Shown in pieces: positions 1 through 64,000 of a stretch of DNA of 64,000 nucleotides. The DNA is from Marivivens aquimaris (GTDB taxonomy: Bacteria; Pseudomonadota; Alphaproteobacteria; Rhodobacterales; Rhodobacteraceae). The notes beneath the pieces were generated by a model. It ran no database searches and was not told the origin of the DNA. It saw only the letters and a program-made list of their open reading frames with translations. A program made the position numbers and the translations under genes. Position 1 is the stretch's first letter; every line of letters starts with the position of its first letter. The DNA is taken from assembly GCF_015220045.1 (NCBI RefSeq), contig NZ_JADBGB010000001.1, positions 620,001 through 684,000 of the forward strand, written 5' to 3'.

Positions 1-304
1 GGGCGTTGAATGCGGCCATGTAGTGACCGTCGTTCACGTAGCCTTCGTAGAGGTCGAGGACTTCGGAGACAGGCACGCCGTTTTCGGCAAGGAACTCGTC
101 GGTCAGACCGTTCACCGCACGCGCCTCGTCCGGCATCGTCCAGCCGTCAGGCTTGATGTAGAATTTGTGGCGGGTCACTTCCTGACCGCTGTCATCAAGG
201 ATAATGGCAGCGATGGAGGCAAGGCGGGGCTGGGACGGATCATCGGCGGGCAGCTTGTAGTTAAAAATGCCGGTGGTTTCGGTATCGAACGAGAAATAGG
301 GCAT
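1..304 (-). CDS. DnaQ-like 3'-5' exonuclease (3' end cut by window edge)
   Basis: About 101 N-terminal residues are visible; the gene continues past the left edge. Residues 5-11 read FDTETTG, the ExoI motif (two acidic residues that bind catalytic metal) of DEDD exonucleases, and AFNA near the edge fits ExoII. The family removes nucleotides from DNA 3' ends or degrades RNA. The ATG follows a GGA-rich stretch. It is the last visible gene of the leftward recombination block, separated from it by a terminator hairpin. The family call is firm; a role in phage recombination or nucleotide salvage is inferred from neighbours. Confidence 0.8.
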   Translation of the reverse strand, partial: MPYFSFDTETTGIFNYKLPADDPSQPRLASIAAIILDDSGQEVTRHKFYIKPDGWTMPDEARAVNGLTDEFLAENGVPVSEVLDLYEGYVNDGHYMAAFNA

Positions 305-335
305 GGGTCATCCTGATTGGGTTTGAGGGAAAAGC

Positions 336-355
336 CCCGCCACCGAAGTGGCGGG
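336..355 (-). terminator. Hairpin terminator, leftward
   Basis: Perfect 8-bp stem (CCCGCCAC/GTGGCGGG) with a tetraloop. On the minus strand the loop is TTCG and the stem is followed by GCTTTTC. It separates the coiled-coil gene from the exonuclease gene. Confidence 0.7.
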
Positions 356-402
356 TAGTCACAGGGAGGTCGCGGCGAAAACCCGCGCCGCTCGGGATCT
401 GA

Positions 403-1179
403 TCAGCCGCGGCGACGGACAGCGGTTGCGATGTCCTCGTAGAAGCGGACGCCCGGCCATTTGGCGTTGTTCTTCTGGGCCTTCACCATCACGCCCAGCG
501 CCTTCTCGATAGCGGCGGATTCAAGGAAGCCGCCGAGTGCGCCGAGAGGAGCGATGCATGCCTGATAATCGGTGATGACGAACTTCCAGACTTTCTTCGA
601 GGACAGGGAGCCGCTAGTGCCGGTGATCTTCGCCTTCGCTTCCGATGCGGTGGCCGTTGCGATGGCCGAGGTATCGGCCTGCGCTTCGTACTGCTCCGCA
701 CGGGCCGCGTGATTGGCTGCGGCCTGCGGCGTTTTCGCATTGGCCTCGCGCTCACGGGCGAGGCGGGCTTTCTCGTCGGCTTCCTGCTGAATGCGGCGCT
801 GCTCGGCGGCTTTCTTGGCGGCCTGTTCGCGCATGAAGGCCCTAACTGCATTGTCATTGTCAGCGATAGGTCCATCCAGAAGGGACCCGCCGAGGGCTTT
901 GAAGAAGCCGTCGACTGCACGCTTGGCGTCCAGCATGGGCTTGCCTTCGGTGCTGCGTACATTCTCGACCTTATTCGTCAGGCGACGGGCATCTGCGATG
1001 TAGTCGACGGCTTTGCTGGCCTGTTCTTCGGTGGTGATCTGCTTCGGCATCGCCTTGCCGCGCGCCTCCATCAGTTCGACTTCTTCTTTCAGCTTGGCGA
1101 AGTCGGCGTTCAGCACCACATCGACGGGGGCCTTGTTATCCCCGAAAATCTGGTCAGCGACCGGTTTGCGTTGTTCCAT
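403..1179 (-). CDS. Phage coiled-coil protein next to YqaJ exonuclease
   Basis: 258 residues from the ATG at 1179; the open frame extends further upstream but overlaps the YqaJ gene. Residues ~125-190 are charged and Ala-rich with heptad character (coiled coil). The C-terminus, around WPGVRFYED, resembles the ending of many phage proteins encoded beside YqaJ or RecT. I recognise the recurrent family but not a defined function. It lies two bases downstream of the YqaJ stop, so the two are probably co-translated, and a role in recombination or as a structural adaptor of the exonuclease is an inference. Confidence 0.6.
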   Translation of the reverse strand: MEQRKPVADQIFGDNKAPVDVVLNADFAKLKEEVELMEARGKAMPKQITTEEQASKAVDYIADARRLTNKVENVRSTEGKPMLDAKRAVDGFFKALGGSLLDGPIADNDNAVRAFMREQAAKKAAEQRRIQQEADEKARLAREREANAKTPQAAANHAARAEQYEAQADTSAIATATASEAKAKITGTSGSLSSKKVWKFVITDYQACIAPLGALGGFLESAAIEKALGVMVKAQKNNAKWPGVRFYEDIATAVRRRG

Positions 1180-1181
1180 CC

Positions 1182-2102
1182 TCAGTTCTCCATTTTGGGA
1201 AGTCGAAGCACGCGGGAGTGTCCGTGTGCCGTTTTCTGCCTGCGCCAAGTGGCGCGGCGTCCGCCGGCCAGAATGGCTAAGGTTGCGTGACCGAGCTTGG
1301 CCTTGATGGCGGTCTCGGCGCGGAGCTTGTTGGCGGCTGCTTCCTTCGCGGCCGCGACAGCGTCGTGCCGCTGGCCGATTAGCTCCAAAATCTCGCCGTC
1401 TTGTGTGAGGTCGGCCACCTCCTCGTCGTCGCCGTGGCGGTAGATCGCGTCGACGGTTTCCGCGTCTGCGATCAGGTCCAGCTCGGGACGGGTTCCATCC
1501 TCGACGCCTTTCCAAAACGCGGCGGTGCGCTTGGTGATGTTGGCCCACAGGCCATCGTGCAGTTCGACCTCAAGCTCCGGCATGGTGAGGCCAAAGCCGA
1601 CCACGAGGGGAGCGACTGCGGCCCATGATGCGCCGACCAGCTTCGCCTCGATGCTGGCCTGAATGGCGATCCAGAGCGGCGGCTCGACGGCATCCTCGGT
1701 GCACCATTTCGCGCGATACGCATCCTCCGCGACGCTCTTGATCTGGATGATGCCGACGCCACGGGTGGGGCAGTCAACGATCACGTCCGGGGTTGCGCCT
1801 ATGCGATGCTCGGGGGAGCGGTAGTATCGGTTTTCGGCGGCGTTGTGTTCGATGGTCCATTCAGGGTGACGATCGCGGAGGATCTGAACCGCGACCGGTT
1901 CGAGGTAGCGCCCGCGCATCATCGCAGGGCTGTCTTGATCGAGGCGGGGTGGCAGCAGCTTGGACTTTTCCGCCCAGAGGCTTGCCAGTGTTGTGAAGGG
2001 ATGCACCCCAAAGAGCGCACCAGCGACCGAGGCCGTGACGTCCTGACCGCGTAGCTTGTGCCATTGGCGGTCGTCGCGTGGGGTGATGACCTCGACCTTC
2101 AT
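1182..2102 (-). CDS. YqaJ-like viral recombinase (lambda-type 5'-3' exonuclease)
   Basis: 306 residues. The PD-(D/E)XK core of the YqaJ/lambda exonuclease family is readable: the acidic residue in GRYLEPVA (~64-71), the Asp in GATPDVIV (~102-109) and the IQIKSV motif (~118-123). The family chews double-stranded DNA to give 3' tails for annealing by a partner protein. No RecT, Erf or Redbeta homologue is recognised in the window, so the annealing partner may lie beyond the left edge. The ATG at 2102 overlaps the stop of the upstream small gene (ATGA). Confidence 0.85.
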   Translation of the reverse strand: MKVEVITPRDDRQWHKLRGQDVTASVAGALFGVHPFTTLASLWAEKSKLLPPRLDQDSPAMMRGRYLEPVAVQILRDRHPEWTIEHNAAENRYYRSPEHRIGATPDVIVDCPTRGVGIIQIKSVAEDAYRAKWCTEDAVEPPLWIAIQASIEAKLVGASWAAVAPLVVGFGLTMPELEVELHDGLWANITKRTAAFWKGVEDGTRPELDLIADAETVDAIYRHGDDEEVADLTQDGEILELIGQRHDAVAAAKEAAANKLRAETAIKAKLGHATLAILAGGRRATWRRQKTAHGHSRVLRLPKMEN

Positions 2103-2293
2103 TCGTCGGTCAGCTCACGTAGCTCGGCAAGCTCGCGTGCCTCGGCCTCCAGGGTCGCCGCGTTGGCGAGAGACCGGACTGATTTATTGGTCATCGGGCC
2201 GGAGTTATGCAGCACGGCGACGATGGAGGCAGTCACCTCTTCGACGCCGTGGCGCTGGATCAGGTCCAGCAGTTTTACGGTGGCTGTAGCCAT
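2099..2293 (-). CDS. Small phage protein, 64 aa
   Basis: 64 residues, with a helical N-terminus and an Ala/Glu-rich C-terminal helix. Both ends are coupled to neighbours: its ATG overlaps the TAA of the membrane peptide (TAATG), and its stop overlaps the YqaJ start (ATGA). Family not recognised. Its place immediately before the exonuclease suggests a recombination accessory, but only by position. Confidence 0.6.
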   Translation of the reverse strand: MATATVKLLDLIQRHGVEEVTASIVAVLHNSGPMTNKSVRSLANAATLEAEARELAELRELTDE

Positions 2294-2421
2294 TACTCGT
2301 ACCCCAAGCTGTAGACCGCTCGGTCGTATGCGGCCTGTTCGATGGCGCGGGTCAGACAGTGACCCGCGAGGATGAAGATGAAGATCATCAGGAAGGTTGC
2401 GGGGATGAAACGGAGGCGCAT
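2293..2421 (-). CDS. Single-span membrane peptide, 42 aa
   Basis: A 42-codon ORF beginning MRLRFIPATFLMIF. Residues 5-20 form one hydrophobic segment with basic residues before it, so a cytoplasmic N-terminus is likely. It is tightly packed: start and stop codons overlap both neighbours (ATGA at 2421, TAATG at 2293). That arrangement supports it being a real gene despite its size. Function unknown. Confidence 0.55.
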   Translation of the reverse strand: MRLRFIPATFLMIFIFILAGHCLTRAIEQAAYDRAVYSLGYE

Positions 2422-2648
2422 CACGCTGCGCCGCCGGTGTTCATCACGCTCCGCCAGTTGCGGATCGCGTCTCGCGACAGAGTGGCAATCGTGCGGCTCC
2501 CAAAGCCCGCACCCACCAGCACGGCCCGCGCTGTGTCATCCGTCGCATCATCCGTGAGTGGCGATTTGCTTAACGATGCGACCATCTGATTGATGACCAA
2601 GCGGGATACTGCGCTGACAGCGCGGGCCGACGAATTCTGAGTTTGCAT
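2421..2648 (-). CDS. Small phage protein, 75 aa
   Basis: Start taken at the ATG at 2648; a TTG six codons upstream is possible. The C-terminal half (LVGAGFGSRTIATLSRDAI) looks like a short helix-turn-helix or helical hairpin, and the middle is Asp/Thr-rich. No family recognised. It is first in the tightly coupled chain running to YqaJ and follows the DUF932 gene after a 79-bp gap with a hairpin. Confidence 0.55.
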   Translation of the reverse strand: MQTQNSSARAVSAVSRLVINQMVASLSKSPLTDDATDDTARAVLVGAGFGSRTIATLSRDAIRNWRSVMNTGGAA

Positions 2649-2696
2649 TGTGTCTCGTTCCACCAAGTGAGAAATTGTTCCGTGAGGGAGGGGTGG

Positions 2697-2717
2697 GGCC
2701 AGCCGTTCTGGCTGGCC
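2697..2717 (-). terminator. Hairpin with C-rich tail after the DUF932 gene
   Basis: 8-bp perfect stem GGCCAGCC/GGCTGGCC with a 5-nt loop, just after the DUF932 stop. In the leftward transcript it is followed by CCCCACCCCTCC rather than a U tract. The same C-rich tail follows the hairpin at 26223-26234. Confidence 0.45.
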
Positions 2718-2727
2718 TCCTGCTCGA

Positions 2728-3903
2728 TCAGGCAGCTACTTTGTCCAGCAGCTTGCGGGCCTGCATTTCCATTTCGAGACGGGTGTCGGTGTTCTCGGTT
2801 TTCCGAGCTACCGCCGTGATGCCCTGCGCCATGTCCCAGACAGTGCGGGCCTTGGTCTGCTCCTCACGCTCCACCGCTTCGAGGACCAGCGCCGCCTTTG
2901 CCTTGCTGAAGCTGCGCGCTTGCAGGAATGCGAGGGCGTCATCGTCGTCCGATGCGACCTTCGCGGCCTTGGCTTTCTGCACACCTTCGATGAGGGTCTG
3001 AGACGAGCCTTGCGCGTAGCTCTCCAGAGCGGGGCGTGCCTCTTCGAGGAAGCGGTCCGGTGCGTAGCGGCTGTGGCGCATCGCGACCTCTTGGAAATTC
3101 TCGACGCCCCAAAGGATGCGATTGCAGCACACGGCGCGGAGGTAGAACGCCGCGATCCGGAGGGAGCCGGAGCCGACCTCGGAGTTCGATACGTAGAAGC
3201 CACGGAACATCAGGTCCGGTGATCCATCGGGCAGCTTGCCGACCTCGATGGGATGCAGGTCGTCGACGAGGAACATGAACACGTCACGGTCCGAGGCGAA
3301 GAGCGTGGTGGTTTCAGCGGTGACTGGGGTATGCGGGTTGTAGGTCATGCTGGACCAGTCCAGCGTTCCCGGCACCTTCCAGTTCGAGTCGCCAGTGCCG
3401 TTCCCTGCGATGTTCTGCACCGCCTGCACCACATCTGCGTCGAAAATCCGTCCGTAGGTGGGGGAAGTGATTGCGCGCGCTGTGACGCCATCATCCAGCA
3501 GCATCATCTGCTCTCGGGGCGCGGTGAAGCGCAGCGAGTAGTTCAGCGCGTCCGCGCCGATTTGCGTGGGCAGTTGGCGCAGGTACTTGGTCGGTGCGCC
3601 TGCCTGCTGGCAGAGCTGGCCGAACGTCCAGTGCGAGGGCGAAACCTCGCGGCCATCGGGAAGGCCGAGGCTCAGTTTGTGGGTATCGTCTCGGGTCTGA
3701 ATCTCGGGGGCGATGACCTCGACCGACTTCAGAGTGATGGTGCTTTCGATGGACTGTTCGCGGCGCGCGTTCACCGATTGGTGCAGGTCGTCCAGCGATA
3801 GGAACTTCTGGTCGGGTGTGCGGCTCAGCCACTGCTTCGACACGGTGGTCACGGTCTGCCCGTTACCGAAATTCCCGACTTTGTGGGGGCTCAAATCTAG
3901 CAT
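2728..3903 (-). CDS. DUF932 (TIGR03299-like) phage/plasmid protein
   Basis: 391 residues from the ATG at 3903, which has GGAGATAAGT directly upstream; a TTG 15 bp earlier lacks a site. The order of features matches DUF932: an N-terminal region, GQLCQQAGAPTKYLR (~100), a central block with TYGRIFDADVV (~150) and FVSN/RAVCCNR-type motifs (~245-275), then a charged helical C-terminus. These proteins are common in phages and plasmids beside recombination genes; their biochemical role is not settled. The upstream region carries two operator-like palindromes, so control by the phage repressor is likely. Confidence 0.75.
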   Translation of the reverse strand: MLDLSPHKVGNFGNGQTVTTVSKQWLSRTPDQKFLSLDDLHQSVNARREQSIESTITLKSVEVIAPEIQTRDDTHKLSLGLPDGREVSPSHWTFGQLCQQAGAPTKYLRQLPTQIGADALNYSLRFTAPREQMMLLDDGVTARAITSPTYGRIFDADVVQAVQNIAGNGTGDSNWKVPGTLDWSSMTYNPHTPVTAETTTLFASDRDVFMFLVDDLHPIEVGKLPDGSPDLMFRGFYVSNSEVGSGSLRIAAFYLRAVCCNRILWGVENFQEVAMRHSRYAPDRFLEEARPALESYAQGSSQTLIEGVQKAKAAKVASDDDDALAFLQARSFSKAKAALVLEAVEREEQTKARTVWDMAQGITAVARKTENTDTRLEMEMQARKLLDKVAA

Positions 3904-3943
3904 ACTTATCTCCAACAACAGCCGCAGCTTCTGTGCGGTCCTG

Positions 3944-3993
3944 TAGGAAATAATCCAACAATCGTATCCAATGCAATAGGAAATTTTCCAACA
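3944..3993. promoter_or_regulatory. Two operator-like sites upstream of the DUF932 gene
   Basis: Two copies of the phage palindrome: TAGGAAATAATCCAAC around 3944-3960 (one weak arm) and TAGGAAATTTTCCAAC at 3977-3992. They lie 40-90 bp upstream of the DUF932 start, where a promoter should be. They match the sites at 4818-4834, 9568-9617, 27016-27034 and 53746-53805. Confidence 0.55.
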
Positions 3994-4077
3994 GTGTTGG
4001 CGACCCTATCCGTAGGTCTAGTTGTTGGTGCTCAAAAAATCCTCGCGCGTATAATATATATAATTAACCTATAATAA

Positions 4078-4108
4078 GGGACACATACCCCCCAAGGGTA
4101 TGTGTCCC
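4078..4108. terminator. Bidirectional hairpin terminator after the repressor gene
   Basis: Perfect 13-bp stem (GGGACACATACCC and its complement) with a 5-nt loop. Plus-strand continuation is GTTATTTATTAA; minus-strand continuation is TTATTATAGG. It stops the repressor transcript from entering the DUF932 promoter region. Confidence 0.75.
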
Positions 4109-4137
4109 GTTATTTATTAACCCAAGGTTGAGAATCC

Positions 4138-4713
4138 TCAGAACACCCGGATGTTCCTTAGCGCGACTCCGAAAGATTCTTCGTTCGGGTCTGCCGGTGA
4201 TTCTTCGTATCGCTTTAGCGCAAACTCGACCTTGTTCTGAAATTCGTTTTTCGTAACTGCAATGTCGCCTTGGCGCGGTTTTATCCCCTCAACCGCGATG
4301 ACTATTGATCCGTCGAGAATGTCCAAGTGCTCAAACGAGTCGCCTCTTACGAGAAAAGCGCGTTGCATTTCGTAGGGGTAGCGTGGGTCGCTATGGACGT
4401 CTAAATCGGCTCCGACGTTGGGCTGCGCTTCGCGCCATGCGCCTCTTTCCAGCGTTCCAAATAGGGGCAGGGTCCGTGGGCGCAGCTCTTCACTGAGGTG
4501 GTCGTTCGAGCGGCCATTCAGCCAATCTACGGTTGTTTCTAAAACTTCGGCCACTTTGGCCTGGCGCTTCTCTGGAATGGATGCCTTCTTTCCTTGCACA
4601 AAGTCGTAGATGTAAAAACGGTTTAGTTCAGGGTCTCGCTCTGCGGCTGCTGTTGCAGAAATTCCTAGTGCAGATAGGCGCTCAATGATGCGCTGGCGCA
4701 TGACCTCGGTCAT
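4138..4713 (-). CDS. cI-like phage repressor (HTH + S24 peptidase fold)
   Basis: 191 residues: an XRE-type helix-turn-helix region in the first ~65, a linker, then a LexA/S24 C-terminal domain. The catalytic serine is S126 in VRGDSFEHL and the likely lysine is K167 in FALKRY. The usual Ala-Gly or Cys-Gly cleavage dipeptide is replaced by Arg-Gly at 90-91 (GTLERGAWREA). The start has GGAGAAAATACG just upstream. It faces a divergent small gene across a 133-bp operator region, the standard immunity layout. Expected to hold the lytic promoters silent and to bind the recurring TTGGAAA palindromes (inferred). Confidence 0.85.
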   Translation of the reverse strand: MTEVMRQRIIERLSALGISATAAAERDPELNRFYIYDFVQGKKASIPEKRQAKVAEVLETTVDWLNGRSNDHLSEELRPRTLPLFGTLERGAWREAQPNVGADLDVHSDPRYPYEMQRAFLVRGDSFEHLDILDGSIVIAVEGIKPRQGDIAVTKNEFQNKVEFALKRYEESPADPNEESFGVALRNIRVF

Positions 4714-4846
4714 CGTATTTTCTCCAATATCAACAAATTACAGTTTCACTCTGTACGCCCCTATTGGTCTATATTTAAGTCTAGGAAACAAGCGGCCCTA
4801 TCCTTTTTTCCTAGACCGTTGGAAAATTTCCAACTAAGCATAGGGC
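4714..4846. promoter_or_regulatory. Divergent immunity control region with operators
   Basis: Between the repressor and Cro-position genes. It contains the near-perfect palindrome GTTGGAAAATTTCCAAC at 4818-4834. Just upstream is a perfect inverted repeat, GTCTAGGAAA at 4779-4788 and TTTCCTAGAC at 4807-4816. The arms share TNGGAAA, so this looks like three or four operator half-sites overlapping both promoters. The rightmost palindrome ends 12 bp before the Cro-position start. Confidence 0.7.
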
Positions 4847-5188
4847 ATGGAAAATTCGCATACCCCTCACGAAACCCTTGAAAACAAGGTTCTAGGCTGG
4901 CTGGACACCCTTTTTGCCGTCGTTCGCGGCAGGCACGGTATTCCAGACAGTGCTATCAGCTCGATTGTTGCCAACGACCGCGCGTTTTTCAGCCGCATCA
5001 AGTCCAAGAAGTCGGGAATCACGGTTTCGACATTCGACGTTGTGGCTGGTCGATTCCGCAAAATCTGGCCCGAAGATGTGGCTTGGCCCGTGGGTGTTCC
5101 CAACGTGCCAGAGGTCGACCTGATGGAGTTTGGGCAAGTCGAGTTCCAGACCCGGATGGAAAAAGCCAAGGAGAAAGTCGATGGCTGA
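4847..5188 (+). CDS. Cro-position DNA-binding protein (putative)
   Basis: 113 residues. The segment ~30-70 (DSAISSIVANDRAFFSRIKS and following) resembles a degenerate helix-turn-helix, with basic residues in the putative recognition helix. It is first gene of the rightward operon and divergent from the repressor, where Cro-type antirepressors sit. Its start lies 12 bp after an operator, so it should be under direct repression. Function is inferred from position and a weak motif. Confidence 0.55.
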   Translation: MENSHTPHETLENKVLGWLDTLFAVVRGRHGIPDSAISSIVANDRAFFSRIKSKKSGITVSTFDVVAGRFRKIWPEDVAWPVGVPNVPEVDLMEFGQVEFQTRMEKAKEKVDG

Positions 5189-5585
5189 CAAGCTGAAGCC
5201 GACCACGAAAACGAAGTTCGATGCGGCCGCCCTCAAGTCGGCGGTCGCGGCGGTCAATCGCAAGAAGGAAGAAGCCTCCGAGGCAAACGGCGAGGCCGGC
5301 AGCCTGACCAAGCAGTACTGCGACGACAACAACTACAACAAAAAGGCGTTCACCTTCGTCGCCACGCTCAAAAAGAAAGAGCCGCAGCAGCAGCAGGAAG
5401 TGATCGCCTCGCTCGTCACCTATGCCCACGCCCTCGGCATGTTCGACCAAATCGACATGTTCAACAACAGCATCGACGCCATGCGCCAGATCGTTGCCGA
5501 TGCCGACAAAGGCCAGAGCGGCAAGAAGCCCAGCGCCACCATCAGCGGCATCGTTTCGGGGGAGGCTGTCACCGCTATGAACTAA
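5181..5585 (+). CDS. GapR-like (DUF2312-like) DNA-associated protein
   Basis: 134 residues from ATG 5181 (AAGGAGAAAGTCG upstream), overlapping the previous gene by 8 bp. The segment ~25-95 follows the GapR pattern: a charged coiled helix with Glu/Lys repeats, then NYNKKAFTFVATLKKK and a helix ending YAHALGM. GapR family proteins bind AT-rich or overtwisted DNA in alphaproteobacteria. The core pattern is visible but the sequence is divergent, so this is a distant assignment. A possible role is in early phage transcription or replication. Confidence 0.5.
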   Translation: MADKLKPTTKTKFDAAALKSAVAAVNRKKEEASEANGEAGSLTKQYCDDNNYNKKAFTFVATLKKKEPQQQQEVIASLVTYAHALGMFDQIDMFNNSIDAMRQIVADADKGQSGKKPSATISGIVSGEAVTAMN

Positions 5586-5591
5586 GGGATT

Positions 5592-5680
5592 GCGCCTCGC
5601 TTTTTCTGGGGCTTGAGGCGCGATCGGTGTGGGCGACCTGCTCCGCCCACCCACGGGGGTCTGAGGTAACTCAGACCCCC
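5592..5680 (+). terminator. Two successive hairpins after the GapR-like gene
   Basis: GCGCCTC (5592-5598) pairs with GAGGCGC (5615-5621). GGGGGTCTGAG (5655-5665) pairs perfectly with CTCAGACCCCC (5670-5680) around a GTAA loop, followed by AATTTATT. The second is a strong intrinsic-type stop or an antitermination target before the replication genes. Confidence 0.65.
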
Positions 5681-5717
5681 AATTTATTGAGAGACCTTGT
5701 TTTTTGGAGTACCCCTG

Positions 5718-6005
5718 ATGATCGTTAAAATCACGCAATCCATCTATGAGCCCGAGCGAACTCGGCAGATTTGGTATCTCTTCGAAACCAACGAGTTCGA
5801 CAGCATTGACGACCTCTCAGCTGCGATGCGTAACGGACCCGTCGCCGGACTGCGGTACAACACCCAAGCCTACGGCCACACGAACCGCGAAGTCATCGAC
5901 AGCGAGGCAGTTGCGGTCGGCGGTTCCAGCATCAACCGCGTCAGTGCCTTCGAGGGGATCATCTACACCGCGAACGGCACCATCCTGCGGGACTGCCGCG
6001 AATGA
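5718..6005 (+). CDS. Hypothetical phage protein, 95 aa
   Basis: Start placed at ATG 5718, nine bases after TTGGAGT; an in-frame upstream start at 5697 would lie in the ribosome-binding region. Tyr/Asn-rich soluble protein with no membrane segment. The end overlaps the resolvase start by 4 bp (ATGA), so the two are translationally coupled. Family not recognised. Confidence 0.6.
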   Translation: MIVKITQSIYEPERTRQIWYLFETNEFDSIDDLSAAMRNGPVAGLRYNTQAYGHTNREVIDSEAVAVGGSSINRVSAFEGIIYTANGTILRDCRE

Positions 6006-6538
6006 GCGCCGTCGGTCCCATCCTGTTCCTAGACCTCGCGACCACGACCGGATGGTGCGACGGTCTCCCAGTCAAAGGCGAGAAGCCGCAAAGCGGATCG
6101 GTCCGTCTGGCCTATCAGGGCGCTACGCCCGGTGAGAAGTACGATGCGCTGGTGCAGTTCATCGGGGCTCGGTTTGCGGTGACGCGGTACCAGTACCTCG
6201 TCTGGGAAGCTCCGCTCGATCCGCGTTCCATGGGCGGCAAGACGAACGTCAACACAGCGCGGACATTGATCACCCTCGCTGGAATTTGTGACCTGCTGGC
6301 GACGTCATACGGTGTACGTCCCTACGAGGTTCACGTCAGCACGGTCAAATCTTTCATTCTAAACGGTCGCCGTGTGACTGGCGCGCAGAAGAAAACGGCG
6401 ATCATCGAAGCCGTGACCGCAGCGGGTTATTCCCCCAGCGACGACAACGAAGCTGACGCGATTGCGGGTTGGCTTTTCGCGGCCAATAAGCTGGCGGGTC
6501 GTCCTGTGGACGAGCTGTTGCCGCTCCTGCGTAAGTAG
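6002..6538 (+). CDS. RuvC-like Holliday junction / branched-DNA nuclease
   Basis: 178 residues with an RNase H-like fold pattern. Acidic residues sit at the expected points: LFLDLATTTGW (~9-18), WEAP (~69-72) and DDNEADA (~147-153). Phage proteins of this type resolve branched replication or recombination intermediates before packaging. Glycine/threonine after the first Asp match phage RuvC-like sequences. It is followed within 8 bp by the primase-helicase. Confidence 0.8.
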   Translation: MSAVGPILFLDLATTTGWCDGLPVKGEKPQSGSVRLAYQGATPGEKYDALVQFIGARFAVTRYQYLVWEAPLDPRSMGGKTNVNTARTLITLAGICDLLATSYGVRPYEVHVSTVKSFILNGRRVTGAQKKTAIIEAVTAAGYSPSDDNEADAIAGWLFAANKLAGRPVDELLPLLRK

Positions 6539-6546
6539 GTGGTGGC

Positions 6547-8841
6547 ATGGCTGATGGAGGAAACCAATTTGCGGATATGGCCGAGGCCGTGGCGCGCGAA
6601 CTTCTGGGCGAGCCGAACAAGCAGCTCAGCCAAGCCACCGAACTGCGGTGGGGCAAGCACGGCAGCATCTCGCTCGACCTGAAAAAGGGTACGTTCTACG
6701 ACCATCAGGAAAGCGAAGGCGGCGGTGTTCTGTGGCTGGTGGAGCGCGAGACAGGCTACACGCAGCAGGGCGGGCAGGCCGTCGAGTATCTGAGAAACAA
6801 GGGCTTCGATGTAGAGGACAGCCGTCCGCCTCGCGACTACCAGAGCAGCGGGTCATCATCGGCTGGCGGATCTGGCAAGAAAGAATACCGCACCGACAAA
6901 GACGGGAACTGGTTGCCGGATCGCGTCCCGCCTCATGCCGAGCTGACAAAGACCTACGACTACACCGATGCCAGCGGCCAGCTGATGTATCAGGTGCTGC
7001 GCTACGACTGGACCGAGGACAATGCGAAGGGTCGCGGGAAGTCATTCGTGCAGCGCCGCCCCGATACCAGCAAAAAGGGCGGCTGGGCCTATAAGACGCA
7101 GGGCATCACCCGCTTTCCCTACCGACTTCCCGAGTTGCTGGACGACATTTCGCAGGGTCGGCAGGTGTTCATCGTCGAGGGCGAAAAGAAGGTCGACATG
7201 CTGCGCGAGATCGGCGTGCCTGCGACCTGCAACGCCGGAGGCGCTGGCAAGTTCGAGGCCGAACTGGTTCAGTGGTTCAAGGGAGCCGATGCTGTCATTC
7301 TGCCCGACAACGATCCGCAGGCGACGAAGCAGAACGGCGATCTGAAATTCCACGACAACGGCGATCCGGTCTATCCGGGCAAGGATCACGCTGCGCTAGT
7401 GGCGCGCAGCATCAAGGATGTGGCGAAGCGGGTCCGCATCCTCGAAATCCCCGACCTACCGCTAAAGGGTGGCGTCGATGACTGGCTTCCTGCTGGTGGC
7501 ACGAACGAGAAGCTATACGACCTGACCGACGAAATCGCGGTCGACTTCAAAGACACGCCACCGGAGTTCCAGTCGTTCAAGTCCCGCTTCGGTGCGGTGG
7601 GATGGGCCGACTTCGATCAGCCCGGTCCGACCTATGAACACCTCATCAAAGGCGTGCTGACCGAGGGCGAGGTTTCGATGCTGCTCGGGGAAAGCCAGAG
7701 TGGCAAATCGTTCCTCGCCATCGACATTGCCATGTCGGTGGCGCGCGGCGTCCCGTTCTTCGGCCGGAAGGTCCACAAGGGCGGGGTGATCTATCAGGCA
7801 GGGGAAAGCGCGGTCGGCGTGCGCCGCCGTCGCTTTCCGGCCTACGCCACGCACCACGACTGCAAGAGCGAACCGCTCGACCTCGTGCTGCTGGAAAAGC
7901 CCGTCGACCTGTTCAACAGCGACGAGGACTGCGAGGCGTTCATCGCGGAGTGCCGCCACTGGAACAGCGTGTTCGACAACGATCTGAAGCTGATCATCAT
8001 CGACACGTTTAACAAGGCAACCCCCGGCGCGAACGAGAACGACGGCAAGGATATGGGGAACGTGCTGAAGCGCTGTGACCGCATCCGCCGTGACACTGGC
8101 GCCCACGTCATGCTGGTCCATCACCTCAATGCCGGTGGCACCAAGGCACGCGGCCACACCAGCCTATTCGGCAACGTCGAAAACGTCGTCACTGTGCGGC
8201 GCAAGTTGGACAGCAGCGACAGTGATGGTCGTCAGGTGCGCGAGTGGATCATATCCAAGCAGAAGGACGGCGAGGATGGCATCCATCAGAATTTCGTTCT
8301 GGCGGGTGTCTATCTCGGCTCTGATGCAGACGGGGATCGGATCACGTCCTGCGTCGTGCAGCCTCCGGCTGGTGCTACCATCGACCAGCCCGAAAACGAC
8401 AAGGGGATCACGGCCAGCGAGCCCGGTAAGCGCGTACTTCGTGACATGCTGCACCTGTTCGAGGAGAACGCCGTGCTGGCGCCAGCAGAGCTGAAGCTGC
8501 CGCAGGGGTCGATCGTCATCAACCGGAAAGACCTTTGGGAATATTCCAAGGCCACACACCTGACCTCGGAGGACATTACCCCGAAGGATGGGGAGGACGA
8601 GAAGCAGGCACTAGACCGCGCCACCGACACGCTCCGCAAGCAGATCAAGCGTGGCAGCGACGGACTCTACAACAAGGGTGTGATCCAGAAGCTCGACGAC
8701 TGGATCTGGTTCACAGGCAAGCGGGTCAAAGGCTTCGGGCCTCTACCGACCCACCGTGAAGATCCCGCTTACGCTCCAGCGCCAACGGAGGTCGACACCT
8801 CAGGCGATGACATGCCGTTTGATATGGGAGACTACAGATGA
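6547..8841 (+). CDS. Primase-helicase (TOPRIM + RecA-like AAA_25 domain)
   Basis: 764 residues. A TOPRIM-like segment occurs at ~205-260 (FIVEGEKK, then VILPDNDPQ). A RepA/AAA_25-type ATPase follows, with Walker A GESQSGKS near 382 and Walker B LIIIDT near 482, then MLVHHLNAGG as the sensor region. The C-terminal ~150 residues look like a winged-helix or DNA-contact region. This arrangement is the usual phage replication protein that primes and unwinds DNA. The start follows a GGTGG stretch. It overlaps the next gene by 4 bp. Confidence 0.85.
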   Translation: MADGGNQFADMAEAVARELLGEPNKQLSQATELRWGKHGSISLDLKKGTFYDHQESEGGGVLWLVERETGYTQQGGQAVEYLRNKGFDVEDSRPPRDYQSSGSSSAGGSGKKEYRTDKDGNWLPDRVPPHAELTKTYDYTDASGQLMYQVLRYDWTEDNAKGRGKSFVQRRPDTSKKGGWAYKTQGITRFPYRLPELLDDISQGRQVFIVEGEKKVDMLREIGVPATCNAGGAGKFEAELVQWFKGADAVILPDNDPQATKQNGDLKFHDNGDPVYPGKDHAALVARSIKDVAKRVRILEIPDLPLKGGVDDWLPAGGTNEKLYDLTDEIAVDFKDTPPEFQSFKSRFGAVGWADFDQPGPTYEHLIKGVLTEGEVSMLLGESQSGKSFLAIDIAMSVARGVPFFGRKVHKGGVIYQAGESAVGVRRRRFPAYATHHDCKSEPLDLVLLEKPVDLFNSDEDCEAFIAECRHWNSVFDNDLKLIIIDTFNKATPGANENDGKDMGNVLKRCDRIRRDTGAHVMLVHHLNAGGTKARGHTSLFGNVENVVTVRRKLDSSDSDGRQVREWIISKQKDGEDGIHQNFVLAGVYLGSDADGDRITSCVVQPPAGATIDQPENDKGITASEPGKRVLRDMLHLFEENAVLAPAELKLPQGSIVINRKDLWEYSKATHLTSEDITPKDGEDEKQALDRATDTLRKQIKRGSDGLYNKGVIQKLDDWIWFTGKRVKGFGPLPTHREDPAYAPAPTEVDTSGDDMPFDMGDYR

Positions 8842-9323
8842 GCGTCTGGACGATTAAGGTCGTCGAAGAAACCATTGTCGACGCCCTGCGCTACGCCAGC
8901 CGCCATGCCGGTCGAGTAGGTCCGCAGGGCATCAAATCGGGCGCGCTGCCGTTCGTGATCGGTTCTGTCGAAGAGTACATCGAAATCTGGGGGGAAATCC
9001 CCGAACGGGCGGGTGACGATGATGGTGATGAAATGCCTGTGGAGTACCTGCCGCCGTATCGCGTGACGCTCTACACGGAGGCGCTGCAATGGCAGTGTCG
9101 GTATCTGCCGGAGAAGGCGAGCCCGACCGAAATGCGGGTGTTCGCTGCCCATCTTGCGGCAGCGCTGCGAGGCACCCCCACGGATAAAGCTGCTCGCAGG
9201 CTGAACCTGACACGCCCCCGATTTTACCAGCTCAAGGACCGCGCCGCGGGCCGCATCGCGGTCGGGCTGATGCGCGATCGGATTGGATCAAACGGACTGC
9301 CGGAGGACGAGGACGATGAGTGA
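8838..9323 (+). CDS. Phage protein with C-terminal HTH-like region (DUF6362-like)
   Basis: 161 residues. The N-terminus (MSVWTIKVVEETIVDALRYA) and a C-terminal helical block with AARRLNLTRPRFYQLKDRAA resemble DUF6362-type phage proteins, whose end looks like a helix-turn-helix. The middle is acidic. It is coupled to the primase-helicase (ATGA). It could be a replication-linked regulator; family assignment is tentative. Confidence 0.5.
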   Translation: MSVWTIKVVEETIVDALRYASRHAGRVGPQGIKSGALPFVIGSVEEYIEIWGEIPERAGDDDGDEMPVEYLPPYRVTLYTEALQWQCRYLPEKASPTEMRVFAAHLAAALRGTPTDKAARRLNLTRPRFYQLKDRAAGRIAVGLMRDRIGSNGLPEDEDDE

Positions 9324-9567
9324 CGAGGTGAACGCCAAGCCGACCCTGAGGGAGATGTCCGAGCTGGTCACAAACCTCCACATCAGCGCGACCAGGCAGA
9401 TGTATGACGGACGGGAACCGAAAGAGATTTTCGTCAGGCTGGAGCCGCGTCAGGCGCGGGTGCTGGAGGGCATCTTCGGCCTGCTCGAACTGTGCATCGA
9501 GCATCGCGCCTTGGACTATCTGAGCAAGATGGCGAAGAAGGCGCGGCTGGAGCGCGAAAGGCGCTGA
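9316..9567 (+). CDS. Hypothetical phage protein, 83 aa
   Basis: Start at ATG 9316, overlapping the previous stop by 8 bp. Helical, charged protein; residues 45-75 form an amphipathic helix rich in Arg/Glu/Leu, and the last 15 residues are strongly basic. No family recognised. It closes the first replication sub-operon, and two operator-like sites and a hairpin follow. Confidence 0.55.
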   Translation: MSDEVNAKPTLREMSELVTNLHISATRQMYDGREPKEIFVRLEPRQARVLEGIFGLLELCIEHRALDYLSKMAKKARLERERR

Positions 9568-9617
9568 TGTTGGATAATTTCCAACAGTAGGTGTTGCAGA
9601 ATTGGAAAATCTCCTAT
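9568..9617. promoter_or_regulatory. Tandem operator-like sites before the SSB operon
   Basis: TGTTGGATAATTTCCAACA at 9568-9586 is a 19-bp palindrome with one mismatched pair. AATTGGAAAATCTCCTAT at 9600-9617 is a weaker second copy. The pair resembles the two sites upstream of the DUF932 gene. They lie where a second rightward promoter for the SSB genes would be. Confidence 0.6.
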
Positions 9618-9624
9618 AAGGAAA

Positions 9625-9648
9625 AAGGGCGGACTTCGGTTCGCCCTT
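9625..9648 (+). terminator. Hairpin with T-rich tail
   Basis: AAGGGCGGA pairs with TTCGCCCTT (one G-T pair) around CTTCGG, followed by GTTTGTTGTT. It ends the first replication sub-operon or attenuates the next one. Confidence 0.6.
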
Positions 9649-9669
9649 GTTTGTTGTTGGAGATGAAAG

Positions 9670-9804
9670 ATGGCGCACCGTACTGCCAGCCCTCAGATCG
9701 CGACCCACACGGGAACCCCCGACGATCAATCGACGAACCACCTTAAAATCATGAACGAAATGACGGCCAGCACCGCGCTGTGCCGGACGGAGACCTACGC
9801 GTAA
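9670..9804 (+). CDS. Small ORF upstream of ssb, 44 aa
   Basis: ATG at 9670 with TTGGAGATGAAAG directly upstream; its TAA overlaps the ssb ATG (TAATG). The product is Thr/Ala-rich and starts [12 protein letters not shown]. No family recognised. The good ribosome site and stop-start coupling suggest it drives ssb translation; it may be a leader peptide or a real small protein. Confidence 0.5.
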
Positions 9805-10319
9805 TGGCCGGATCGGTAAACAAAGTCATCCTGATCGGGAACCTCGGGAGAGACCCTGAGGTTCGCAATTTCAACAACGGCGGGAAGGTTGTGAACCTCC
9901 GCATCGCGACCTCGGAAAATTGGAAAGACCGCAACACGGGCGAGCGCCGTGAGCGCACCGAATGGCACTCGGTCGCCATCTTTAACGAAGCGTTGGGCCG
10001 CATAGCAGAGCAGTTCCTCCGCAAAGGCTCGACGGTCTACGTCGAAGGCCAGTTGGAGACCCGCAAGTGGCAGGACCAGTCGGGTCAGGACCGCTACACC
10101 ACCGAAGTCGTTCTTCGCCCATTCAGCGGCAACCTAACCATGCTGGGCGGTCGCGGTGATGGCGGGCAGGGCGGCAACTCCGGCGGTGGATATGGCGGCG
10201 GCAACTCCGGTGGCAACTCAGGCGGTGGCTACGGAAACAGCGGCAACTCGGGCGGATCGGGTGGCGGCGGTTACAGCGGTGGCTCCTCCAACGAAATCGA
10301 CGACGAAATTCCGTTCTGA
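9804..10319 (+). CDS. ssb: Single-stranded DNA-binding protein
   Basis: 171 residues. The OB-fold domain occupies 1-~110, beginning [19 protein letters not shown] and including [11 protein letters not shown] and [14 protein letters not shown] Gly/Ser/Asn-rich linker spans ~118-163. The acidic tip DDEIPF recruits partner proteins. It coats single-stranded DNA during phage replication and recombination. The start is fixed by homology and TAATG coupling. It overlaps the downstream helicase by one base. Confidence 0.97.
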
Positions 10320-11443
10320 TGGCTGGTGGCATGAAACTCGGACCCCAGCAGAAAGACGCCCGCGATGCCGTGATGGCGTGGCGAAAGAAGGCGGTGCAGG
10401 GCGATGCCGCCCCGTTCTTCTATCTCGCTGGATACGCAGGCACGGGCAAAACCTTCCTTGCCCGAGATTTGGCGAAAGGGCTGAAGGCGGAGTTCGCCGC
10501 CTTCACCGGCAAGGCCGCGCTCCAGATGAGCCGTGCGGGCTGCTCCGGCGCCAGCACCATTCACTCCGCGATCTACAACGTGGAGGAAAAGAACGGGCAG
10601 ACGCGGTTCAAACTGAACCCGCAGTCCGCCTTCGCCTCCGCTGACCTCATCGTCATCGACGAGGTGTCGATGGTAGGCACAGAACTGGGGCAAGACGTTC
10701 TGAGCTTCGGCGTCCCTGTCCTCGTCCTCGGTGATCCGGCACAGCTGCCGCCCGTGGGGCAGGACACGGGCTTTTTCACCAAGGGCAAGCCCGACTTTTT
10801 CCTCTCCGAAATCCGGCGTCAGGCGCTGGACAATCCCATCATCCAGATGGCGACGGAGGTACGCCAGCAGCGCAGTCTGAAGCTGGGGCAGTACGGCGAG
10901 AGCCGCGTGGTGCGCGATGGTGTCCTCACGCAAGGGGAGTTCAAGGCCGCTGATCAGGTGCTGTGCGGAACGCACCGCACCCGCCGCAATGTGAACCGCA
11001 AATTCCGCCGCATCCTCGGCTACGACAAGTGGCACTTGCCGCAGGTCGGTGAGCGGCTGGTGTGCACGAAGAACTGCAAGCTGACCCGCATTTTTAACGG
11101 CGGAATGTTCGAGGTCGTGGAAGCCGAATACGGCTCCGGCGACGAGTTTTCCATGATCGTGCAGTCGCTCGACTTCACCAACCGAAAGCCGATCGAAGTC
11201 AAGAGCCTGACGGGTCTCTACACCGGCGAGTTTTCCAACCTCAACGACCAAGAGCTGTACCGCAAAACTCGCGGCACCCAGTCGTTCGACTTCGGCTACG
11301 CGCTGACCTGCCACAAGGCGCAGGGCAGCCAGTGGGACAACGTCATCACCTTCGACGAGAGCCGTTCGTTCACCGACTGGCACCGCTGGCTCTACACCGC
11401 GATCACCCGCGCCGCCGAAACCACATCCATCATCAATTTCTGA
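10319..11443 (+). CDS. SF1 helicase (RecD/Dda-like)
   Basis: 374 residues. Walker A is GYAGTGKT (~39-46), motif II is VIDEVSMV (~112-119), and motif III is LGDPAQLPPVG (~137-147). The C-terminal UvrD-type signature is CHKAQGSQWDNV (~334-345), followed by YTAITRA. This order is that of small SF1B 5'-3' helicases such as T4 Dda. It probably acts on replication forks or strand exchange intermediates. It is coupled to ssb (TGATG). Confidence 0.9.
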   Translation: MAGGMKLGPQQKDARDAVMAWRKKAVQGDAAPFFYLAGYAGTGKTFLARDLAKGLKAEFAAFTGKAALQMSRAGCSGASTIHSAIYNVEEKNGQTRFKLNPQSAFASADLIVIDEVSMVGTELGQDVLSFGVPVLVLGDPAQLPPVGQDTGFFTKGKPDFFLSEIRRQALDNPIIQMATEVRQQRSLKLGQYGESRVVRDGVLTQGEFKAADQVLCGTHRTRRNVNRKFRRILGYDKWHLPQVGERLVCTKNCKLTRIFNGGMFEVVEAEYGSGDEFSMIVQSLDFTNRKPIEVKSLTGLYTGEFSNLNDQELYRKTRGTQSFDFGYALTCHKAQGSQWDNVITFDESRSFTDWHRWLYTAITRAAETTSIINF

Positions 11444-11461
11444 CAGGAAGATAGCCCCAGA

Positions 11462-11749
11462 ATGCTCCAATCCTCCCCACCAAAACACAGGGTCATCGAG
11501 TTCACCGCAGCGGAAATGGCAGCGATCCGGCTGGTGTCCAAGCCCTACAAAATCGCGGCCCATCAACTCGGCATCAGCGAGGCAGCATTCAAGCTCCGCA
11601 TCAAGAATGCCCGCGCCAAATGCGGCGCAGCATCGGCGGTCGATCTGGCCGTCATCGCAACCCGCTCCGGCATCCTCATCGACCTGCCCGACAACATGCT
11701 GGCGATGCGGTGCAAACAGAAAACCAAGGCGAAAAGGAAGTCCAAATGA
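11462..11749 (+). CDS. LuxR/GerE-like HTH protein, 95 aa
   Basis: Residues ~14-70 follow the GerE helix-turn-helix pattern: FTAAEMAAIRLVSKPYKIAA, then HQLGISEAAFKLRIKNARA and AVDLAVIATRSGIL. There is no receiver or ligand domain, only a lone DNA-binding unit with a basic tail (KQKTKAKRKSK). It lies between the helicase and a ParB-like gene, overlapping the latter by 4 bp. It is likely a phage transcription regulator. Confidence 0.65.
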   Translation: MLQSSPPKHRVIEFTAAEMAAIRLVSKPYKIAAHQLGISEAAFKLRIKNARAKCGAASAVDLAVIATRSGILIDLPDNMLAMRCKQKTKAKRKSK

Positions 11750-13557
11750 ACGCCATTGTTCAAACACCTCTGGGTCGGCTCACGCTGTCACCCATCAATC
11801 CGCGCCAGACCGCCGCAGAGGACGGCATTGCCACGCTGGCAGCGTCCATCAAGGTCTGCGGCCTGATCCAGTCGCTCGGCGGCTATAAGCCCGCCGATGC
11901 GGCTGAGGACGAGCCTGTGCAGATCGTGGCCGGTGGTCGCCGGCTACGCGCTCTGCAAAGCCTGGTCGAGAGCGGCGACTACACCGACGCCATTCTGGTG
12001 CCGGTCATGATCACGGACGACGAGGCCACGGCGCGCCAGTGGTCCATCGCGGAAAACGAAATCCGCGAGGGCGTCGACCTCGCCCATCAGGTCCGCGCCT
12101 ATCAACGGCAGTACGAGCTGACCCCCAATATCGAGGCCATCGCGGAGGCGTTTGGCGTATCGAAGCGGAAGGTGAAGCAGCGGCTCAAGTTGGCCGACCT
12201 CGGGGACATGGCACTGACCGCGTGGGCCGAGGGAAAGATCGACGATGAAACCGCTGGAGCGCTCACTTTGTGTGAGGCAGGGGAGCGTCAGGACGAGCTC
12301 GTGACCGGCCTTCTGAACAAAGACTTCAATGGTTGGGAGCTTCGTCGCAAAATCACGAACCAGAGCATCGACGGCACCGAACGCATCGGAAAGCTGGTGC
12401 TGGAACAGTACCGAGCGCGCGGCGGCGCTGAGACGGCCGACCTGTTCAGTGATGAAATTTGGCTCCACGACACCGAGCTTGCCTTCGATATTGCGAAGGA
12501 AATTCTGGTGGCGAAGGCGGACGAACTTCTGGCTGAAGGTTGGGCCAGCGTCGAGGTCGCATCCCTCGAAGTCTCTAGCCGGTGGCAACTACAAGACGGC
12601 ACCATTTTCGTCCGAGGTGATACATCGCCCCTCACCGAAGAGGAGCAGGACGAGCTCGCGAGCCTCAAAGCCGCCGTCGCTGAAAATGACGGTCCTATCT
12701 CCGATGAAATTCGGGAAATGACGAACCAGATTTGGAAGCTCGAAAATAAGCCTCCGGCGTACAGCGATGAGCTGAAGTCGCAGACGAACGCCACGATCTA
12801 CATAGGCTATAAGGGCGTCGAACTGTACCCGTGGGTCGCGCCCAAAGGCGGCGGCGAAACTATCTCCCAGAGCAGCGCAGCGACACAGGAACAGGCCGCC
12901 GGTCCTGTCTACTCTCAGGCGGTGGTAAATGACCTCCGCGCAGTGCGCCTCGCAGCGATGCAGCACGCGTTGATGAAGAACCCGAACCTCGGCTTGGAAC
13001 TGCTCGCGCTCCTGATCGGCGGCGACACATACGGTGCAGCTGTCACCATTAACAGCCAGACCAACACGCCTAGCACCAAGGATGACGGATGGGTCCAGCC
13101 CGATATTAAACGCAGCCTCGACAGCGCTTCGCATCGGCTCAAGGACAAGGTCGCGGCCTTCACCGAGAACAACACGCAAGAACGCCACATCGAGCTACTG
13201 CTGTCGGCCCTGCTGCCCGCGCTGCAATACGCCCTCTGTCACACCTTGGGGGAGACGGAGGAGCGTCAGAAGCTCTGGAACCTCTACGGGCGTCAGGCGG
13301 GGATGAACCTGCGCGAGTTCTGGACCCCGACCGACACCAATTTCTTCAAACGGATCACCGCCGACCAGCTCCACGGGATCTGGTCCGAACTGGTCGGGTG
13401 CAAGCCCGGAGAGCCGAAGCAGCTCGCCTTCGAGAGCCAGAAGAAGGGCGCGAAGGTGAAGCAGCTTCACGCGCTGTTCCACGACGAAGCCACCCGCAAA
13501 AACCTCACCAAAGCGCAGCTCAAGCGCGTCGAAGCATGGGAGCCTGAAATTGTCTGA
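11746..13557 (+). CDS. Large ParB-like protein, 603 aa
   Basis: Start at ATG 11746 (ATGA overlap with the previous gene). Residues ~10-100 have the ParB/Srx-like fold: NPRQ, then IKVCGLIQSL and IVAGGRRLRAL. A KorB-type helix-turn-helix follows at ~127-160 (IEAIAEAFGVSKRKVKQRL). The remaining ~430 residues are helical and unlike chromosomal ParB. No ParA is nearby, so it is not a partition system; in phages such proteins are DNA-binding or CTP-dependent accessory factors of unknown use. Confidence 0.8.
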   Translation: MNAIVQTPLGRLTLSPINPRQTAAEDGIATLAASIKVCGLIQSLGGYKPADAAEDEPVQIVAGGRRLRALQSLVESGDYTDAILVPVMITDDEATARQWSIAENEIREGVDLAHQVRAYQRQYELTPNIEAIAEAFGVSKRKVKQRLKLADLGDMALTAWAEGKIDDETAGALTLCEAGERQDELVTGLLNKDFNGWELRRKITNQSIDGTERIGKLVLEQYRARGGAETADLFSDEIWLHDTELAFDIAKEILVAKADELLAEGWASVEVASLEVSSRWQLQDGTIFVRGDTSPLTEEEQDELASLKAAVAENDGPISDEIREMTNQIWKLENKPPAYSDELKSQTNATIYIGYKGVELYPWVAPKGGGETISQSSAATQEQAAGPVYSQAVVNDLRAVRLAAMQHALMKNPNLGLELLALLIGGDTYGAAVTINSQTNTPSTKDDGWVQPDIKRSLDSASHRLKDKVAAFTENNTQERHIELLLSALLPALQYALCHTLGETEERQKLWNLYGRQAGMNLREFWTPTDTNFFKRITADQLHGIWSELVGCKPGEPKQLAFESQKKGAKVKQLHALFHDEATRKNLTKAQLKRVEAWEPEIV

Positions 13558-13855
13558 ACAGTCCACAAGTCCGCTCGGTGCGGAATGGTTCGATCACGTC
13601 AACGGCTCAAAGCTGAAAGCGGCGAAAGAGGAGGGCTTCGCCATTGGCATCGGCATCGCGGTGATGCTGCTCCAGCATTGCCGGACCACCTACGCCAACA
13701 CCGCAGCGTCCAAGGGGATCGACCCCCGTCTGATCGAACACGCCACGGCCATTCTGGCCGATGCGGAGGCCGGGGTCGCGGCGCTCAAGCTGTCGAATGA
13801 CGCCCCTGCGGCGATCCGGACCGACAGCCCAGTTCTCGAGGTCCACAATGGGTAA
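13550..13855 (+). CDS. Hypothetical phage protein, 101 aa (TTG start)
   Basis: The only well-placed start is TTG at 13550, with GGGAG seven bases upstream; the next in-frame ATG would remove over a third of the protein. It overlaps the ParB-like gene by 8 bp. Helical and Ala-rich, with KAAKEEGFAIGIGIAVMLLQ as a possible weak membrane or amphipathic helix. Family not recognised. Confidence 0.5.
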   Translation: MSEQSTSPLGAEWFDHVNGSKLKAAKEEGFAIGIGIAVMLLQHCRTTYANTAASKGIDPRLIEHATAILADAEAGVAALKLSNDAPAAIRTDSPVLEVHNG

Positions 13856-14081
13856 CGTTGCCGAAGTCGTAGCGTTCTGCTCCTCGCTATCGGCATTCAT
13901 TCTGGTGCTGTGGTTCTTCTGCTCCTCGCGCTCGTTCGGCCTGCCGCGCGAGGACGCAATGCTGGTGCTGCTGCTGATCGTCAGCATCATCGCTGTCATC
14001 GCCAATGCGCGGCTGCTGGTCGCGCATCAATGCGCGCCCAGAGCCTGTGAAATGCCCCTGATCATGGAGCGGTGGTCATGA
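13848..14081 (+). CDS. Two-span membrane protein, 77 aa
   Basis: Start at ATG 13848, inside the preceding gene's end. Residues ~7-27 and ~38-57 are hydrophobic, giving two membrane spans, with a short basic loop between. A Cys/Pro-containing tail follows. It overlaps the next small gene by 4 bp. Could be an inner-membrane phage accessory such as superinfection exclusion; no family recognised. Confidence 0.5.
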   Translation: MGNVAEVVAFCSSLSAFILVLWFFCSSRSFGLPREDAMLVLLLIVSIIAVIANARLLVAHQCAPRACEMPLIMERWS

Positions 14082-14287
14082 GCAGGGGAAAGGGCGAAGG
14101 CGAGGGCAAGCTGAACCGAGACCGGCGCCACATGCCGCCGCCCCACGTTCATCGCCGCACCGTCAACACACGGTCAATCAAGGCCCGTCAGGACGCGGCG
14201 ATCTACGGCATCATCCATGGCCGTGGGCCGCGCCCTGTCTCCCTCTCTCGCCCGCCATGGGTCAAGGACGAGGAGAGCGACAAGTGA
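14078..14287 (+). CDS. Small basic phage protein, 69 aa
   Basis: Start ATG 14078 (ATGAGC). His/Arg-rich, with HMPPPHVHRRTVN in the middle and no hydrophobic segment. Its stop overlaps the GTG start of the methyltransferase. Nucleic-acid binding is possible from composition only. Confidence 0.5.
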   Translation: MSRGKGEGEGKLNRDRRHMPPPHVHRRTVNTRSIKARQDAAIYGIIHGRGPRPVSLSRPPWVKDEESDK

Positions 14288-14988
14288 GCAGTCGGAGCGG
14301 CATCACACCACGCAACTCCATCGCCACCATGTCTCGTCGGCACGAGGCGCTGGACTCGCTGGATGACTTCCCAACGCCGCCGTGGGCCACACGCGCTGTC
14401 ATCGACCACCTCAAGCGCCGAGGTGTTCCGGTCGGCGGTGTCGTGGCCGAGCCTTGCGCCAATCGCGGCTACATGGTGCGCCCGCTCTGGGAGGCATTCG
14501 ACACGGTGATCGCCTCGGACGTCCACGACTACGGGATGGGCTACGAGGTCCGGGACTACCTCGACGGAAAGCCGAAGCCGCCAGTCGATTGGACCTTCAT
14601 CAACCCGCCGTTCAACGAGGCGCTGGCGTTCATTCAGGAGGCTCTGCTCACCAGCACGGTCGGCGTAGCTGCCTTCCTCCGCCTCAGCTTCCTTGAAACG
14701 CAGGAACGCTACCGCGACTTGTACGCGGCCAATGCCCCGAGCCGCGTGATCATCCATTCGGATCGCGTCGTGATCCACAAGGGCCGTGTCCCGAGCCCCA
14801 ACGTCAAAGAAGCCGTGATCGACCCCAAAACCGGCCAGACCGTCATGCGCGCCCCGACGACTGCCACGGCCTACTGCTGGCTGATCTTCGAGCGCGGCAA
14901 CACCCGACACACCACCCTCGAATGGCTGCCGCCCTCACGGCGGCTGTTTGAGCAACCCGACGACTACACCCCTCACGGAGAACAATGA
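14284..14988 (+). CDS. Phage DNA adenine methyltransferase-like protein
   Basis: 234 residues from GTG 14284 (GTGA overlap). Motif I-like VVAEPCANRGYM lies near residue 52, an acidic ASDVHDYG near 78, and the catalytic motif IV appears as INPPF near residue 104. This order is the class I gamma-type N6-adenine methyltransferase pattern. In motif I an Asn replaces the common Gly (AEPCAN rather than AEPCAG), which may weaken SAM binding. No restriction nuclease adjoins it; likely roles are protection from host restriction or control of phage DNA. Confidence 0.75.
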   Translation: MSSRSGITPRNSIATMSRRHEALDSLDDFPTPPWATRAVIDHLKRRGVPVGGVVAEPCANRGYMVRPLWEAFDTVIASDVHDYGMGYEVRDYLDGKPKPPVDWTFINPPFNEALAFIQEALLTSTVGVAAFLRLSFLETQERYRDLYAANAPSRVIIHSDRVVIHKGRVPSPNVKEAVIDPKTGQTVMRAPTTATAYCWLIFERGNTRHTTLEWLPPSRRLFEQPDDYTPHGEQ

Positions 14989-14989
14989 A

Positions 14990-15922
14990 ATGAATAAGCC
15001 ACTCAAACTCGACGCCCAAATGACCGAGGTGACGCAGCGCAACGCGCTGCTGGTGGAAACCCTTGAAACTGACATGGCGACCTCGAATGCACTCGGCGCT
15101 GTCCTCGAAACTCTGCGCGGGTATCAGGAGAAGGCCAACATCGAGATCGAGAACGTGTACGGCTACGCGGTTATGGTGAAGTTCACTTTCCGTGGCACAA
15201 TGCCGGATGTAGAGGACGACGGCCCGTTCCTGATCGAAGATGAGGTCGAGGACAACATCCCGACCGAGCCGCCTCTTGCCATCGAGACGCTGAAACAGAG
15301 CGTCACCGACTGCCGCGAGACGTCCAGCCAGTTCATCGCGACCCAGAATGATCCGGTCGAGGCCGAGGCCCAGCTTGAGGCCGAAGCGCCGAAAGCCGAA
15401 GATCCCGCTCCAGCGGAACTCAAACGGGGGCCGTACACCGAGGACGAGGACATTGCCGTGCTGGACCTCACCGACGAAGGGCTGTCGGTCAAGGAAATCG
15501 GCGCGAAGCTCAATCGCCACCCCTCCGGCGTGGCGAGCCGCCTGCGCCTGCTCCAGAAGGTCGCTGCGGCGGATCGCGCCGAAGAGGAGGAAATCGAGAC
15601 CGCGCCGCAACTGCCGCCCGCAAAGCCCACTAAGCCCACGGCTGGGTCGTACCAGATGCCGGAAACCGGCTCGATCACTCTGGCCGAGGCCAAGCTGCAC
15701 TACGAGGCTCTGGAGCCTGACCCGAATTGGACCGTGAAGGATGACTTCATCCTCCTCGGTCGCCACTGCCGCGGCGAGTCTATGGGCAACATCGCGAACG
15801 ACCTCAGTAAGACGAAGCAGGAGGCGGTGAACCGGTTCCGCAAGATCATGCCGAACACCAGCAACCCCCATAACCCCGGAAAACTCTACGCGGTCCTCAA
15901 GGCCATGCCCGAGGCGCTGTGA
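14990..15922 (+). CDS. Protein with two Myb/SANT-like HTH segments, 310 aa
   Basis: Start at ATG 14990, after CGGAGAACAATGAA. One HTH-like block is at ~143-182 (GPYTEDEDIAVLDLTDEGLS, then EIGAKLNRHPSGVASRLRLL). The other is at ~241-280 (NWTVKDDFILLGRHCRGESM, then IANDLSKTKQEAVNRF). Both have the spacing of Myb/SANT or GcrA-like domains. An acidic Ala/Glu/Pro linker precedes each. The N-terminal ~100 residues are helical and unassigned. Probably a DNA-binding regulator of phage genes. Confidence 0.5.
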   Translation: MNKPLKLDAQMTEVTQRNALLVETLETDMATSNALGAVLETLRGYQEKANIEIENVYGYAVMVKFTFRGTMPDVEDDGPFLIEDEVEDNIPTEPPLAIETLKQSVTDCRETSSQFIATQNDPVEAEAQLEAEAPKAEDPAPAELKRGPYTEDEDIAVLDLTDEGLSVKEIGAKLNRHPSGVASRLRLLQKVAAADRAEEEEIETAPQLPPAKPTKPTAGSYQMPETGSITLAEAKLHYEALEPDPNWTVKDDFILLGRHCRGESMGNIANDLSKTKQEAVNRFRKIMPNTSNPHNPGKLYAVLKAMPEAL

Positions 15923-16149
15923 CCTACTCCCGTCGTCCCTCAGCGATGGGAGGGAAAGAGCTGCCTGACGACTACGTGGTTCTCGCCGCAGGGCGTCCCA
16001 TAGGTCGCACGTACCTCAACACCACCATCGCTGCGGATCGCCCGTATCGCTGGTTCTGGCGCATGGACGCCGGAACCCACCGAGAGGGCCAAGCGGACGG
16101 CCTCGCCACCGCGCTCAAGTCCATCACCGCCGCATTCGAGGAGAAGTGA
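15919..16149 (+). CDS. Hypothetical phage protein, 76 aa
   Basis: GTG start at 15919 overlapping the previous stop (GTGA); ATG 15946 is an alternative giving 67 residues. Contains RPYRWFWRMDAG and an Ala-rich C-terminal helix. No family recognised. Soluble. Confidence 0.45.
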   Translation: MTYSRRPSAMGGKELPDDYVVLAAGRPIGRTYLNTTIAADRPYRWFWRMDAGTHREGQADGLATALKSITAAFEEK

Positions 16150-16338
16150 ATGCCCCGCAAACATCCCCGCCCGAAGGCCCGCAAGATGCTGGCTCAGAAG
16201 CGTGACCGCATCGCCCGCAAAACCGCCAAGCAGATCGCTAAGACACCGCGTTATGTGGTGGTTGTGCCAAACGACAGAGTTCCTCAGGTGACGGCCTTCG
16301 TGGCCGCTGCTCTGGGGAAGTTCAGCAAGAGGCGCTGA
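16150..16338 (+). CDS. Very basic small protein, 62 aa
   Basis: The first 30 residues carry about 14 Lys/Arg (MPRKHPRPKARKMLAQKRDR), followed by a hydrophobic strand (YVVVVPN). The start codon directly follows the previous stop. Composition suggests nucleic-acid or ribosome binding; nothing else supports a function. Confidence 0.45.
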   Translation: MPRKHPRPKARKMLAQKRDRIARKTAKQIAKTPRYVVVVPNDRVPQVTAFVAAALGKFSKRR

Positions 16339-16341
16339 GCC

Positions 16342-16614
16342 ATGCGCAAGCCTAAGGCCCGCCGTCTGAAATGCGGCTCCATCGTGCACAGCCGGAGCAT
16401 TCACAGCCAACAGGGCGTCCTGCCCGGTGATGGGATCACGACCGAGGAGTACCAGCGCATTTCGGCACAGCTGGCCGAGGAGCGCAGCGCGATCCGCCGC
16501 AAAGGATACCTGCTGTGTGAGGTCGCCACGAGCGACCTCACCGCTGAGGAGTTCAACGAGCTCGCCGCCGCAGAGCGGCGCGAGGCAAAGACCAACACGA
16601 AAGCAAAGCCATGA
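16342..16614 (+). CDS. Hypothetical phage protein, 90 aa
   Basis: Basic N-terminus (MRKPKARRLKCGS), then a helical region rich in Glu/Ala with a short predicted helix-turn (TAEEFNELAAAERREAK). Ends ATGA-coupled to the zinc-ribbon gene. No family recognised. Confidence 0.45.
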   Translation: MRKPKARRLKCGSIVHSRSIHSQQGVLPGDGITTEEYQRISAQLAEERSAIRRKGYLLCEVATSDLTAEEFNELAAAERREAKTNTKAKP

Positions 16615-17147
16615 TCGAACAACCGGATTGGAAGCCAGAAAACCTCGACTGCAAATGCCTGCTCTGTGGCGAGAACGAGGCGGTCGGCAAATTCAACGGC
16701 GAAGAGGTCTGCACCTATTGCAGCAACGACCGCTTCGCCACTCATTGGGAGGAGCAGGCCCGCTGGCACGACGAGCGCGCCGACAAGGCGCAGCAGAAGC
16801 TCGATGCGATCAACGCCCCGAGCGAGGCATCGCTCCGCGTCATCACTGACATCAGCAACAAGCGGAACAGCTTCCTGACTGGTGGCTTCTGGGGTCGGAT
16901 GAGCGGCAACAGATTCGATAATGGGGAACTGAGCAAAGCGGCGGCGTGCTATGCGCTGCAAGCCGCTGAGGGGCACTATGATCGGGCGCAATGGGCGATG
17001 CCGATTTTCTGGCCCTTCCACCCGACACAATGGAGGCCCGAAACCCGCCGCAATGACCTCCTGACTGCGGCTGCTCTGCTGGTCTGGGAAATCGAGCGCG
17101 CGGACACGACCCCAGCAAACGAAATCAAGTTCAAGGCGCTTTCCTGA
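16611..17147 (+). CDS. Zinc-ribbon phage protein, 178 aa
   Basis: Residues 14-39 hold a zinc-ribbon-like CKCLLC...CTYC. The C-terminal part (SKAAACYALQAAEGHYD, then WPF, WRPETRRNDLLTAAALLVWE) matches a phage protein type I have seen repeatedly without an assigned role. Here a zinc ribbon is fused in front of that core. Ends one base into the next gene. Confidence 0.55.
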   Translation: MIEQPDWKPENLDCKCLLCGENEAVGKFNGEEVCTYCSNDRFATHWEEQARWHDERADKAQQKLDAINAPSEASLRVITDISNKRNSFLTGGFWGRMSGNRFDNGELSKAAACYALQAAEGHYDRAQWAMPIFWPFHPTQWRPETRRNDLLTAAALLVWEIERADTTPANEIKFKALS

Positions 17148-17527
17148 TGGGGCGGCACCTCAGCGAACGCTCCCGTCAGATCCGCGAGCTGCACCAGAAA
17201 GGTCTCAAGCGCCGCGAGATCGCGGCCCAACTGTCGGTCAGCGTCAACGTCATCCGTCAGGCAGTAGAGCAGGGGAGGGAGGTCGGCGCCCTCGAACCAT
17301 TCCGCCCGAAAATCAAAGAGCGGTGTCAGGAGTATATCCGACGCCGAAACTTGCGGCTCGGGAGCGTCAATGACGTGCTTTCGGCACTCAGCGAAAACCA
17401 AATCCTTTGGCTGATCAACAAGACCCAAAAGGCCGAGGAGGAGACGATCGCCGGATACCTGCTCGAACTGGTCCGTGACGCCCACGCCAGCGCCACCGGC
17501 GCTGCAAAATCCAACATCAAACACTGA
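17147..17527 (+). CDS. HTH protein, 126 aa
   Basis: Residues ~5-40 form a resolvase-type helix-turn-helix (QIRELHQKGLKRREIAAQLS, then VSVNVIRQAVEQG). The remainder is helical with a basic middle (RRRNLRLGS) and a Glu-rich C-terminal helix. No recombinase catalytic domain. Probably a phage regulator; the target is unknown. Confidence 0.55.
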   Translation: MGRHLSERSRQIRELHQKGLKRREIAAQLSVSVNVIRQAVEQGREVGALEPFRPKIKERCQEYIRRRNLRLGSVNDVLSALSENQILWLINKTQKAEEETIAGYLLELVRDAHASATGAAKSNIKH

Positions 17528-17540
17528 GGCTAAGATAAAA

Positions 17541-18500
17541 ATGGCTGAGAACAGCAATATCGAATGGACCGACCACACGTTCAACCCGTGGATCGGTTGC
17601 CAGAAAGTCGGGCCGGGCTGCGACAACTGCTATGCTGAAACGTGGGACGCGCGGGGCTTGCAGCAGAGCGAAAGCCGCTGGGGGCCACATGCGATCCGCA
17701 CCCGTACCAGCGCCGCGAATTGGCGTAAGCCGCTGGCGTGGGACCGTGCCGCCGCCGCTGAAGGCATCCGCAAGCGCGTGTTCTGCGCCAGCTTGGCCGA
17801 CGTGTTCGACAACCATCCGTCAATCCAGCAGGAGTGGCGGGACGACCTATGGGCGCTGATCGAGGCGACCCCGCACCTCGACTGGATGCTGCTGACCAAG
17901 CGCCCGTCGAATATCGCCAACATGCTGCCCGTGCCGTTTGACTTCGATAAGCAATATCCGAACGTCTGGCTGGGCTGCACCGTGGTCAATCAGGCAGAGG
18001 CTGACCGCGATATTCCCAAGCTGCTGGCCGTGGATGCGGCGGTGCGGTTCTTGTCGATGGAGCCGCTGCAAGGGCCGGTGGATTTGACGCAATCGGTGCG
18101 TGGCATCCTGCGTTACCCCGAATACGTGAACATCAAGCTGCAATTGGTGATCGTCGGCGGAGAGAGCGGCCCAAAAGCCCGTCCGATGCACCCTGATTGG
18201 GTGCGCGGCCTGCGCGACCAGTGCAGCAAGTACCATGTCGCGTTCCACTTCAAGCAGTGGGGGGAGTGGGGTCCGTGTGACCACATGGGCGACGAAATCG
18301 ATGGCGCGCCCTTCGGGTGCTTCAATGATGCAGGGGAATGGTGCGGCAAGGTCAGCGAGGATTTTGCTAACGCTGGCCGTCAGATCATGTTCCGCGTCGG
18401 AAAGAAGGCCGCTGGCCGGACGCTCGACGGCAGGACGTGGGATGAAACGCCCACCCATCTCTCCACATCTGAGGCCGAACTGTTGGGTGACGAAAAATGA
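17541..18500 (+). CDS. DUF5131 family protein (phage Gp37/Gp68)
   Basis: 319 residues from ATG 17541. The N-terminus reads IEWTDHTFNPWIGC and contains the family's Cys motif GCQKVGPGCDNCYAE (C-x6-C-x2-C, ~19-29), suggestive of an iron-sulfur cluster as in radical-SAM-like proteins. Downstream blocks FCASLADVF, WMLLTKRP, WLGCTV and VIVGGESG are typical of the family. Biochemical activity is not established to my knowledge. Widespread in phages beside nucleic-acid genes. Overlaps the next gene by 4 bp. Confidence 0.85.
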   Translation: MAENSNIEWTDHTFNPWIGCQKVGPGCDNCYAETWDARGLQQSESRWGPHAIRTRTSAANWRKPLAWDRAAAAEGIRKRVFCASLADVFDNHPSIQQEWRDDLWALIEATPHLDWMLLTKRPSNIANMLPVPFDFDKQYPNVWLGCTVVNQAEADRDIPKLLAVDAAVRFLSMEPLQGPVDLTQSVRGILRYPEYVNIKLQLVIVGGESGPKARPMHPDWVRGLRDQCSKYHVAFHFKQWGEWGPCDHMGDEIDGAPFGCFNDAGEWCGKVSEDFANAGRQIMFRVGKKAAGRTLDGRTWDETPTHLSTSEAELLGDEK

Positions 18501-18883
18501 CCGACAATCTTGATGACCCCCACGGCTGCCCAGATCCGCATTGCGCCTGCGAAGGCGCGACTGCGGCCAGCCTCATCGCGAAGCTGGAGCAGAAGGTTGA
18601 GACCCGCAGCCAGTTCGACAACGACGAATGGCATGTGATCGACGGTGCCGATCACCCGTGGGAGGAATGGGTGTTCCTTTACGCCGAGTGGCGGAAGCCA
18701 TGCGGTGATCATGCCAGCCTGGTCTGGGCCGACTGCTTCTACGAGGGCAGGTGGCAGGTTTGGAATCAGCAGGACGAAGCCGCCATCACTCGAATGATGT
18801 ACCGCCGCATCCCGTCCGACTTTTTCCCGCAACCGTTGCACGCGTCGACTGAGACCACGAAGGAAGGAACCGCCAATGACTGA
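18497..18883 (+). CDS. Trp-rich hypothetical protein, 128 aa
   Basis: N-terminal Cys/His cluster CPDPHCAC, then a Trp-rich core (WEEWVFLYAEWRKPCG, DCFYEGRWQVWNQ). No membrane segment or known domain. ATGA-coupled to DUF5131 upstream and overlapping the next gene by 8 bp. Confidence 0.5.
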   Translation: MTDNLDDPHGCPDPHCACEGATAASLIAKLEQKVETRSQFDNDEWHVIDGADHPWEEWVFLYAEWRKPCGDHASLVWADCFYEGRWQVWNQQDEAAITRMMYRRIPSDFFPQPLHASTETTKEGTAND

Positions 18884-19673
18884 TCAGACAGTGAAGGGCT
18901 CACTACGGGATCACGACGTGCAGCAAGGCGACGTCGTGCGCGGGAACAACTGCCAGTTCACCGTCAGCAGCGTCAACGAGTCTGTGGATAAGGCGTTCGG
19001 TCGGACTGACTACGATGATGGCACCACCGTCGAAGATGACTGGTGGCATTACGATGACGATCCAGATTGGGTCATGGTTTCTTGCGCCACTCCGAAGGCT
19101 TGGTATCAGATGACCGACATAGAAAGGCGCGACATATCGTTTGCCGCTATGTCGGGACAGACCATCGAGCTGCTTGCTGAGGTGCCGGGGCACAGCGCTT
19201 GGCTTGTGTGGGATGGTAAGACGCCGCTTTGCGAAGTTGAGCAGAAAGTCCGCATAAAGGCCGCCCCTAGGATCGAGGTGGTGAAAATGTTCGGCAACTA
19301 CCACAATGGCGTGTGGGCCTTTGATAGCGCGAGGTGCATTCCCGCACATACTCACTTCCTGACCATTACTACCCGTGACGGTAATCCCATCGCCGGCACG
19401 TTCCGCGATGAGGACGGCAACGAAATCACTCTGGGCCTTGTGGAGCATGCCGACGCGCCGCAGCCGGAGAAGGTCAGTGGCGATAACGTCGAGGCGCTTG
19501 TCTGTTGCGGCTGTGGGAAGCCCTCCACGCACGGATGCATGGCGGACTGCGGCATCGCCCTCTGCGGCGCACCCCTCTGCGACGAGTGTGTCCACATCGA
19601 CGAAAAAGTCGGCTGGCGGCACGGGCGGCGCGAGCAGTCGTCCATCACCACCGGCAGTGGGGGTGAGAAATGA
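18876..19673 (+). CDS. Hypothetical protein with C-terminal Cys-rich region, 265 aa
   Basis: The N-terminal half is acidic/Trp-rich (DDWWHYDDDPDWVM). The C-terminus has CCGCGKPSTHGCMADCG and then CGAPLCDECVH, a plausible zinc-binding module. No family recognised. It overlaps both neighbours. GC content falls locally (around 19000-19350), which hints at a separate origin for the middle segment. Confidence 0.5.
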   Translation: MTDQTVKGSLRDHDVQQGDVVRGNNCQFTVSSVNESVDKAFGRTDYDDGTTVEDDWWHYDDDPDWVMVSCATPKAWYQMTDIERRDISFAAMSGQTIELLAEVPGHSAWLVWDGKTPLCEVEQKVRIKAAPRIEVVKMFGNYHNGVWAFDSARCIPAHTHFLTITTRDGNPIAGTFRDEDGNEITLGLVEHADAPQPEKVSGDNVEALVCCGCGKPSTHGCMADCGIALCGAPLCDECVHIDEKVGWRHGRREQSSITTGSGGEK

Positions 19674-19939
19674 CGGACAGCAAGCACATTACTGACGCCA
19701 TATTTCAAGCGCCACGCAAGCGGCACTTCGAAATCAAGTGCCTACCGAATACAGCGGAGAGGCGGAGGCAGAAGCTCTGCGAAGCCTTTTCCGCGCTGAA
19801 CTACAACGATGTGATGATGCTCGTGCATGACATCAATCTCGCCCGCGAGGATCGGTCGAAGGAGCACGCCAACCCGTTGCTGGCTATGGCTGAGGCGCTG
19901 AACGACGTACTGCTCGTAGAGGAACACCGGGGGGGATGA
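19670..19939 (+). CDS. Hypothetical phage protein, 89 aa
   Basis: ATGA-coupled to the previous gene. Helical: a basic N-terminus (APRKRHFEIK), then LNYNDVMMLVHDINLARED and NPLLAMAEALNDVLL. No family recognised. Followed by a small membrane ORF. Confidence 0.5.
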   Translation: MTDSKHITDAIFQAPRKRHFEIKCLPNTAERRRQKLCEAFSALNYNDVMMLVHDINLAREDRSKEHANPLLAMAEALNDVLLVEEHRGG

Positions 19940-19942
19940 GGA

Positions 19943-20089
19943 ATGATGCGCGTCGTCGACACCTTATTGCTGCTGACCTGCGTCTTGATCTTCCTCGTGT
20001 TCGTCATCGTCATCGAGCCGATCCGGTGGGTTGCTCGGGCCTTTGGCAAGAGTGCGAAGTCTGACCGACCATCCAAGCGGTCCAGATAG
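19943..20089 (+). CDS. Single-span membrane peptide, 48 aa
   Basis: ATG at 19943 (or 19946) just after GGGGGATGAGGA. Residues 6-25 are a continuous hydrophobic segment (DTLLLLTCVLIFLVFVIVI), followed by a basic tail with Lys/Arg/Ser. Last gene before a strong hairpin. Function unknown. Confidence 0.5.
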   Translation: MMRVVDTLLLLTCVLIFLVFVIVIEPIRWVARAFGKSAKSDRPSKRSR

Positions 20090-20096
20090 GAAAGCG

Positions 20097-20120
20097 GGGG
20101 CGGGGCTTCGGCCCCGCTCC
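20097..20120 (+). terminator. Hairpin closing the middle operon segment
   Basis: GGGGCGGGGC pairs with GCCCCGCTCC (one G-T pair) around a TTCG tetraloop, eight bases after the stop of the membrane peptide. There is no T tract. Confidence 0.6.
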
Positions 20121-20170
20121 ACACCGATAACGATAAAAAATGCTGTTCATCGAATTTTCTGCAACCAAGG

Positions 20171-20241
20171 GTGTTGCAAAATTAAACTAAAAGTCTAATT
20201 TGAGCAATGTAGCCGGAGGGATTGGCCCACCGCGCAGGTAA
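20171..20241 (+). promoter_or_regulatory. Promoter plus structured leader, copy 1
   Basis: Holds GTGTTGCA (20171-20178) and AACTAAAAGTCTA (20185-20197), then a 30-nt block (20212-20241) identical to 22278-22307. The block folds as a hairpin: CGG, A, GGG, loop ATTGG, CCC, A, CCG (20214-20232). The start codon is 14 nt after it. The same spacing of the two upstream boxes occurs in copy 2, so the whole unit is a conserved promoter and 5' leader. Known riboswitch or thermometer classes were not recognised. Confidence 0.65.
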
Positions 20242-20255
20242 GAAAGACCTTAGAC

Positions 20256-20642
20256 ATGAACACCACCGCAGTTAAAGAAACCCTCGCAACCCTGCTGAAG
20301 CTCGACACGCTCGAAACGTGGCGCACGATGCTGGCATCGACGGATTGGTCCGCATCCGTTGAGGAGCTGGCGCCGGATCAGTTCCCCAACCTGTCCACCG
20401 AAGAAAAGGGCAACGTGCTGGGGGTATTCTTTGTCGAGCTTTCCAACGCATACGACCGCACCAAAGCATCGGCTGACTATCGCATTGAGAACCGGTTCGG
20501 CACCGTGAAGTTCTTCAATCGCCGCGACGAGGCATTCGCCACCTTCAACTCCACCTCCAAGAAGGAAGTGAACATGCTCCTCGAAGCCCTCCAGAACGCG
20601 GGCAACACGGTATTCGACCAGACCGAACATCGCTGGCTCTAA
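20256..20642 (+). CDS. Hypothetical protein under leader copy 1, 128 aa
   Basis: Starts MNTTAVKETLATLLKLDTLE; acidic, soluble, no recognised domain. The TWRTMLASTDWSASVEELA region is helical. It is the first gene after the duplicated promoter-leader and after a terminator, so it is independently expressed. A spacer of ~65 bp separates it from the next gene. Confidence 0.6.
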   Translation: MNTTAVKETLATLLKLDTLETWRTMLASTDWSASVEELAPDQFPNLSTEEKGNVLGVFFVELSNAYDRTKASADYRIENRFGTVKFFNRRDEAFATFNSTSKKEVNMLLEALQNAGNTVFDQTEHRWL

Positions 20643-20707
20643 TCAATCACAGGCGGCCCGATCCAGCGCCGCCACCCCACCACCAACGCTCAGAAGGATA
20701 AAGACAG

Positions 20708-20998
20708 ATGACTACCGCAAATGACCTTATCGCACAGCTCACCGCCCGCGCCGCAGAGGTGGACGACTGGGACTTCTCCGTAGATCACCAGATCGACGAA
20801 GATGGCGACGGATACATCACCCTGAGCGTGAAATATGAGGAGAAGCCCGAAGGCTTCGACCCGTCCGAGCCTTGGGAGGCTTTCGCCATGGATCATCTGA
20901 TCGACGCTCACAAATTCGAGGCGAGTCCGGGTAACGATCATCAGGGCCATGTCCACGACTGTATCTCGTTCTCCGTCGTAGACGGTTCGGTCGAGTGA
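20708..20998 (+). CDS. Acidic hypothetical protein, 96 aa
   Basis: Starts after AGAAGGATAAAGACAG. Strongly acidic with DEDGDGYITLSVKY, which resembles an EF-hand loop but lacks flanking helices of a standard pair. Contains His residues near the end (HQGHVHDC). Its stop overlaps the GTG of the next gene. Small acidic phage proteins often mimic DNA or inhibit host enzymes, but there is no direct evidence here. Confidence 0.55.
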   Translation: MTTANDLIAQLTARAAEVDDWDFSVDHQIDEDGDGYITLSVKYEEKPEGFDPSEPWEAFAMDHLIDAHKFEASPGNDHQGHVHDCISFSVVDGSVE

Positions 20999-21345
20999 CG
21001 GGCATGACCACCTTCAAAGCAGCACTCGGCATCTGCGGCCTCTCGCAACAGGAGGCCGCGGACTTTCTCGACGTCTCGGTCCAGACGGTCAAGAACTGGT
21101 CTCGTGGCAAGGGCGATCCGTCGCTCGGTGTCTGGATATCCCTCGCTGACCTCTACGCCGGCATCGAGGACGAGGCCGAAGACGGCGCCAAGGCGATCGA
21201 CATAGACGGCATGGACCGTGCCGCACTCAACACCCCAGCGGTGCAGTATCACCACCACACGGGCGGTGTGGACGCCTCCGCGTCCGCGTCCGCCATGGCG
21301 CTGCTGATCGCGATCCGGAACAGAGATATGGGAGCAGAGAAATGA
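20995..21345 (+). CDS. XRE-like HTH protein, 116 aa
   Basis: Starts at GTG 20995 (overlapping) or ATG 21004. Residues ~10-55 form a clear XRE/HTH segment: LGICGLSQQEAADFLDVSVQ followed by TVKNWSRGKGDPS. The C-terminus is Ala/Ser-rich. Probably a middle-operon regulator. Coupled by ATGA to the next gene. Confidence 0.65.
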   Translation: MTGMTTFKAALGICGLSQQEAADFLDVSVQTVKNWSRGKGDPSLGVWISLADLYAGIEDEAEDGAKAIDIDGMDRAALNTPAVQYHHHTGGVDASASASAMALLIAIRNRDMGAEK

Positions 21346-21722
21346 CCGAGGCACACCCAGCCGCGCCCAAGGAAATGATGGAATACACCAAGGGCTATCG
21401 TGACGCCTTGTCCACGCTCCAGAACATCATCAAGCAGGGCGGCGACCCGTCGGCCTACGTCGACTTCGCCCTGTCGTCCATAGAGCCGGAGGAGAGCGGC
21501 TGGTACCGCATGGACGATCCGAACAACCCCCCGCCGAAGGATGGGACGCCTATCTTGTCTTATTCTGATGGATGCGACGACAAGCGCGAAGCGTTCTTAG
21601 TGGTCTGGTACTGCAAGGACAAGGTCGAGCGGTCCGGCTTTGGGTGGGCGGCATATGAAGTTTCACACATGCTTTCTCCGAATTTATGGGCACCCCTTCC
21701 CCCGCCACCTACTGAGGACTGA
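21342..21722 (+). CDS. DUF551-like phage protein, 126 aa
   Basis: The C-terminal half follows the DUF551 pattern: W-x-R-M-D-D...PPKDGTPILSYSDG, then a VVWYC strand and the ending LWAPLPPPP. The N-terminal 40 residues are a helical extension (YTKGYRDALSTLQNIIKQGG). DUF551 proteins are common in phages and have no known activity. Confidence 0.6.
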   Translation: MTEAHPAAPKEMMEYTKGYRDALSTLQNIIKQGGDPSAYVDFALSSIEPEESGWYRMDDPNNPPPKDGTPILSYSDGCDDKREAFLVVWYCKDKVERSGFGWAAYEVSHMLSPNLWAPLPPPPTED

Positions 21723-21725
21723 GAT

Positions 21726-21983
21726 ATGACGAAGCTCACCACCAAGGCCCGTAAGGAAGCACAGGAAACCGCATGGAGTATGACCGGGATCGGGGCCGAA
21801 ATGTTCGCCCTCTCCATCATGCTCGGCGCTGGCTTTCTCATGCAGTGGGCGTTCTGGTTCATCATCGTGGGCTGGCTAATTTCCTCGGTGGTGAACGGCA
21901 CAACGGGTTTAGTCGACAAGGCGGCTGACGGGGCCTCGCGGTTCAAGTCAGCCGTTCTGCGAAACCCATTTAGGAAGGATTGA
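21726..21983 (+). CDS. Small membrane protein, 85 aa
   Basis: Residues ~25-57 are hydrophobic (MFALSIMLGAGFLMQWAFWF and following), enough for one long or two short spans. The ends are basic (KARKEAQ; RNPFRKD). Not adjacent to the lysis genes, so a holin role is not supported by context. Confidence 0.5.
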   Translation: MTKLTTKARKEAQETAWSMTGIGAEMFALSIMLGAGFLMQWAFWFIIVGWLISSVVNGTTGLVDKAADGASRFKSAVLRNPFRKD

Positions 21984-21986
21984 GCT

Positions 21987-22190
21987 ATGCGAAAGAAGGT
22001 CGTGGGCCGCAACGGTGATCCGGCGGTCGTGGTATCTTGGCCCTCCCAAATCATCCCGGATGCGGGCTTCGTGGATATGAAAGTCGAAGGCTCGCCAGCC
22101 GTGGTTCTGACCCGTGCCCAGCTCGTCAATCTGCGGCAGGCGCTAAGTGTAGCGATCCGAGAACTGTCGGTGCCGGATAAGCGCAAGTGA
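21987..22190 (+). CDS. Hypothetical phage protein, 67 aa
   Basis: Starts MRKKVVGRNGDPAVVV; strand-rich N-terminus and a C-terminal helix (RAQLVNLRQALSVAIRELS). Lies 3 bp after the membrane protein gene and is the last gene before leader copy 2. Family not recognised. Confidence 0.5.
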   Translation: MRKKVVGRNGDPAVVVSWPSQIIPDAGFVDMKVEGSPAVVLTRAQLVNLRQALSVAIRELSVPDKRK

Positions 22191-22238
22191 ACCGTGGGAC
22201 CGTCGGTCGATCTGGCGGTGCCACCTTTCTACCGTCAC

Positions 22239-22307
22239 GTGTTGCATATATGAACTAAAAGTCTATATTCATCTCAAGCCGGAGGGATTGGCCCACCGCG
22301 CAGGTAA
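22239..22307 (+). promoter_or_regulatory. Promoter plus structured leader, copy 2
   Basis: GTGTTGCA at 22239-22246 and AACTAAAAGTCTA at 22253-22265, with the same 14-nt offset as copy 1. The 30-nt block at 22278-22307 is identical to copy 1, including the CGGAGGG/CCCACCG hairpin. Between the boxes and the block the two copies diverge, so the identity is not simple recent duplication of a long segment. A ribosome site (TTGGAG) follows, 11 nt before the ATG. Confidence 0.65.
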
Positions 22308-22322
22308 ATTGGAGACCTAGAG

Positions 22323-22529
22323 ATGAAAGACCTCATCGCAGAATTCGAAGCCCTGAACTTTGACATCACGAGCCGCGCAACCGGAATGGTTGCTGATGCA
22401 GAACGCGGCTTCGACCTCTTCGACAAGAACGTCACCCCCGAGGTCATCGAAGCTCAGAAGGAACTGCTGGCAGCTCTCGAAAAGGTCCGCGACATGGCGG
22501 CAGACATCAACCTCAAATTCCGCAAGTAA
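22323..22529 (+). CDS. Helical protein under leader copy 2, 68 aa
   Basis: Fully helical, acidic: MKDLIAEFEALNFDITSRA and AQKELLAALEKVRDMAADIN suggest a coiled coil or four-helix partner. Monocistronic: its own promoter-leader and a canonical terminator right after. Together these suggest high, regulated expression. Family not recognised. Confidence 0.65.
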   Translation: MKDLIAEFEALNFDITSRATGMVADAERGFDLFDKNVTPEVIEAQKELLAALEKVRDMAADINLKFRK

Positions 22530-22534
22530 CACGA

Positions 22535-22565
22535 AGCCCCGCTGGTCCATCCGGCGGGGCTTTTT
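22535..22565 (+). terminator. Intrinsic terminator of the early/middle region
   Basis: AGCCCCGC (22535-22542) pairs with GCGGGGCT (22554-22561) and runs directly into TTTTT. It ends the monocistronic unit of the 68-aa gene. Confidence 0.85.
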
Positions 22566-22859
22566 CGTTTGCGCGCAACCCTCGACTTGATGTAGGAACG
22601 AGGTGAGCGTGGCGGGCCCCGTCCTGACCCACTAGCCTACGGGTGAAAGATGGTCGCGTATAACGCGCCTCGCTCGATCCGCTTTCATGCAGGTGCAGAC
22701 CGGTGCAGCACATAAGACCCGCTGCGCGTTGGGCTGGGGGATTGATCACCTTCACTGCATCTTCATGAGCGCGGAACGGTCGAGGCACTGTCCGGTGTGC
22801 CAGCGAGAGCGAACAATACCGGCTATGTGGTCCACCGTCCGCGTACCGCGCTCAGCCCC
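22566..22859. other. Stretch without a supported gene
   Basis: About 290 bp between the terminator and the 3' end of the leftward secreted-protein gene. Short frames occur on both strands, but none has a ribosome site or coherent composition. A small CCTCG/CGAGG hairpin (22579-22604) is the only structure noted. No tRNA pattern found by eye. Confidence 0.4.
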
Positions 22860-23174
22860 TCACTCCCCTCGCAGGTATGCGCCCAGCCCAGCGCAAGCGG
22901 CCTCGTTGTCCGCGCCGTATGTGCCTACGCGGATCCGCTCGATGTGGTCCCGAGCACGATCCATCGCCCGATCGGTACCAGGCGCATTGATGAACATCGA
23001 GGAGGTCTGGAGCAGGGACAGGGGGAGGCCCGACGGGTTGCAGTTCACGACGGTCCATTCCACCGCAGCCACGACTTCGGCGTTGATCTCGGTCTGCGAC
23101 TTATCCTCTGCCGCAGCCGCTCCGGCGATCACGATCAGTGCCGCCGCTGTGATTCTCCGAATGGTCATACTCAT
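22860..23174 (-). CDS. Secreted or periplasmic protein, 104 aa (moron candidate)
   Basis: Leftward gene in a rightward region. Residues 1-~22 are a Sec signal peptide (MSMTIRRITAAALIVIAGAA, then AAA-type cleavage); ATG 23168 is an alternative start. The mature part (~80 residues) is helical with two cysteines (~C44 and C93 of the precursor) that may pair. No family recognised. The upstream 150 bp carry a cluster of TGTCCGA repeats. Isolation, opposite strand and own control region mark it as a possible lysogenic-conversion gene. Confidence 0.6.
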   Translation of the reverse strand: MSMTIRRITAAALIVIAGAAAAEDKSQTEINAEVVAAVEWTVVNCNPSGLPLSLLQTSSMFINAPGTDRAMDRARDHIERIRVGTYGADNEAACAGLGAYLRGE

Positions 23175-23188
23175 CCCCCATCAGCGTA

Positions 23189-23340
23189 TCGGACACACCT
23201 GTCCGATCAGTTTGTCCGATTTGTCCGAATAGGGGCGATGCTGGCAGTATAGCCCGTTTCGGACACACCACATAAAAGCGTAAAACTGTGCAAAATCAAT
23301 CGGCGGATGTGGAGTTTCGGACGCTTTGTCCGAACGGACA
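23189..23340. repeat. Cluster of TGTCCGA / TCGGACA heptamers
   Basis: Perfect copies at 23189-23195 (TCGGACA), 23200-23206, 23213-23219, 23222-23228 (all TGTCCGA), 23259-23265 (TCGGACA) and 23327-23333 (TGTCCGA). Imperfect copies lie at 23317-23323 and 23334-23340. TCGGACACACC occurs twice, 70 bp apart. The array lies immediately upstream of the leftward secreted-protein gene, so it is probably a regulator-binding array for its promoter. Confidence 0.65.
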
Positions 23341-23382
23341 GCCTCTCGTCCCATGAAAATGTCCAAATTTCAGAGTGTAAGT

Positions 23383-23530
23383 TAGGATTTTCCAACAGGC
23401 ATTTTTTTTGACCCGCTGCCGCGCTCCACCGCTGCGCCCAACAAAATAACGGCCTCCAAAGCCGAAAAAGCACTCCAAAACGCGCCAATCCTCGCGTCTG
23501 CTCGCAAACTTGTGATTGGAGATTTTCCAC
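23383..23530. promoter_or_regulatory. Two operator-like sites before the tail Z gene
   Basis: TAGGATTTTCCAACA (23383-23397) and ATTGGAGATTTTCCAC (23515-23530) match the phage palindrome TTGGAAA-N-TTTCCAA with mismatches. They lie 160-310 bp upstream of the rightward tail Z gene, in a stretch (23341-23690) with no supported gene. A late or intermediate promoter here is inferred. Confidence 0.4.
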
Positions 23531-23596
23531 GAAATCGGCCCAAACCTTGTGCACGGCCCACTCGTGCGCGTATCTCCCAGACCTTCTACGTTGATT

Positions 23597-23630
23597 AGAG
23601 ACCTGACCCCCTCAAGGGGTCAGGGTCTCT
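23597..23630. terminator. Strong hairpin upstream of tail Z gene
   Basis: AGAGACC-TGACCCC pairs with GGGGTCA-G-GGTCTCT (one bulged G) around CTCAA. No T tract on the plus strand. It could be a terminator, an attenuator or an antitermination target 60 bp before the tail Z gene. Confidence 0.55.
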
Positions 23631-23690
23631 GAGATCATACGTTAGATCATCTGTTTCCCTTCATCTCTCTATCTCTGACAGGACGTTCCA

Positions 23691-24284
23691 ATGGCGCGCG
23701 ATCAAGTGCTCTACACCAAGACGCTCGACCCGACGCTCTACGACCTGTCCAACTCGCTGGCGATGCTGGGTGAAAAACAGGGAAAGCTCGCTATGGCCCG
23801 AGCGTTGAACCACGAGGGCAAGAAGGCCATGACCGCAGTGGTCCGGCATCTGGCAAAATCCACGTCGGTGAAACAATCCACCATCCGAAAGGGCCTACGG
23901 CTCCGGCAGGCATGGACCGAGGAAGGGCGGGACGACTACCTGAACGTCCAGATCATTGCCCGAGGTAAGCACCTATCCCTCAGCGAGTTCAAACCTCGCC
24001 AGCTCAAGAAGGGCGTATCCGCTACCGTCTGGGGCAAGCGCCAACGCTTCGATGGTGCATTCATGCTGAAGAAAGCGGGCAGCACCGTGTTCAAGAACAC
24101 TGGGGAGTGGAACCCACGCTCCGGCCGAAACAACAACATCGAGAAGCTATGGGGTCCGTCCCTGCCGGTGGAGTTGCAGGACGAGGAAACCCGCAAGGTG
24201 TTCGAGGACCACTTCGACAACCTCCACTACCGCGTCACCCATGAAGTCAACCGGTTGATGCCTCCAGACATGGGCTTCGAGTAG
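23691..24284 (+). CDS. Minor tail protein Z (GPZ family)
   Basis: 197 residues following the lambda gpZ/prophage minor tail Z pattern: MARALNHEGKKAMTAVVRHL, then STSVKQSTIRKGLRLRQAW, ISARG-like IIARGKHLSLSEFKPRQ, and KKGVSATVWGKRQRF. In lambda, gpZ acts in tail completion and head-tail joining. Here it stands alone 3 kb upstream of the terminase rather than among tail genes. A clear AGGACG-type site precedes the ATG. Confidence 0.8.
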   Translation: MARDQVLYTKTLDPTLYDLSNSLAMLGEKQGKLAMARALNHEGKKAMTAVVRHLAKSTSVKQSTIRKGLRLRQAWTEEGRDDYLNVQIIARGKHLSLSEFKPRQLKKGVSATVWGKRQRFDGAFMLKKAGSTVFKNTGEWNPRSGRNNNIEKLWGPSLPVELQDEETRKVFEDHFDNLHYRVTHEVNRLMPPDMGFE

Positions 24285-24498
24285 GTCCAGCAGGGTAGGG
24301 GAACGGGCCGTCTCAGCCCCCCCCCTCCCCCCTAAAGGATCGTCCTCAGGACCACCCCTTCGCGGGCACGCAGCACCCCGGGCTTTTCGCGTTTTTTTAG
24401 TGCCGATTTTACCGTTTTGATTTTGGAAAATGCCCCCGTTTTCGTGCCTGACAGCCGCGACCTGATGCGGCCCCAATCTCAAAAACGGAAAAATCTAC
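24285..24498. other. Spacer with poly-C tract before the ParB-GT genes
   Basis: Contains nine Cs, a T and six Cs (24317-24332), the palindrome GTCCTCAGGAC (24342-24352) and TTTTTTT near 24391-24397. A weak operator half-site TTGGAAAAT is at 24423-24431. A terminator for the tail Z gene and a promoter for the next operon are plausible. A cos site somewhere between here and the terminase is expected from the gpA-type terminase, but I cannot place it. Confidence 0.35.
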
Positions 24499-25362
24499 AT
24501 GACCGCCAAAACTGGTGGCGTAGCGGTGCGCCTTCGCGACTTTCGCGAACTCCAACCGTACAAGAATAACGCTCGCATCCACTCGGCAGAGGGGATCGAG
24601 CAGCTGGCCGCGATCATGCAGGACGTGGGCTACACCAACCCGATCCTCGTCGACGGAGACCTGATCGTCGGAGGCCACAAGCGCCTAAAGGCCGTGACCT
24701 CGATCTACGCCAGTGGTGGCCGGCTGCGTCTCCCCGATGGAACGGAGCTGCCGCAGGACACGGTCCCGACGATTGACTGCTCCGGCTGGACCGAGGGCCA
24801 GCGCCGCGCCTACATCATCGCGGACAATCAGACCACGATGGACAGCGAGTGGGACTTGGACCTACTCAAGATCGAACTGGACTGGCTGAAGGATGTGGAA
24901 GGCATCGACCTTTCGCTCACCGGCTTTACCGATGCCTCGCTGGAAAGTGCGCTGACCGCGTTCATCGCGGATGACAAAGAGCAGAACAGCAAGCGCGCGA
25001 ACTACTCGCGCAAAATCAAGGTGCCGACCTACGAGCCGAGCGATGTTGCTCCGGCACTGGGGGAACTATTCAATCGACAGAAGTCGGATGAGCTGCTGGC
25101 CGAGATTGAGGCCAGCGATGCGCCGGATGACGTAAAGCAGTTCCTGCGGTTTGCCGCCGAGCGGCACACCGAGTTCAACTATGCCAAGGTCGCAGACTTC
25201 TACGCCGCGGCTGATGCTCCGATCCAGCGGCTCATGGAGAACTCGGCGCTGGTGATCATTGACTTCGATCGAGCCATTGAGAACGGCTTCGTAAAGATGA
25301 CTAAGGCGTTCACCGAAATGACGGGTGAGCGGTTCGATCCGGAGGCCGAAGATGCGGGATGA
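24499..25362 (+). CDS. ParB-domain protein paired with glycosyltransferase
   Basis: 287 residues. Residues ~8-105 are a ParB/Srx-like domain: PYKNNARIHSAEGIEQLA, then YTNPILVDGDLIVGGHKRLK and IADNQ. The C-terminal ~110 residues include EIEASDAPDDVKQFLRFAAE, FNYAKVADFYAAAD and LVIIDFDRAIENGFVK, a block I associate with phage proteins encoded beside DNA-modifying glycosyltransferases. No methyltransferase motif follows, unlike many phage ParB fusions. It overlaps the glycosyltransferase by 11 bp, so the two are one translational unit. Role in targeting or licensing base modification is inferred. Confidence 0.7.
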   Translation: MTAKTGGVAVRLRDFRELQPYKNNARIHSAEGIEQLAAIMQDVGYTNPILVDGDLIVGGHKRLKAVTSIYASGGRLRLPDGTELPQDTVPTIDCSGWTEGQRRAYIIADNQTTMDSEWDLDLLKIELDWLKDVEGIDLSLTGFTDASLESALTAFIADDKEQNSKRANYSRKIKVPTYEPSDVAPALGELFNRQKSDELLAEIEASDAPDDVKQFLRFAAERHTEFNYAKVADFYAAADAPIQRLMENSALVIIDFDRAIENGFVKMTKAFTEMTGERFDPEAEDAG

Positions 25363-26209
25363 CTTCTGCGCCTTCATCCTCTCGAACAGGCGCGCCAATA
25401 CCGTTCTGACGTACCGTGCGGTTCGTCGCTGCGGGTATAGGGGGAAAGTCTTTGTCGTGATCGACGACGAGGATCCGACCGCCGACGACTACTTCGCCAA
25501 ATTTGGTGACGACGTGCTGGTGTTCCCCAAGTCGGAGATCGAAAAGACCTTCGACCTGGCAGACAACTTCACGAACCAGAAGGGCAGCATCATCCACGCC
25601 AGAAACGCCTGCTTCCACCTCGCGAGGGAGCAGGGCTATCGCTACTTCATCGAGCTCGACGACGACTACAACGGTTTCTGGACGCGGTTCGACGCGAACC
25701 ATTACCACGGCTCGTGGAGGATACCGGACCTTGATCTGGTCTGGAGCGAGATGGTCGAGTTCCTAGAGACCACGCCAGCGATCTGCGTCGCCATGGGGCA
25801 GGGTGGCGACTACGTCGGAGGTGCCGAAGGCACGCTGATGAAGTCCATCATGTCGAAGCGGAAGGCGATGAACACGCTGATCTGTGACGTCGAGAAGCCG
25901 TTCACCTTTGTGGGCCGGATCAATGAGGACGTGAACACATACGTTCGGGCTGGCATCAAGGGGGAACTGATGCTGTCTGTTCTCAACGTGCATGTCACCC
26001 AGCGCCAGACACAGGCTGCGTCAGGCGGGATGACTGAAATCTATCAAGATGGGGGAACGTACATCAAATCGTTCTACACGGTGATGATGTGTCCGTCCTG
26101 CGTCAAAATCTCTGACTTCGGTAGTGCCCAGCGTCGGATTCACCATCTGATCGACTGGGAAAAAGCAGCGGTGAAGATCGTATCCGATCAACACCGCAAG
26201 CCTGATTAG
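25352..26209 (+). CDS. TAGT-like glycosyltransferase (DNA base modification candidate)
   Basis: 285 residues from ATG 25352, with CGGAGGCCGAAG upstream. The pattern is that of GT-A-type enzymes described as TET/JBP-associated or GREB1-related: FILSNRRANTVLTYRAVRRC, VFVVIDDEDPT, ARNACFHLAREQGYRYFIEL, then the acidic metal/nucleotide-sugar motif LDDDY and VGRINEDVNTYVR. The family is thought to glycosylate hydroxymethylpyrimidines in phage DNA. No TET/JBP, hydroxymethylase or nucleotide-sugar gene is visible in this window, so the acceptor is unknown. Confidence 0.7.
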   Translation: MRDDFCAFILSNRRANTVLTYRAVRRCGYRGKVFVVIDDEDPTADDYFAKFGDDVLVFPKSEIEKTFDLADNFTNQKGSIIHARNACFHLAREQGYRYFIELDDDYNGFWTRFDANHYHGSWRIPDLDLVWSEMVEFLETTPAICVAMGQGGDYVGGAEGTLMKSIMSKRKAMNTLICDVEKPFTFVGRINEDVNTYVRAGIKGELMLSVLNVHVTQRQTQAASGGMTEIYQDGGTYIKSFYTVMMCPSCVKISDFGSAQRRIHHLIDWEKAAVKIVSDQHRKPD

Positions 26210-26227
26210 AGGAGGGGTGGGGGCCGC

Positions 26228-26938
26228 TTATGCGGCCTCCACTGCGATGAAGTTGTTGCGGCGATCCCAAGCGATGTTCGACTTGGCGTCCTGCTTGGTG
26301 AAGCCTTCCTTTTCGCAAGCTGCGATGAAGTCTCCGACCGACTTGTTCTCTTGATAGAGGGCGAAAATCTTGGCCGCCTTCGACCCTTCCTTTTTCGGAT
26401 TCGGAATAACCGAGGTGATCACCATATCCTCGGTGATCCGGATGCGATCGGTTTTGCCTTCGGCCTTCGGCTTCGGTTCCTTCTTTGCCTTGGCGGGTTT
26501 CGCTTCCGGCTCCGGTATCACCTTCGCCAGATCGTCCAGCTTCGACTTGGACTTCTTCGCGACCTTCTTCGCGAATACGTCCACACCCTCGGCTGCGGCC
26601 TCGGTGTCTGCGACGACCTGCTCGCGAATTTCTTTAGCCTTCGGGTTGGCGCGAAGGCGGGCGAGGCCGGGGGATACCGTCTCTGCCTTTTCCTTCATGA
26701 CGCGCTCCTCCATCGCTTCCTCTGCGCGGGCGGTGGCGACGATCTGGAGCGCGTCCTCCACGTTCGTGGCTGCCATGATCGCGTCGTAGACCTTGGCTTG
26801 GCGCTCGGCTTTGAAGTTCGCGTACACTGCTTTGCAAACGCGCATCTCAGCCATGTCCTTGGTGCGTGCGGGCTTGGCATCCGACTTGGTGATGTAGCCG
26901 GTTACTTCTGCGAGGTTCTTTACTGTGAGGGTGGTCAT
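26228..26938 (-). CDS. Basic leftward phage protein, 236 aa
   Basis: Start at ATG 26938 with TTGGAGAAGCAG upstream. The N-terminal ~90 residues are helical; ~105-180 is Lys/Ala/Pro-rich (KKVAKKSKSKLDDL, KPAKAKKEPKPK), histone-H1-like. The end has PKKEGSKAAKIFALYQENKS and FIAACEKEGFTKQDAKSNIA, WDRR-, a small domain that recurs at C-termini of phage DNA-associated proteins. It lies on the opposite strand between the glycosyltransferase and terminase genes. A 19-bp operator is upstream and a hairpin overlaps its stop. Confidence 0.65.
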   Translation of the reverse strand: MTTLTVKNLAEVTGYITKSDAKPARTKDMAEMRVCKAVYANFKAERQAKVYDAIMAATNVEDALQIVATARAEEAMEERVMKEKAETVSPGLARLRANPKAKEIREQVVADTEAAAEGVDVFAKKVAKKSKSKLDDLAKVIPEPEAKPAKAKKEPKPKAEGKTDRIRITEDMVITSVIPNPKKEGSKAAKIFALYQENKSVGDFIAACEKEGFTKQDAKSNIAWDRRNNFIAVEAA

Positions 26939-27015
26939 CTGCTTCTCCAATGTGACTGCAAGTTGTTCTGTCACAATTAGGAATAGAGTGACCTAACTGA
27001 CGGATAAACAAAGAA

Positions 27016-27034
27016 AATTGGAAATTTTCCAATT
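27016..27034. promoter_or_regulatory. Perfect 19-bp operator palindrome
   Basis: AATTGGAAATTTTCCAATT, symmetric about its central T. It lies 78 bp upstream of the leftward 236-aa gene and 172 bp upstream of the small terminase gene, so it could control either or both. Best copy of the recurring phage palindrome. Confidence 0.7.
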
Positions 27035-27205
27035 CAGTTCAATGGCTCGTCAGAGCCATCGGTGACGATCTGTTGTTTCGTCACTCAGTGTTCCTAGTGA
27101 GTGGTTGCCAGTGTTTCGGTCGACCTCCGCGTATCGAGTAGCGAGGTTTTGGCCGTGGTAGCCGTAGCAGGACTCCCGAAATTTGACCCTGAAACGTGGG
27201 ATTTT

Positions 27206-27697
27206 ATGAGCAACGAGCAACTGATTCCAGTCGAGGTCGCGGCCAAGCTCCTCGAAATCAGCGCCGAGCGGCTGCGCCAGCTCAGGAAAGAGGGATACGT
27301 CGAGTTCCCCGAACGCGGCAAAACCACGCTGGTGTCTGCGGTGCGGGGATACATCCGGTTCCTCAAGGACGCCGCCGCGAAAGAGACGAAGACCTCGGCC
27401 AGCGCCAGAACGCAGGACGTTAAGACGAGGCTGCTCGAAATGCAGCTTCAGGAGAAAGAGCGCGAGCTGATCCCACAACAGGATGCACAGCTCGCGATGC
27501 AGCTGCTGGTCGGCAGCGTGAGTACCGTTATGGACACCCTGCCAGCGCGCATTACTCGCGACATGGAGCTGCGGGTGAAGGTTGAGGATGAAGTCCGTAA
27601 AGCGAAAGCCCAAATCTCCGAAGCTGTCGGCCGATTGTCAGGCGCTGTTGCAGATGGCAGCGACATTGATGAGGCCGGCTCCAAAGCTCGAACCTGA
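27206..27697 (+). CDS. Terminase small subunit (Nu1-like)
   Basis: 163 residues from ATG 27206 (GTGGGATTTT upstream); earlier in-frame starts would run through the promoter region. The N-terminus has a winged-helix Nu1-like motif: LIPVEVAAKLLEISAERLRQ, LRKEGYVEFPERGK, VSAVRGYIRFLKD. A helical segment with coiled-coil character follows (TRLLEMQLQEKERELIP). It recognises the packaging start and delivers DNA to the large subunit. Overlaps the large subunit gene by ~110 bp. Confidence 0.8.
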   Translation: MSNEQLIPVEVAAKLLEISAERLRQLRKEGYVEFPERGKTTLVSAVRGYIRFLKDAAAKETKTSASARTQDVKTRLLEMQLQEKERELIPQQDAQLAMQLLVGSVSTVMDTLPARITRDMELRVKVEDEVRKAKAQISEAVGRLSGAVADGSDIDEAGSKART

Positions 27698-29672
27698 CGA
27701 GTGGGGCGCTGCGAACCGGACCTATCCCCCGACCTCGGGCGTGCCTGGTCCGCGCGATCCGGGCCTCACCCCGTACATGACGCCCTTCTCGCGTGCTGTT
27801 GCCTCGCGCCTATATCCCCGAGTGGTCAACGTCACCGCCGCGCAGTCTGGCAAAACCGAGACCCTGCTCGATGTAATGGGGTCGCGCCTCGATCAGCAGC
27901 CCGTTCCCATCATCTACGTTGGACCGAGCCGCGACTTCGTAAAGGATATGTTCGAGCCGCGCGTGTCCGCGCTATTCGATGAAGCGCCTGACCTTGGAGC
28001 GAAGCTGCTGCGAGGGCAGGCCGACACCAAGTACGTCAAGATCGTCAGCGGCGTTAAGCTCCGTCTCGCCTATGCCGGTTCGACCACCTCCCTGAAATCG
28101 GACCCGTTCGGCCTCGGCCTGATCGACGAATACGACGAAATGAGCGCCAACGTGCGCGGGCAGGGCGATCCTCTCGGCCTGACCGAAGCGCGCGGCGACA
28201 CCTACGCCGATACCGTCACGGCTGTCATTTCGACGCCATCGCAGGGCCGTGTTGATACTGAGGTCTGCCCAATCACGGGTCTGATCTACTGGACCAAATC
28301 CGACGAGGAGATGGTCAGCAGCCCGATCTGGCGCCTGTTCGATGGCGGCACGCGTCACCACTGGGCGTGGAAGTGCCCTCACTGTGAACGGCGCTTCATT
28401 CCGCGGTCGGACCTGCTCCAGATCGCAAAGGGAGCCACGCCGACACAGGCCAAGCGGGACGCCTTCCTGATCTGCGGCCACGAGGATTGCGGCGAGCCGA
28501 TCCTCGAACACCACAAGACAGCGATGAATGCCACGGGCATCGCCATCGCACCGGGCCAGACCGTCGAAGAGGCTGAGCGCGGTGTGCATGTCGAGTCCGA
28601 TACGTGGTCTATGTGGACCTCGGGCCTTTGCTCCCCGTTCAAGACATTCGGGGAACGAGCGCAGCGCCTCGTTCGGGCTCGCCTCAGCGGCGACCCGAAC
28701 AAGGTCCAGACCGTAATGAACAGCCAATTTGGCGAGATCGCCATGCCGGTTGGTGACAGCCAAACACCCGCTTGGGAAGCGATCATGAAGCGCGTCTTGC
28801 CATATCGAGAGGGTGAATTTCCGGCCGAGGCGATCCGCCTGTTCGCTGCTGTCGACGTCCAGAAGCACTCGCTGCCGTTCGTCATTCGGGCCTTTGGCGA
28901 GAAGGGCAAATCGTGGCTGGTGCGGCACGGCGAGCTGTTCGGTCCTACCGACCAGCCTGAGGTCTGGGATGACCTATTCGCGCTGATGACTGGCGAGACC
29001 TACGGCGACGGCATGGCGGTGGAACACTGTTTCATCGACTCCGGCTTCCGACCAGACAAGCCAGACGGCGTGAACGTCCACGCGGTCTACGAGTTCTGCC
29101 GCCGGATGCCCTATCTGTTCACCCCGACCAAGGGTAAAGATGTGCAGTCCAAGCCCTTCACGATGTCGACGATCGACGTGAAGCCCGACGGCACGAAGCG
29201 CCTGTTTTCGATCCGCCTTGCTATCCTTCACACCGACTATTTCAAGTCGCTGGTGTTTGCTCGGATCGCGCTCGAACCGAACACGCCGGGGGCTTGGCAC
29301 GTCCACTCCGATATTGATGAGGACTACTGCCGTCAGGTCACATCGGAGGAGCGTGCCGTCGTCGACGGTAAACCGAAATGGACCCGCCGCAGCCGCAACA
29401 ACCACTTCCTCGACTGTGAGGCCATGGTCGAGGCTTGCGCCTTCTCGCGTGGCGTCAGCCGTCTGCCCTCTGGGCGACGTGAGGATGACTACGACGATGA
29501 GGAGGCGGCACCGCCACGCCCGCAGGGCGGGGCGTTGTCGGAGCGCGCCAGAGCGCGCGCCCCTGCTCACGAAACTGAACCAGATCCCGTTGAGGAGGAA
29601 CGCCCTCGTCGGCGGGACCGAGGCTCGACCAAGGACCGCTTTGCGCAGCGGGGACGACGCCTCCGCCAATAA
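27588..29672 (+). CDS. Terminase large subunit (lambda gpA family)
   Basis: About 694 residues from ATG 27588; TTG 27582 and ATG 27654 are alternatives. gpA-type features: NVTAAQSGKTETLLDVMG (ATPase loop, ~85-95), LGLIDEYDEM (Walker B, ~178), TAVISTPS, a CPHC...CGHEDC zinc-type insertion (~265-300), and nuclease acidic residues (AAVDVQKHSLP near 425, FIDSG near 482). The gpA type usually makes cohesive ends, so cos packaging is expected. The C-terminal ~60 residues are Arg/Pro-rich. Confidence 0.92.
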   Translation: MKSVKRKPKSPKLSADCQALLQMAATLMRPAPKLEPDEWGAANRTYPPTSGVPGPRDPGLTPYMTPFSRAVASRLYPRVVNVTAAQSGKTETLLDVMGSRLDQQPVPIIYVGPSRDFVKDMFEPRVSALFDEAPDLGAKLLRGQADTKYVKIVSGVKLRLAYAGSTTSLKSDPFGLGLIDEYDEMSANVRGQGDPLGLTEARGDTYADTVTAVISTPSQGRVDTEVCPITGLIYWTKSDEEMVSSPIWRLFDGGTRHHWAWKCPHCERRFIPRSDLLQIAKGATPTQAKRDAFLICGHEDCGEPILEHHKTAMNATGIAIAPGQTVEEAERGVHVESDTWSMWTSGLCSPFKTFGERAQRLVRARLSGDPNKVQTVMNSQFGEIAMPVGDSQTPAWEAIMKRVLPYREGEFPAEAIRLFAAVDVQKHSLPFVIRAFGEKGKSWLVRHGELFGPTDQPEVWDDLFALMTGETYGDGMAVEHCFIDSGFRPDKPDGVNVHAVYEFCRRMPYLFTPTKGKDVQSKPFTMSTIDVKPDGTKRLFSIRLAILHTDYFKSLVFARIALEPNTPGAWHVHSDIDEDYCRQVTSEERAVVDGKPKWTRRSRNNHFLDCEAMVEACAFSRGVSRLPSGRREDDYDDEEAAPPRPQGGALSERARARAPAHETEPDPVEEERPRRRDRGSTKDRFAQRGRRLRQ

Positions 29673-29684
29673 AGGACCACCCAC

Positions 29685-31316
29685 ATGGGCATCATTGACC
29701 GACTGGTCGGCAGCATCGCTGCTCCGGCCGTCAATAACGGCGTGTCTGCACCAAAGCCGCAGGCCGGTTACATGCGGAACAACCGTCACGTCGGCTTCCT
29801 GAACTGGCGTCCCGCGCTGCGCTCCTCCCAATCGGAGGTCAGTGAGGCGTGGGACATGGCTGCGGCCCGCGCCCACGAGTCCATCATCAACAGCGGGTGG
29901 CTCTCCGGCGCCGTCGAACAGGCTGTTGCTGACACCGTGGGTGAGGGCGTTAAGGTCAAGCCCGCGCCTGAGAATGCCGCCTTCGGTCAGGATGTGGCGT
30001 GGGCCCGCTCATGGGGACGGATGGTCAGCGCGAAGTTCGACCTTTGGGCCTCGACCCCTGCGCTCTGCGATGCAGCTGGCCGGCGCACGCTCTACCAGAT
30101 GCAGGCGGATTCCTATCTCGGCTGGATCGGTATGGGCGAAACGCTCTCCATGGTTAAGCACCGAAGGGAAGCGTTCTATCCGGTCGGGACGAAGTTCAAG
30201 ATGTTCTCGCCTTCGCGCCTTTCGCGTCACAGCGATGAGGCACAGCGGATCGTGAACGGCGTTAAGATCGACGCCGATGGTCGCGCACTGGCCTACTCGT
30301 TCAATGCGAAAACGGCGGCGCGTGAGGATGGGTGGAACCTCGACTACGACAACCAGACCGTCAGCGTGAACGCGCGAGACCGATACGGTCGTCCGATTGT
30401 GAACCACGTTTTCACGGGGCGCGCCGAGACCTATCGCGGCATCGGTCCGATGGTACCGGTATTGCTGCTGCTGCGGCAGTTCGACCAGCTCAACGACGGC
30501 ACGCTCAGCGCGGCCCTGCTGCAATCCCTTTTCGCGGCTGTGATCACGTCCAGCAGCCCGACTGAGGAAGTTCTCGAAGGTCTGATGACCCAACAGGAAT
30601 TGAGGGAAGTCGGACGCGGCGAGATGAGCCGCGCCGAGGTGTTTCTGGACGCTCAGGCCGGATACTATTCAGGCCAGCCCATCGACGTTGGTAGCACTGG
30701 CCGTATCGGTCATCTGTTCCCTGGCGATGAACTGAAGTTCCTCACCACTGAGGCCACTGGGCCTGATCGCGATGCGTTCAGTCGCGCCATTCAGCGGGAA
30801 ATCTGCCGCTGTCTCGGCGTGAGCTACAGCAGCGGCACCGGCGACTATGCTGGGACGACCTACTATTCACTCGGCAAGTCGAATGATGACATCTTCGCCA
30901 TCACGAAAAAGCGCCGTGCCGATGTAGTCGCCCCCGGCACCCAGCCGATTTACGACGCATGGCTCGAAGAGGCGATCGAGGTCGGATATGTCGAGTTCCC
31001 CGGCGGGATCGAGGCGTATCACTACCACCGCCATGCGGCCTCGCGCTCCATCAAGCGCGGTGATCCGAAGCCCATCTCGGACGTGCTGAAAGCGATGAAG
31101 GCCAATGAGGTTGCCCGCCGTTGCGGGTGGGTCTCTGACAGCCAGATCGCGGAGCAGTTCGGCTGGGACTACGAGGACGTGTGCCAGCGCCTGTCGGACG
31201 ACAAGGCGCTGCGCGAGGAATACGGCATTCCCGAGCCTGTTTTCATGAACGCGGGCGGCGGCACTCCCACCGAACAAGACGAAGAAAAGGAGGGCGGCGA
31301 TGACCGAGATGCCTGA
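29685..31316 (+). CDS. Portal protein (lambda gpB family)
   Basis: 543 residues. Typical lambda-type portal features: N-terminal RNNRHVGFLNWRPALRSSQS, NSGWLSGAVEQAVADTVGEG, a central core with AFSRAIQREICRCLGVSYSS, and GDYAGTTYYSLGKSNDDI. The acidic C-terminus (EEKEGGDDRDA) overlaps the gpW-like gene by 17 bp. Forms the dodecameric channel at one capsid vertex. The order terminase, portal, W, protease, D, E is that of lambda. Confidence 0.92.
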   Translation: MGIIDRLVGSIAAPAVNNGVSAPKPQAGYMRNNRHVGFLNWRPALRSSQSEVSEAWDMAAARAHESIINSGWLSGAVEQAVADTVGEGVKVKPAPENAAFGQDVAWARSWGRMVSAKFDLWASTPALCDAAGRRTLYQMQADSYLGWIGMGETLSMVKHRREAFYPVGTKFKMFSPSRLSRHSDEAQRIVNGVKIDADGRALAYSFNAKTAAREDGWNLDYDNQTVSVNARDRYGRPIVNHVFTGRAETYRGIGPMVPVLLLLRQFDQLNDGTLSAALLQSLFAAVITSSSPTEEVLEGLMTQQELREVGRGEMSRAEVFLDAQAGYYSGQPIDVGSTGRIGHLFPGDELKFLTTEATGPDRDAFSRAIQREICRCLGVSYSSGTGDYAGTTYYSLGKSNDDIFAITKKRRADVVAPGTQPIYDAWLEEAIEVGYVEFPGGIEAYHYHRHAASRSIKRGDPKPISDVLKAMKANEVARRCGWVSDSQIAEQFGWDYEDVCQRLSDDKALREEYGIPEPVFMNAGGGTPTEQDEEKEGGDDRDA

Positions 31317-31551
31317 AGACCCGTGCGCGGTTCTCGCTGAACTGCGCGCGGCCCACCGAGCGATCATCACCGGTCAGCAGGTCCGTGAGGTGCGCCACAA
31401 CAGTGGCGCATCCGGCACCGACCAGCAGGTCACGTATGGCCCCGCCGACGTGGCGGCGCTGAACCGTGAAATCGCCCGATACGAAACACTGTGCACGGCG
31501 AGCTGCGGGAAAAAGTCCCGCTTCGCCATTTCAACAGGAGGTCGTCGATGA
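31300..31551 (+). CDS. Head-tail joining protein (gpW family)
   Basis: 83 residues. The signature ELRAAHRAIITGQQVREVRH, then VTYGPADVAALNREIARYE, fits gpW, which seals the portal and forms the tail connection. Longer than lambda W (68 aa) by a Cys-containing C-terminal extension (SCGKKSRFAIS). Overlaps both neighbours, coupled to the protease gene by 4 bp. Confidence 0.8.
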   Translation: MTEMPEDPCAVLAELRAAHRAIITGQQVREVRHNSGASGTDQQVTYGPADVAALNREIARYETLCTASCGKKSRFAISTGGRR

Positions 31552-32816
31552 CCAATCATCTGCTGAACATCGCGTCCCGCGTCGTGGGTCGCCCGCTGCT
31601 GCTGGAGCAGGGCAAGGCCGAGGTCATTCTGGACGTGCTTTCGGGCCGCATGGGTTACGCCTTCGAGCATGAGCCGATGCAGCCCGAGGCCAGCCGGTTC
31701 TTCGGCAGCCACTACGACAGCAACGGCAATTACAACGCAATCGAGCGCGAGGGGAGCGTGGGCATCATCCGTGTCCTCGGCTCCCTCGTGAACCGTGGCG
31801 CATACGTCGGAGCCTCCTCTGGGGTGACGAGCTACGAGGGGCTGGAACACCAAATGCGGGAAGCCGCGGCGGATGACAGCCTCACGTCGGTCATCATCGA
31901 CATGAACAGCTCCGGCGGTGAGGCCGCAGGGATGTTCTCGGTCGCCAAGGCTGTGGCTGACCTGCGGGCGGTCAAGCCCGTGGTCGTCGTGGTGAATGAG
32001 ACTTGCGCCTCAGCGGCCTACGGGATCGCGTCTCAGGCGTCCGAGATCGTCATTTCCGAAACCTCGTTCGTCGGTTCCATCGGCGTGGTCATGACCCACG
32101 TCGACGCCTCGGCCAAGCTCGAAAAAGACGGGCTAAAGGTGACGATGATCCACGAGGGAAAGCACAAGGTCGACGGCAACCCGTTCGAGCCGCTGGCGGA
32201 CGGCGTGCTCGAACGGTTCAAGGCCGACGCCGGATACTTCTACTCGATGTTCGTTTCGCTCGTGGCCCACGGTCGCGGCGACCGGACCACCGAAGAACAG
32301 GCCCGCGCCACTGAGGCGCGGGTCTACATCGGCCAGCACGCAATCGATGCTGGTCTGGCCGACCGCATGGCGAGTTTCCGTGAAGTGCTTGCCGAACTCA
32401 CCACCACCACCAACGCGGGCGATGCTCGCTCTAATCTAGGGAACGTCAGTATGACTGATAACACCACCACTCCGACCGCGAGCATCACTCAGACCCAGAT
32501 GGATGCCGCTGTTGCCACCGCAAAGGCCGAAGGCGTGAAGGGCGAGCGTGACCGCTTCGCCGCGATCCTCGGCTCCGACGAGGCCAAGGCCAACATGTCC
32601 CTCGCGATGCACCTCGCGTCGAATACCGACATGGATGCAGACGGCGTGAAGGCTGCTCTGGCTGCGGCGGGTCCGGCTGCTTCGGCCTCCACCGGGACCG
32701 GATCCCGTATCGAGTCGGTTGCCGACCGCGCCGAGCACGGCATCGACGCCAACACCACCGGCACCAAGACGAAGGCCGAAGAGGTCGACGCCATGTGGGA
32801 CTCGGCGCTCGGCTAA
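31548..32816 (+). CDS. Capsid protease with C-terminal scaffold (lambda gpC/Nu3 type)
   Basis: 422 residues from ATG 31548, after AGGAGGTCGTCG. S49/SppA-like domain at ~60-290: GSVGIIRVLGSLVNRG, IIDMNSSGGEAAG, and the catalytic serine about S155 in TCASAAYGIAS, with SFVGSIGVVMTH following. The last ~120 residues are an Ala-rich scaffold region. In lambda, gpC cleaves assembly intermediates and the embedded Nu3 guides shell assembly. Confidence 0.9.
   Translation: MTNHLLNIASRVVGRPLLLEQGKAEVILDVLSGRMGYAFEHEPMQPEASRFFGSHYDSNGNYNAIEREGSVGIIRVLGSLVNRGAYVGASSGVTSYEGLEHQMREAAADDSLTSVIIDMNSSGGEAAGMFSVAKAVADLRAVKPVVVVVNETCASAAYGIASQASEIVISETSFVGSIGVVMTHVDASAKLEKDGLKVTMIHEGKHKVDGNPFEPLADGVLERFKADAGYFYSMFVSLVAHGRGDRTTEEQARATEARVYIGQHAIDAGLADRMASFREVLAELTTTTNAGDARSNLGNVSMTDNTTTPTASITQTQMDAAVATAKAEGVKGERDRFAAILGSDEAKANMSLAMHLASNTDMDADGVKAALAAAGPAASASTGTGSRIESVADRAEHGIDANTTGTKTKAEEVDAMWDSALG
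32451..32816 (+). CDS. Nested scaffold protein from internal start (Nu3-like)
   Basis: In-frame ATG at 32451 inside the protease gene, preceded by AGGGAACGTCAGT, which would give a 121-residue scaffold (starts MTDNTTTPTASITQTQMDAA). It mirrors lambda C/Nu3, where the same stop is shared. Helical, acidic and Ala-rich as expected. Production from this start is inferred. Confidence 0.5.
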   Translation: MTDNTTTPTASITQTQMDAAVATAKAEGVKGERDRFAAILGSDEAKANMSLAMHLASNTDMDADGVKAALAAAGPAASASTGTGSRIESVADRAEHGIDANTTGTKTKAEEVDAMWDSALG

Positions 32817-32860
32817 CGCCGCCCCGATCCATCTGAACATCAATAAAGGAACGCAAAAAA

Positions 32861-33226
32861 ATGGACAAATATACCGAGCCTAAGCTCTCGCTTGGTGCGC
32901 TTCTGACCGAAGGCGAAGGCCAGATCAGCCGTGAGGAAGTGACTTTCCCTGATGGCACCGACATTCCCGCATCGGCGGTCGTCGGCAAGATCACCGCGAG
33001 CGGCAAATACGTCGAGCTGGACCCCACTGCATCGGACGGCAGCCAGACCGCGGCAGGCTTCACGCTCTACCCGATCAAAGCTGACGGTGCCGACGTCAAG
33101 GGCGTCATCATCGCTCGTCTGGCCGAGGCGAAAGGCCCCGCGCTGGAATGGCCCGCAGGCATCACCGAAGCGCAGACGGCCACCGCCATCGGCCACCTCG
33201 CCAACCTCAACATCGTCGTTCGCTAA
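32861..33226 (+). CDS. Head decoration protein (gpD family)
   Basis: 121 residues. Starts MDKYTEPKLSLGALLTEGEG; motif SREEVTFPDGTD and GKITASGKYVELDPTASDGS match the head decoration family that trimerises on the expanded capsid to stabilise it. Preceded by AAAGGAACG. Sits between protease/scaffold and major capsid genes as in lambda. Confidence 0.9.
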   Translation: MDKYTEPKLSLGALLTEGEGQISREEVTFPDGTDIPASAVVGKITASGKYVELDPTASDGSQTAAGFTLYPIKADGADVKGVIIARLAEAKGPALEWPAGITEAQTATAIGHLANLNIVVR

Positions 33227-33253
33227 CGCGCGTCGGACGTAAAGGATTTACAC

Positions 33254-34294
33254 ATGAACGAACTTCTCGACGCTGACATGTTCAGCCTGCACAAGCTCAC
33301 TCAGGTTGTGCAGAAAACCAAATACCAACCGGCCCGTCTGGGTGAACTCGGTATCTTCGAAGCGGACTACATCGACCTGACCACCTTCATCGTGGAAATC
33401 ACCGAAGAAGATGGCATCATGGTGCTGTCGCCGTCGGCACGCGGCGGTCCGGGTCAGACCTTCGGGGACACCGAGGGCCGTGGCGTGGCCTTTCAGGTCG
33501 CCCACTTCCAGATCAATGACTCCATTCTGGCCGACGCGGTGCAGGGTCGCCGTGCCATCGGTACCGCCGACAAGCGCCGCAACCTCGCGAACGAAGTTGC
33601 GAAGAAATGGCGCCTCCATCGCCAGCGTTTCGAGCTGACCGAAGAAAGCCAGCGTATGGGCGCGCTCAAGGGCATGGTCGTTTACTTCAAAAAGGATGGC
33701 TCGGTCAGCCACACCATCGACCTGTTCGACCGTTTTGACGTGACGCCCAATCCCCTCATCACTCTGAACTGCAAGTCCAGCCAGCCGGGCGCTCCGATCC
33801 TGCGTCAGCTCGACGAGATTAAGCGCCAGACCCTCGACAAGCTCGGCAATGTCGGCTTCCGCGAGCTGCGCTTCGAGTGCTCTAATGAGCTGTGGGACGC
33901 GGTCATCGACTCCGATGAAGTTCGTGACAGCTACAAGGGCACGAGCAAGGCCGAGTTCCTTCGCACCAGCTACATCGGCCCGAACCGTTCGTCGACCTAT
34001 GGTGCGTTCGAATATGGTGGCGTGATCTTCGAAAATTATCGTGGGACCAATCAGGTGAATGTCGGCACTGGCAAGGCTCAGATGGTACCGATGGGCATCC
34101 CTGGCCTGTTCAAGACGGTTTACGGTCCGGCGGACTACAATGAAACCGTCAACACGCTGGGCGAAAAGCTCTATTCCAAGGTGAAGCCGAAGCCGAACGA
34201 CAAGGGCTACGATCTGGAAATGCAGTCGAACCCGATGACCTACTGCTCGCGCCCCGAGGTGCTGCAAGAGATCGCGTTCGAGGTCGACGCCTAA
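33254..34294 (+). CDS. Major capsid protein (gpE family, HK97 fold)
   Basis: 346 residues, the usual length of lambda gpE. Family features: MFSLHKLTQVVQKTKYQPAR at the N-terminus, FIVEITEEDGIMVLSPS, RRNLANEVAKKWRLHRQRFE, and NPMTYCSRPEVLQEIAFE at the end. Builds the icosahedral shell. Codon use is strongly biased, as expected for the most abundant virion protein. Confidence 0.95.
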   Translation: MNELLDADMFSLHKLTQVVQKTKYQPARLGELGIFEADYIDLTTFIVEITEEDGIMVLSPSARGGPGQTFGDTEGRGVAFQVAHFQINDSILADAVQGRRAIGTADKRRNLANEVAKKWRLHRQRFELTEESQRMGALKGMVVYFKKDGSVSHTIDLFDRFDVTPNPLITLNCKSSQPGAPILRQLDEIKRQTLDKLGNVGFRELRFECSNELWDAVIDSDEVRDSYKGTSKAEFLRTSYIGPNRSSTYGAFEYGGVIFENYRGTNQVNVGTGKAQMVPMGIPGLFKTVYGPADYNETVNTLGEKLYSKVKPKPNDKGYDLEMQSNPMTYCSRPEVLQEIAFEVDA

Positions 34295-34296
34295 CG

Positions 34297-34683
34297 ATGC
34301 AGGCATTTGAAAAAGCCATCGCCGCGATGACCGCGGCGGTGGCTACGCATTTGGGTCAGGATGCCACGTTCTACCGCGTCGAACGCTCCGGCAGGATCGT
34401 GGAGACCGAGACCCTTAGCGATGGGACTGCGCTGCGCGTGGTGCTGACCGATGCACCAGCCGCCGCCTTGGCCGACAACGGCACCCGTATTCGGGCCGTT
34501 GGGCAGGCCGCAGACATCACCATCGACGCCGCCAATCTGGCGAAGCTCGACCGGCCGCCCGAGAAGGGCGACCAGTTCCACGTCGTCACCTTCGGTGGCG
34601 TCATCAAGAAATTCAAAGTGAACACCACGCCGGCCTCCAACGGGGTCGGCGGTGTCGTCGTTTCGGTTTCCGAAACGACCTAG
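34297..34683 (+). CDS. Head-tail attachment protein, FII-like (putative)
   Basis: 128 residues, three bases after the capsid gene. Strand-rich core (GDQFHVVTFGGVIKKFKV) resembles the lambda FII/attachment fold, and the position is right. An N-terminal helix (FEKAIAAMTAAVATHL) is typical of tail-terminator or connector proteins. Family match is by pattern and context. Confidence 0.6.
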   Translation: MQAFEKAIAAMTAAVATHLGQDATFYRVERSGRIVETETLSDGTALRVVLTDAPAAALADNGTRIRAVGQAADITIDAANLAKLDRPPEKGDQFHVVTFGGVIKKFKVNTTPASNGVGGVVVSVSETT

Positions 34684-34698
34684 TGCGAGGGCGCCCCA

Positions 34699-35430
34699 AT
34701 GATAACGCGTACAATTATCCGACTTTTGGCATACGACGCGATCAAGGGGCGCACCTCCGCCGGAGATATGGTCGAGGACAGCGCGATCGACAACATGGTG
34801 TCGCGGATCACGGCTGATGGCGGCGCCAAACCCGTCATCGTAATCTACACCGAGGAGCAGGCAGACCAAGCCATCGAACTGGTGTTCGAGGTGTTTATCG
34901 CCAGCAAAGCGGCGGTCAAGAATGGGGAGGGGGAGGACGAACTCACCATCAGCAGCACCGGCGATGGTTTCGAGTTCTTTCTCGACGTCATCGAGAACCA
35001 AATCTGCCGCCTGCTCAAGTCCGATCAAAGCGAAGCGGCGCAGCTGTTCCGGACGGTGTCTGGCCTCGACACCGTGTATCAGCACATGTCGAAGCGCGGC
35101 TCCAGCGTGGAGAGTGGCCCGCGTTTCGCGGCTCGTCAGATCACAATAACGCTGCCGAAAACGCTTCCCGCTCCCGCCGCTGGCGGTATCGTAGAGGGCA
35201 GCATTTGGGCGGATGTGATCACCTATTTCGAAGCGCACCCCGACCACTCCCCATTCACAGCCGTCATCGCCCACGAGCTTGCGCCCTACGGCGTGCCGAT
35301 CGGCGTCATGCAGGATCTGATCGCTACGGGTCTCCCGAAGGATAAGGCGGGGCTGCTGAACCTCCTCGTGGCCGGCACCGAACTGACGGGCGAGCTCGCC
35401 TCTGAAATCAACGTGGAGCAGGCGGAATGA
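34699..35430 (+). CDS. Hypothetical neck/tail connector region protein, 243 aa
   Basis: No family recognised. Begins MITRTIIRLLAYDAIKGRTS; helical in the middle with VFEVFIASKAAVK and EFFLDVIENQICRLLK, then a hydrophobic-poor C-terminus (LLNLLVAGTELTGELASE). It fills the slot between the capsid connector and the baseplate spike, so a neck, tail terminator or completion role is likely. Coupled by ATGA to the spike gene. Confidence 0.55.
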   Translation: MITRTIIRLLAYDAIKGRTSAGDMVEDSAIDNMVSRITADGGAKPVIVIYTEEQADQAIELVFEVFIASKAAVKNGEGEDELTISSTGDGFEFFLDVIENQICRLLKSDQSEAAQLFRTVSGLDTVYQHMSKRGSSVESGPRFAARQITITLPKTLPAPAAGGIVEGSIWADVITYFEAHPDHSPFTAVIAHELAPYGVPIGVMQDLIATGLPKDKAGLLNLLVAGTELTGELASEINVEQAE

Positions 35431-35954
35431 GCACGCTCCTCGACCTCTTTCGACGTGTCGCTGACCTCGAGCGGCGACTGAACGTCTCGAACCTGCGAGG
35501 CACGGTCCATTCCGTAGACGCCGCCGCAGGCACTGTACGGCTCGATCTGGGGCCAGACGACGCTGGGGGTAGGCTCCTATCCCCTCCGGTGCCTTACGCG
35601 CAGCAGGCGGGCGCTCTGAAGGTCCACGCGCCTCCTAGCACGGGCCAGCAGATGACCATCGTTTCCCCCAGCGGCGATCTAGCCGCTGGGGTGGCTCAGC
35701 CCCTCAGCTGGTCATCATCGGAAAGCAGCCCCTCGCAAAACGGGGCCGAGAACATGCTGACATTTGGCGACGTCAGTATCCTCCTGACCGAGAGCGGCGT
35801 GACCATCACGGTCGGCGGCTCCTCGGTTCAACTCACCGCCAACGGGCTGGCCGTAACCAGTAGCGCGATGACGCACAACGGCACGAACGTTGGCGCCACG
35901 CATGTTCACAGCGGCGTCCAGTCCGGACCTGCAAAAACTTCCACACCGGAGTGA
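35427..35954 (+). CDS. Baseplate assembly protein V (tail spike)
   Basis: 175 residues. P2 gpV-like: LFRRVADLERRLNVSNLRGT, an OB-fold strand region to ~90, then a beta-helical repeat with VTITVGGSSVQLTANGLAV and the metal-binding tip motif HVHSG near the end. It is the membrane-piercing spike of contractile tails. Marks the switch from lambda-type head to P2-type tail genes. Confidence 0.85.
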   Translation: MSTLLDLFRRVADLERRLNVSNLRGTVHSVDAAAGTVRLDLGPDDAGGRLLSPPVPYAQQAGALKVHAPPSTGQQMTIVSPSGDLAAGVAQPLSWSSSESSPSQNGAENMLTFGDVSILLTESGVTITVGGSSVQLTANGLAVTSSAMTHNGTNVGATHVHSGVQSGPAKTSTPE

Positions 35955-35957
35955 TAA

Positions 35958-38060
35958 ATGTCCACCAAGCGAATTTATGAGGTCACGGCATCGGCGGGTC
36001 CGATTGTCGGTGGCGTCAAGAATCCCGGCGACGGTCAGCAGATCACTGTCTCCGAGCGGGCGGCGGAATACGACGTCCAGCAAGGCCACCTGATCTTCGT
36101 CGGTGATCCTGAGCCGAACCTCGAAAAGCCGGACGGGTACGTCCGCAAATCCTATCTGGATACGAAAGTCGACCTCGTTCTCGCCAAGGGCGACGAGATG
36201 GACAATCGCGTCAATGAAGCTGCGGATCGCGCAACGACCGTAATCGAGTCTGTCGCTCCTCTCGCCACGCTGCAACAGACGGCGACGCAGGTCACGCAGG
36301 ACGCGGGCCGCGCCGAGGATGCGCGGGTCGCGGTCGAAGGCATGGAAGCCTTTGGCAACGATATGCAGAAGGACATGACCAACACGCATGACCTTGGCGG
36401 AAATTTCGCCACTGGACTTGTGAAGTCGGTCTCGGAACAGCAATACATCGACCTTCAGGCATTTGAGGTCGCGGCCCAGATCCGCCGAGGATACGGCCAG
36501 TCTGGTATTCGCTTCGGTCGCCACTATGCCGACGGCGGTGACGCTGCCTACCATCGCCCGTCGATGGTGTCGTTTGCCGCTCTGGGTGTGCACAACCATC
36601 CCAACTATCGCTTGATGTGCGGGATGCCGGAGCAAACCGCTATCATCAACGGGCATGAGATCAACACGCGACACTGCGATTACCGCATCATGCACGGTGT
36701 CGGCGGCGGTGCTTACCTCGAAGTCGAGGACGCTATCCCGCCTGCGGTTCCTCCCTCGGTGGCTACCAAGGCCACGCCTGAAGAGCAGGTCGCGGAAATG
36801 CGCGAATATCTGCGGGCATTCGGCGCAAAGGATGCGTCCATTCGAGCCGACTATGCCCAGTATTTCGACACCTACGTGTCGGTGCTGGAATGCTGGCTGG
36901 AAAACCTCGACGGTGACACGCTGTCCGACACCTTCCCGTCCTTCCGCCATCAGATCGACAACGGCGGACTGCGGTCGATGAACGACAACTACATGTCGAT
37001 GTTCGGCTCGGGCCTCAAAGCGCGATTTGAGAACAAGGACTTCAAACCCACTGTCATTCGCGTGATGAATGACGACGGCAGTCCGCAGTTCGCCGTTCTA
37101 CGGTATCGCATTTCGGCAATGCGTTTGGGAACCTATGCAGACTGGCCGGTTCACCGCATGGTCGAGCTGGTGGACGATCCTGCAACACGTCTGCGTCTTA
37201 GCAAAACTGACGACGATATCGACAAGACCCGTCTCGGTCGCTATCGCGTGCTGGGCAGCTTGGATGATCGCGGCTTCAAGCGCCGCACGGGACCGACCCT
37301 GCTCGACGACATCATGTCGTCGGTTCCAGGCTTGGATGGTGTCGGAGCGAATATCGAGGAGTCGTACCTTGATACAAATAACGACCACTCGACATTCACC
37401 CAGCGCCTGAAGAAATACAAAACCACAACGGCTCTGAATTCGGCGTACTACAACCGGTTTTACTCCTACGAGCAGGCTGGTGCAGCGGGGCGTCGTGACT
37501 ATCGTCGCGGCTGGAATGATCCGACTTTGTTTGTGGCATCCACGACGAAGAGCGAGGTGGCTCAGCTGTCCGGTATGGGTGGCGGCCACCGTGTCAGTTG
37601 GGCCATCCCTCTTGAACTGATCGTTGCCACACCATTGGGTCTGTGGAACCCGTATGACGTTCAGGTGCTCAACGGAAACCCGACCGGCAGCGGCAACACC
37701 GAGGCAAGCCCGTATTCAGGTGTCTACCAGAATGGCTACTGGTTCATGACGCCATCGGACCTGTTCGATGTGGAAGGCACTGACATTGATCCGGCCGATA
37801 CTGACGAGGCCGCGTGGGTTCAGTGTGATGACGGCGAGGTTCGCCTGATGCGCGGGTCCGGCATCTACGTCCATATGCCTGAAATCTCCGGCATTCAAAC
37901 AGCTCGGCTGCGGTATCCCATCGCACCGATGCACGACGAAGGCTCGTTTGCCTTCGGCTACATGAAGGCGTTCGAAACTGAGCAGGGTGAACTCTCTGCA
38001 CAGATCGTTGCGGAACTTTTGGAACAGCGTAAGGCGCTGAAAAAAGGAGGGCTGCTGTAA
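35958..38060 (+). CDS. Large unassigned virion-region protein, 700 aa
   Basis: Begins MSTKRIYEVTASAGPIVGGV; the first ~55 residues share a motif with the 63-aa protein at 39403 (YxVT..AG...NPG.G..I). Residues ~60-140 are helical, followed by a large soluble domain with GVGGGAYLEVEDAIPP, RADYAQYFDTYVSVLECWLE and YYNRFYSYEQAGAAGRRDYR. No signature enzyme motif recognised. Lies between baseplate V and W, where P2 has no gene. Likely a large tail or tail-accessory protein; novel to me. Confidence 0.6.
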   Translation: MSTKRIYEVTASAGPIVGGVKNPGDGQQITVSERAAEYDVQQGHLIFVGDPEPNLEKPDGYVRKSYLDTKVDLVLAKGDEMDNRVNEAADRATTVIESVAPLATLQQTATQVTQDAGRAEDARVAVEGMEAFGNDMQKDMTNTHDLGGNFATGLVKSVSEQQYIDLQAFEVAAQIRRGYGQSGIRFGRHYADGGDAAYHRPSMVSFAALGVHNHPNYRLMCGMPEQTAIINGHEINTRHCDYRIMHGVGGGAYLEVEDAIPPAVPPSVATKATPEEQVAEMREYLRAFGAKDASIRADYAQYFDTYVSVLECWLENLDGDTLSDTFPSFRHQIDNGGLRSMNDNYMSMFGSGLKARFENKDFKPTVIRVMNDDGSPQFAVLRYRISAMRLGTYADWPVHRMVELVDDPATRLRLSKTDDDIDKTRLGRYRVLGSLDDRGFKRRTGPTLLDDIMSSVPGLDGVGANIEESYLDTNNDHSTFTQRLKKYKTTTALNSAYYNRFYSYEQAGAAGRRDYRRGWNDPTLFVASTTKSEVAQLSGMGGGHRVSWAIPLELIVATPLGLWNPYDVQVLNGNPTGSGNTEASPYSGVYQNGYWFMTPSDLFDVEGTDIDPADTDEAAWVQCDDGEVRLMRGSGIYVHMPEISGIQTARLRYPIAPMHDEGSFAFGYMKAFETEQGELSAQIVAELLEQRKALKKGGLL

Positions 38061-38860
38061 TGGCGCTCAATGACTCACTGACGGACATTCTCCGAAACTT
38101 CGACAGCTACACCGAAGACCTCGACAAAGCGCGAGATGGCTACGCCGAACTGCAAACCCAAATCACCTCGGGCTTGCAACCACTGTACGGCCTTCTGCCG
38201 AACCAGCTGGGATATGACCGTGACGGCGACGGACTACCTGACGGCTGGAGGCTGCCGGCAAATGCTGGCGTTACGTCGTGGGAGATGGTCGAAGCATTTC
38301 AGCCGCTACCGAAATCCAACATTACGCCCTCGGCGTTGGAAACGGAGTTCTATAACGCGTTTAATACCTATGAGAGCGGGGACTACGGCTATCGCCTCGA
38401 AGGTCTGCATGTGTGGCGCGTCTCGTGGGACATGTCTCAAATGGATGAGGGTGCGTCCCTAAGCAACGGAAAGTTGGCACTCTTTTCGGCATGGCAAATG
38501 CCGCGATTTTCGACCATGGCTATGTGGCTGAAAGAAGAGGTGCCAGGCTGCTTTGGCGATCTCGAGGGCGGCACTCGGTTCCATCGTATCGGAGACGACG
38601 GGTGGGGACTTTTCACCACGCGCACTGCTGCCGATAAAATTTGGAATTATCCCGGACAATACGCCGATCAGCACCTCCGTTTTCAGCAGGACACTTTCGC
38701 CCCTGTCGGCTCCGCTCTGATCGTCGGCCCTCAAGTTGTGTCCTGCTACGTTCCTGTTGAGGCGACTGGCTGGAACATCATTCCTAGCCTCAATCGCCAA
38801 ACTCTTGGCGACGGATACTCCTACAACCTTGATGGCAATTCTAACCGCTGGGACACCTGA
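38060..38860 (+). CDS. Unassigned tail-region protein with Ca-binding-type loop, 266 aa
   Basis: Residues ~50-62 read LGYDRDGDGLPDGW, a thrombospondin-type-3-like calcium loop. The rest is strand- and Trp-rich (WRVSWDMSQMDEG, AMWLKEEVPGCFGDL), suggesting an extracellular beta-sandwich or lectin-like domain. The N-terminal 45 residues are helical. Adjacent to the 700-aa gene. A virion surface role is inferred. Confidence 0.55.
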   Translation: MALNDSLTDILRNFDSYTEDLDKARDGYAELQTQITSGLQPLYGLLPNQLGYDRDGDGLPDGWRLPANAGVTSWEMVEAFQPLPKSNITPSALETEFYNAFNTYESGDYGYRLEGLHVWRVSWDMSQMDEGASLSNGKLALFSAWQMPRFSTMAMWLKEEVPGCFGDLEGGTRFHRIGDDGWGLFTTRTAADKIWNYPGQYADQHLRFQQDTFAPVGSALIVGPQVVSCYVPVEATGWNIIPSLNRQTLGDGYSYNLDGNSNRWDT

Positions 38861-38861
38861 C

Positions 38862-39326
38862 ATGAAAATCCTCTACAATTACGCGACCATCCTGAACTAC
38901 GGCGGCTTCTGCTCCCAGACCGCAGCGATTGCTATGGCACGGGATCAAATCGGCGCTGACTTCGATCCGAACCTTGTCTCTCGTGAAGCCGTCACATCGG
39001 TGGAAGCAAAGCTGTTGGTACGGGAAGCCATTGGCGAGATTGCTGGGGACCAGCAGTCGCTGCTCGGGACCACCTCGGATGCTATTGGCCTGCTGTTCTT
39101 CGAGGTCGCGAAGTTCGCGATTGCGATGAAGGATCAGAACAGCCTTGCTGACATTCGCAGCGCGGCCACCCCTCTGGCCGACATGATGGCTCCGGTCATT
39201 GCGCGGGTCGAGGCCGGCGACACGCTCCTGACCCATCAGGTCAAGGGCGAGGCCAACGTGATCGAAGAGATGGAGCAGCGCGCCACTCAGGTTGCGACTG
39301 TCCTCCAGTCCGTACAGTCGGCCTAA
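38862..39326 (+). CDS. Helical tail-region protein, 154 aa
   Basis: Starts MKILYNYATILNYGGFCSQT two bases after the previous stop. Helical throughout, with VEAKLLVREAIGEIAGDQQS and a C-terminal helix rich in Gln/Val (EMEQRATQVATVLQSVQ). No family recognised. Followed by a 13-bp hairpin. Confidence 0.5.
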   Translation: MKILYNYATILNYGGFCSQTAAIAMARDQIGADFDPNLVSREAVTSVEAKLLVREAIGEIAGDQQSLLGTTSDAIGLLFFEVAKFAIAMKDQNSLADIRSAATPLADMMAPVIARVEAGDTLLTHQVKGEANVIEEMEQRATQVATVLQSVQSA

Positions 39327-39347
39327 CTAAGCCTCAAAGACAGTAGC

Positions 39348-39378
39348 GCAGAGGGCCCGCTTTCGGCGGGCCTTCTGC
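39348..39378 (+). terminator. 13-bp hairpin inside the late operon
   Basis: GCAGAGGGCCCGC pairs with GCGGGCCTTCTGC (one G-T pair) around TTTCG. It lacks a long T tract. It may be a partial terminator or an RNA-processing/stability element between the insert and the baseplate genes. Confidence 0.6.
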
Positions 39379-39402
39379 ATTTCATCAACGGAGAAATGAC
39401 CA

Positions 39403-39594
39403 ATGGCTAAATACAAAGTAACGAACCTCGCGGGCGTGTGGATCACCTCGAAGGAACGCAACCCCGGCGCTGGTTCGATTGTCGAGCTGAACGGCAACGA
39501 CCCCGAAACCCGGCGTGCTGTCAAAGACGGCGCGATCAAAGCCTGCAAGGATGACCTGAAGGCCGAAAAATCCACCGAGACGGCGGATAAATAA
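39403..39594 (+). CDS. Small SH3-like phage protein, 63 aa
   Basis: MAKYKVTNLAGVWITSKERN; strand-rich with a conserved NPGAGSIVEL segment. Its motif matches the N-terminus of the 700-aa protein, suggesting both carry the same small barrel that docks on a common partner. Precedes the gpW/gp25 baseplate gene by two bases. Confidence 0.6.
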   Translation: MAKYKVTNLAGVWITSKERNPGAGSIVELNGNDPETRRAVKDGAIKACKDDLKAEKSTETADK

Positions 39595-39596
39595 CG

Positions 39597-39983
39597 ATGG
39601 CACCAGCCGTAGGCATCAACGTTGAGACTGGCGCGGCGCTTGCGGGCTGGGACCACGTTCAGCAGTCGCTCGCCATTATCCTGCGCACACAGTTTGGCGA
39701 GCGGCCCAAGCGTGAGTGGTTCGGTTCCTTCGTGCCGGACCTTCTCGGTCGCTCCATGACCACGACCGATCTGAGCCGCTTCATTGCGGCCCTCACGTCG
39801 GCCATCGAACAATTCGAGCCACGCTTCGACGTGGCATCCATCACGACCGAGGCAGATCCGCGCGACGGGTCGGTGCAGGTCGTGATGTTGGGACATTACC
39901 GCCCGAACGCACTCACTGGTGACTTTGCCGTCGACGGAGACGTCCGGCAGGTCACGGTGGGAAGCGCGGGCCTCATTCGCTGA
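39597..39983 (+). CDS. Baseplate wedge protein (GPW/gp25 family)
   Basis: 128 residues. Family pattern: ILRTQFGERPKREWFGSFVP, then RFIAALTSAIEQFEPRFDVA. T4 gp25/P2 W proteins have lysozyme-like fold ancestry and initiate the sheath-baseplate interface. Overlaps none but is immediately followed by gpJ. Confidence 0.88.
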   Translation: MAPAVGINVETGAALAGWDHVQQSLAIILRTQFGERPKREWFGSFVPDLLGRSMTTTDLSRFIAALTSAIEQFEPRFDVASITTEADPRDGSVQVVMLGHYRPNALTGDFAVDGDVRQVTVGSAGLIR

Positions 39984-39990
39984 GGCATTC

Positions 39991-40839
39991 ATGAACATTG
40001 TGGACCTTTCCAGCTACCCGAAGCCCGAGGTCATTAAGGCTCTCGACTTCGAGGCTCGTGTGGCGGCTATCAAGGCGACTGCAATCGAGATCATGCCCGA
40101 CCTCGAGGCCGTGCTGATGGGAACCGAGGCTGAACCGCTGGTAGCAGTCATCGAGGCGTGTGCCTATCACATGACGTTGCAGGATCAGCGCGGGAACGAG
40201 GACGGCACCTCGATGCTGATCGCATACGCGACCGGCGCCAATCTCACTCACCTCGCGGTCACTCAGGGCGTCGAGCGGCTGGATGGGGAGACCGACGAGC
40301 GCCTGCGCAAGCGTCTTCTGCTGTGGATGAGCGGTCACACGACCGCTGGCTCGGTGTCCTCATACAGATACTGGGGCCACACAGCCGACGTGGATGTTCA
40401 CGACATTGGTGTAACCTCACCGTCTCCCGGCGAGGTCCAACTTGTTGTGCTGTCGGATAGCGGTACAGGCGCGCCCAGCTCCGCGCTGGTCCAGAAGGTT
40501 CTGGCAGCCGTCAACGACGAAACGGTTCGCCCGATCTGCGACTCTATCACCGTCCTCGGCGCATCCATCGTGACGGTGAATGTCGCTGCGACCATCACGG
40601 TGCGCTCTGGTCCGGATGCTACCGCAATCGCAGAGGCGGCAGAGGCGGACCTATACGCGTACTTCGAGGAAATCCGGCAGGTCGGGCAGGACGCCACGGA
40701 GTCGGGCATTCACGCCGCTCTGCATCAGTCAGGCGTGAAAGAGGTCACACTGACCTCGCCATCCTCGACAGTGGCCGTGTCTGAGCTTCAGTCACCTCGC
40801 CTCGGGACGGTGGACCTGACCATAGAGGTTGCGACATGA
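39991..40839 (+). CDS. Baseplate protein J
   Basis: 282 residues from ATG 39991. Family features: IVDLSSYPKPEVIKALDFEA, YATGANLTHLAVTQGVERL, ETDERLRKRLL and the C-terminal block HAALHQSGVKEVTLTSPSST. Builds the wedge of contractile baseplates. Overlaps gpI by 4 bp. Confidence 0.9.
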   Translation: MNIVDLSSYPKPEVIKALDFEARVAAIKATAIEIMPDLEAVLMGTEAEPLVAVIEACAYHMTLQDQRGNEDGTSMLIAYATGANLTHLAVTQGVERLDGETDERLRKRLLLWMSGHTTAGSVSSYRYWGHTADVDVHDIGVTSPSPGEVQLVVLSDSGTGAPSSALVQKVLAAVNDETVRPICDSITVLGASIVTVNVAATITVRSGPDATAIAEAAEADLYAYFEEIRQVGQDATESGIHAALHQSGVKEVTLTSPSSTVAVSELQSPRLGTVDLTIEVAT

Positions 40840-41399
40840 CCGAGCCAATCCTCCCCACCTCGATCGGTCCGGTGGCGCGCGTCATAGAGCGCGCCATCGT
40901 GGCCCATCTTGCATCGACGACGGTGCTGACCACGCTCTACGATCCGCAGAAGGCACCCGCTGAGGTGCTGCCGTGGCTCGGCTGGGCCATCGGCATCGAC
41001 TGGTGGTCATCTGACTGGTCGGAAAGCGAGCGGCGTGACGTGATCGAGCGGGCAACCCTGATCCACCGCCGCAAGGGGACGCCATGGGCGATCCGTGAGG
41101 CTATGCGGGTTATGGGCTTTCCGAAGGTCCGCATTTTCGAGGACTACAGCCTGAACCTCTACGACGGGGGAACGGCTCGTGACGGCTCCTCGAACCGCGC
41201 TGGCGTCGATCACTGGGCCGACTACCGCATCACGGTTCAAACCACCGTCACCATTGCCCGTGCCGAACACATTCGGCGCGTTCTTGCATCCATCGCGCCT
41301 GCCCGATGCAGGCTGCGTGAGCTTAACTTCACCGCCGCGGCCCACATCTACAACGGCACTTTAGCGCGGAACGGCACCTATTCGAGAGGCGTAGCATGA
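40836..41399 (+). CDS. Tail protein I
   Basis: 187 residues. P2 gpI pattern: TTLYDPQKAPAEVLPWLGWA, IDWWSSDWSESERRDVIERA, HRRKGTPWAIREAM. Baseplate-associated. ATGA-coupled both to gpJ upstream and to the fibre gene downstream. Confidence 0.9.
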   Translation: MTEPILPTSIGPVARVIERAIVAHLASTTVLTTLYDPQKAPAEVLPWLGWAIGIDWWSSDWSESERRDVIERATLIHRRKGTPWAIREAMRVMGFPKVRIFEDYSLNLYDGGTARDGSSNRAGVDHWADYRITVQTTVTIARAEHIRRVLASIAPARCRLRELNFTAAAHIYNGTLARNGTYSRGVA

Positions 41400-42676
41400 C
41401 GAACCTGACCAAATCCGCTGGCTGGCCCGAGGTCCGCCAGCTCGAAGAGACCGACCCGGTTCTCGGCGGCGCCCCGAACCCTGAAACGGGCGAGGGATTG
41501 GATAACGTCCCGCACCTTCAGCTGCTGCAACGCACTGAAAAGCTGAAACTCAAGTTCGACGAGCTCGGGATTTGGGATGATGCCAACATTGAGGACGTGA
41601 CCGACCTCGATGCGATTGAAGGCACGAAGTTTTTCCGCTTCGATGTGAATGCACAGTCAGCCCCTCCCAGCAACAACAGCTACGTCGCAGTCGGCCATCA
41701 GATTGAGTCCTCGGAAAAGACTGCTCAGATGGTCCACATCTGGCAAGACACGGCAATATACGTCCGGATCAAGAACTCGGGCGGCTGGACCGATTGGGAG
41801 GCTGTTGTCACCAGCCGTCGGAGCGTGAACACGGCTGGCCTTGCGTCTGGTGGTGGCAGCCTCGCAGCTGACCGCACCATCAACGTTCCTGCGGCGTCTC
41901 AGTCTGAGGCCGAGGGCGGCACGGTGACGAACCGCGCGATGACGCCGCAGCGCACCGCGCAGGCCATCGACAAGCGCGTTGGGGATATGTTGCTGACGCC
42001 GCAGTCGCGCTCGATCAGCACCACTGGCTTGCTGACAGGTGGTGGAAATCTCAGCGCCAACCGTACTCTGGATGTGAAGATTGCAACGCAGTCCGAGGCC
42101 GAGGCCGGATCGTCCGACAGTCGCGCAATGACACCCTATCGGGTGAAGCAGGCGTTTAACCGCTTCTTCTCTGACGTGAAGGGCGTTGTGCAGGGCCGCA
42201 AAATCAATACTGCTGGCCTTGCATCTGGCGGCGGTGATCTTGCCGCTGACCGCACGATCACGGTCGAAGCTGCGTCTCAGTCCGAAGCGGAGACAGGCAC
42301 CATCAACACTAAGGCCATGACGCCGGTGCGGGTGAAACAGGCCATTGAAAAGTTCATGAAGCCTCAGCTGCTCAGCCTCAGCACCAATGATGGCTACATC
42401 CGCCTGCCGAATTTCCTCGGCGGCCTGATGATAGCTTGGGGGAATGTAGGCGGTGTCAGCTCTGGCACTGACGTGTATTTCGGGACGCCGTTTCCGAACT
42501 ACATTTTCACGGTCATCGTAACGGATCAGGCCAACGATTTGTCAACCATACGCAGCCACGTAGTCAGCGTTTTTCAGACTACGCTGCAGTCGTTCAAATG
42601 CCTTGTCGTCCGCACTGACGGCGGGGGAGCCGAGGATCTGACAACGAACATTAGCTACATCGCAATCGGTCGGTAA
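41396..42676 (+). CDS. Tail fibre protein with three repeats
   Basis: 426 residues. Three ~63-residue repeats begin near residues 143, 206 and 269; each has GLxxGGGxLxAxRT, then QSEAExG and RAMTPxRxxQAI. A gpI-proximal attachment region fills 1-130, and the C-terminal ~100 residues (receptor-binding tip) are strand-rich. No separate fibre-assembly chaperone gene follows. Probably the host-range determinant. Confidence 0.85.
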   Translation: MTNLTKSAGWPEVRQLEETDPVLGGAPNPETGEGLDNVPHLQLLQRTEKLKLKFDELGIWDDANIEDVTDLDAIEGTKFFRFDVNAQSAPPSNNSYVAVGHQIESSEKTAQMVHIWQDTAIYVRIKNSGGWTDWEAVVTSRRSVNTAGLASGGGSLAADRTINVPAASQSEAEGGTVTNRAMTPQRTAQAIDKRVGDMLLTPQSRSISTTGLLTGGGNLSANRTLDVKIATQSEAEAGSSDSRAMTPYRVKQAFNRFFSDVKGVVQGRKINTAGLASGGGDLAADRTITVEAASQSEAETGTINTKAMTPVRVKQAIEKFMKPQLLSLSTNDGYIRLPNFLGGLMIAWGNVGGVSSGTDVYFGTPFPNYIFTVIVTDQANDLSTIRSHVVSVFQTTLQSFKCLVVRTDGGGAEDLTTNISYIAIGR

Positions 42677-42698
42677 TCACGCCCGAAACCACGAACCG

Positions 42699-42727
42699 AA
42701 AGGCCCGCCATAGTGCGGGCCTTTTTC
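42699..42727 (+). terminator. Terminator after the fibre gene
   Basis: AAAGGCCCGC (42699-42708) pairs with GCGGGCCTTT (42715-42724) around CATAGT and continues TTCTTT. It likely tunes fibre versus sheath expression. Confidence 0.75.
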
Positions 42728-42749
42728 TTTATCCAAGGAGAAAACGTCA

Positions 42750-43973
42750 ATGACGACCCCGACTTTCGGCGTGAGCATTCAGCCGACCAACGATGAGGCA
42801 CAGGCCCCGATCTGGAGCGACTTTTCCGTTGTCGCCATGATCGGCACCGCGCCCGATGCCGACGCGACCGTGTACCCGCTCGACACTCCGGTGCTGGTCT
42901 ACACCAACGAAACCGAAAAGCTGGCGAAGCTCGGTCTCGACGGCTCGCTACTTCCCGCTCTGATGTTCATGAAGGCACAGCTCGGCGGCGGCGCTGCCAA
43001 GGTCGTGGTGCTGCGCATCGCGGATGGCGGCACCCCACTCGAAACCGTCAACAACGCCGTCGGTGACGGCATCTCGACGGGCATCAATGCGCTGCTGGAT
43101 GCAGGCCCGCTGCTCGGCGTCACGCCGCGCATCGTTGTCGCTCCGGGCCTCTGCGGCATTCGTGCCTCGCTTGGTGAGGCCAACGCTCTTGCCGCCGCCC
43201 TGCCGCCCGTCCTCGACAAGCTGCTGGCTCACGCCATCGTCGACACCCCAGGCGTGGACGAGGCCAACGACCTCGACTGGCGCGAGTCTCACTCGCACAT
43301 GCGCCTCATCCCCGTTACCCCTGCGGTGATCCGCACGGATGGTGGGGAACAGATCACCGTGCCGGCCTCGGCTGGTATCGCTGGCCTCGCGGTTTACGTC
43401 GACAACCTCAACGGCGGCCTGCCGTTCCGCTCGTGGGCCAATCGTCCCATTCAGGGCATGGAGAAGCTGACCCGCACCATCCGGTTCGACTTCTTCGATG
43501 GCGCCAACGAGGGGCAGACGCTGCTTGCCAACAACATCGGCATCATCGTTCGTTCCGAGCGTGGCGTTGATGGTCAGGGGCAGGGTGGCTTTATCTACGT
43601 CGGCACCGACAACCTCTCTGACGACCCGCTCTGGCAGTTCTACAACGTCAGCCGCGGCCGCGACTACATCAACAACATGGTCCGCAACACCGTGTCGACC
43701 TATCTCGGTCGCTACTCGCTGACCGGACAGGCGGTGCAGGCCATCTTGACCACGATCCGCATGGGGCTGGATGAACTGATCGCTCAGAACATGATCCTCG
43801 ACGCCGAGGTCTCGTTCAACGCCGTCGACAACTCTGTCGCGGAACTTCGTCGGGGTCACGTAACCGTCCAGTTCCGTGGCGAGGAAACCCCCGTCATTCG
43901 CCGTGTCACCGTCAAATCCGGCCGCATGGTCGAGGCTGTCAACGACCTCATCAGCGACCTCGCCGCGCTCTAA
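42750..43973 (+). CDS. Tail sheath protein
   Basis: 407 residues. P2 FI-type: N-terminal TTPTFGVSIQPTNDEAQAPI, then VVAMIGTAPDAD, a middle domain, and the C-terminal block QNMILDAEVSFNAVDNSVAE with GHVTVQFRGEE. Contracts to drive the tube into the cell. Preceded by CCAAGGAG. Strong codon bias agrees with a major structural protein. Confidence 0.93.
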   Translation: MTTPTFGVSIQPTNDEAQAPIWSDFSVVAMIGTAPDADATVYPLDTPVLVYTNETEKLAKLGLDGSLLPALMFMKAQLGGGAAKVVVLRIADGGTPLETVNNAVGDGISTGINALLDAGPLLGVTPRIVVAPGLCGIRASLGEANALAAALPPVLDKLLAHAIVDTPGVDEANDLDWRESHSHMRLIPVTPAVIRTDGGEQITVPASAGIAGLAVYVDNLNGGLPFRSWANRPIQGMEKLTRTIRFDFFDGANEGQTLLANNIGIIVRSERGVDGQGQGGFIYVGTDNLSDDPLWQFYNVSRGRDYINNMVRNTVSTYLGRYSLTGQAVQAILTTIRMGLDELIAQNMILDAEVSFNAVDNSVAELRRGHVTVQFRGEETPVIRRVTVKSGRMVEAVNDLISDLAAL

Positions 43974-44002
43974 CGCGGCCCGCTTAAAAAGGGATAATCC
44001 AC

Positions 44003-44533
44003 ATGACTCAATTCCTGCTCAAAGAGGAAATGAACCTCTTCGTGGGCGACGATCCGGACGCGTCGAACCACCTCACTCTGTCCGAACTGGCTCTGCCGAA
44101 GCTCGAAGAGATGAGCTTCGACTTCCAAGGCGGCGGCGCAGCGTTCGGGCTGAACATGAAAGGCGGCGGTTTCAAGCCGCTCGCCGCTTCGTTCAAACTG
44201 GCTGGCGTGAACCTCGACGTCATGAAGTATTTCCAGCTCGACGAGACGAACACGCCGTTCACCGCGCTCAGCGCAATGCGTGACCAGCTCACCGGCGCCC
44301 TCAAACCGGCTAAGGCCATCATTAACGGTCGCCTTGGCACCATCGAGGAGGACGCTTTCAAAAAAGGCGAGATGAGCCAGCACGACTACGGCATCACCGG
44401 TATCGTTCACTACGAGCTGCACATCGACGGCAAGGAACTGTACTACTTCGATTGGGCCCGTGGCATCGTCCGCGTCGACGGCGTGGATAAGCGCGCCAAG
44501 GTCCGCTCGATGCTGAACATTCCGGGGGCGTAA
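44003..44533 (+). CDS. Major tail tube protein
   Basis: 176 residues, P2 FII type: FLLKEEMNLFVGDDPDASNH, LALPKLEEMSFDFQGGG and the C-terminal strand-rich block with YELHIDGKELYYFDWARG. Stacks as hexameric rings inside the sheath. Directly follows the sheath gene as in P2. Confidence 0.92.
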   Translation: MTQFLLKEEMNLFVGDDPDASNHLTLSELALPKLEEMSFDFQGGGAAFGLNMKGGGFKPLAASFKLAGVNLDVMKYFQLDETNTPFTALSAMRDQLTGALKPAKAIINGRLGTIEEDAFKKGEMSQHDYGITGIVHYELHIDGKELYYFDWARGIVRVDGVDKRAKVRSMLNIPGA

Positions 44534-44536
44534 CGC

Positions 44537-44893
44537 ATGGCACGTCTCACAGAGAAAGAGCGCACGCTAACCCTGATCGAGCCGATCGTCGTCGAAATGC
44601 CGACGTTCGACGCTGACGGCAACTTGGGTGGCACGGAGGTCGTGACGATTGACACCATCACGGCCATCTATCCCAAGGGGCGCCACATCAAGCGCATCTA
44701 TCGCATCGAAACCGAGACCGAGGACCGCTTCGAACAGGCTCTCGGCGCTATCGGTGTCCTGTTCAACTTGACCGAGGCTCAGGTCGATGAACTCGACGCC
44801 GACGACCTCGAAGCCGCGACCGATCTGATCGAAAAGGTCATGCCGGAAAAAAAAGCGGCGAGCGGGCGAAAATCAAAAACGCCCGCCAAGTAA
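44537..44893 (+). CDS. Tail assembly chaperone, short form (P2 E-type)
   Basis: 118 residues. Pattern of P2 gpE-like proteins: a strand-rich N-terminus, YPKGRHIKRIYRIETETEDR, then LFNLTEAQVDELDADDLEAA. The C-terminus has a run of Lys codons ending in an A8 slippery stretch (44847-44854). The zero-frame stops at 44891-44893. Binds the tape measure during tail assembly. Confidence 0.85.
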   Translation: MARLTEKERTLTLIEPIVVEMPTFDADGNLGGTEVVTIDTITAIYPKGRHIKRIYRIETETEDRFEQALGAIGVLFNLTEAQVDELDADDLEAATDLIEKVMPEKKAASGRKSKTPAK

Positions 44894-45012
44894 TCGCAGA
44901 GGTGTCAGCGGTGTTTTCCACACCGCTGCCCTTCCTGTTCGACATGGATTGGGTCGAGCTTTGCGAGTGGCACGAAGAGGCCCGCACAATCGTTAAACAT
45001 CGGAGCATCTAA
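44537..45012 (+). CDS. Tail assembly chaperone, -1 frameshift product (E/E'-type)
   Basis: At A-AAA-AAA (44848-44854) a -1 slip continues in a second open frame to the TAA at 45010-45012. It adds about 53 residues with SAVFSTPLPFLFDMDWVELC and EWHEEARTIVK, the W..L..WHEEA pattern known from E' extensions. The frame ends on the base where the tape-measure ATG begins. Position, slippery heptamer and extension agree with the conserved frameshift of tailed phages. Confidence 0.8.
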
Positions 45013-47486
45013 TGGCTATCCGCACCTCCCGTATCGCGGTCGAGCTCGTCGACCGCGCCTCCTCTGTCGCTGATCGTGTGTCCAGCCGCGTGCGCAACCT
45101 GACACGCTCGGTCACAGAGGGCGGGTATGGTGGATATTCGACCACGGCCCGCCTGACCTCGGCTGTCGAACGCAACCAGCAGGCACTTGCTGGCGCTCGC
45201 GCCGGTGTCGCTGATGCCGTCGCGGGTTACTACATGCTGCGCGAGGCCATCGGTGGTCCGGTGCAGGCGGCGATGGACTTCGAGTCCGCAATGGCGGACG
45301 TCAAAAAGGTCGTCGACTTCGGCAGCCCGCAAGGGCTTGCCGACTTCGAGAGCGCTCTGAAAAACCTTTCCACCGAAGTTCCCATTTCCGTGGCTGGTCT
45401 GGCTGAAATCGCCGCCGCTGCTGGTCAGGCTGGTATCGCTGGCGAGGAGCTGGTGAAGTTCACCGAAGCCTCGGCCAAAATCGCCACGGCCTTCGACGTG
45501 TCCGCCGATGTGGCGGGCGAGTCCATGGCGAAGATGATGACCGGTCTGGGCCTGACGCTCGACGAAACCATCCTCCTCATGGACGCGATGAACCACCTGT
45601 CGAACACGCAGGCATCGTCGGCTGAAGAAATCCTCGACGTGGTGCGCCGCGTCGGCGCATCTGCCAAGCAGTTCGGCTTCACGGCAACCGAAGTCTCTGC
45701 CTTCGGCTCGGCAATGATCGCGGCTGGTTCAGAATCCGACGTGGCAGCGACTTCGTTCCGCAACATGGGCCGCGCCCTCACCATGGGCGAAAGCGCGACC
45801 GCGCGTCAGTCCGATGCACTCAAGGCATTGGGCCTCGATGCTGGTCAGGTGGCTCGTGACATGCAGGAGGATGCGGTCGGTACCACCATCGACGTTATGG
45901 AGCGCATCAGCCAGCTTCCAGCCGAGATGCAGGCCGCTATCTCCAACGACCTTTTCGGCTCTGAGGCCCGCGCCCTAGGCCCGCTCCTCACGAACCTCGA
46001 CCTGCTGAAACGCAGCCTCGGTCTCGTCGGGGATGAAGGCGACTACGCCGGTTCTGCGTTCGACGAATTTGCGACGCGGAACGATGTGTTTCAGTCGCGG
46101 CTCCAACGGTTCCTGAACCGCTTCGAGCGTCTAAAGATCGCCATCGGCAACGGGCTTCTGCCTGTTCTGTCGGACCTCATGGGTGCAGTCGAGCCGGTGA
46201 TCAGCAGCCTGACCCTCTTCGCTGAGAGTCACCCCAAAATCACGGCTGGCGTCTTTGCCATTGCTGCGTCCCTTGTTGCCCTTCGGGTCGCGACCAGCAC
46301 TCTGCGGTTCGCGGGCCTGCTGGGGCGGGGCGGGGCGCTTGACCTCATGGCGTTCGGCTGGAACCGCGTGGGTCGTCGCATCCAGCGTGCCGCTGGCGCG
46401 AATATCGCGTTGCAGTCCTCCCTTGCGGCCATGAATGGGGTCCGCCTCGGGCGTCTGGGGCGCATCCGCGCCGGACTGTCTGGGATCGCTCGAACCGCTG
46501 GACCGCTGCGGATACTGTCGTCCGTCGTCGGTGTCATCAGCGGTGTGATCGCTGGTCTCTCGGCTGGACCGATCGCGGCGGTTCTCGCAGTGGTCACTGC
46601 CCTCGCATTGACGGGTGGCTGGCTGTGGCGGAATTGGGACAAGGTGTCGTCTACGCTCAGCGGGATCTGGCGATCCGTCAGGGAACGACTCCAGCCAGCA
46701 TTCGAGACCCTACAGCCTGTGATGGACGGGTTCGCGGCTGTCGGTGACAAGGTTTGGGGCGCGTGGGAAAAGGTCAAGGAACTGTTCTCCGGCCTCGCTG
46801 GTCTCTTCGTCAGGAACACCCTGACCGAAGAGGAGAAAGCGGAGCTCGAACAGAACGCCTATGACGCCACCGAGGCCATGTTCACCAAGTTCGAGGATTG
46901 GGTGCAAAGCATGGCTGGCCTCGCGACCGACCTCTATACCGCTGGTGCCGATTGGATCACCTCACTTTGGGACGGTGCAAAGGACAAAGCCGCCGAAATG
47001 ATGGAATGGTTCACGGGCCTACCCGGGCGCATTGCTGACGCTGTTGGCACGCTCGATATGAGCAAGCTGTGGTCCGACGGTGTTCCTGAGGATGCCGTTG
47101 CCCTCGACCCCAACCAATCGGTTTTCGGCACGGCTCTGCCTCCGCCTCCGACCGACGGCGCGCCTGATGGCGCTCGTCGCTCCGGCGGTCCCATCACGGC
47201 TGGCAACAGCTACGTGGTGGGTGAGGACGGCCCTGAGGTCGTGACCCCGACCCGCAATGGGTATGTCCACCCCAACCGGAGCCTTGACGCTGAGGCGGGC
47301 GCTCCGCGCCGCTCCGAACGTGAAAGCGGCGGGGTGACGGTCGGCGCTCTGCACTTCGCGCCACAACTCTCGTTCCCCAATGCGGGGCCGGAGGACGCGC
47401 GCCGCATAGCTGAAGAGGCAGTGCGGCTCATGGAGGAAAAGCTGCGCGAGCTTCAGCGCGGCAGCTTTGCTGATGGAGTCTACTGA
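45012..47486 (+). CDS. Tail tape measure protein
   Basis: 824 residues. N-terminal TP901-type region with MDFESAMADVKKVVDFGSPQ, repeated Ala/Ser helices, hydrophobic segments at ~495-530 (GVISGVIAGLSAGPIAAVLA and following), and a Pro/Gly-rich end with APRRSERESGGVT. Its length sets the tail length; by rule of thumb (~1.5 angstrom per residue) this is a medium-length contractile tail. Start TAATG overlaps the frameshift product's stop. Confidence 0.92.
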   Translation: MAIRTSRIAVELVDRASSVADRVSSRVRNLTRSVTEGGYGGYSTTARLTSAVERNQQALAGARAGVADAVAGYYMLREAIGGPVQAAMDFESAMADVKKVVDFGSPQGLADFESALKNLSTEVPISVAGLAEIAAAAGQAGIAGEELVKFTEASAKIATAFDVSADVAGESMAKMMTGLGLTLDETILLMDAMNHLSNTQASSAEEILDVVRRVGASAKQFGFTATEVSAFGSAMIAAGSESDVAATSFRNMGRALTMGESATARQSDALKALGLDAGQVARDMQEDAVGTTIDVMERISQLPAEMQAAISNDLFGSEARALGPLLTNLDLLKRSLGLVGDEGDYAGSAFDEFATRNDVFQSRLQRFLNRFERLKIAIGNGLLPVLSDLMGAVEPVISSLTLFAESHPKITAGVFAIAASLVALRVATSTLRFAGLLGRGGALDLMAFGWNRVGRRIQRAAGANIALQSSLAAMNGVRLGRLGRIRAGLSGIARTAGPLRILSSVVGVISGVIAGLSAGPIAAVLAVVTALALTGGWLWRNWDKVSSTLSGIWRSVRERLQPAFETLQPVMDGFAAVGDKVWGAWEKVKELFSGLAGLFVRNTLTEEEKAELEQNAYDATEAMFTKFEDWVQSMAGLATDLYTAGADWITSLWDGAKDKAAEMMEWFTGLPGRIADAVGTLDMSKLWSDGVPEDAVALDPNQSVFGTALPPPPTDGAPDGARRSGGPITAGNSYVVGEDGPEVVTPTRNGYVHPNRSLDAEAGAPRRSERESGGVTVGALHFAPQLSFPNAGPEDARRIAEEAVRLMEEKLRELQRGSFADGVY

Positions 47487-47908
47487 TGCTGATGACAATC
47501 GGACTGCTGCAATTCAAGGTCCAGCCTCTGGCTTTGGCCGAGTTCAGCAGAACCTTCGGCGCTGACTACGCCAGCAAGCCCGTGGTCGGCGCAGCGCCCG
47601 TGCTGGAATATGTCGGGCCTGCGGCGACCACCTTTTCCCTGAGTGCGAAACTCTATCCCCACAATTTCGGGGATGGGGCCAGCATCGCGATCCTCCAGCA
47701 GATCGTGGCGAGCGGGAACCCGCAATACATGATCCGAGGCGACGGCGCGCTCTTCGGTTGGGTTGTCATCGACAACGTGACCGAGGGGCATAGCCAGCTC
47801 GCGGAGAACGGCGTGGGCCACATCGTTGATGTGGATCTGAGCCTGATCAAATCAGGACCGCCTGACGGGGGTCTCTACTACAGCGTTATGAGCCAGCTAT
47901 TCGGATGA
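47486..47908 (+). CDS. Tail protein U (P2 gpU family)
   Basis: 140 residues: MLMTIGLLQFKVQPLALAEF, FSLSAKLYPHNFGDGASIAI and MIRGDGALFGWVVIDNVTEG fit gpU. Acts at the tail tip or tail completion. Overlaps the tape-measure stop (TGATG) and the gpX gene by 4 bp. Confidence 0.85.
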   Translation: MLMTIGLLQFKVQPLALAEFSRTFGADYASKPVVGAAPVLEYVGPAATTFSLSAKLYPHNFGDGASIAILQQIVASGNPQYMIRGDGALFGWVVIDNVTEGHSQLAENGVGHIVDVDLSLIKSGPPDGGLYYSVMSQLFG

Positions 47909-48129
47909 CGGACAAAACTGAAACCATCACAGTGAGGACCGACCAGACCACCGTTTCGATGCTGGTCTGGCGTCGATACCGTCGCCCGATGCCAGGTCTG
48001 GTGGAGCGCATCCTCGCTCTGAATATCGGGCTGGCATCCTCGCCCTTCATCCCAGTCGGGACCGAGGTCGTGATGCCCATCGAGGAGGCGACGCAGCAGA
48101 ATAGCGTCAAACTGGTGACGCTATGGTGA
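47905..48129 (+). CDS. Tail protein X (P2 gpX family)
   Basis: 74 residues. Pattern TVSMLVWRRYRRPMPGLVER, ALNIGLASSPFIPVGTEVVM, a LysM-like small fold. Links tail tip and baseplate hub. Overlaps the next gene by 7 bp. Confidence 0.85.
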   Translation: MTDKTETITVRTDQTTVSMLVWRRYRRPMPGLVERILALNIGLASSPFIPVGTEVVMPIEEATQQNSVKLVTLW

Positions 48130-49115
48130 AGCGGTCAGTCGCACAGATCACCGTTGGCGAAACCGTCCTCACGATGGAAAGCAAAAGGCTGATGCGTATC
48201 CGCGTCAACCTGCCAGCCGAGGGGGAGGCGGCGAACGCCACCATCACCGTGGACTCCACTGGTCTGGCGATGCCGTCTCGCGGCGATGAAGTCACCATCG
48301 ACCTCGGCTGGGATGGGCAGGGGCTTGCGCGTGTGTTCAAGGGCCGCATCGACGATGTGACCGACAACCTGTCGCGCAGCGCGGGCCAGACCTTCGAAAT
48401 CACCGCCCGCGGCACCGACACGCTGGGGGAGGTCAAGACGACCCGTCGCCGGCACTGGGACAACGCCACGGTCGGCGCGATCGCCGCCGACCTCGCGTCC
48501 ATGTCAGGGCTGACCTCGAACGTCGCTCCGGACCTCGCGGGTGTCTCGGTGCCGTACTTCGCCGCCATTGACGAGAGCGTATTCCAAGCCGGAACGCGCC
48601 TCGCGTCTCAGGTCGGAGGGCATTTCCGCATTGAGGGCGACGAAATGCTGATCGCCTCGAAAACGGCGAACTACGCCGCCGTGGCTGCGGCCACCTACGG
48701 CAAAAACCTGATCGAATATTCCATCAGCACCATCCGTGCTCGGAACCGCTTCGGCGTGATCGTTGGTCAGTATTTCGACAGGGGCTCGTCCTCCATCAAA
48801 ACGGTGGAGGTCGAGACCGAACTGAATAGCACCGCGCGCTACACCATCCAGCCTCCGGCCGCCTCGAAAGAGGACGCCCAAATGAGGGCCGAGGCCATGG
48901 CTGCGACGTGCGCGCGGGACAGCTCGTCGGGGACAGTGACCATCGACGGGGGAGTGGTCATCTGTGATGGCCGTATTGTTGTCTCCGGCACCAAGTCGGA
49001 CGGCGAGTATCGAGTAGTGGGAGTTACACATGAATGGTCAAGATCAGGCTGGACGACCAATGTGTCGATCGGTCTCGCGTCGCAGGACGGTGGAGGGGAA
49101 AGTGCCGACAATTGA
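48123..49115 (+). CDS. Baseplate hub / late gene D protein
   Basis: 330 residues. P2 gpD-type: ITVDSTGLAMPSRGDEVTID, VFKGRIDDVTDNLSRSAGQT, then ARNRFGVIVGQYFDRGSSS and HEWSRSGWTTNVSIGL. In P2 the hub sits at the tube end. Overlaps the next gene's GTG start. Confidence 0.85.
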   Translation: MVKRSVAQITVGETVLTMESKRLMRIRVNLPAEGEAANATITVDSTGLAMPSRGDEVTIDLGWDGQGLARVFKGRIDDVTDNLSRSAGQTFEITARGTDTLGEVKTTRRRHWDNATVGAIAADLASMSGLTSNVAPDLAGVSVPYFAAIDESVFQAGTRLASQVGGHFRIEGDEMLIASKTANYAAVAAATYGKNLIEYSISTIRARNRFGVIVGQYFDRGSSSIKTVEVETELNSTARYTIQPPAASKEDAQMRAEAMAATCARDSSSGTVTIDGGVVICDGRIVVSGTKSDGEYRVVGVTHEWSRSGWTTNVSIGLASQDGGGESADN

Positions 49116-49542
49116 TAACCAAATGGCGCGGTATCTGAATGAGCCGCGCCGCCGTGCAGAGGTGAACGCTGCGCTCTGCGCATTGTGGTTCGCGGGTGTG
49201 AACCTCTACTTTTCACAGGCATACGGCGACCCCTTGCGTTGGGCCGGTGGCACCGAGCATCAGCACTTTTTGCTGAACCTGTCTGTGCTGATCGCGTGCA
49301 TGGTTCACAGCCTCGGCATTTGGATGAACGGTCGCTGGAAACACGGCGTCTATTCCACGGCCCTCCGAATGATGGCGATGGCCTATCTGTGCGGTGTGGC
49401 TGGCACTATGAGTATCAGCGGATTTATCGCGCACAACAGCGCCTTCGCGATCTATCCGCCGTGCGTTTTTTATTTTTTCCAAGGGGCCAGAGCCGCGTTC
49501 AATGATTGGCGGATGGCAGTGAACGGGTACCGATATGACTGA
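49102..49542 (+). CDS. Multi-span membrane protein, lysis-adjacent (holin candidate)
   Basis: 146 residues from GTG 49102, with GGAGGGGAAA directly upstream; the longer frame starting earlier lies inside the hub gene. Three or four hydrophobic segments (ALWFAGVNLYF; FLLNLSVLIACMVHSLGIWM; ALRMMAMAYLCGVAGTMSI; FAIYPPCVFYFF) fit an inner-membrane protein. Position between tail and endolysin genes suggests a holin or antiholin. Confidence 0.55.
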   Translation: MPTIDNQMARYLNEPRRRAEVNAALCALWFAGVNLYFSQAYGDPLRWAGGTEHQHFLLNLSVLIACMVHSLGIWMNGRWKHGVYSTALRMMAMAYLCGVAGTMSISGFIAHNSAFAIYPPCVFYFFQGARAAFNDWRMAVNGYRYD

Positions 49543-49900
49543 CGAAATCGAAATGCTGCCGCTGGATCAAATCTCGGATGCTGGGCCTGCCGCCGTTGTC
49601 GTCGCTATCTGTCTGGTGCTGATCGCGTATCGCTCGGTATTCGCGCGCTTCATGAAGCCCGTTGAGCATCCCGCAGAAACGGCATTGAAACAGTCCCAGA
49701 GCCAGTTCGGCACGATGATGCAGGACCTGAAACACGTCGTTCGTATCGCTGACGAAATGAAGCGGGATCAGCGCGACCTGTTGGAAAACGACGCCGAGAT
49801 TAAGGCCAGCATGAAACGGATCGAAAAGGACGCCGCCGAAATCCTGCTGCACATGCGATACGCCACCCAGCACATCGCGCCCGGTCCGCGTACCGACTGA
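49535..49900 (+). CDS. Single-span membrane protein with coiled coil (lysis region)
   Basis: 121 residues. One hydrophobic segment at ~18-33 (AAVVVAICLVLIAYRS), then a charged coiled coil from ~50 (QSQSQFGTMMQDLKHVVRIA, MKRDQRDLLENDAEIK). Overlaps the previous gene by 8 bp. Could be a holin accessory or membrane anchor; not a standard spanin (that pair lies downstream). Confidence 0.55.
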   Translation: MTDEIEMLPLDQISDAGPAAVVVAICLVLIAYRSVFARFMKPVEHPAETALKQSQSQFGTMMQDLKHVVRIADEMKRDQRDLLENDAEIKASMKRIEKDAAEILLHMRYATQHIAPGPRTD

Positions 49901-49926
49901 TCAAACCATCATTAACGATCACCCAG

Positions 49927-49954
49927 AGGGCGGCACTTCGGTGCCGCCCTTTTT
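49927..49954 (+). terminator. Terminator before the endolysin gene
   Basis: AGGGCGGCAC pairs with GTGCCGCCCT around a TTCG tetraloop, followed by TTTT. It lies just 20 bp upstream of the endolysin ATG, so it can attenuate lysis gene expression. Confidence 0.8.
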
Positions 49955-49973
49955 CCTGTTTACGGAGGCCGAT

Positions 49974-51050
49974 ATGGCAACGGAAATGAAGCGCATCATT
50001 GCGCACTGGACGGGCGGCGCTAATCGCGCTTCCTCGCTCGACCGAGAGCACTACCACAAGATCGTCGAAATCGACGGAACGGTGGTCACTGGAAACGAGA
50101 CCATTGCCGACAACATTGTCACGTCCGATGGCGATTACGCGGCTCACACGCTGCACCTGAACACCGGCAGCATTGGTGTTGCGGTCTGCGGCATGGCTGG
50201 CGCTGTGGAAAGCCCGCTGTCCTGTGGCGACCACCCCATCACCGAGACGCAGTTCGATGCCTTCTGCGAAACGATTGCGCGCCTCTGTCTGGACTACGAC
50301 ATTGAGGTCACGCCCCAGACGGTCCTGACCCATGCCGAGGTCGAGACCAATCTCGGCGTGAAGCAGCGGGGGAAGTGGGACATTACCGTGCTGCCGTGGC
50401 GCTCCGATCTGCGCGGTGCACGGGTCTGCGGCGACTACATGCGCGAGAAGGTCAAGCAGACGCTCGGCGCACGTCCGCAGCGTCAGGCTGACCCGCGTCC
50501 GATCCTCCGCACCGGCGATCAGGGCATTGCAGTTGCAGAGCTTCAGCACGACCTCGAACAGCTCCGCTACTTCGTCGGCCGCGTCGACGGGATCTTCGGC
50601 CCGCGTACCCGCGACATGGTGCTGGCTTTCCAAGCCGATCACGGCCTGCCCACCACGGGTGTGGCCGACCATGCTACGCGGCAGGCGCTCGATCACGCTG
50701 CTCCTCGCCCCGAGCGGGACGTGTCGCAGGAGGAAATCGACCAGAAGTCCGGCACCTGTCAGGACGCCCGCGTTACCGAGGCGGTCGGCGGTGTCGTCGG
50801 TGTCGGAGGCCCCGCTGTAATCGCCACACAGATCGACGACGTAAGCGCATCCATCGACACCGCATCCAACACCATGACGGGCCTGAGCGGGGCGCTCTCG
50901 CGCGCCTCCGAGCTGGTGACTGCGAACTGGCCCGCGCTGCTCCTGATCGGCGGCTGTGTCGCGGTCTGGTTCATCCTCCGCGCCAATGCTCGTCAGACCC
51001 GCGCCCGTCGCCTTCGCGATGCGCGTGAAGGCCGGAACCTGGCACGATGA
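49974..51050 (+). CDS. Endolysin: amidase + peptidoglycan-binding domain + membrane tail
   Basis: 358 residues from ATG 49974 (ACGGAGGCCGAT upstream). Amidase_2-type N-acetylmuramoyl-L-alanine amidase at ~1-160, with zinc ligands likely H11 (RIIAHWTGG) and H120 (LTHAEV). A PG-binding repeat is at ~175-245 (LRTGDQGIAVAELQHDLEQL, GRVDGIFGPRTRDMV). One hydrophobic span at ~320-340 (ALLLIGGCVAVWFIL) is followed by a basic tail. A C-terminal membrane anchor on an endolysin is unusual. Confidence 0.85.
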   Translation: MATEMKRIIAHWTGGANRASSLDREHYHKIVEIDGTVVTGNETIADNIVTSDGDYAAHTLHLNTGSIGVAVCGMAGAVESPLSCGDHPITETQFDAFCETIARLCLDYDIEVTPQTVLTHAEVETNLGVKQRGKWDITVLPWRSDLRGARVCGDYMREKVKQTLGARPQRQADPRPILRTGDQGIAVAELQHDLEQLRYFVGRVDGIFGPRTRDMVLAFQADHGLPTTGVADHATRQALDHAAPRPERDVSQEEIDQKSGTCQDARVTEAVGGVVGVGGPAVIATQIDDVSASIDTASNTMTGLSGALSRASELVTANWPALLLIGGCVAVWFILRANARQTRARRLRDAREGRNLAR

Positions 51051-51292
51051 TGGGGGTGATCGTTGCCCGCATCTTCGGATCGCGGCTGGGCCGCTCCGTT
51101 ACCCTCCTCCTCGGCCTCGTGGTCGCGGTGTTGGGCTACGGCGCGAAAGAGAAACTGAACGGGCGGCGCGAGGAACAGATGCGCCGCCGTATTCGTGACC
51201 TCGAACGCATGAAAGGAATGCAAGATGCGGGGAAAGCTGTGGATCGTTCTCGGGCTGGCATTGATGGCCGGCTGCGAGATGGTCGGTTCTGA
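51047..51292 (+). CDS. Inner-membrane spanin (i-spanin, Rz-like)
   Basis: 81 residues (or 80 from ATG 51050). N-terminal membrane span (SVTLLLGLVVAVLGYG), then a basic/acidic coiled-coil-like periplasmic part (REEQMRRRIRDLERMKGM). Overlaps both the endolysin and the o-spanin gene. Pairs with the lipoprotein below to fuse inner and outer membranes at lysis. Confidence 0.75.
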   Translation: MMGVIVARIFGSRLGRSVTLLLGLVVAVLGYGAKEKLNGRREEQMRRRIRDLERMKGMQDAGKAVDRSRAGIDGRLRDGRF

Positions 51293-51473
51293 AAAACCTA
51301 TCGGCACGGCCTCGGTCGTGACCTCTGAGCCGTGGAAAATTGTCGACTATGACCCTGCGTTTCAGATCGCGGTGGCCGACGAGCTAATGGGGCTGCCGGA
51401 GGGCAGCCCCATTGCTGTGATGATCGCTGATTATGCTGTGCTGCGCGCTGAGCTGCGTGGCGATGCTGACTGA
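51225..51473 (+). CDS. Outer-membrane spanin lipoprotein (o-spanin, Rz1-like)
   Basis: 82 residues. Signal peptide with lipobox LALMAGC, Cys at position 17, so lipidated at the new N-terminus and sorted to the outer membrane. It begins inside the i-spanin gene in another frame (68-bp overlap), the classic Rz/Rz1 arrangement. The mature part is short and acidic rather than Pro-rich. Confidence 0.75.
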   Translation: MRGKLWIVLGLALMAGCEMVGSEKPIGTASVVTSEPWKIVDYDPAFQIAVADELMGLPEGSPIAVMIADYAVLRAELRGDAD

Positions 51474-51898
51474 TGATCACGCTGGCGTTCTATAAGGATG
51501 ACAGTCGGTGGCTGGATAAGATTATCCAGCTCGCCACCGGCGGTCCCTATAGCCATGTCGAAATGATAGCAGGACCGGCGGAGGTGGACGAGTGCCACCT
51601 CTGCCTATCCTCGTCATGGCGGGATGGTGGGGTAAGGTCGAAGTATATCCGCCTGCGCAGTGAGGCGTGGGACGTGGTTCAGCTTCCCGTTCCCGCAGAA
51701 TGCACGAGTTTCATTGAGACCCGATTGGGCCTCAAATACGACGTCGCGGGCGTACTTTTATCGCGCGTCTGTCCTTTGGACATTTTCGGTCCGAACCGCT
51801 GGTTCTGTAGCGAGATCATCGCTGCTGCGCTTGGCATGTCTCGGTACCACGCAATCAGCCCGAACGGGCTGTATGACATTGTGACCTATGACCCGTGA
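51473..51898 (+). CDS. Permuted NlpC/P60-like hydrolase (putative)
   Basis: 141 residues. PYSHVEM (~26-32) gives the His and RWFCSEIIAAAL (~109-120) the Cys, the reversed order of papain-like permuted NlpC/P60 (YiiX/DUF830-type) enzymes. No signal peptide. Follows the spanins by coupled TGATGA, so it may cut peptidoglycan or lipids during lysis or entry. The substrate is not shown. Confidence 0.6.
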   Translation: MITLAFYKDDSRWLDKIIQLATGGPYSHVEMIAGPAEVDECHLCLSSSWRDGGVRSKYIRLRSEAWDVVQLPVPAECTSFIETRLGLKYDVAGVLLSRVCPLDIFGPNRWFCSEIIAAALGMSRYHAISPNGLYDIVTYDP

Positions 51899-51907
51899 TG
51901 GGTTGAT

Positions 51908-51935
51908 GCCCCCGCTTTCGAGCGGGGGCTTTTTT
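51908..51935 (+). terminator. Late operon terminator
   Basis: GCCCCCGCT pairs with AGCGGGGGC around TTCG and runs into TTTTTT. It separates the rightward late genes from the leftward methyltransferase gene. Confidence 0.9.
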
Positions 51936-51946
51936 GCGTTTCTGGG

Positions 51947-53281
51947 TCAGCGATACGCGCCGCATGTGAACAGTCCGGTAGGAACATTTGTGCCCGAGGC
52001 AGAGAACGAACCCACGGGGAGGTCATCCCATCTTCCGTCCGGCAATTTGCCGTGGTCGTAGTGCGCCGTGGCTGGCAGCACCGAAACCAGCCTGCCGGAT
52101 GGTTTGAGGAACTTTCGGGCGTGGGCCAAGTGTTTGAGGTAGTGCTGACCATAGAACGGGGGATTCATCAGCACGAAGTCGTAGATCGGGTCGGGGTGAA
52201 CCTTCAGGAAATTGGCGACCTGAACCGCATAGCCCTTCTGGCGGCACACCATCGCCCGCGCCTCGAAATACTCGATGCCGTCGACGATCACCTCGCAGGA
52301 CCGCATCCGGGTTTCCTTCTGCATCGCGAGAAAGCTGTGCAGCGCGTCGATCAGGTGGCCCTCGCCGCAGCTCGGTTCGAGTAGGCGCACCGTTCCTTGG
52401 TGTGGCAGGTCTAGACGAGACACGGCTTTCATGGCGGCCTCCTGAGGTGTCCAGTAGAATTGCAGGTCCGTGGAGACTTCGCGCGAGCCTTCTGGTTTCA
52501 TCCCCTCCGGTGCAGGGGCGTCCGGCAGCACTTGGCCGTAATACTCGGCCAGCGCCTCATTGATCTGACGCTGGGCGGTGCGGTCGAAGAGGATGTGCAT
52601 ATTCCCGTTTTTGAATCCGCGACATGTGCAGCCGAATATCACCGCTTCCTCGTCTGATTTTGCAAGCGCCAACAGCGCGGCCTTTTCCTTGTACTCCAGC
52701 TTTGGCTGATCGTTCAGGCGCGCCATCGCGTCGATAACGTTCCAGAACTGACCCGCGCGCCAACGGTCCTCGACATAGGCAGTGCACGCGCCGGAAATCA
52801 CCATCCGTTTCGGCAATCCCTTCACCCCGATCGCCACCTTGCTGTGAGACTTGTAGGCCGGATCGAGGTCGGTGAATGCCTCGGCTACACCGCGCAGCAT
52901 CTGAGCCCGCTCGTTGATGAGGAAGTCACCGAACAGCTCGACGATCTTTTCCTTCGTGAACTCGGGCGGGTTTTCGAGCATCCGGTCGAACTTGTCTTTG
53001 TCCTTGGCGGTGCAGCGGTCCCAGATTTTCAGATACGACATGGTGTACCGCCAAGCCGAAAGCAGCAGGGCGGCATTGGCTTGGCGCGCCTCGTATTGCG
53101 AGAGGAGGCTTGCTGCCGTCCAACTCCCTGACTGTCCGCTGACCTGCACCGCCTCGTTCATCCGCTTGGCGGCTGCGTTGTAGGTGTCGAACTCCTCGGA
53201 TAACGCCAGCAACTTGGCGTCGTACTCCGCGACAATCTCTGAGGGCATTTTCTGGGGCGCAGGGACGCTATGTTGGTTCAT
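51947..53281 (-). CDS. DUF4942 DNA N6-adenine methyltransferase
   Basis: 444 residues. DUF4942 region in the middle (~150-245: SKVAIGVKGLPKRMVISGAC, WRAGQFWNVIDAMARL), then a class I methyltransferase: motif I VRLLEPSCGEGHLIDAL (~302-318), motif IV LMNPPFYG (~380-387). DUF4942 fusions are phage/plasmid orphan methylases. Leftward, with ACGGAGACCAGA before ATG. A terminator-like hairpin sits 20-50 bp upstream of its start. Likely protects phage DNA or alters expression; specificity is unknown. Confidence 0.85.
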   Translation of the reverse strand: MNQHSVPAPQKMPSEIVAEYDAKLLALSEEFDTYNAAAKRMNEAVQVSGQSGSWTAASLLSQYEARQANAALLLSAWRYTMSYLKIWDRCTAKDKDKFDRMLENPPEFTKEKIVELFGDFLINERAQMLRGVAEAFTDLDPAYKSHSKVAIGVKGLPKRMVISGACTAYVEDRWRAGQFWNVIDAMARLNDQPKLEYKEKAALLALAKSDEEAVIFGCTCRGFKNGNMHILFDRTAQRQINEALAEYYGQVLPDAPAPEGMKPEGSREVSTDLQFYWTPQEAAMKAVSRLDLPHQGTVRLLEPSCGEGHLIDALHSFLAMQKETRMRSCEVIVDGIEYFEARAMVCRQKGYAVQVANFLKVHPDPIYDFVLMNPPFYGQHYLKHLAHARKFLKPSGRLVSVLPATAHYDHGKLPDGRWDDLPVGSFSASGTNVPTGLFTCGAYR

Positions 53282-53299
53282 TCTGGTCTCCGTACTAGG

Positions 53300-53328
53300 G
53301 AAAAAGAAAGCCCCGCCTGAGCGGGGCT
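53300..53328 (-). terminator. Terminator/attenuator before the methyltransferase gene
   Basis: AGCCCCGC (53309-53316) pairs with GCGGGGCT (53321-53328) around CTGA. On the minus strand it is followed by TTCTTTTT. It lies between the 119-aa gene and the methyltransferase start. Confidence 0.75.
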
Positions 53329-53348
53329 GTTTTCGGGGTCTGAGGGGA

Positions 53349-53708
53349 TCAGATGAACGCTGCTTCTTCGCCGGAGCAGAACTGCCAGTACATTTCCAAG
53401 CCGTGAACCATTCGCGTCAGAACCTTGCTGCGCGCAGTCTCTTCGAGGCCGATCCAGACCAAGCCGATTTTCTCGTCCTCGGTCATGAAGGCATCGTCGG
53501 CGTAGAAGTCGTCCTCGTCGTCGTGGTCGATAGGCTCGATGCTCAACGAGGTCATGTGATCAAGGTCGAGCGTGCTCTCCAGAGCAGCACCTACATCGGG
53601 GATGAGGGAAAAGTGCTCGGCCATCTTCACGGTGACTGTCTCGAAATCGTCCAGACCGATGATGGTGCTGAGGTTGATCGGGGCGGGGGTTGCAGCGACT
53701 GCGTTCAT
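53349..53708 (-). CDS. Small acidic phage protein, 119 aa
   Basis: Start ATG 53708, after GGAGATTTTG; the longer frame upstream crosses the operators. Strongly acidic in the middle (DHDDEDDFYADDAFMTEDEK), then a helical end with GLEMYWQFCSGEEAAFI. No family recognised. The operator at 53746-53760 lies just upstream, so it should be repressed in the lysogen. Leftward toward the methyltransferase gene. Confidence 0.55.
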   Translation of the reverse strand: MNAVAATPAPINLSTIIGLDDFETVTVKMAEHFSLIPDVGAALESTLDLDHMTSLSIEPIDHDDEDDFYADDAFMTEDEKIGLVWIGLEETARSKVLTRMVHGLEMYWQFCSGEEAAFI

Positions 53709-53745
53709 CAAAATCTCCAATAGCAACTGAGGAAAGCTCCTCTGA

Positions 53746-53805
53746 AATTGGAAATTAAGGTGTGATTCCCGCCCTGTAAACACTTCTGTTGGATTTTTTC
53801 CAACT
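53746..53805. promoter_or_regulatory. Operator sites between the 119-aa gene and integrase
   Basis: A half-palindrome AATTGGAAATTAAGG (53746-53760) and a fuller copy TGTTGGATTTTTTCCAACT (53787-53805). They flank the start region of the leftward 119-aa gene and the 3' end of the integrase gene. Same core as the immunity-region palindrome. Confidence 0.55.
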
Positions 53806-53807
53806 AT

Positions 53808-54935
53808 TTACTGAGGCGCGATCACATCCAGCCAGGGCCAGTCCGCCCATTTGTCCCCGATGGCGCGGAGGTGGCTATATCGCTGGAGCGATTGCCACGA
53901 CTTGTGACCCGTCACCATGGCGATCTGCGGCACCGTTCTCCCCATCTCGGCCAGACGTGAGGCGCACTCGTGTCGTAGGGAGTGGAAAACCAGCTCTTCG
54001 TCATCCCCAAGGCCCAGCGCCTTCTTCGCGCGGGTGAACCGCGCCGACATGCTCTCCGTGTTGAAAGGGAATATGCGCTCGTCGTCACGCGGCATAGCGG
54101 CGATGATGCGCTGCGCCTCGGGTAGCAGCTCACACCACACGTCGTTGCCGAGCTTCTGGCCGGGATGTTTCATGTCTCGGACCAAAACCCGATCACCATC
54201 AAGGTCGGACCACCTGATGCGGCAAATCTCGTCGATGCGCCGCGCGCTGAATAGCCCGAACGCGGCCAGCTTCGACATTGGCGCCGACTGGGGATAGGCT
54301 CTCTCGCTGGCGTGGAAATGGTTCATGAACAGATCCATTTCCTCGACCGTGATCCGGCGCTCACGGGTGCCGCTCTTGCCGACCAGTTTCAGCGACTTCG
54401 CGGCCTCCATTCCATCCTGAAACTGGTTGCGGTCGAACTCGAAACCCCACGCGGATCGCGACACGCGGATCACGGCCCCGAGGTGGCTCAGGTAATTCTG
54501 GACCGTCTGTGGTGATCTCATTTCGCCGTGCTTGTAGTTCCGGTCCAGCTTCACGCCGTCTCCGTTCCGCAGGGATCGAGCCAAAGACACGACCTGCTGA
54601 CTGTTGAAGTCGCCCGCGGGCATGTCGGCCACGGGTAGGGTGCGAAGCGTCCGCAACACCTGCGCCTTGGTGTCACCCATCTGGCCGGTCATGAACTCGG
54701 TGTAGAGGTCGATCGCCTCTCCAATGGTGCGACCCCCAGACTTGGACCGCGCCGCGCTCAGCCCCTCGTCGGTCGCCGTTTCCTTTTCGAGCTTCTTTAT
54801 CCACCGCTTTGCCATGGCCTTCGAATTGAATGTCTGGCTTTTCCGAAAGACGATCCTGCCACCTTTCTTTCGCGTAACCTGAGCGGTATAGCTAACCGAC
54901 CCGTCAGCACGGGTCCGTTCCATGATATTTCCCAT
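53808..54935 (-). CDS. Tyrosine-family integrase (dusA-site phage)
   Basis: 375 residues from ATG 54935. Catalytic set: Arg in SARRIDEI (~R233), HSLRHE (His318, Arg321), GHKSW (His344) and Tyr353 in RYSHL. An N-terminal arm-binding domain (~1-60) and core-binding domain (~70-180, with GEAIDLYTEFMTGQMGDTK and VQNYLSHLGAVIRVS) precede. The frame extends upstream of the ATG only through non-coding DNA. It reads away from dusA at the phage edge, the usual integrase placement. Confidence 0.93.
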   Translation of the reverse strand: MGNIMERTRADGSVSYTAQVTRKKGGRIVFRKSQTFNSKAMAKRWIKKLEKETATDEGLSAARSKSGGRTIGEAIDLYTEFMTGQMGDTKAQVLRTLRTLPVADMPAGDFNSQQVVSLARSLRNGDGVKLDRNYKHGEMRSPQTVQNYLSHLGAVIRVSRSAWGFEFDRNQFQDGMEAAKSLKLVGKSGTRERRITVEEMDLFMNHFHASERAYPQSAPMSKLAAFGLFSARRIDEICRIRWSDLDGDRVLVRDMKHPGQKLGNDVWCELLPEAQRIIAAMPRDDERIFPFNTESMSARFTRAKKALGLGDDEELVFHSLRHECASRLAEMGRTVPQIAMVTGHKSWQSLQRYSHLRAIGDKWADWPWLDVIAPQ

Positions 54936-54940
54936 ATCGA

Positions 54941-54978
54941 GTCCAACAAAAGCAAAACCAAGTCCAACATTGTTGGAC
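54941..54978. promoter_or_regulatory. Integrase-upstream repeat and palindrome
   Basis: GTCCAACA occurs at 54941-54948 and 54962-54969; the second is part of the perfect 17-bp palindrome GTCCAACATTGTTGGAC (54962-54978). Lies just upstream of the integrase start, between it and dusA. Candidate arm-type or excisionase/repressor binding site. Confidence 0.5.
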
Positions 54979-55040
54979 CGAGGGCGAAAAATAGTCAAGA
55001 AACCGCCGAAAAAGGTGGTGAATAGTGAAGGTGGATACTG

Positions 55041-56054
55041 ATGCAACCAACTGATGATGCTCGGAAAACCCTTGTTTCTAAGGCCGCTCGGCTTTCTTTG
55101 GCTCCGATGATGGACTGGACCGACCGTCATTGCCGTTATTTCCACCGGCTGCTGAGCAAAGAGGCGTTGCTTTACACAGAAATGGTGACCTCGCCCGCTG
55201 TGGTTCACGGGAAGCGCGATCAGTTGCTGGCGTTCAACGATGCCGAGCATCCCGTTGCGGTTCAGCTAGGCGGATCGGACCCAAAAGAGCTGGCAGAGGC
55301 GACGCGGATTTCGGCGGAGTATGGCTACGACGAGGTTAATCTGAACTGTGGTTGTCCGTCGGACCGCGTGCAGTCGGGTGCTTTCGGCGCTGTTCTGATG
55401 AAATCGCCTGATCTGGTCGCGGCGTGTGTGGCCGAGATGATCGCCGCGTCTCCCGTTGAGGTCACTGTGAAGTGCCGCATCGGTGTGGACGATCAGGAAC
55501 CGCATGAGGTGCTGCCTGACTTCATCGAAAAGGTCAGCGTCGCTGGTGTCCGCCGGTTCACCATTCACGCGCGGAAGGCTTGGCTGCAAGGGCTGTCGCC
55601 CAAGGAAAACAGGGACATCCCGCCGCTCGATTATCCTCTTATCCACCAGATAAAACAGACGTGGCCGGACCTCCATATCTCGATCAACGGCGGCATTGCC
55701 ACGCTGGACGAGGCGGAAAAGCATCTGGCAGACGGACTTGATGGAGTGATGATCGGGCGCGCGGCCTATCACAATCCGGCCGATGTGCTGTGCGAAGCGG
55801 ATCGGCGCATCTACGGCACGGGGGAGCATACCGACGCGGCGCAGGCTGTGCGTGATATGCTGCCTTACATCGAAAACCACCTGTCGCAGGGCGGGCGTCT
55901 GCACCAGATTACGCGCCACATGCTCGGCGCGTTTGCAGGCCGTCCCGGTGCGCGGGCGTGGCGGCGCAAACTGTCGGAGGAAGCCAATCGCGATGGCGCG
56001 GGGCCGGAGCTTGTCTTGGCCGCGCTTTCGGAAGTAACTGGCGTTGCCGAATAA
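55041..56054 (+). CDS. dusA: tRNA-dihydrouridine(20/20a) synthase DusA
   Basis: 337 residues. DusA features: RLSLAPMMDWTDRHCRYFHR at the N-terminus, LNCGCPSDRVQSGAFGAVLM with the catalytic cysteine at C105, and a C-terminal tRNA-binding end. Reduces uridine in the tRNA D-loop using FMN/NADPH. The first ~20 codons and the promoter lie on the phage side of the attachment site, so the prophage supplies the 5' end but keeps the gene intact. Confidence 0.95.
   Translation: MQPTDDARKTLVSKAARLSLAPMMDWTDRHCRYFHRLLSKEALLYTEMVTSPAVVHGKRDQLLAFNDAEHPVAVQLGGSDPKELAEATRISAEYGYDEVNLNCGCPSDRVQSGAFGAVLMKSPDLVAACVAEMIAASPVEVTVKCRIGVDDQEPHEVLPDFIEKVSVAGVRRFTIHARKAWLQGLSPKENRDIPPLDYPLIHQIKQTWPDLHISINGGIATLDEAEKHLADGLDGVMIGRAAYHNPADVLCEADRRIYGTGEHTDAAQAVRDMLPYIENHLSQGGRLHQITRHMLGAFAGRPGARAWRRKLSEEANRDGAGPELVLAALSEVTGVAE
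55101..55136. other. Predicted right attachment site (attR) in dusA
   Basis: Covers codons for the conserved APMMDWTDRHCR segment, the known target of dusA-integrating elements in proteobacteria. The integrase gene lies directly beyond it. The matching attL copy must be left of the window. Exact core bases cannot be fixed from one end. Confidence 0.6.
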
Positions 56055-56079
56055 TTTCTGACCGAACTGGAGAGTGCCC

Positions 56080-56898
56080 GTGTCCGATCCGACGACTTTG
56101 ATCATGGCGGCCGCGCTGCTCGCGGTTATCGGGGCCTTTGCGGGCGTGCTCGCGGGATTGCTCGGCGTCGGGGGCGGGATCGTGCTCGTGCCGGCGTTCT
56201 ATTACACCTTCAATGCGCTCGGTTACGGGTCAGAGCAGCTCATGCAGGTCTGCCTCGCGACCTCGTTGGCGACCATCATTGTGACCTCTGCGCGGTCGGT
56301 GCTGAGCCACCACCGCAAAGGCGCGGTCGAATGGCCGATCTTACGCCAGATGGCGCTGGGCATCGTGATTGGCGCGATCATCGGCGTGTTCGTTGCGTCG
56401 CAATTGCGGACCCGTGAGCTTCAGCTGATCTTTGGCGGTCTGGCGACGTTCATTGGCCTTTATATGGCGTTCGGGCGCAATGACTGGCAGATCGGTGACA
56501 CGATGCCGAAGGGACCCGTGGGCTTCATTTTCTCGCCTCTGATCGGGTTCCTGTCGGTCCTCATGGGTATCGGTGGCGGAAGCTTTGGTGTGCCGACGAT
56601 GACTCTGTTCGGCGTGCCGATCCACCGTGCGGTAGCGACGGCTGCGGGCTTTGGATTTGTCATCGCGGTACCGAGTGTGATCGGATTTATGTTTGTCGAT
56701 ATGCCCAATGCACCGCCGTATTCGATCGGCGCAGTGAACATTCCGGCATTCCTCGTGGTGATCGCGATGACGACGCTGACTGCTCCGCTGGGCGCGAAGC
56801 TGGCGCACATGACGGACCCGAAACGGCTCAAGCGCATCTTTGGTGTGTTCCTGATCCTTGTGGCGCTCAACATGCTGCGGAAGGCGCTGGGCGCATGA
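56080..56898 (+). CDS. TauE/SafE family sulfite/organosulfur exporter-like permease
   Basis: 272 residues. GTG 56080 is favoured over GTG 56074 because GGAG lies seven bases before it. Multiple membrane spans with the family glycine motif GVLAGLLGVGGGIVLVPAFY (~23-42) and its repeat ILMGIGGGSFGVPTMTLFG-like in the second half (~155-175), plus NMLRKALGA at the end. Pseudo-two-fold repeats are typical. Substrate unknown. Host gene after dusA. Confidence 0.85.
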   Translation: MSDPTTLIMAAALLAVIGAFAGVLAGLLGVGGGIVLVPAFYYTFNALGYGSEQLMQVCLATSLATIIVTSARSVLSHHRKGAVEWPILRQMALGIVIGAIIGVFVASQLRTRELQLIFGGLATFIGLYMAFGRNDWQIGDTMPKGPVGFIFSPLIGFLSVLMGIGGGSFGVPTMTLFGVPIHRAVATAAGFGFVIAVPSVIGFMFVDMPNAPPYSIGAVNIPAFLVVIAMTTLTAPLGAKLAHMTDPKRLKRIFGVFLILVALNMLRKALGA

Positions 56899-57641
56899 TC
56901 GAGGGCGGTTTCATCCAGTTCGAGGCGACACCCGAAACGACGGCTTGGGCCAAGGCGGCGAAAGTCGAGGCGGACAAGGTGCTCGCCGATCCCGCAATGC
57001 AGGCCAAGTGGTTGCGTCATGGCAAAACGTGGTTCGTGGGCGTTGATGCGCTGCCCAATGACGAGCAGGGCGCGATCAATGGCGTCCCTCTTCGCGGTCC
57101 GTGGGAGGGCATGATCCCCGGTCTGCCGCTGCATCCCGCGCAGCTATCGGTGGTCTACGACGGTTACCCGAAAAAGGACGAGGGCGAGAGCGACAAGGCC
57201 CACCAGTTCCGCCTGAAGCGCGACGCTGCCCATTTTGACGGTTTGCTGGCCGAGGGACCGCAAAAGCGTCGCTTTATGAAAGAGCCGCACGCCTACATCC
57301 TCGGGATCGCGCTGACCGATGCGGAGGCTTGTCCGCTCGTGGTCTGGCCGGGATCGGAAGAGATCATGCGCGAGGCGTTCACAGTGGCCTTTGCAGGAAT
57401 GCCGGCCGCGATGTGGTCCGACATCGACGTGACCGAGATCTATAGTGATGCGCGGAACGAAGTGTTCGAGTGTTGCGAGCGTGTGGAGTTGCCGATGAAG
57501 GCGGGGCAGGCGGTGCTACTCGACCGTTTCGTCATTCACGGCACCGCGCCTCAGGGCAAATCGAAGCCGCCGAAGGACGGACGTCAGATCGCGTTCTTCC
57601 GACCGCAGATGGCGTCGATCCGCGACTGGCTCAGAGACTGA
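56895..57641 (+). CDS. Putative Fe(II)/2-oxoglutarate oxygenase (PhyH-like)
   Basis: 248 residues. Candidate metal ligands: HFDGLLAEG (H-x-D, ~109-111) and HGTAPQGKSKPPKDG (~215), with RQIAFFRPQM giving the 2OG-binding arginine. Soluble. Conserved in this neighbourhood in Rhodobacteraceae as I recall it, without a named function. Overlaps the permease stop by 4 bp (ATGA) and the convergent DUF1289 gene by 11 bp. Confidence 0.55.
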   Translation: MIEGGFIQFEATPETTAWAKAAKVEADKVLADPAMQAKWLRHGKTWFVGVDALPNDEQGAINGVPLRGPWEGMIPGLPLHPAQLSVVYDGYPKKDEGESDKAHQFRLKRDAAHFDGLLAEGPQKRRFMKEPHAYILGIALTDAEACPLVVWPGSEEIMREAFTVAFAGMPAAMWSDIDVTEIYSDARNEVFECCERVELPMKAGQAVLLDRFVIHGTAPQGKSKPPKDGRQIAFFRPQMASIRDWLRD

Positions 57642-57876
57642 GACGGGCAGCGCGGCCACCGCGGCGCTGCTTGAGTTCCTGGTTGCGCTGCGGGAGTTCG
57701 TTCATGATCTCGCGGCGCTTTTCGGGCGTGTAGCGGCTCCAGTTACCGATCTCTTCCATCGTGCGCTTGCAGCCGACGCAGGTTTTCGTTTCCGGATGGA
57801 TCGAGCACAGCTTCACGCAAGGGCTTTCGATCTCGGCCCGTTTCCAGATGTGGTCGGTGTTGTGCGGCTTGTTCAC
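57631..57876 (-). CDS. DUF1289 Cys-rich protein
   Basis: 81 residues. Cys set CVKLCSIHPETKTCVGCKRT (~20-39) followed by EIGNWSRYTPEKRREIM is the DUF1289 signature, probably iron-sulfur or zinc binding. Basic C-terminus (RRGGRAARLSL). It lies directly next to ruvX, with which it is often found. Confidence 0.85.
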   Translation of the reverse strand: MNKPHNTDHIWKRAEIESPCVKLCSIHPETKTCVGCKRTMEEIGNWSRYTPEKRREIMNELPQRNQELKQRRGGRAARLSL

Positions 57877-58347
57877 TCAGCTCTCCAGAAAACGCAAACG
57901 GTCCAGCATTCCCTGCAAGATAAAGCCCGCAGCGACGTGGTCGATCACCTCTCCGCGACGCTTTCGTGACGTATCCGCCTCCAAGAGCGCTCTTTCGGCG
58001 GCAACGGTGGAAAGCCGCTCATCCCAGAAGGTGATCGGGATGTCGGTCAGTTTCTCAAGGTTGCGGGCGAATGCACGGGTCGACTGGACGCGCGGGCCCT
58101 CTGAACCGTCCATGTTCAGCGGCAGGCCGAGCACGATACCGGCGAGGTTGCGCGCCTTGATGATCTCAAGGAGCCGCTGTGCATCCAGCGTGAACTTCTT
58201 GCGCTTGATCGTCTCCAGCGGGGTCGCGACAGAGCGCATCCCGTCCGACACCGCAACACCGATGGTCACGGTGCCAAGGTCGAGGCCGCAGATCGCGCGG
58301 AACGGGGGCAGGGCAGTCGCGAATTCTGCCGTGTCGTTGAGGATCAT
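57877..58347 (-). CDS. ruvX: Putative pre-16S rRNA nuclease RuvX/YqgF
   Basis: 156 residues from ATG 58347, coupled to ccmI (ATGA). RNase H-like fold: [15 protein letters not shown] (~20-34), [33 protein letters not shown] and [13 protein letters not shown]. The longer frame upstream lies inside ccmI and is not used. Processes the 16S rRNA 5' end and/or acts as a resolvase-like nuclease. Confidence 0.9.
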
Positions 58348-59552
58348 TCTGCGACACCTGCGGAAATGGCTGCATTGCGGATTTGGGCGAGGGCGTCGTC
58401 GCGGCCAGCAAAGACCTGCTGCGCTTCGCCCCAGATAGCTGCGGCGCGGTCGGTCTGGCCAAGAACGCCGAGCGCGCTGATAAGCTGCGCCCATTCCGCA
58501 GCAGAGCCGCCTTCGGTCGCCAGTCGCTCGGACAGGCCGTCGACCATGCCTTGGATCATCGCGGCTTGGCTTTCGGCGTCCATTCCGGCGGCGTCGTTGA
58601 TCTGGTCCTGAGTCGGTCCACGCAGCGACGGCAGTTCGTAATCGGCGCCCGCGAGTTGCGCCGCTTCCATGATCTGGGAGCGTGCCCATTCGACGTAGGG
58701 CGCGTCAGAGCCGCTCTCCACGACTTCGCGCCACAAGCGGAAGGCGAGGTCGGGGCGGTCAGTCTGGCCGTAGAGCAGGCCGAAATAATAACGGGCAGCG
58801 ATGTCGTCGGGGTCGCGGTCAACAAGGGTGCGCAGGACTGTCTCTGCCTCGGGCGAGACGAAACCGTTTGCCGCGCCGACCATCAGATCGGCCAGCGTGG
58901 TCAGCTCGCCTTGGGTTGCATCGGCGCCCTTGCGGGTGACGAGCTCCTGCTGGGCGACACGGGCGGCGACATAGTTGCCAAGGGCGGCTTCGTGGCGGGC
59001 GAGAAGCGCCCAGCCTTGCAGGTCGTCGGGGCGGGTCGGCACGATCTCGCGAAGCTGCGCGACCATGTCGATGTAATCCTGAGGGGCCTCAACCGGCGGA
59101 AAAGCGGACTGATCGATGAGGCTTTCGGCCTCTTCCTGACTGATGCGGTTCTCGCGCATCTCTCGGCCGAACTCGATCCGGGCCTTCTGCGGCATGTCGG
59201 GATACCCCGGCGCGCCGAGCGACCAGTAACCGTAGGCGGTGCCGGCAATCAGCAACCCGAAGGCGATAACCGACATAACAATGGCCGGAGTACGCGGCGC
59301 TTTGGGCGTGGCGCTCTGTTCGGCCTGATCGGCGGCAAGCAAGCGGCGGGCGATCTCTGTGCGGGTGCGCTCTGCCTCTTCGGCATTCAGGACACCGCGG
59401 GCAAGGTCGCGCTCAACCTCTGCGAGCTGGTCCTTGTAGATCGTCATGTCGTTGCGGTCTTCTTGGACCGCGGGCGCGCTGCGCCACAGAGGCAGGAGCA
59501 GCATAATCGCGACAACTGCCGCAATCGCGACTACAATGATCCAGAACAGCAT
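58344..59552 (-). CDS. ccmI: c-type cytochrome biogenesis protein CcmI (CycH)
   Basis: 402 residues. Two membrane spans (~1-22 [20 protein letters not shown]; ~92-112 [20 protein letters not shown]) flank the loop with [20 protein letters not shown]. The C-terminal periplasmic part has TPR repeats ([18 protein letters not shown] and others). Chaperones apocytochrome c to the haem lyase. Divergent from soxB. Confidence 0.93.
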
Positions 59553-59767
59553 GGTGCCTCCGATTTCCCTTGCCCCTCATTAGCGGGGGTCAGACCTATG
59601 TAAAAGAGGGAGAGCAAGGATGCACCCTTTGCTCCTGCGACAAGCTGTCCTCCACCTATGTCGCAAAGATGCAATATTACGGCGCCTCCAGTCGCCATTT
59701 TGTAACGGGTTCAGTCCACTTACGGGGCAATGGGACGCCCATGACTAACACTAGGGATTCGGTGCCG
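59553..59767 (+). promoter_or_regulatory. ccmI/soxB divergent intergenic region
   Basis: About 215 bp holding both promoters. Contains the inverted repeat TGCGAC (59636-59641) and GTCGCA (59660-59665), a candidate operator for the sarcosine oxidase operon. An ATG at 59741 opens the soxB frame, but 59768 matches known SoxB N-termini better. Confidence 0.5.
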
Positions 59768-61012
59768 ATGAAACGTTATTCCGTCTTTGCGGTCGCCCGA
59801 GAGGGCCTGCGCTATCACACGGGTTGGGGACGCGCATGGCGATCGCCAGCGCCGAAAAAGAAATACGATGTCATCATCGTCGGTGCCGGTGGGCACGGGC
59901 TCGCGACAGCGTACTACTTGGGTAAAAATTACGGCATCACCAATGTCGCAATTATCGAAAAGGGCTGGCTCGGCGGTGGTAACACCGGTCGTAACACGAC
60001 CATCATCCGCTCGAACTACCTTCAGGACCCGTCTGCTGCGATCTACGACAAGGCGCTGAGCCTGTACGAGAACCTGTCGCAGGACCTGAACTACAACATC
60101 ATGTTCAGCCCGCGCGGTCTCATCATGCTGGCCCAGACCCATCACGAGGTCCGCGGCTACAAGCGTACCGTTCGCGCCAACGAACTTCAGGGCGTGTCGA
60201 CCAAGTGGATCAATGCCGAGCAGGTCAAAGAGCTCTGCCCGATCATCAACATCGATGGTCCGCGCTATCCGGTCATGGGTGGCCTCTATCAGGAACGCGG
60301 CGGCACCGCCCGTCACGACGCTGTGGCTTGGGGCTATGCCCGCGCTTGTTCCGACATGGGCATGGACATCATCCAGAAGTGCGAAGTCACCGACGTGCGC
60401 CGTGAAAACGGCAAGGTAGTTGGCGTTTCGACCACCAAGGGCGACATCGATTGCGACAAGCTCGGTATGGTCGTTGCTGGTCACACGTCGGTTCTGGCTG
60501 AAAAGGCTGGCTTCCGTCTGCCGATCGAATCCGTTGCGCTTCAGGCGCTCGTGTCCGAGCCGATCAAGCCGTGCATGGACGTTGTCGTCATGGCGAACAC
60601 CGTCCACGGCTACCTGTCCCAGTCGGACAAGGGCGAGATGGTCATCGGTGGCGGCACCGACAGCTTTAACAACTACACTCAGCGTGGCTCTTTCCACCAC
60701 GCAGAGGAAACCGTCCGCGCACTGGTCGAAACCTTCCCGATGATCTCGCGTCTGAAGATGCTGCGTCAATGGGGCGGTATCGTCGACATGACCGGTGACC
60801 GTTCGCCGATCATCTCCAAGACGCCGGTCGACGGCATCTTCGTCAACTGCGGCTGGGGTACCGGCGGCTTCAAGGCGATCCCGGGATCGGGTTGGGCGAT
60901 GGCCGAACTGATGGCCAAGGGTCACAGCCCGCTGGCCGAAGAATTCGATATGTACCGCTTCCGCGAAGGCAAGTTCATCGACGAGTCGGTGGCTGCCGGG
61001 GTTGCACACTAA
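59768..61012 (+). CDS. soxB: Sarcosine oxidase subunit beta
   Basis: 414 residues from ATG 59768 (MKRYSVFAVAREGLRYHTGW). FAD-binding Rossmann motif VIIVGAGGHGLATAYYLG (~30-47) and AIIEKGWLGGGNTGRNTTII; C-terminal GTGGFKAIPGSGWAMAEL. Heterotetrameric sarcosine oxidase oxidises sarcosine to glycine with formaldehyde transfer to THF. The beta subunit holds FAD and the covalent FMN. Stop couples to the small membrane gene (TAATG). Confidence 0.95.
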   Translation: MKRYSVFAVAREGLRYHTGWGRAWRSPAPKKKYDVIIVGAGGHGLATAYYLGKNYGITNVAIIEKGWLGGGNTGRNTTIIRSNYLQDPSAAIYDKALSLYENLSQDLNYNIMFSPRGLIMLAQTHHEVRGYKRTVRANELQGVSTKWINAEQVKELCPIINIDGPRYPVMGGLYQERGGTARHDAVAWGYARACSDMGMDIIQKCEVTDVRRENGKVVGVSTTKGDIDCDKLGMVVAGHTSVLAEKAGFRLPIESVALQALVSEPIKPCMDVVVMANTVHGYLSQSDKGEMVIGGGTDSFNNYTQRGSFHHAEETVRALVETFPMISRLKMLRQWGGIVDMTGDRSPIISKTPVDGIFVNCGWGTGGFKAIPGSGWAMAELMAKGHSPLAEEFDMYRFREGKFIDESVAAGVAH

Positions 61013-61290
61013 TGCGAACGTTCGACCGTTTTCTCTTCATTGCCTACATGTTTGGCTACGGTTGCTTTTTAGGTGCGGGTCACGTTTATCGCGACCTAGA
61101 TTTCTTCAACGTGGCCGGGACGCTTCTTATCGGCTTCGCTACTTTGTACGGCCTCATGCTGAACCGCCGCGCTGTGGTCGGCGAGGAAGATACCACGCCG
61201 ACCAATCAATCTAGGCTGATTATTCTACAATTCGTCCTGATTGCGATCGGTACCGCAACGCTCGTGATCCCTCCTCTGGTTTACGGCTAA
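61012..61290 (+). CDS. Small membrane protein inside the sox operon, 92 aa
   Basis: Three hydrophobic segments: FLFIAYMFGYGCFLGAG, VAGTLLIGFATLYGLML and FVLIAIGTATLVIPPLVYG, separated by charged loops. It directly follows soxB (TAATG) and precedes soxD by 14 bp. Standard sox operons read soxB-soxD-soxA without it. Possibly a transporter subunit or membrane anchor; function unknown. Confidence 0.65.
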   Translation: MRTFDRFLFIAYMFGYGCFLGAGHVYRDLDFFNVAGTLLIGFATLYGLMLNRRAVVGEEDTTPTNQSRLIILQFVLIAIGTATLVIPPLVYG

Positions 61291-61304
61291 ATAAGGTCAA
61301 CAAC

Positions 61305-61634
61305 ATGCTCATCCTGCATTGCCCCTATTGCGGCATCGATGCCGAAGAAACCGAACTGGCCGCTGGCGGCGAGGCGCACCTGAAGCGTGCGACTGTCGGC
61401 GACAGCGACGCTGCCTTCGAAGAATACCTGTTCATGCGCGAGAACAAGAAAGGCGTTCATCTCGAACGCTGGCGCCATGCCTACGGCTGCGGCAAGTGGT
61501 TCCTTGCCGCCCGTGATACCGCCACGCTCGAAGTCTTCGGGACCTATCCGGCCCAGACCCAAGAGCCTCCGCAAGAAGTCAAAGACGCCATCCGCGCCAA
61601 ACACCCCGGCTGGGCTTGGAAGGAAAACGCATGA
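61305..61634 (+). CDS. soxD: Sarcosine oxidase subunit delta
   Basis: 109 residues. Zinc-binding pattern CPYCGIDAEE at ~6-15 plus downstream His/Cys (WRHAYGCGKWFLAARD) is typical of SoxD. Ends ATGA-coupled to soxA. Structural subunit of the tetramer. Confidence 0.93.
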   Translation: MLILHCPYCGIDAEETELAAGGEAHLKRATVGDSDAAFEEYLFMRENKKGVHLERWRHAYGCGKWFLAARDTATLEVFGTYPAQTQEPPQEVKDAIRAKHPGWAWKENA

Positions 61635-64000
61635 GCACTCGTCTCTCCACCGGTGGTCGCCTGATCAACCGTAACAAGCCGGTCGAATTCCAGTTCAACG
61701 GCAAGCGCCTGAAGGGCTACGAGGGCGACACGCTCGCGTCGGCTCTGCTGGCCAACGACCAGATGATGGTCGGCCGCTCGTTCAAATACCACCGTCCGCG
61801 CGGCGTTGTCGCGTCGGGTGCGGAAGAGCCGAACGCGCTGATGAACCTGAACTCGGGCGGTCGTTTCGAGCCGAACCAGCGTGCCACCACGCAGGAAGTC
61901 TACGACGGTCTGACCTCGACCTCGCAGAACCACTGGCCGAGCCTCGAATTCGACATCGGCGCGATCAACCAGCTGTTCGCACGCTGGCTGCCCGCCGGTT
62001 TCTATTACAAGATGTTCATCCACCCGCGCGCTTTCTGGAAGCACGTCTATGAACCCTTCATCCGCCAGTCGGCCGGTCTGGGTCAGGTGCCGCAGGAAAA
62101 GGACGCGGACGTCTACGAACACTTCTACTTCTTCTGTGACGTTATGGTTGTGGGCGGCGGTGTCGCCGGTCTGACCGCTGCGATGGAAGCTGCGAAGTCG
62201 GGCAAGAAAGTGCTCGTGGTCGAACAGACCGCAGCATGGGGCGGCCGCGCTGTCGTTGACGGCGGCCTGATCGACGGCGAGAGCACCGAGGCATGGATCA
62301 ACCAGACCCTCGCCAAGCTCGCCGATATGCCGAACGTCACCCTGCGTGATCGCACGATGGCTTCGGGCGTCTATGACCACGGCTACGTGCTGGCCTACGA
62401 GCGTCTGACTGACCACCTCGCTGACAAGTCCGGTGCCCGTCACCGCCTGTGGCGCATCCGCGCCGGTCAGATCGTCACTGCAACCGGTGCTATCGAACGT
62501 CCGCTGTCGTTCGCCGGCAACGACATTCCTGGCGTTCTGCTGGCTGCTGCCGTTCGCGACTACGTCGTGAACTGGGGCGTGTCTGTTGGCGACCGCACCG
62601 TTGTTGTCACCAACAACGACGACGCCTACCGCACTGCGCTCGCGCTCAAAAAAGCCGGTCTGTCGGTGCCCGCAATCGTCGACGCCCGCGAAGGCGGTGC
62701 AGGCGCGATTGGCGCCGAAGCCGAAGCTGCTGGCATCCGTGTCCTCAAGGGCAAGGGCATTGCCAAGGTCAAAGGCGGTAAGCGCGTCACCGGCGTCGCG
62801 ATCTGCTCGCAGGCTGGCGAAGGCGCTGTCCTCGAAGAGATCGCGTGTGAATGCGTTGCGATGTCGGGCGGCTGGTCGCCTGTCGTGCACCTCTGGTCGC
62901 ACTGCGGTGGCAAGCTGGTCTGGGACGACGCCAAAGTCATGTTCCGCCCCGACGTCGACAAGGGCCCGACGGGCGCTGACGGCAAACCGTTCGTCATCGC
63001 TGCCGGTTCGGCAAACGGCTACCTCGGCATGGCCGAAGGTCTGGCTGACGCTGCTGCCGCTGGCCGCGCTGCTGCGGGCGTCAAAGGCGAGGGTGCTCCC
63101 TCCGCCACCGACGCTGCCGAAAAGGCCGTCGCTCCTGTCTGGCTCATGCCGCAGGGCGCAGGTCCGAAGAAGCGCATGAAGGCGTGGCTCGACTACCAGA
63201 ACGACGTGAAGGTGTCGGACGTCATGCTCGCCGCTCAGGAAGGCTACGAGTCCGTCGAACACACCAAGCGTTACACCACGCTGGGTATGGCGACTGACCA
63301 AGGCAAACTGTCGAACATCAACGGTCTGGCCATCCTGTCGAAATCGCTCGACGCGCCGATCCCTGCTGTCGGCACCACCACGTTCCGTCCGCCGTATACC
63401 CCGATCTCGATGGGCTCCATCGGCGGTTCGGCACGCGGCGATCTGTTCCAGCCGCTGCGTCGCACTCCGATGCACGACTGGCACGACGGCAACGGTGTGG
63501 ATTGGGAGCCCGTCGGTCACTGGCGCCGTGGCTATGCCTTTGTTCGCAATGGCGAAAAGGTCCACGATGCGGTCAACCGCGAGATCCTGAACGTGCGTGA
63601 GAACGTCGGTCTGCTCGACGCTTCGACCCTCGGCAAGATCATTGTCAAAGGTCCGGACGCGGGCAAGTTCCTCGACATGCTCTACACGAACATGATGAGC
63701 ACCCTGCCGATCGGTAAGTGCCGCTACGGTCTGATGTGCAACGAGAACGGCTTCCTCTCGGACGACGGCGTTGTCGTGCGTCTGAACGAGGACACCTGGC
63801 TCTGCCACACCACCACCGGCGGTGCGGATCGTATCCACGGCTGGATGGAAGACTGGCTCCAGTGCGAATGGTGGGATTGGAAGGTTTACACCGCCAACAT
63901 CACCGAACAACTGGCGCAGGTTGCCGTTGCCGGTCCGAAGGCGCGCAAGCTGCTGGAAAGCTTCGGCGGCGACATGGATCTGTCCAAGGAAGCCTTCCCG
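61631..64000 (+). CDS. soxA: Sarcosine oxidase subunit alpha (3' end cut by window edge)
   Basis: 790 residues visible, no stop before the edge. N-terminal ferredoxin-like/2Fe-2S-type domain (STRLSTGGRLINRNKPVEFQ), then NAD-binding MVVGGGVAGLTAAMEAAKSG (~172-191) and a C-terminal aminomethyltransferase-like domain beginning around VGHWRRGYAFVRNGEKVHDA. Carries NAD+ and the THF site that captures the methyl carbon. Strong codon bias produces long reverse open frames, which are shadows. Confidence 0.95.
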   Translation, partial: MSTRLSTGGRLINRNKPVEFQFNGKRLKGYEGDTLASALLANDQMMVGRSFKYHRPRGVVASGAEEPNALMNLNSGGRFEPNQRATTQEVYDGLTSTSQNHWPSLEFDIGAINQLFARWLPAGFYYKMFIHPRAFWKHVYEPFIRQSAGLGQVPQEKDADVYEHFYFFCDVMVVGGGVAGLTAAMEAAKSGKKVLVVEQTAAWGGRAVVDGGLIDGESTEAWINQTLAKLADMPNVTLRDRTMASGVYDHGYVLAYERLTDHLADKSGARHRLWRIRAGQIVTATGAIERPLSFAGNDIPGVLLAAAVRDYVVNWGVSVGDRTVVVTNNDDAYRTALALKKAGLSVPAIVDAREGGAGAIGAEAEAAGIRVLKGKGIAKVKGGKRVTGVAICSQAGEGAVLEEIACECVAMSGGWSPVVHLWSHCGGKLVWDDAKVMFRPDVDKGPTGADGKPFVIAAGSANGYLGMAEGLADAAAAGRAAAGVKGEGAPSATDAAEKAVAPVWLMPQGAGPKKRMKAWLDYQNDVKVSDVMLAAQEGYESVEHTKRYTTLGMATDQGKLSNINGLAILSKSLDAPIPAVGTTTFRPPYTPISMGSIGGSARGDLFQPLRRTPMHDWHDGNGVDWEPVGHWRRGYAFVRNGEKVHDAVNREILNVRENVGLLDASTLGKIIVKGPDAGKFLDMLYTNMMSTLPIGKCRYGLMCNENGFLSDDGVVVRLNEDTWLCHTTTGGADRIHGWMEDWLQCEWWDWKVYTANITEQLAQVAVAGPKARKLLESFGGDMDLSKEAFP

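Follow-up and report, generated by a model that had tools for sequence, protein, structure and literature searches.

Two overlapping genes upstream of a prophage terminase

The DNA analyzed here (64,000 nucleotides of Marivivens aquimaris, hereafter the window) contains a prophage adjoining a dus gene. Within it, a gene for a protein with a ParB-like domain and a C-terminal tail (ORF1) overlaps a gene for a TAGT-family glycosyltransferase (ORF2), and the following features were located.

24499-25362, plus strand: ORF1, ParB-like domain and tail, 287 aa
24499-24975, plus strand: N-terminal part of ORF1 (residues 1-159), ParB-like domain; matches to phrog_620 and phrog_498
24976-25362, plus strand: tail of ORF1 (residues 160-287), the constant partner of the TAGT; from invariant residues, AlphaFold2 and adjacency
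25341-25345, plus strand: GGAGG within the 3' end of ORF1, likely ribosome-binding site of ORF2; from the sequence
25352-26209, plus strand: ORF2, TAGT-family glycosyltransferase, 285 aa; PF20691 and phrog_842
26228-26938, minus strand: ORF between the module and the terminase, outside the module; without family match in Pfam or PHROGs
27206-27697 (start approximate), plus strand: terminase small subunit TerS; phrog_57 (2.3e-15)
27669-29672, plus strand: terminase large subunit TerL, GpA type; PF20454 (3.2e-47), PF05876 (1.3e-39) and phrog_15 (3.6e-148)
53808-54935, minus strand: integrase
from 55107: Dus gene

The sequence-only reading of this DNA had proposed two genes overlapping by 11 bp just before the terminase, and both were found in the sequence where it placed them, with the overlap at 25352-25362. 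The open frame of ORF2 spans 25325-26209 (294 aa), and its likely start is the ATG at 25352, which has the GGAGG 6 nt upstream. The position relative to the terminase holds in that TerS and TerL lie downstream, but TerS begins about 1 kb past ORF2 and the opposite-strand ORF intervenes. The order ORF1, ORF2, TerS and TerL, all on the plus strand, is nevertheless that of the ParB-Tls loci discussed below, interrupted by this single ORF.

ORF1 matched the ParB-like family phrog_620 over the whole protein (3e-47), and its residues 13-163 matched the ParB part of phrog_498, a family labeled DNA methyltransferase (1.6e-37); no Pfam match was obtained at E<=1. A role of ORF1 as a chromosome or plasmid partition ParB, for which ParB_N together with HTH_ParB would be expected, was considered and rejected on these Pfam results. 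HTH_ParB had no Pfam match in ORF1, whereas it did match, under the cut-off, a second, plasmid-type ParB of 603 aa that is encoded apart from the module (window 11746-13557) and whose ParB_N and HTH_ParB scores both fall just below the Pfam cut-offs.

ORF2 matched the Pfam TAGT family PF20691 with 106.9 bits (cut-off 27.5; 1.7e-30) over residues 17-234 of the 294-aa frame, as well as phrog_842 (1.3e-70), labeled beta-glucosyl-HMC-alpha-glucosyltransferase. The score, far above the curated cut-off, identifies the enzyme as a TAGT and not as a glycosyltransferase of the surface-polysaccharide type. The LDDDY sequence noted earlier is present at residues 102-106, and we take it to be the metal/donor motif of a GT-A type enzyme; D104, D105 and D193 are among the invariant TAGT residues (alignment, n=87).

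Elsewhere in the window, another phage gene (14329-14988) encodes a phrog_799 DNA methyltransferase (2.3e-44), a methyltransferase-like protein with DUF4942 and MTS domains is encoded near the integrase (51947-53248), and a DUF5131 protein with a CxxGCxNCYA-like cysteine motif is encoded 6 kb upstream of the module (17541-18500).

The tail of ORF1 is the constant partner of the TAGT

Alignments confirmed that ORF1 carries a conserved tail of about 105 residues beginning at about residue 165. For the first alignment, seven gene pairs were used, that of the window and those of phages infecting E. coli, Nocardia, Haloarcula, Vibrio and two species of Lactobacillus. In a set of 94 sequences the residues Y169, P176, Y178, L216, R222, Y235, D255 and G263 were invariant (94/94), and H223 and E247 are conserved as well. 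Mean pairwise identity was 45% for the tail and 45% for the TAGT (103 non-redundant loci), and 32% for the ParB domain (88 loci). AlphaFold2 predicted the tail to be small and all-helical (mean pLDDT 83.2, pTM 0.59), with blocks of 93-98 pLDDT over tail residues 21-90; the model had no significant structural match in the PDB and, accordingly, the tail does not appear to resemble a known hydroxylase.

When loci were searched from the TAGT, the tail was encoded directly upstream in 78 of the 80 best viral loci, the exceptions being L044 and L066, which lies at a contig start, and in all 36 TAGT loci taken from bacterial genomes, which span many phyla, the L189 one being truncated. After removal of near-copies at 90% TAGT identity and of loci with less than 400 bp upstream, the tail adjoined the TAGT in 41 of 42 viral loci (from the best 80 in scans limited to 600 stretches, so that viral linkage is measured on closer relatives) and in 31 of 31 genome loci. 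Searching from the tail, a TAGT was present in 80 of the 80 best loci, and within 200 bp in 73 of them (55/61 without near-copies and short upstream regions); the remaining seven had other DNA between tail and TAGT, amounting to one gene in six cases. In a phage collection, the 28 records with a tail were all among the 38 with a TAGT, as compared by eye. The two genes overlap by 1-41 bp in 182 of 195 tail-bearing loci (near-copies included, and taking as TAGT start the ATG nearest the profile start), which indicates that the 11-bp overlap of the window is no local accident. Viruses whose hosts range widely across bacteria and archaea retain the gene pair as a unit. Even at 22-27% TAGT identity, a Porphyromonas phage retains a divergent ParB, the tail and the terminase, but the tail was found in no ORF of the Vibrio phage 1.076 locus (6 kb on each side), where the TAGT is present, and in no ORF of L044, where the TAGT precedes the terminase.

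Among the 105 non-redundant loci whose upstream sequence reaches 1.1 kb or more, 96 gave a ParB hit within the ORF that encodes the tail, in agreement with the claim that the ParB-like partner is conserved. Since this partner is conserved and ORF2 matches the TAGT profile, the result that the sequence-only reading had named as speaking against it, a surface-polysaccharide glycosyltransferase with no conserved ParB partner, is not what was found. Its account of the partner, ParB fold plus a conserved tail, needs adjusting in that some loci lack ParB and it is the tail, rather than the ParB domain, that constantly accompanies the TAGT. Judged from these alignments, the tail appears to outweigh the ParB domain in importance.

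Tail-only forms, selection and loss

In six of the 105 non-redundant loci (L110, L133, L150, L174, L175 and L192), a short ORF encodes only the tail, and two more tail-only loci are L143, with a shorter upstream region, and Vibrio phage pv27 (L006). The other loci among the nine without a ParB hit are L092, with a divergent ParB, L189, with ParB in another frame just upstream, and L044, without a tail. The divergent ParB domains of L092 and L093 were missed by the first profile and recognized in a looser test. In L092, an amidoligase gene (PF12224; L092:6291-7205) directly follows the TAGT.

In the tail-only loci L110, L143 and L192, the gene next after the module is sliding-clamp-like (DNA polymerase III beta-like), with Pfam clamp scores of 23.4, 36.1 and 20.2 bits, respectively, against a cut-off of 24.4, exceeded only in L143; in L006 and L175 a helicase gene occupies this place. 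Tail-only forms are scattered in the TAGT tree, in which 29 of 101 inner branches are starred: on starred branches, L192 groups with the ParB-bearing L127, L175 with the ParB-bearing L157, and the tail-only L133, L150 and L174 with one another. One E. coli strain has an annotation that marks the ParB part as incomplete, beside a separate tail ORF and a TAGT that are both open.

The E. coli genes named ynaK and 'GREB1-related protein' by PGAP constitute the same module, which presumably resides in the Rac prophage. Of 5426 E. coli genomes, 885 contained at least 80% of the module. Median dN/dS among closely similar copies of its E. coli type was 0.135 for ParB, 0.097 for the tail and 0.066 for the TAGT (34 loci, mostly IMG/VR contigs; pairs with dS of 0.1-1.5), values that indicate purifying selection in these relatives and hence a module in use. 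In E. coli C600 the match covers no more than the initial 254 bp of the module, and in Lactobacillus phage Ld25A an internal deletion removed the tail and most of the TAGT, leaving the start of ParB and the end of the TAGT joined in a small ORF (L009:90-515). The module is therefore useful rather than essential.

A slot shared with ParB-methyltransferases

A downstream region long enough to hold a TerL gene within 3 kb was available in 92 non-redundant loci; with queries drawn from seven phages, together with what these matched, TerL was detected there in 68 loci and not detected in 24. The small and large terminase subunits downstream of the module are of several dissimilar kinds. In relatives of the host, the same slot before a GpA-type terminase is occupied by phrog_498 ParB-methyltransferases, which have a related ParB-like domain and a methyltransferase in place of the tail and TAGT of this module. 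Matches to phrog_498 were found in 134 of 147 host-related genomes, many through the methyltransferase part alone; among 20 hand-picked loci, one per genome, taken from the top hits that include the ParB part, a terminase lay downstream within the stretch fetched in 15. In two loci checked, a C5-methylase gene lies between the ParB-methyltransferase and the terminase. The window holds tail and TAGT where phages of related hosts have ParB-methyltransferases.

PMC6536676 describes 36 ParB-methyltransferases in the Paracoccus virome, all upstream of terminase genes. It cites Iyer et al. 2013 for the name "ParB-Tls locus" and restates the proposal that ParB directs modification during packaging. 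Such loci consist, as this one probably does, of a ParB-like protein, a DNA-modifying gene and then TerL, but the Paracoccus modifiers described there are methyltransferases, many of them fused to ParB, whereas the module of the window has a separate TAGT and a dedicated tail. According to the same source, ParB-Tls loci with DNA-modifying genes before the terminase were described in 2013, so that the module cannot be regarded as new in kind. The phage carboxymethyltransferase CmoX is, according to PMC12783734, likewise accompanied by ParB-domain proteins.

Sugar donors and the acceptor base

Of the 80 ORFs called in the window, 26 were profiled with Pfam, and none of these proved to be a nucleotide-sugar gene, in line with the suggested host-supplied donor; that suggestion does not extend to some relatives, which have donor genes beside the TAGT and in which the donor need not be host-made. 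A UDP-galactopyranose mutase adjoins the TAGT in L197 (361.6 bits, equivalog cut-off 303.75), GalE follows the second of two TAGTs in L081 (317.5, equivalog cut-off 262.3), NDP-sugar epimerase/dehydratase-like proteins are encoded beside the TAGT in L096 and L183, and a glycerol-3-phosphate cytidylyltransferase-like protein, below its equivalog cut-off, in L079. A fusion of histidine phosphatase and cytidylyltransferase lies between tail and TAGT in L100, L113, L116, L118, L124 and L161 (checked with Pfam in L100 and L118). Radical-SAM genes directly follow the TAGT in L004, L089, L176, L179, L185 and L186, with a split one in L081, and in L162 a TAGT-methyltransferase domain fusion (8427-10250) lies 3 kb downstream of ParB and tail. 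Loci with these donor or tailoring genes fall on different branches of the TAGT tree, and in the majority of the 198 loci inspected such genes are lacking beside the TAGT; in 192 loci, the genes downstream of the TAGT sorted into 56 clusters, of which the larger identified ones are terminase genes. The donor genes, as read from profile matches, would point to nucleotide-sugar chemistry with varying sugars.

Enzymes that could prepare an acceptor base were searched in the 38 module-bearing phage records (7 named and 31 from IMG/VR, chosen by length, the latter possibly fragments). Tet_JBP was found in 0/38, in a search without positive control, and a TET/JBP search across the whole host genome also gave none, the control genomes giving no match either. 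The thymidylate-synthase family (PF00303) was found in 1/38, Vibrio pv27, and matched 9 of 14 control genomes, and C5-methylase genes were found in 2/38. No thymidylate-synthase-like hydroxymethylase appeared among the 26 of 80 window ORFs profiled, and Lactobacillus phage c5 (31.8 kb) carries no annotation that would fit a base-preparing enzyme, though much of it is unannotated. The earlier observation that no hydroxylase is visible with the module agrees with these results, the TET/JBP absence being weak in view of the silent controls. Because no acceptor-making enzyme was found, either an unrecognized enzyme prepares the base or the sugar is placed directly onto a canonical one; the acceptor base is perhaps canonical. 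No published nucleoside analysis was found for any phage that carries this module.

A candidate module for DNA hypermodification

Taken together, these results suggest that the gene pair is a module for DNA hypermodification, similar in kind to ParB-Tls loci, that puts a sugar on phage DNA, a reading to which we assign a probability of about 65%. DNA as acceptor, late expression, a physical complex and an anti-restriction role are what we infer for it. Both genes would be translated as one unit in the packaging operon, probably late, and the TAGT would take the sugar from a nucleotide-sugar, host-made here as far as seen and phage-made in some relatives, and place it on phage DNA bases shortly before packaging. 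The tail of ORF1 would bind the TAGT and/or present the base, and the ParB-like domain, which appears dispensable, would load the complex onto DNA. With modification timed just before packaging, virion DNA would be marked and that of the dormant prophage would not, the likely benefit being resistance to the nucleases of the next host. Against this reading speak the failure to find an enzyme that would supply a hydroxyl acceptor, the reported action of the eukaryotic relative GREB1 on protein, the loci in which no TerL was detected within 3 kb or, as in L044, no tail, and the broken or mostly missing module of Ld25A and C600.

Three other explanations bear on this reading. Prophages commonly carry serotype-converting glycosyltransferases, and ORF2 could be an ordinary surface-polysaccharide enzyme of that sort lying near the terminase by chance; this is highly implausible, since both its full-length TAGT match and the tail partner conserved in 41/42 and 31/31 loci contradict it. 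It is improbable, though less so, that the sugar goes onto a protein, which might be a host factor, a component of the capsid or the terminase itself. The location before terminase and head genes would then be explained, and GREB1, a eukaryotic relative of the TAGT, is reported to glycosylate a protein. Against a protein acceptor speak, however, the ParB-like domain, the DNA-methyltransferase slot and the adjacency of tail-only forms to sliding-clamp-like or helicase genes, and the dissimilar terminase subunits downstream make a shared protein target less likely.

The remaining alternative concerns the base, which an enzyme of phage or host, invisible to the present profiles, may first hydroxylate or prepare in another way, a hidden first step as in T-even or TET/JBP pathways. 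The characterized TAGT does act on already glucosylated hydroxymethylcytosine, according to PMC13216743 and PMC13390438, and the radical-SAM genes right after the TAGT could be the preparing step in some phages. We nevertheless consider this rather unlikely, because the TAGT has no shared additional gene beside it (the 56 downstream clusters), Tet_JBP and thymidylate-synthase-like genes were found in 0/38 (without positive control) and 1/38 records, and phage c5, largely unannotated, has no annotated candidate. A more specific form of the DNA-modification reading, which we advance tentatively and hold less likely than not, is that tail and TAGT represent a minimal, hydroxylase-independent DNA glycosylation in which the sugar goes directly onto a canonical base. 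The helical tail would activate the enzyme or present the unmodified base; interchangeable clamps would bring the pair to DNA, of ParB type before packaging and, where phages have the tail only, a sliding clamp of replication; and a swap of one adjacent gene would change the sugar (UDP-galactofuranose, CDP-linked polyol, epimerized sugars, radical-SAM or methyl decoration). If it is true that no hydroxyl handle is needed, this would be a new DNA-modification chemistry.

Relation to known TAGTs

Neither orphan TAGTs nor the idea of ParB-Tls loci is new. The TAGTs of phages T2 and T6 act on DNA, according to PMC13216743 and PMC13390438; that of T6 belongs to the same Pfam family, PF20691, and has a GT-A fold as modeled in the former. 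It differs from the module of the window in that it works alongside an alpha-GT and attaches a second glucose to hydroxymethylcytosine that already bears one, and none of the 28 tail-bearing phage records is from a T-even phage. Solitary TAGTs, like this one without alpha-GT or beta-GT, were reported in 288 of 753 phage genomes (PMC13216743), so that such orphans make up a large part of phage TAGTs. The main text of that source makes no mention of ParB, and the partner, the overlap, the slot and the donor genes are described here. In a literature search that did not cover Iyer et al. 2013, the likeliest source, no published description of the tail as TAGT partner, of ParB-free forms or of donor genes was found. 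A large group of orphan phage TAGTs can thereby be linked to a partner domain that is constant, to a defined place in the genome and to named donor genes. The base and sugar used by solitary TAGTs become directly testable, including through the abundant E. coli version.

Two TAGT genes behind a single tail were observed in L172, L186, L188, L117, L129 and L081, the last with the split radical-SAM gene between its two TAGTs. Such paired TAGTs could perhaps add two sugars in succession.
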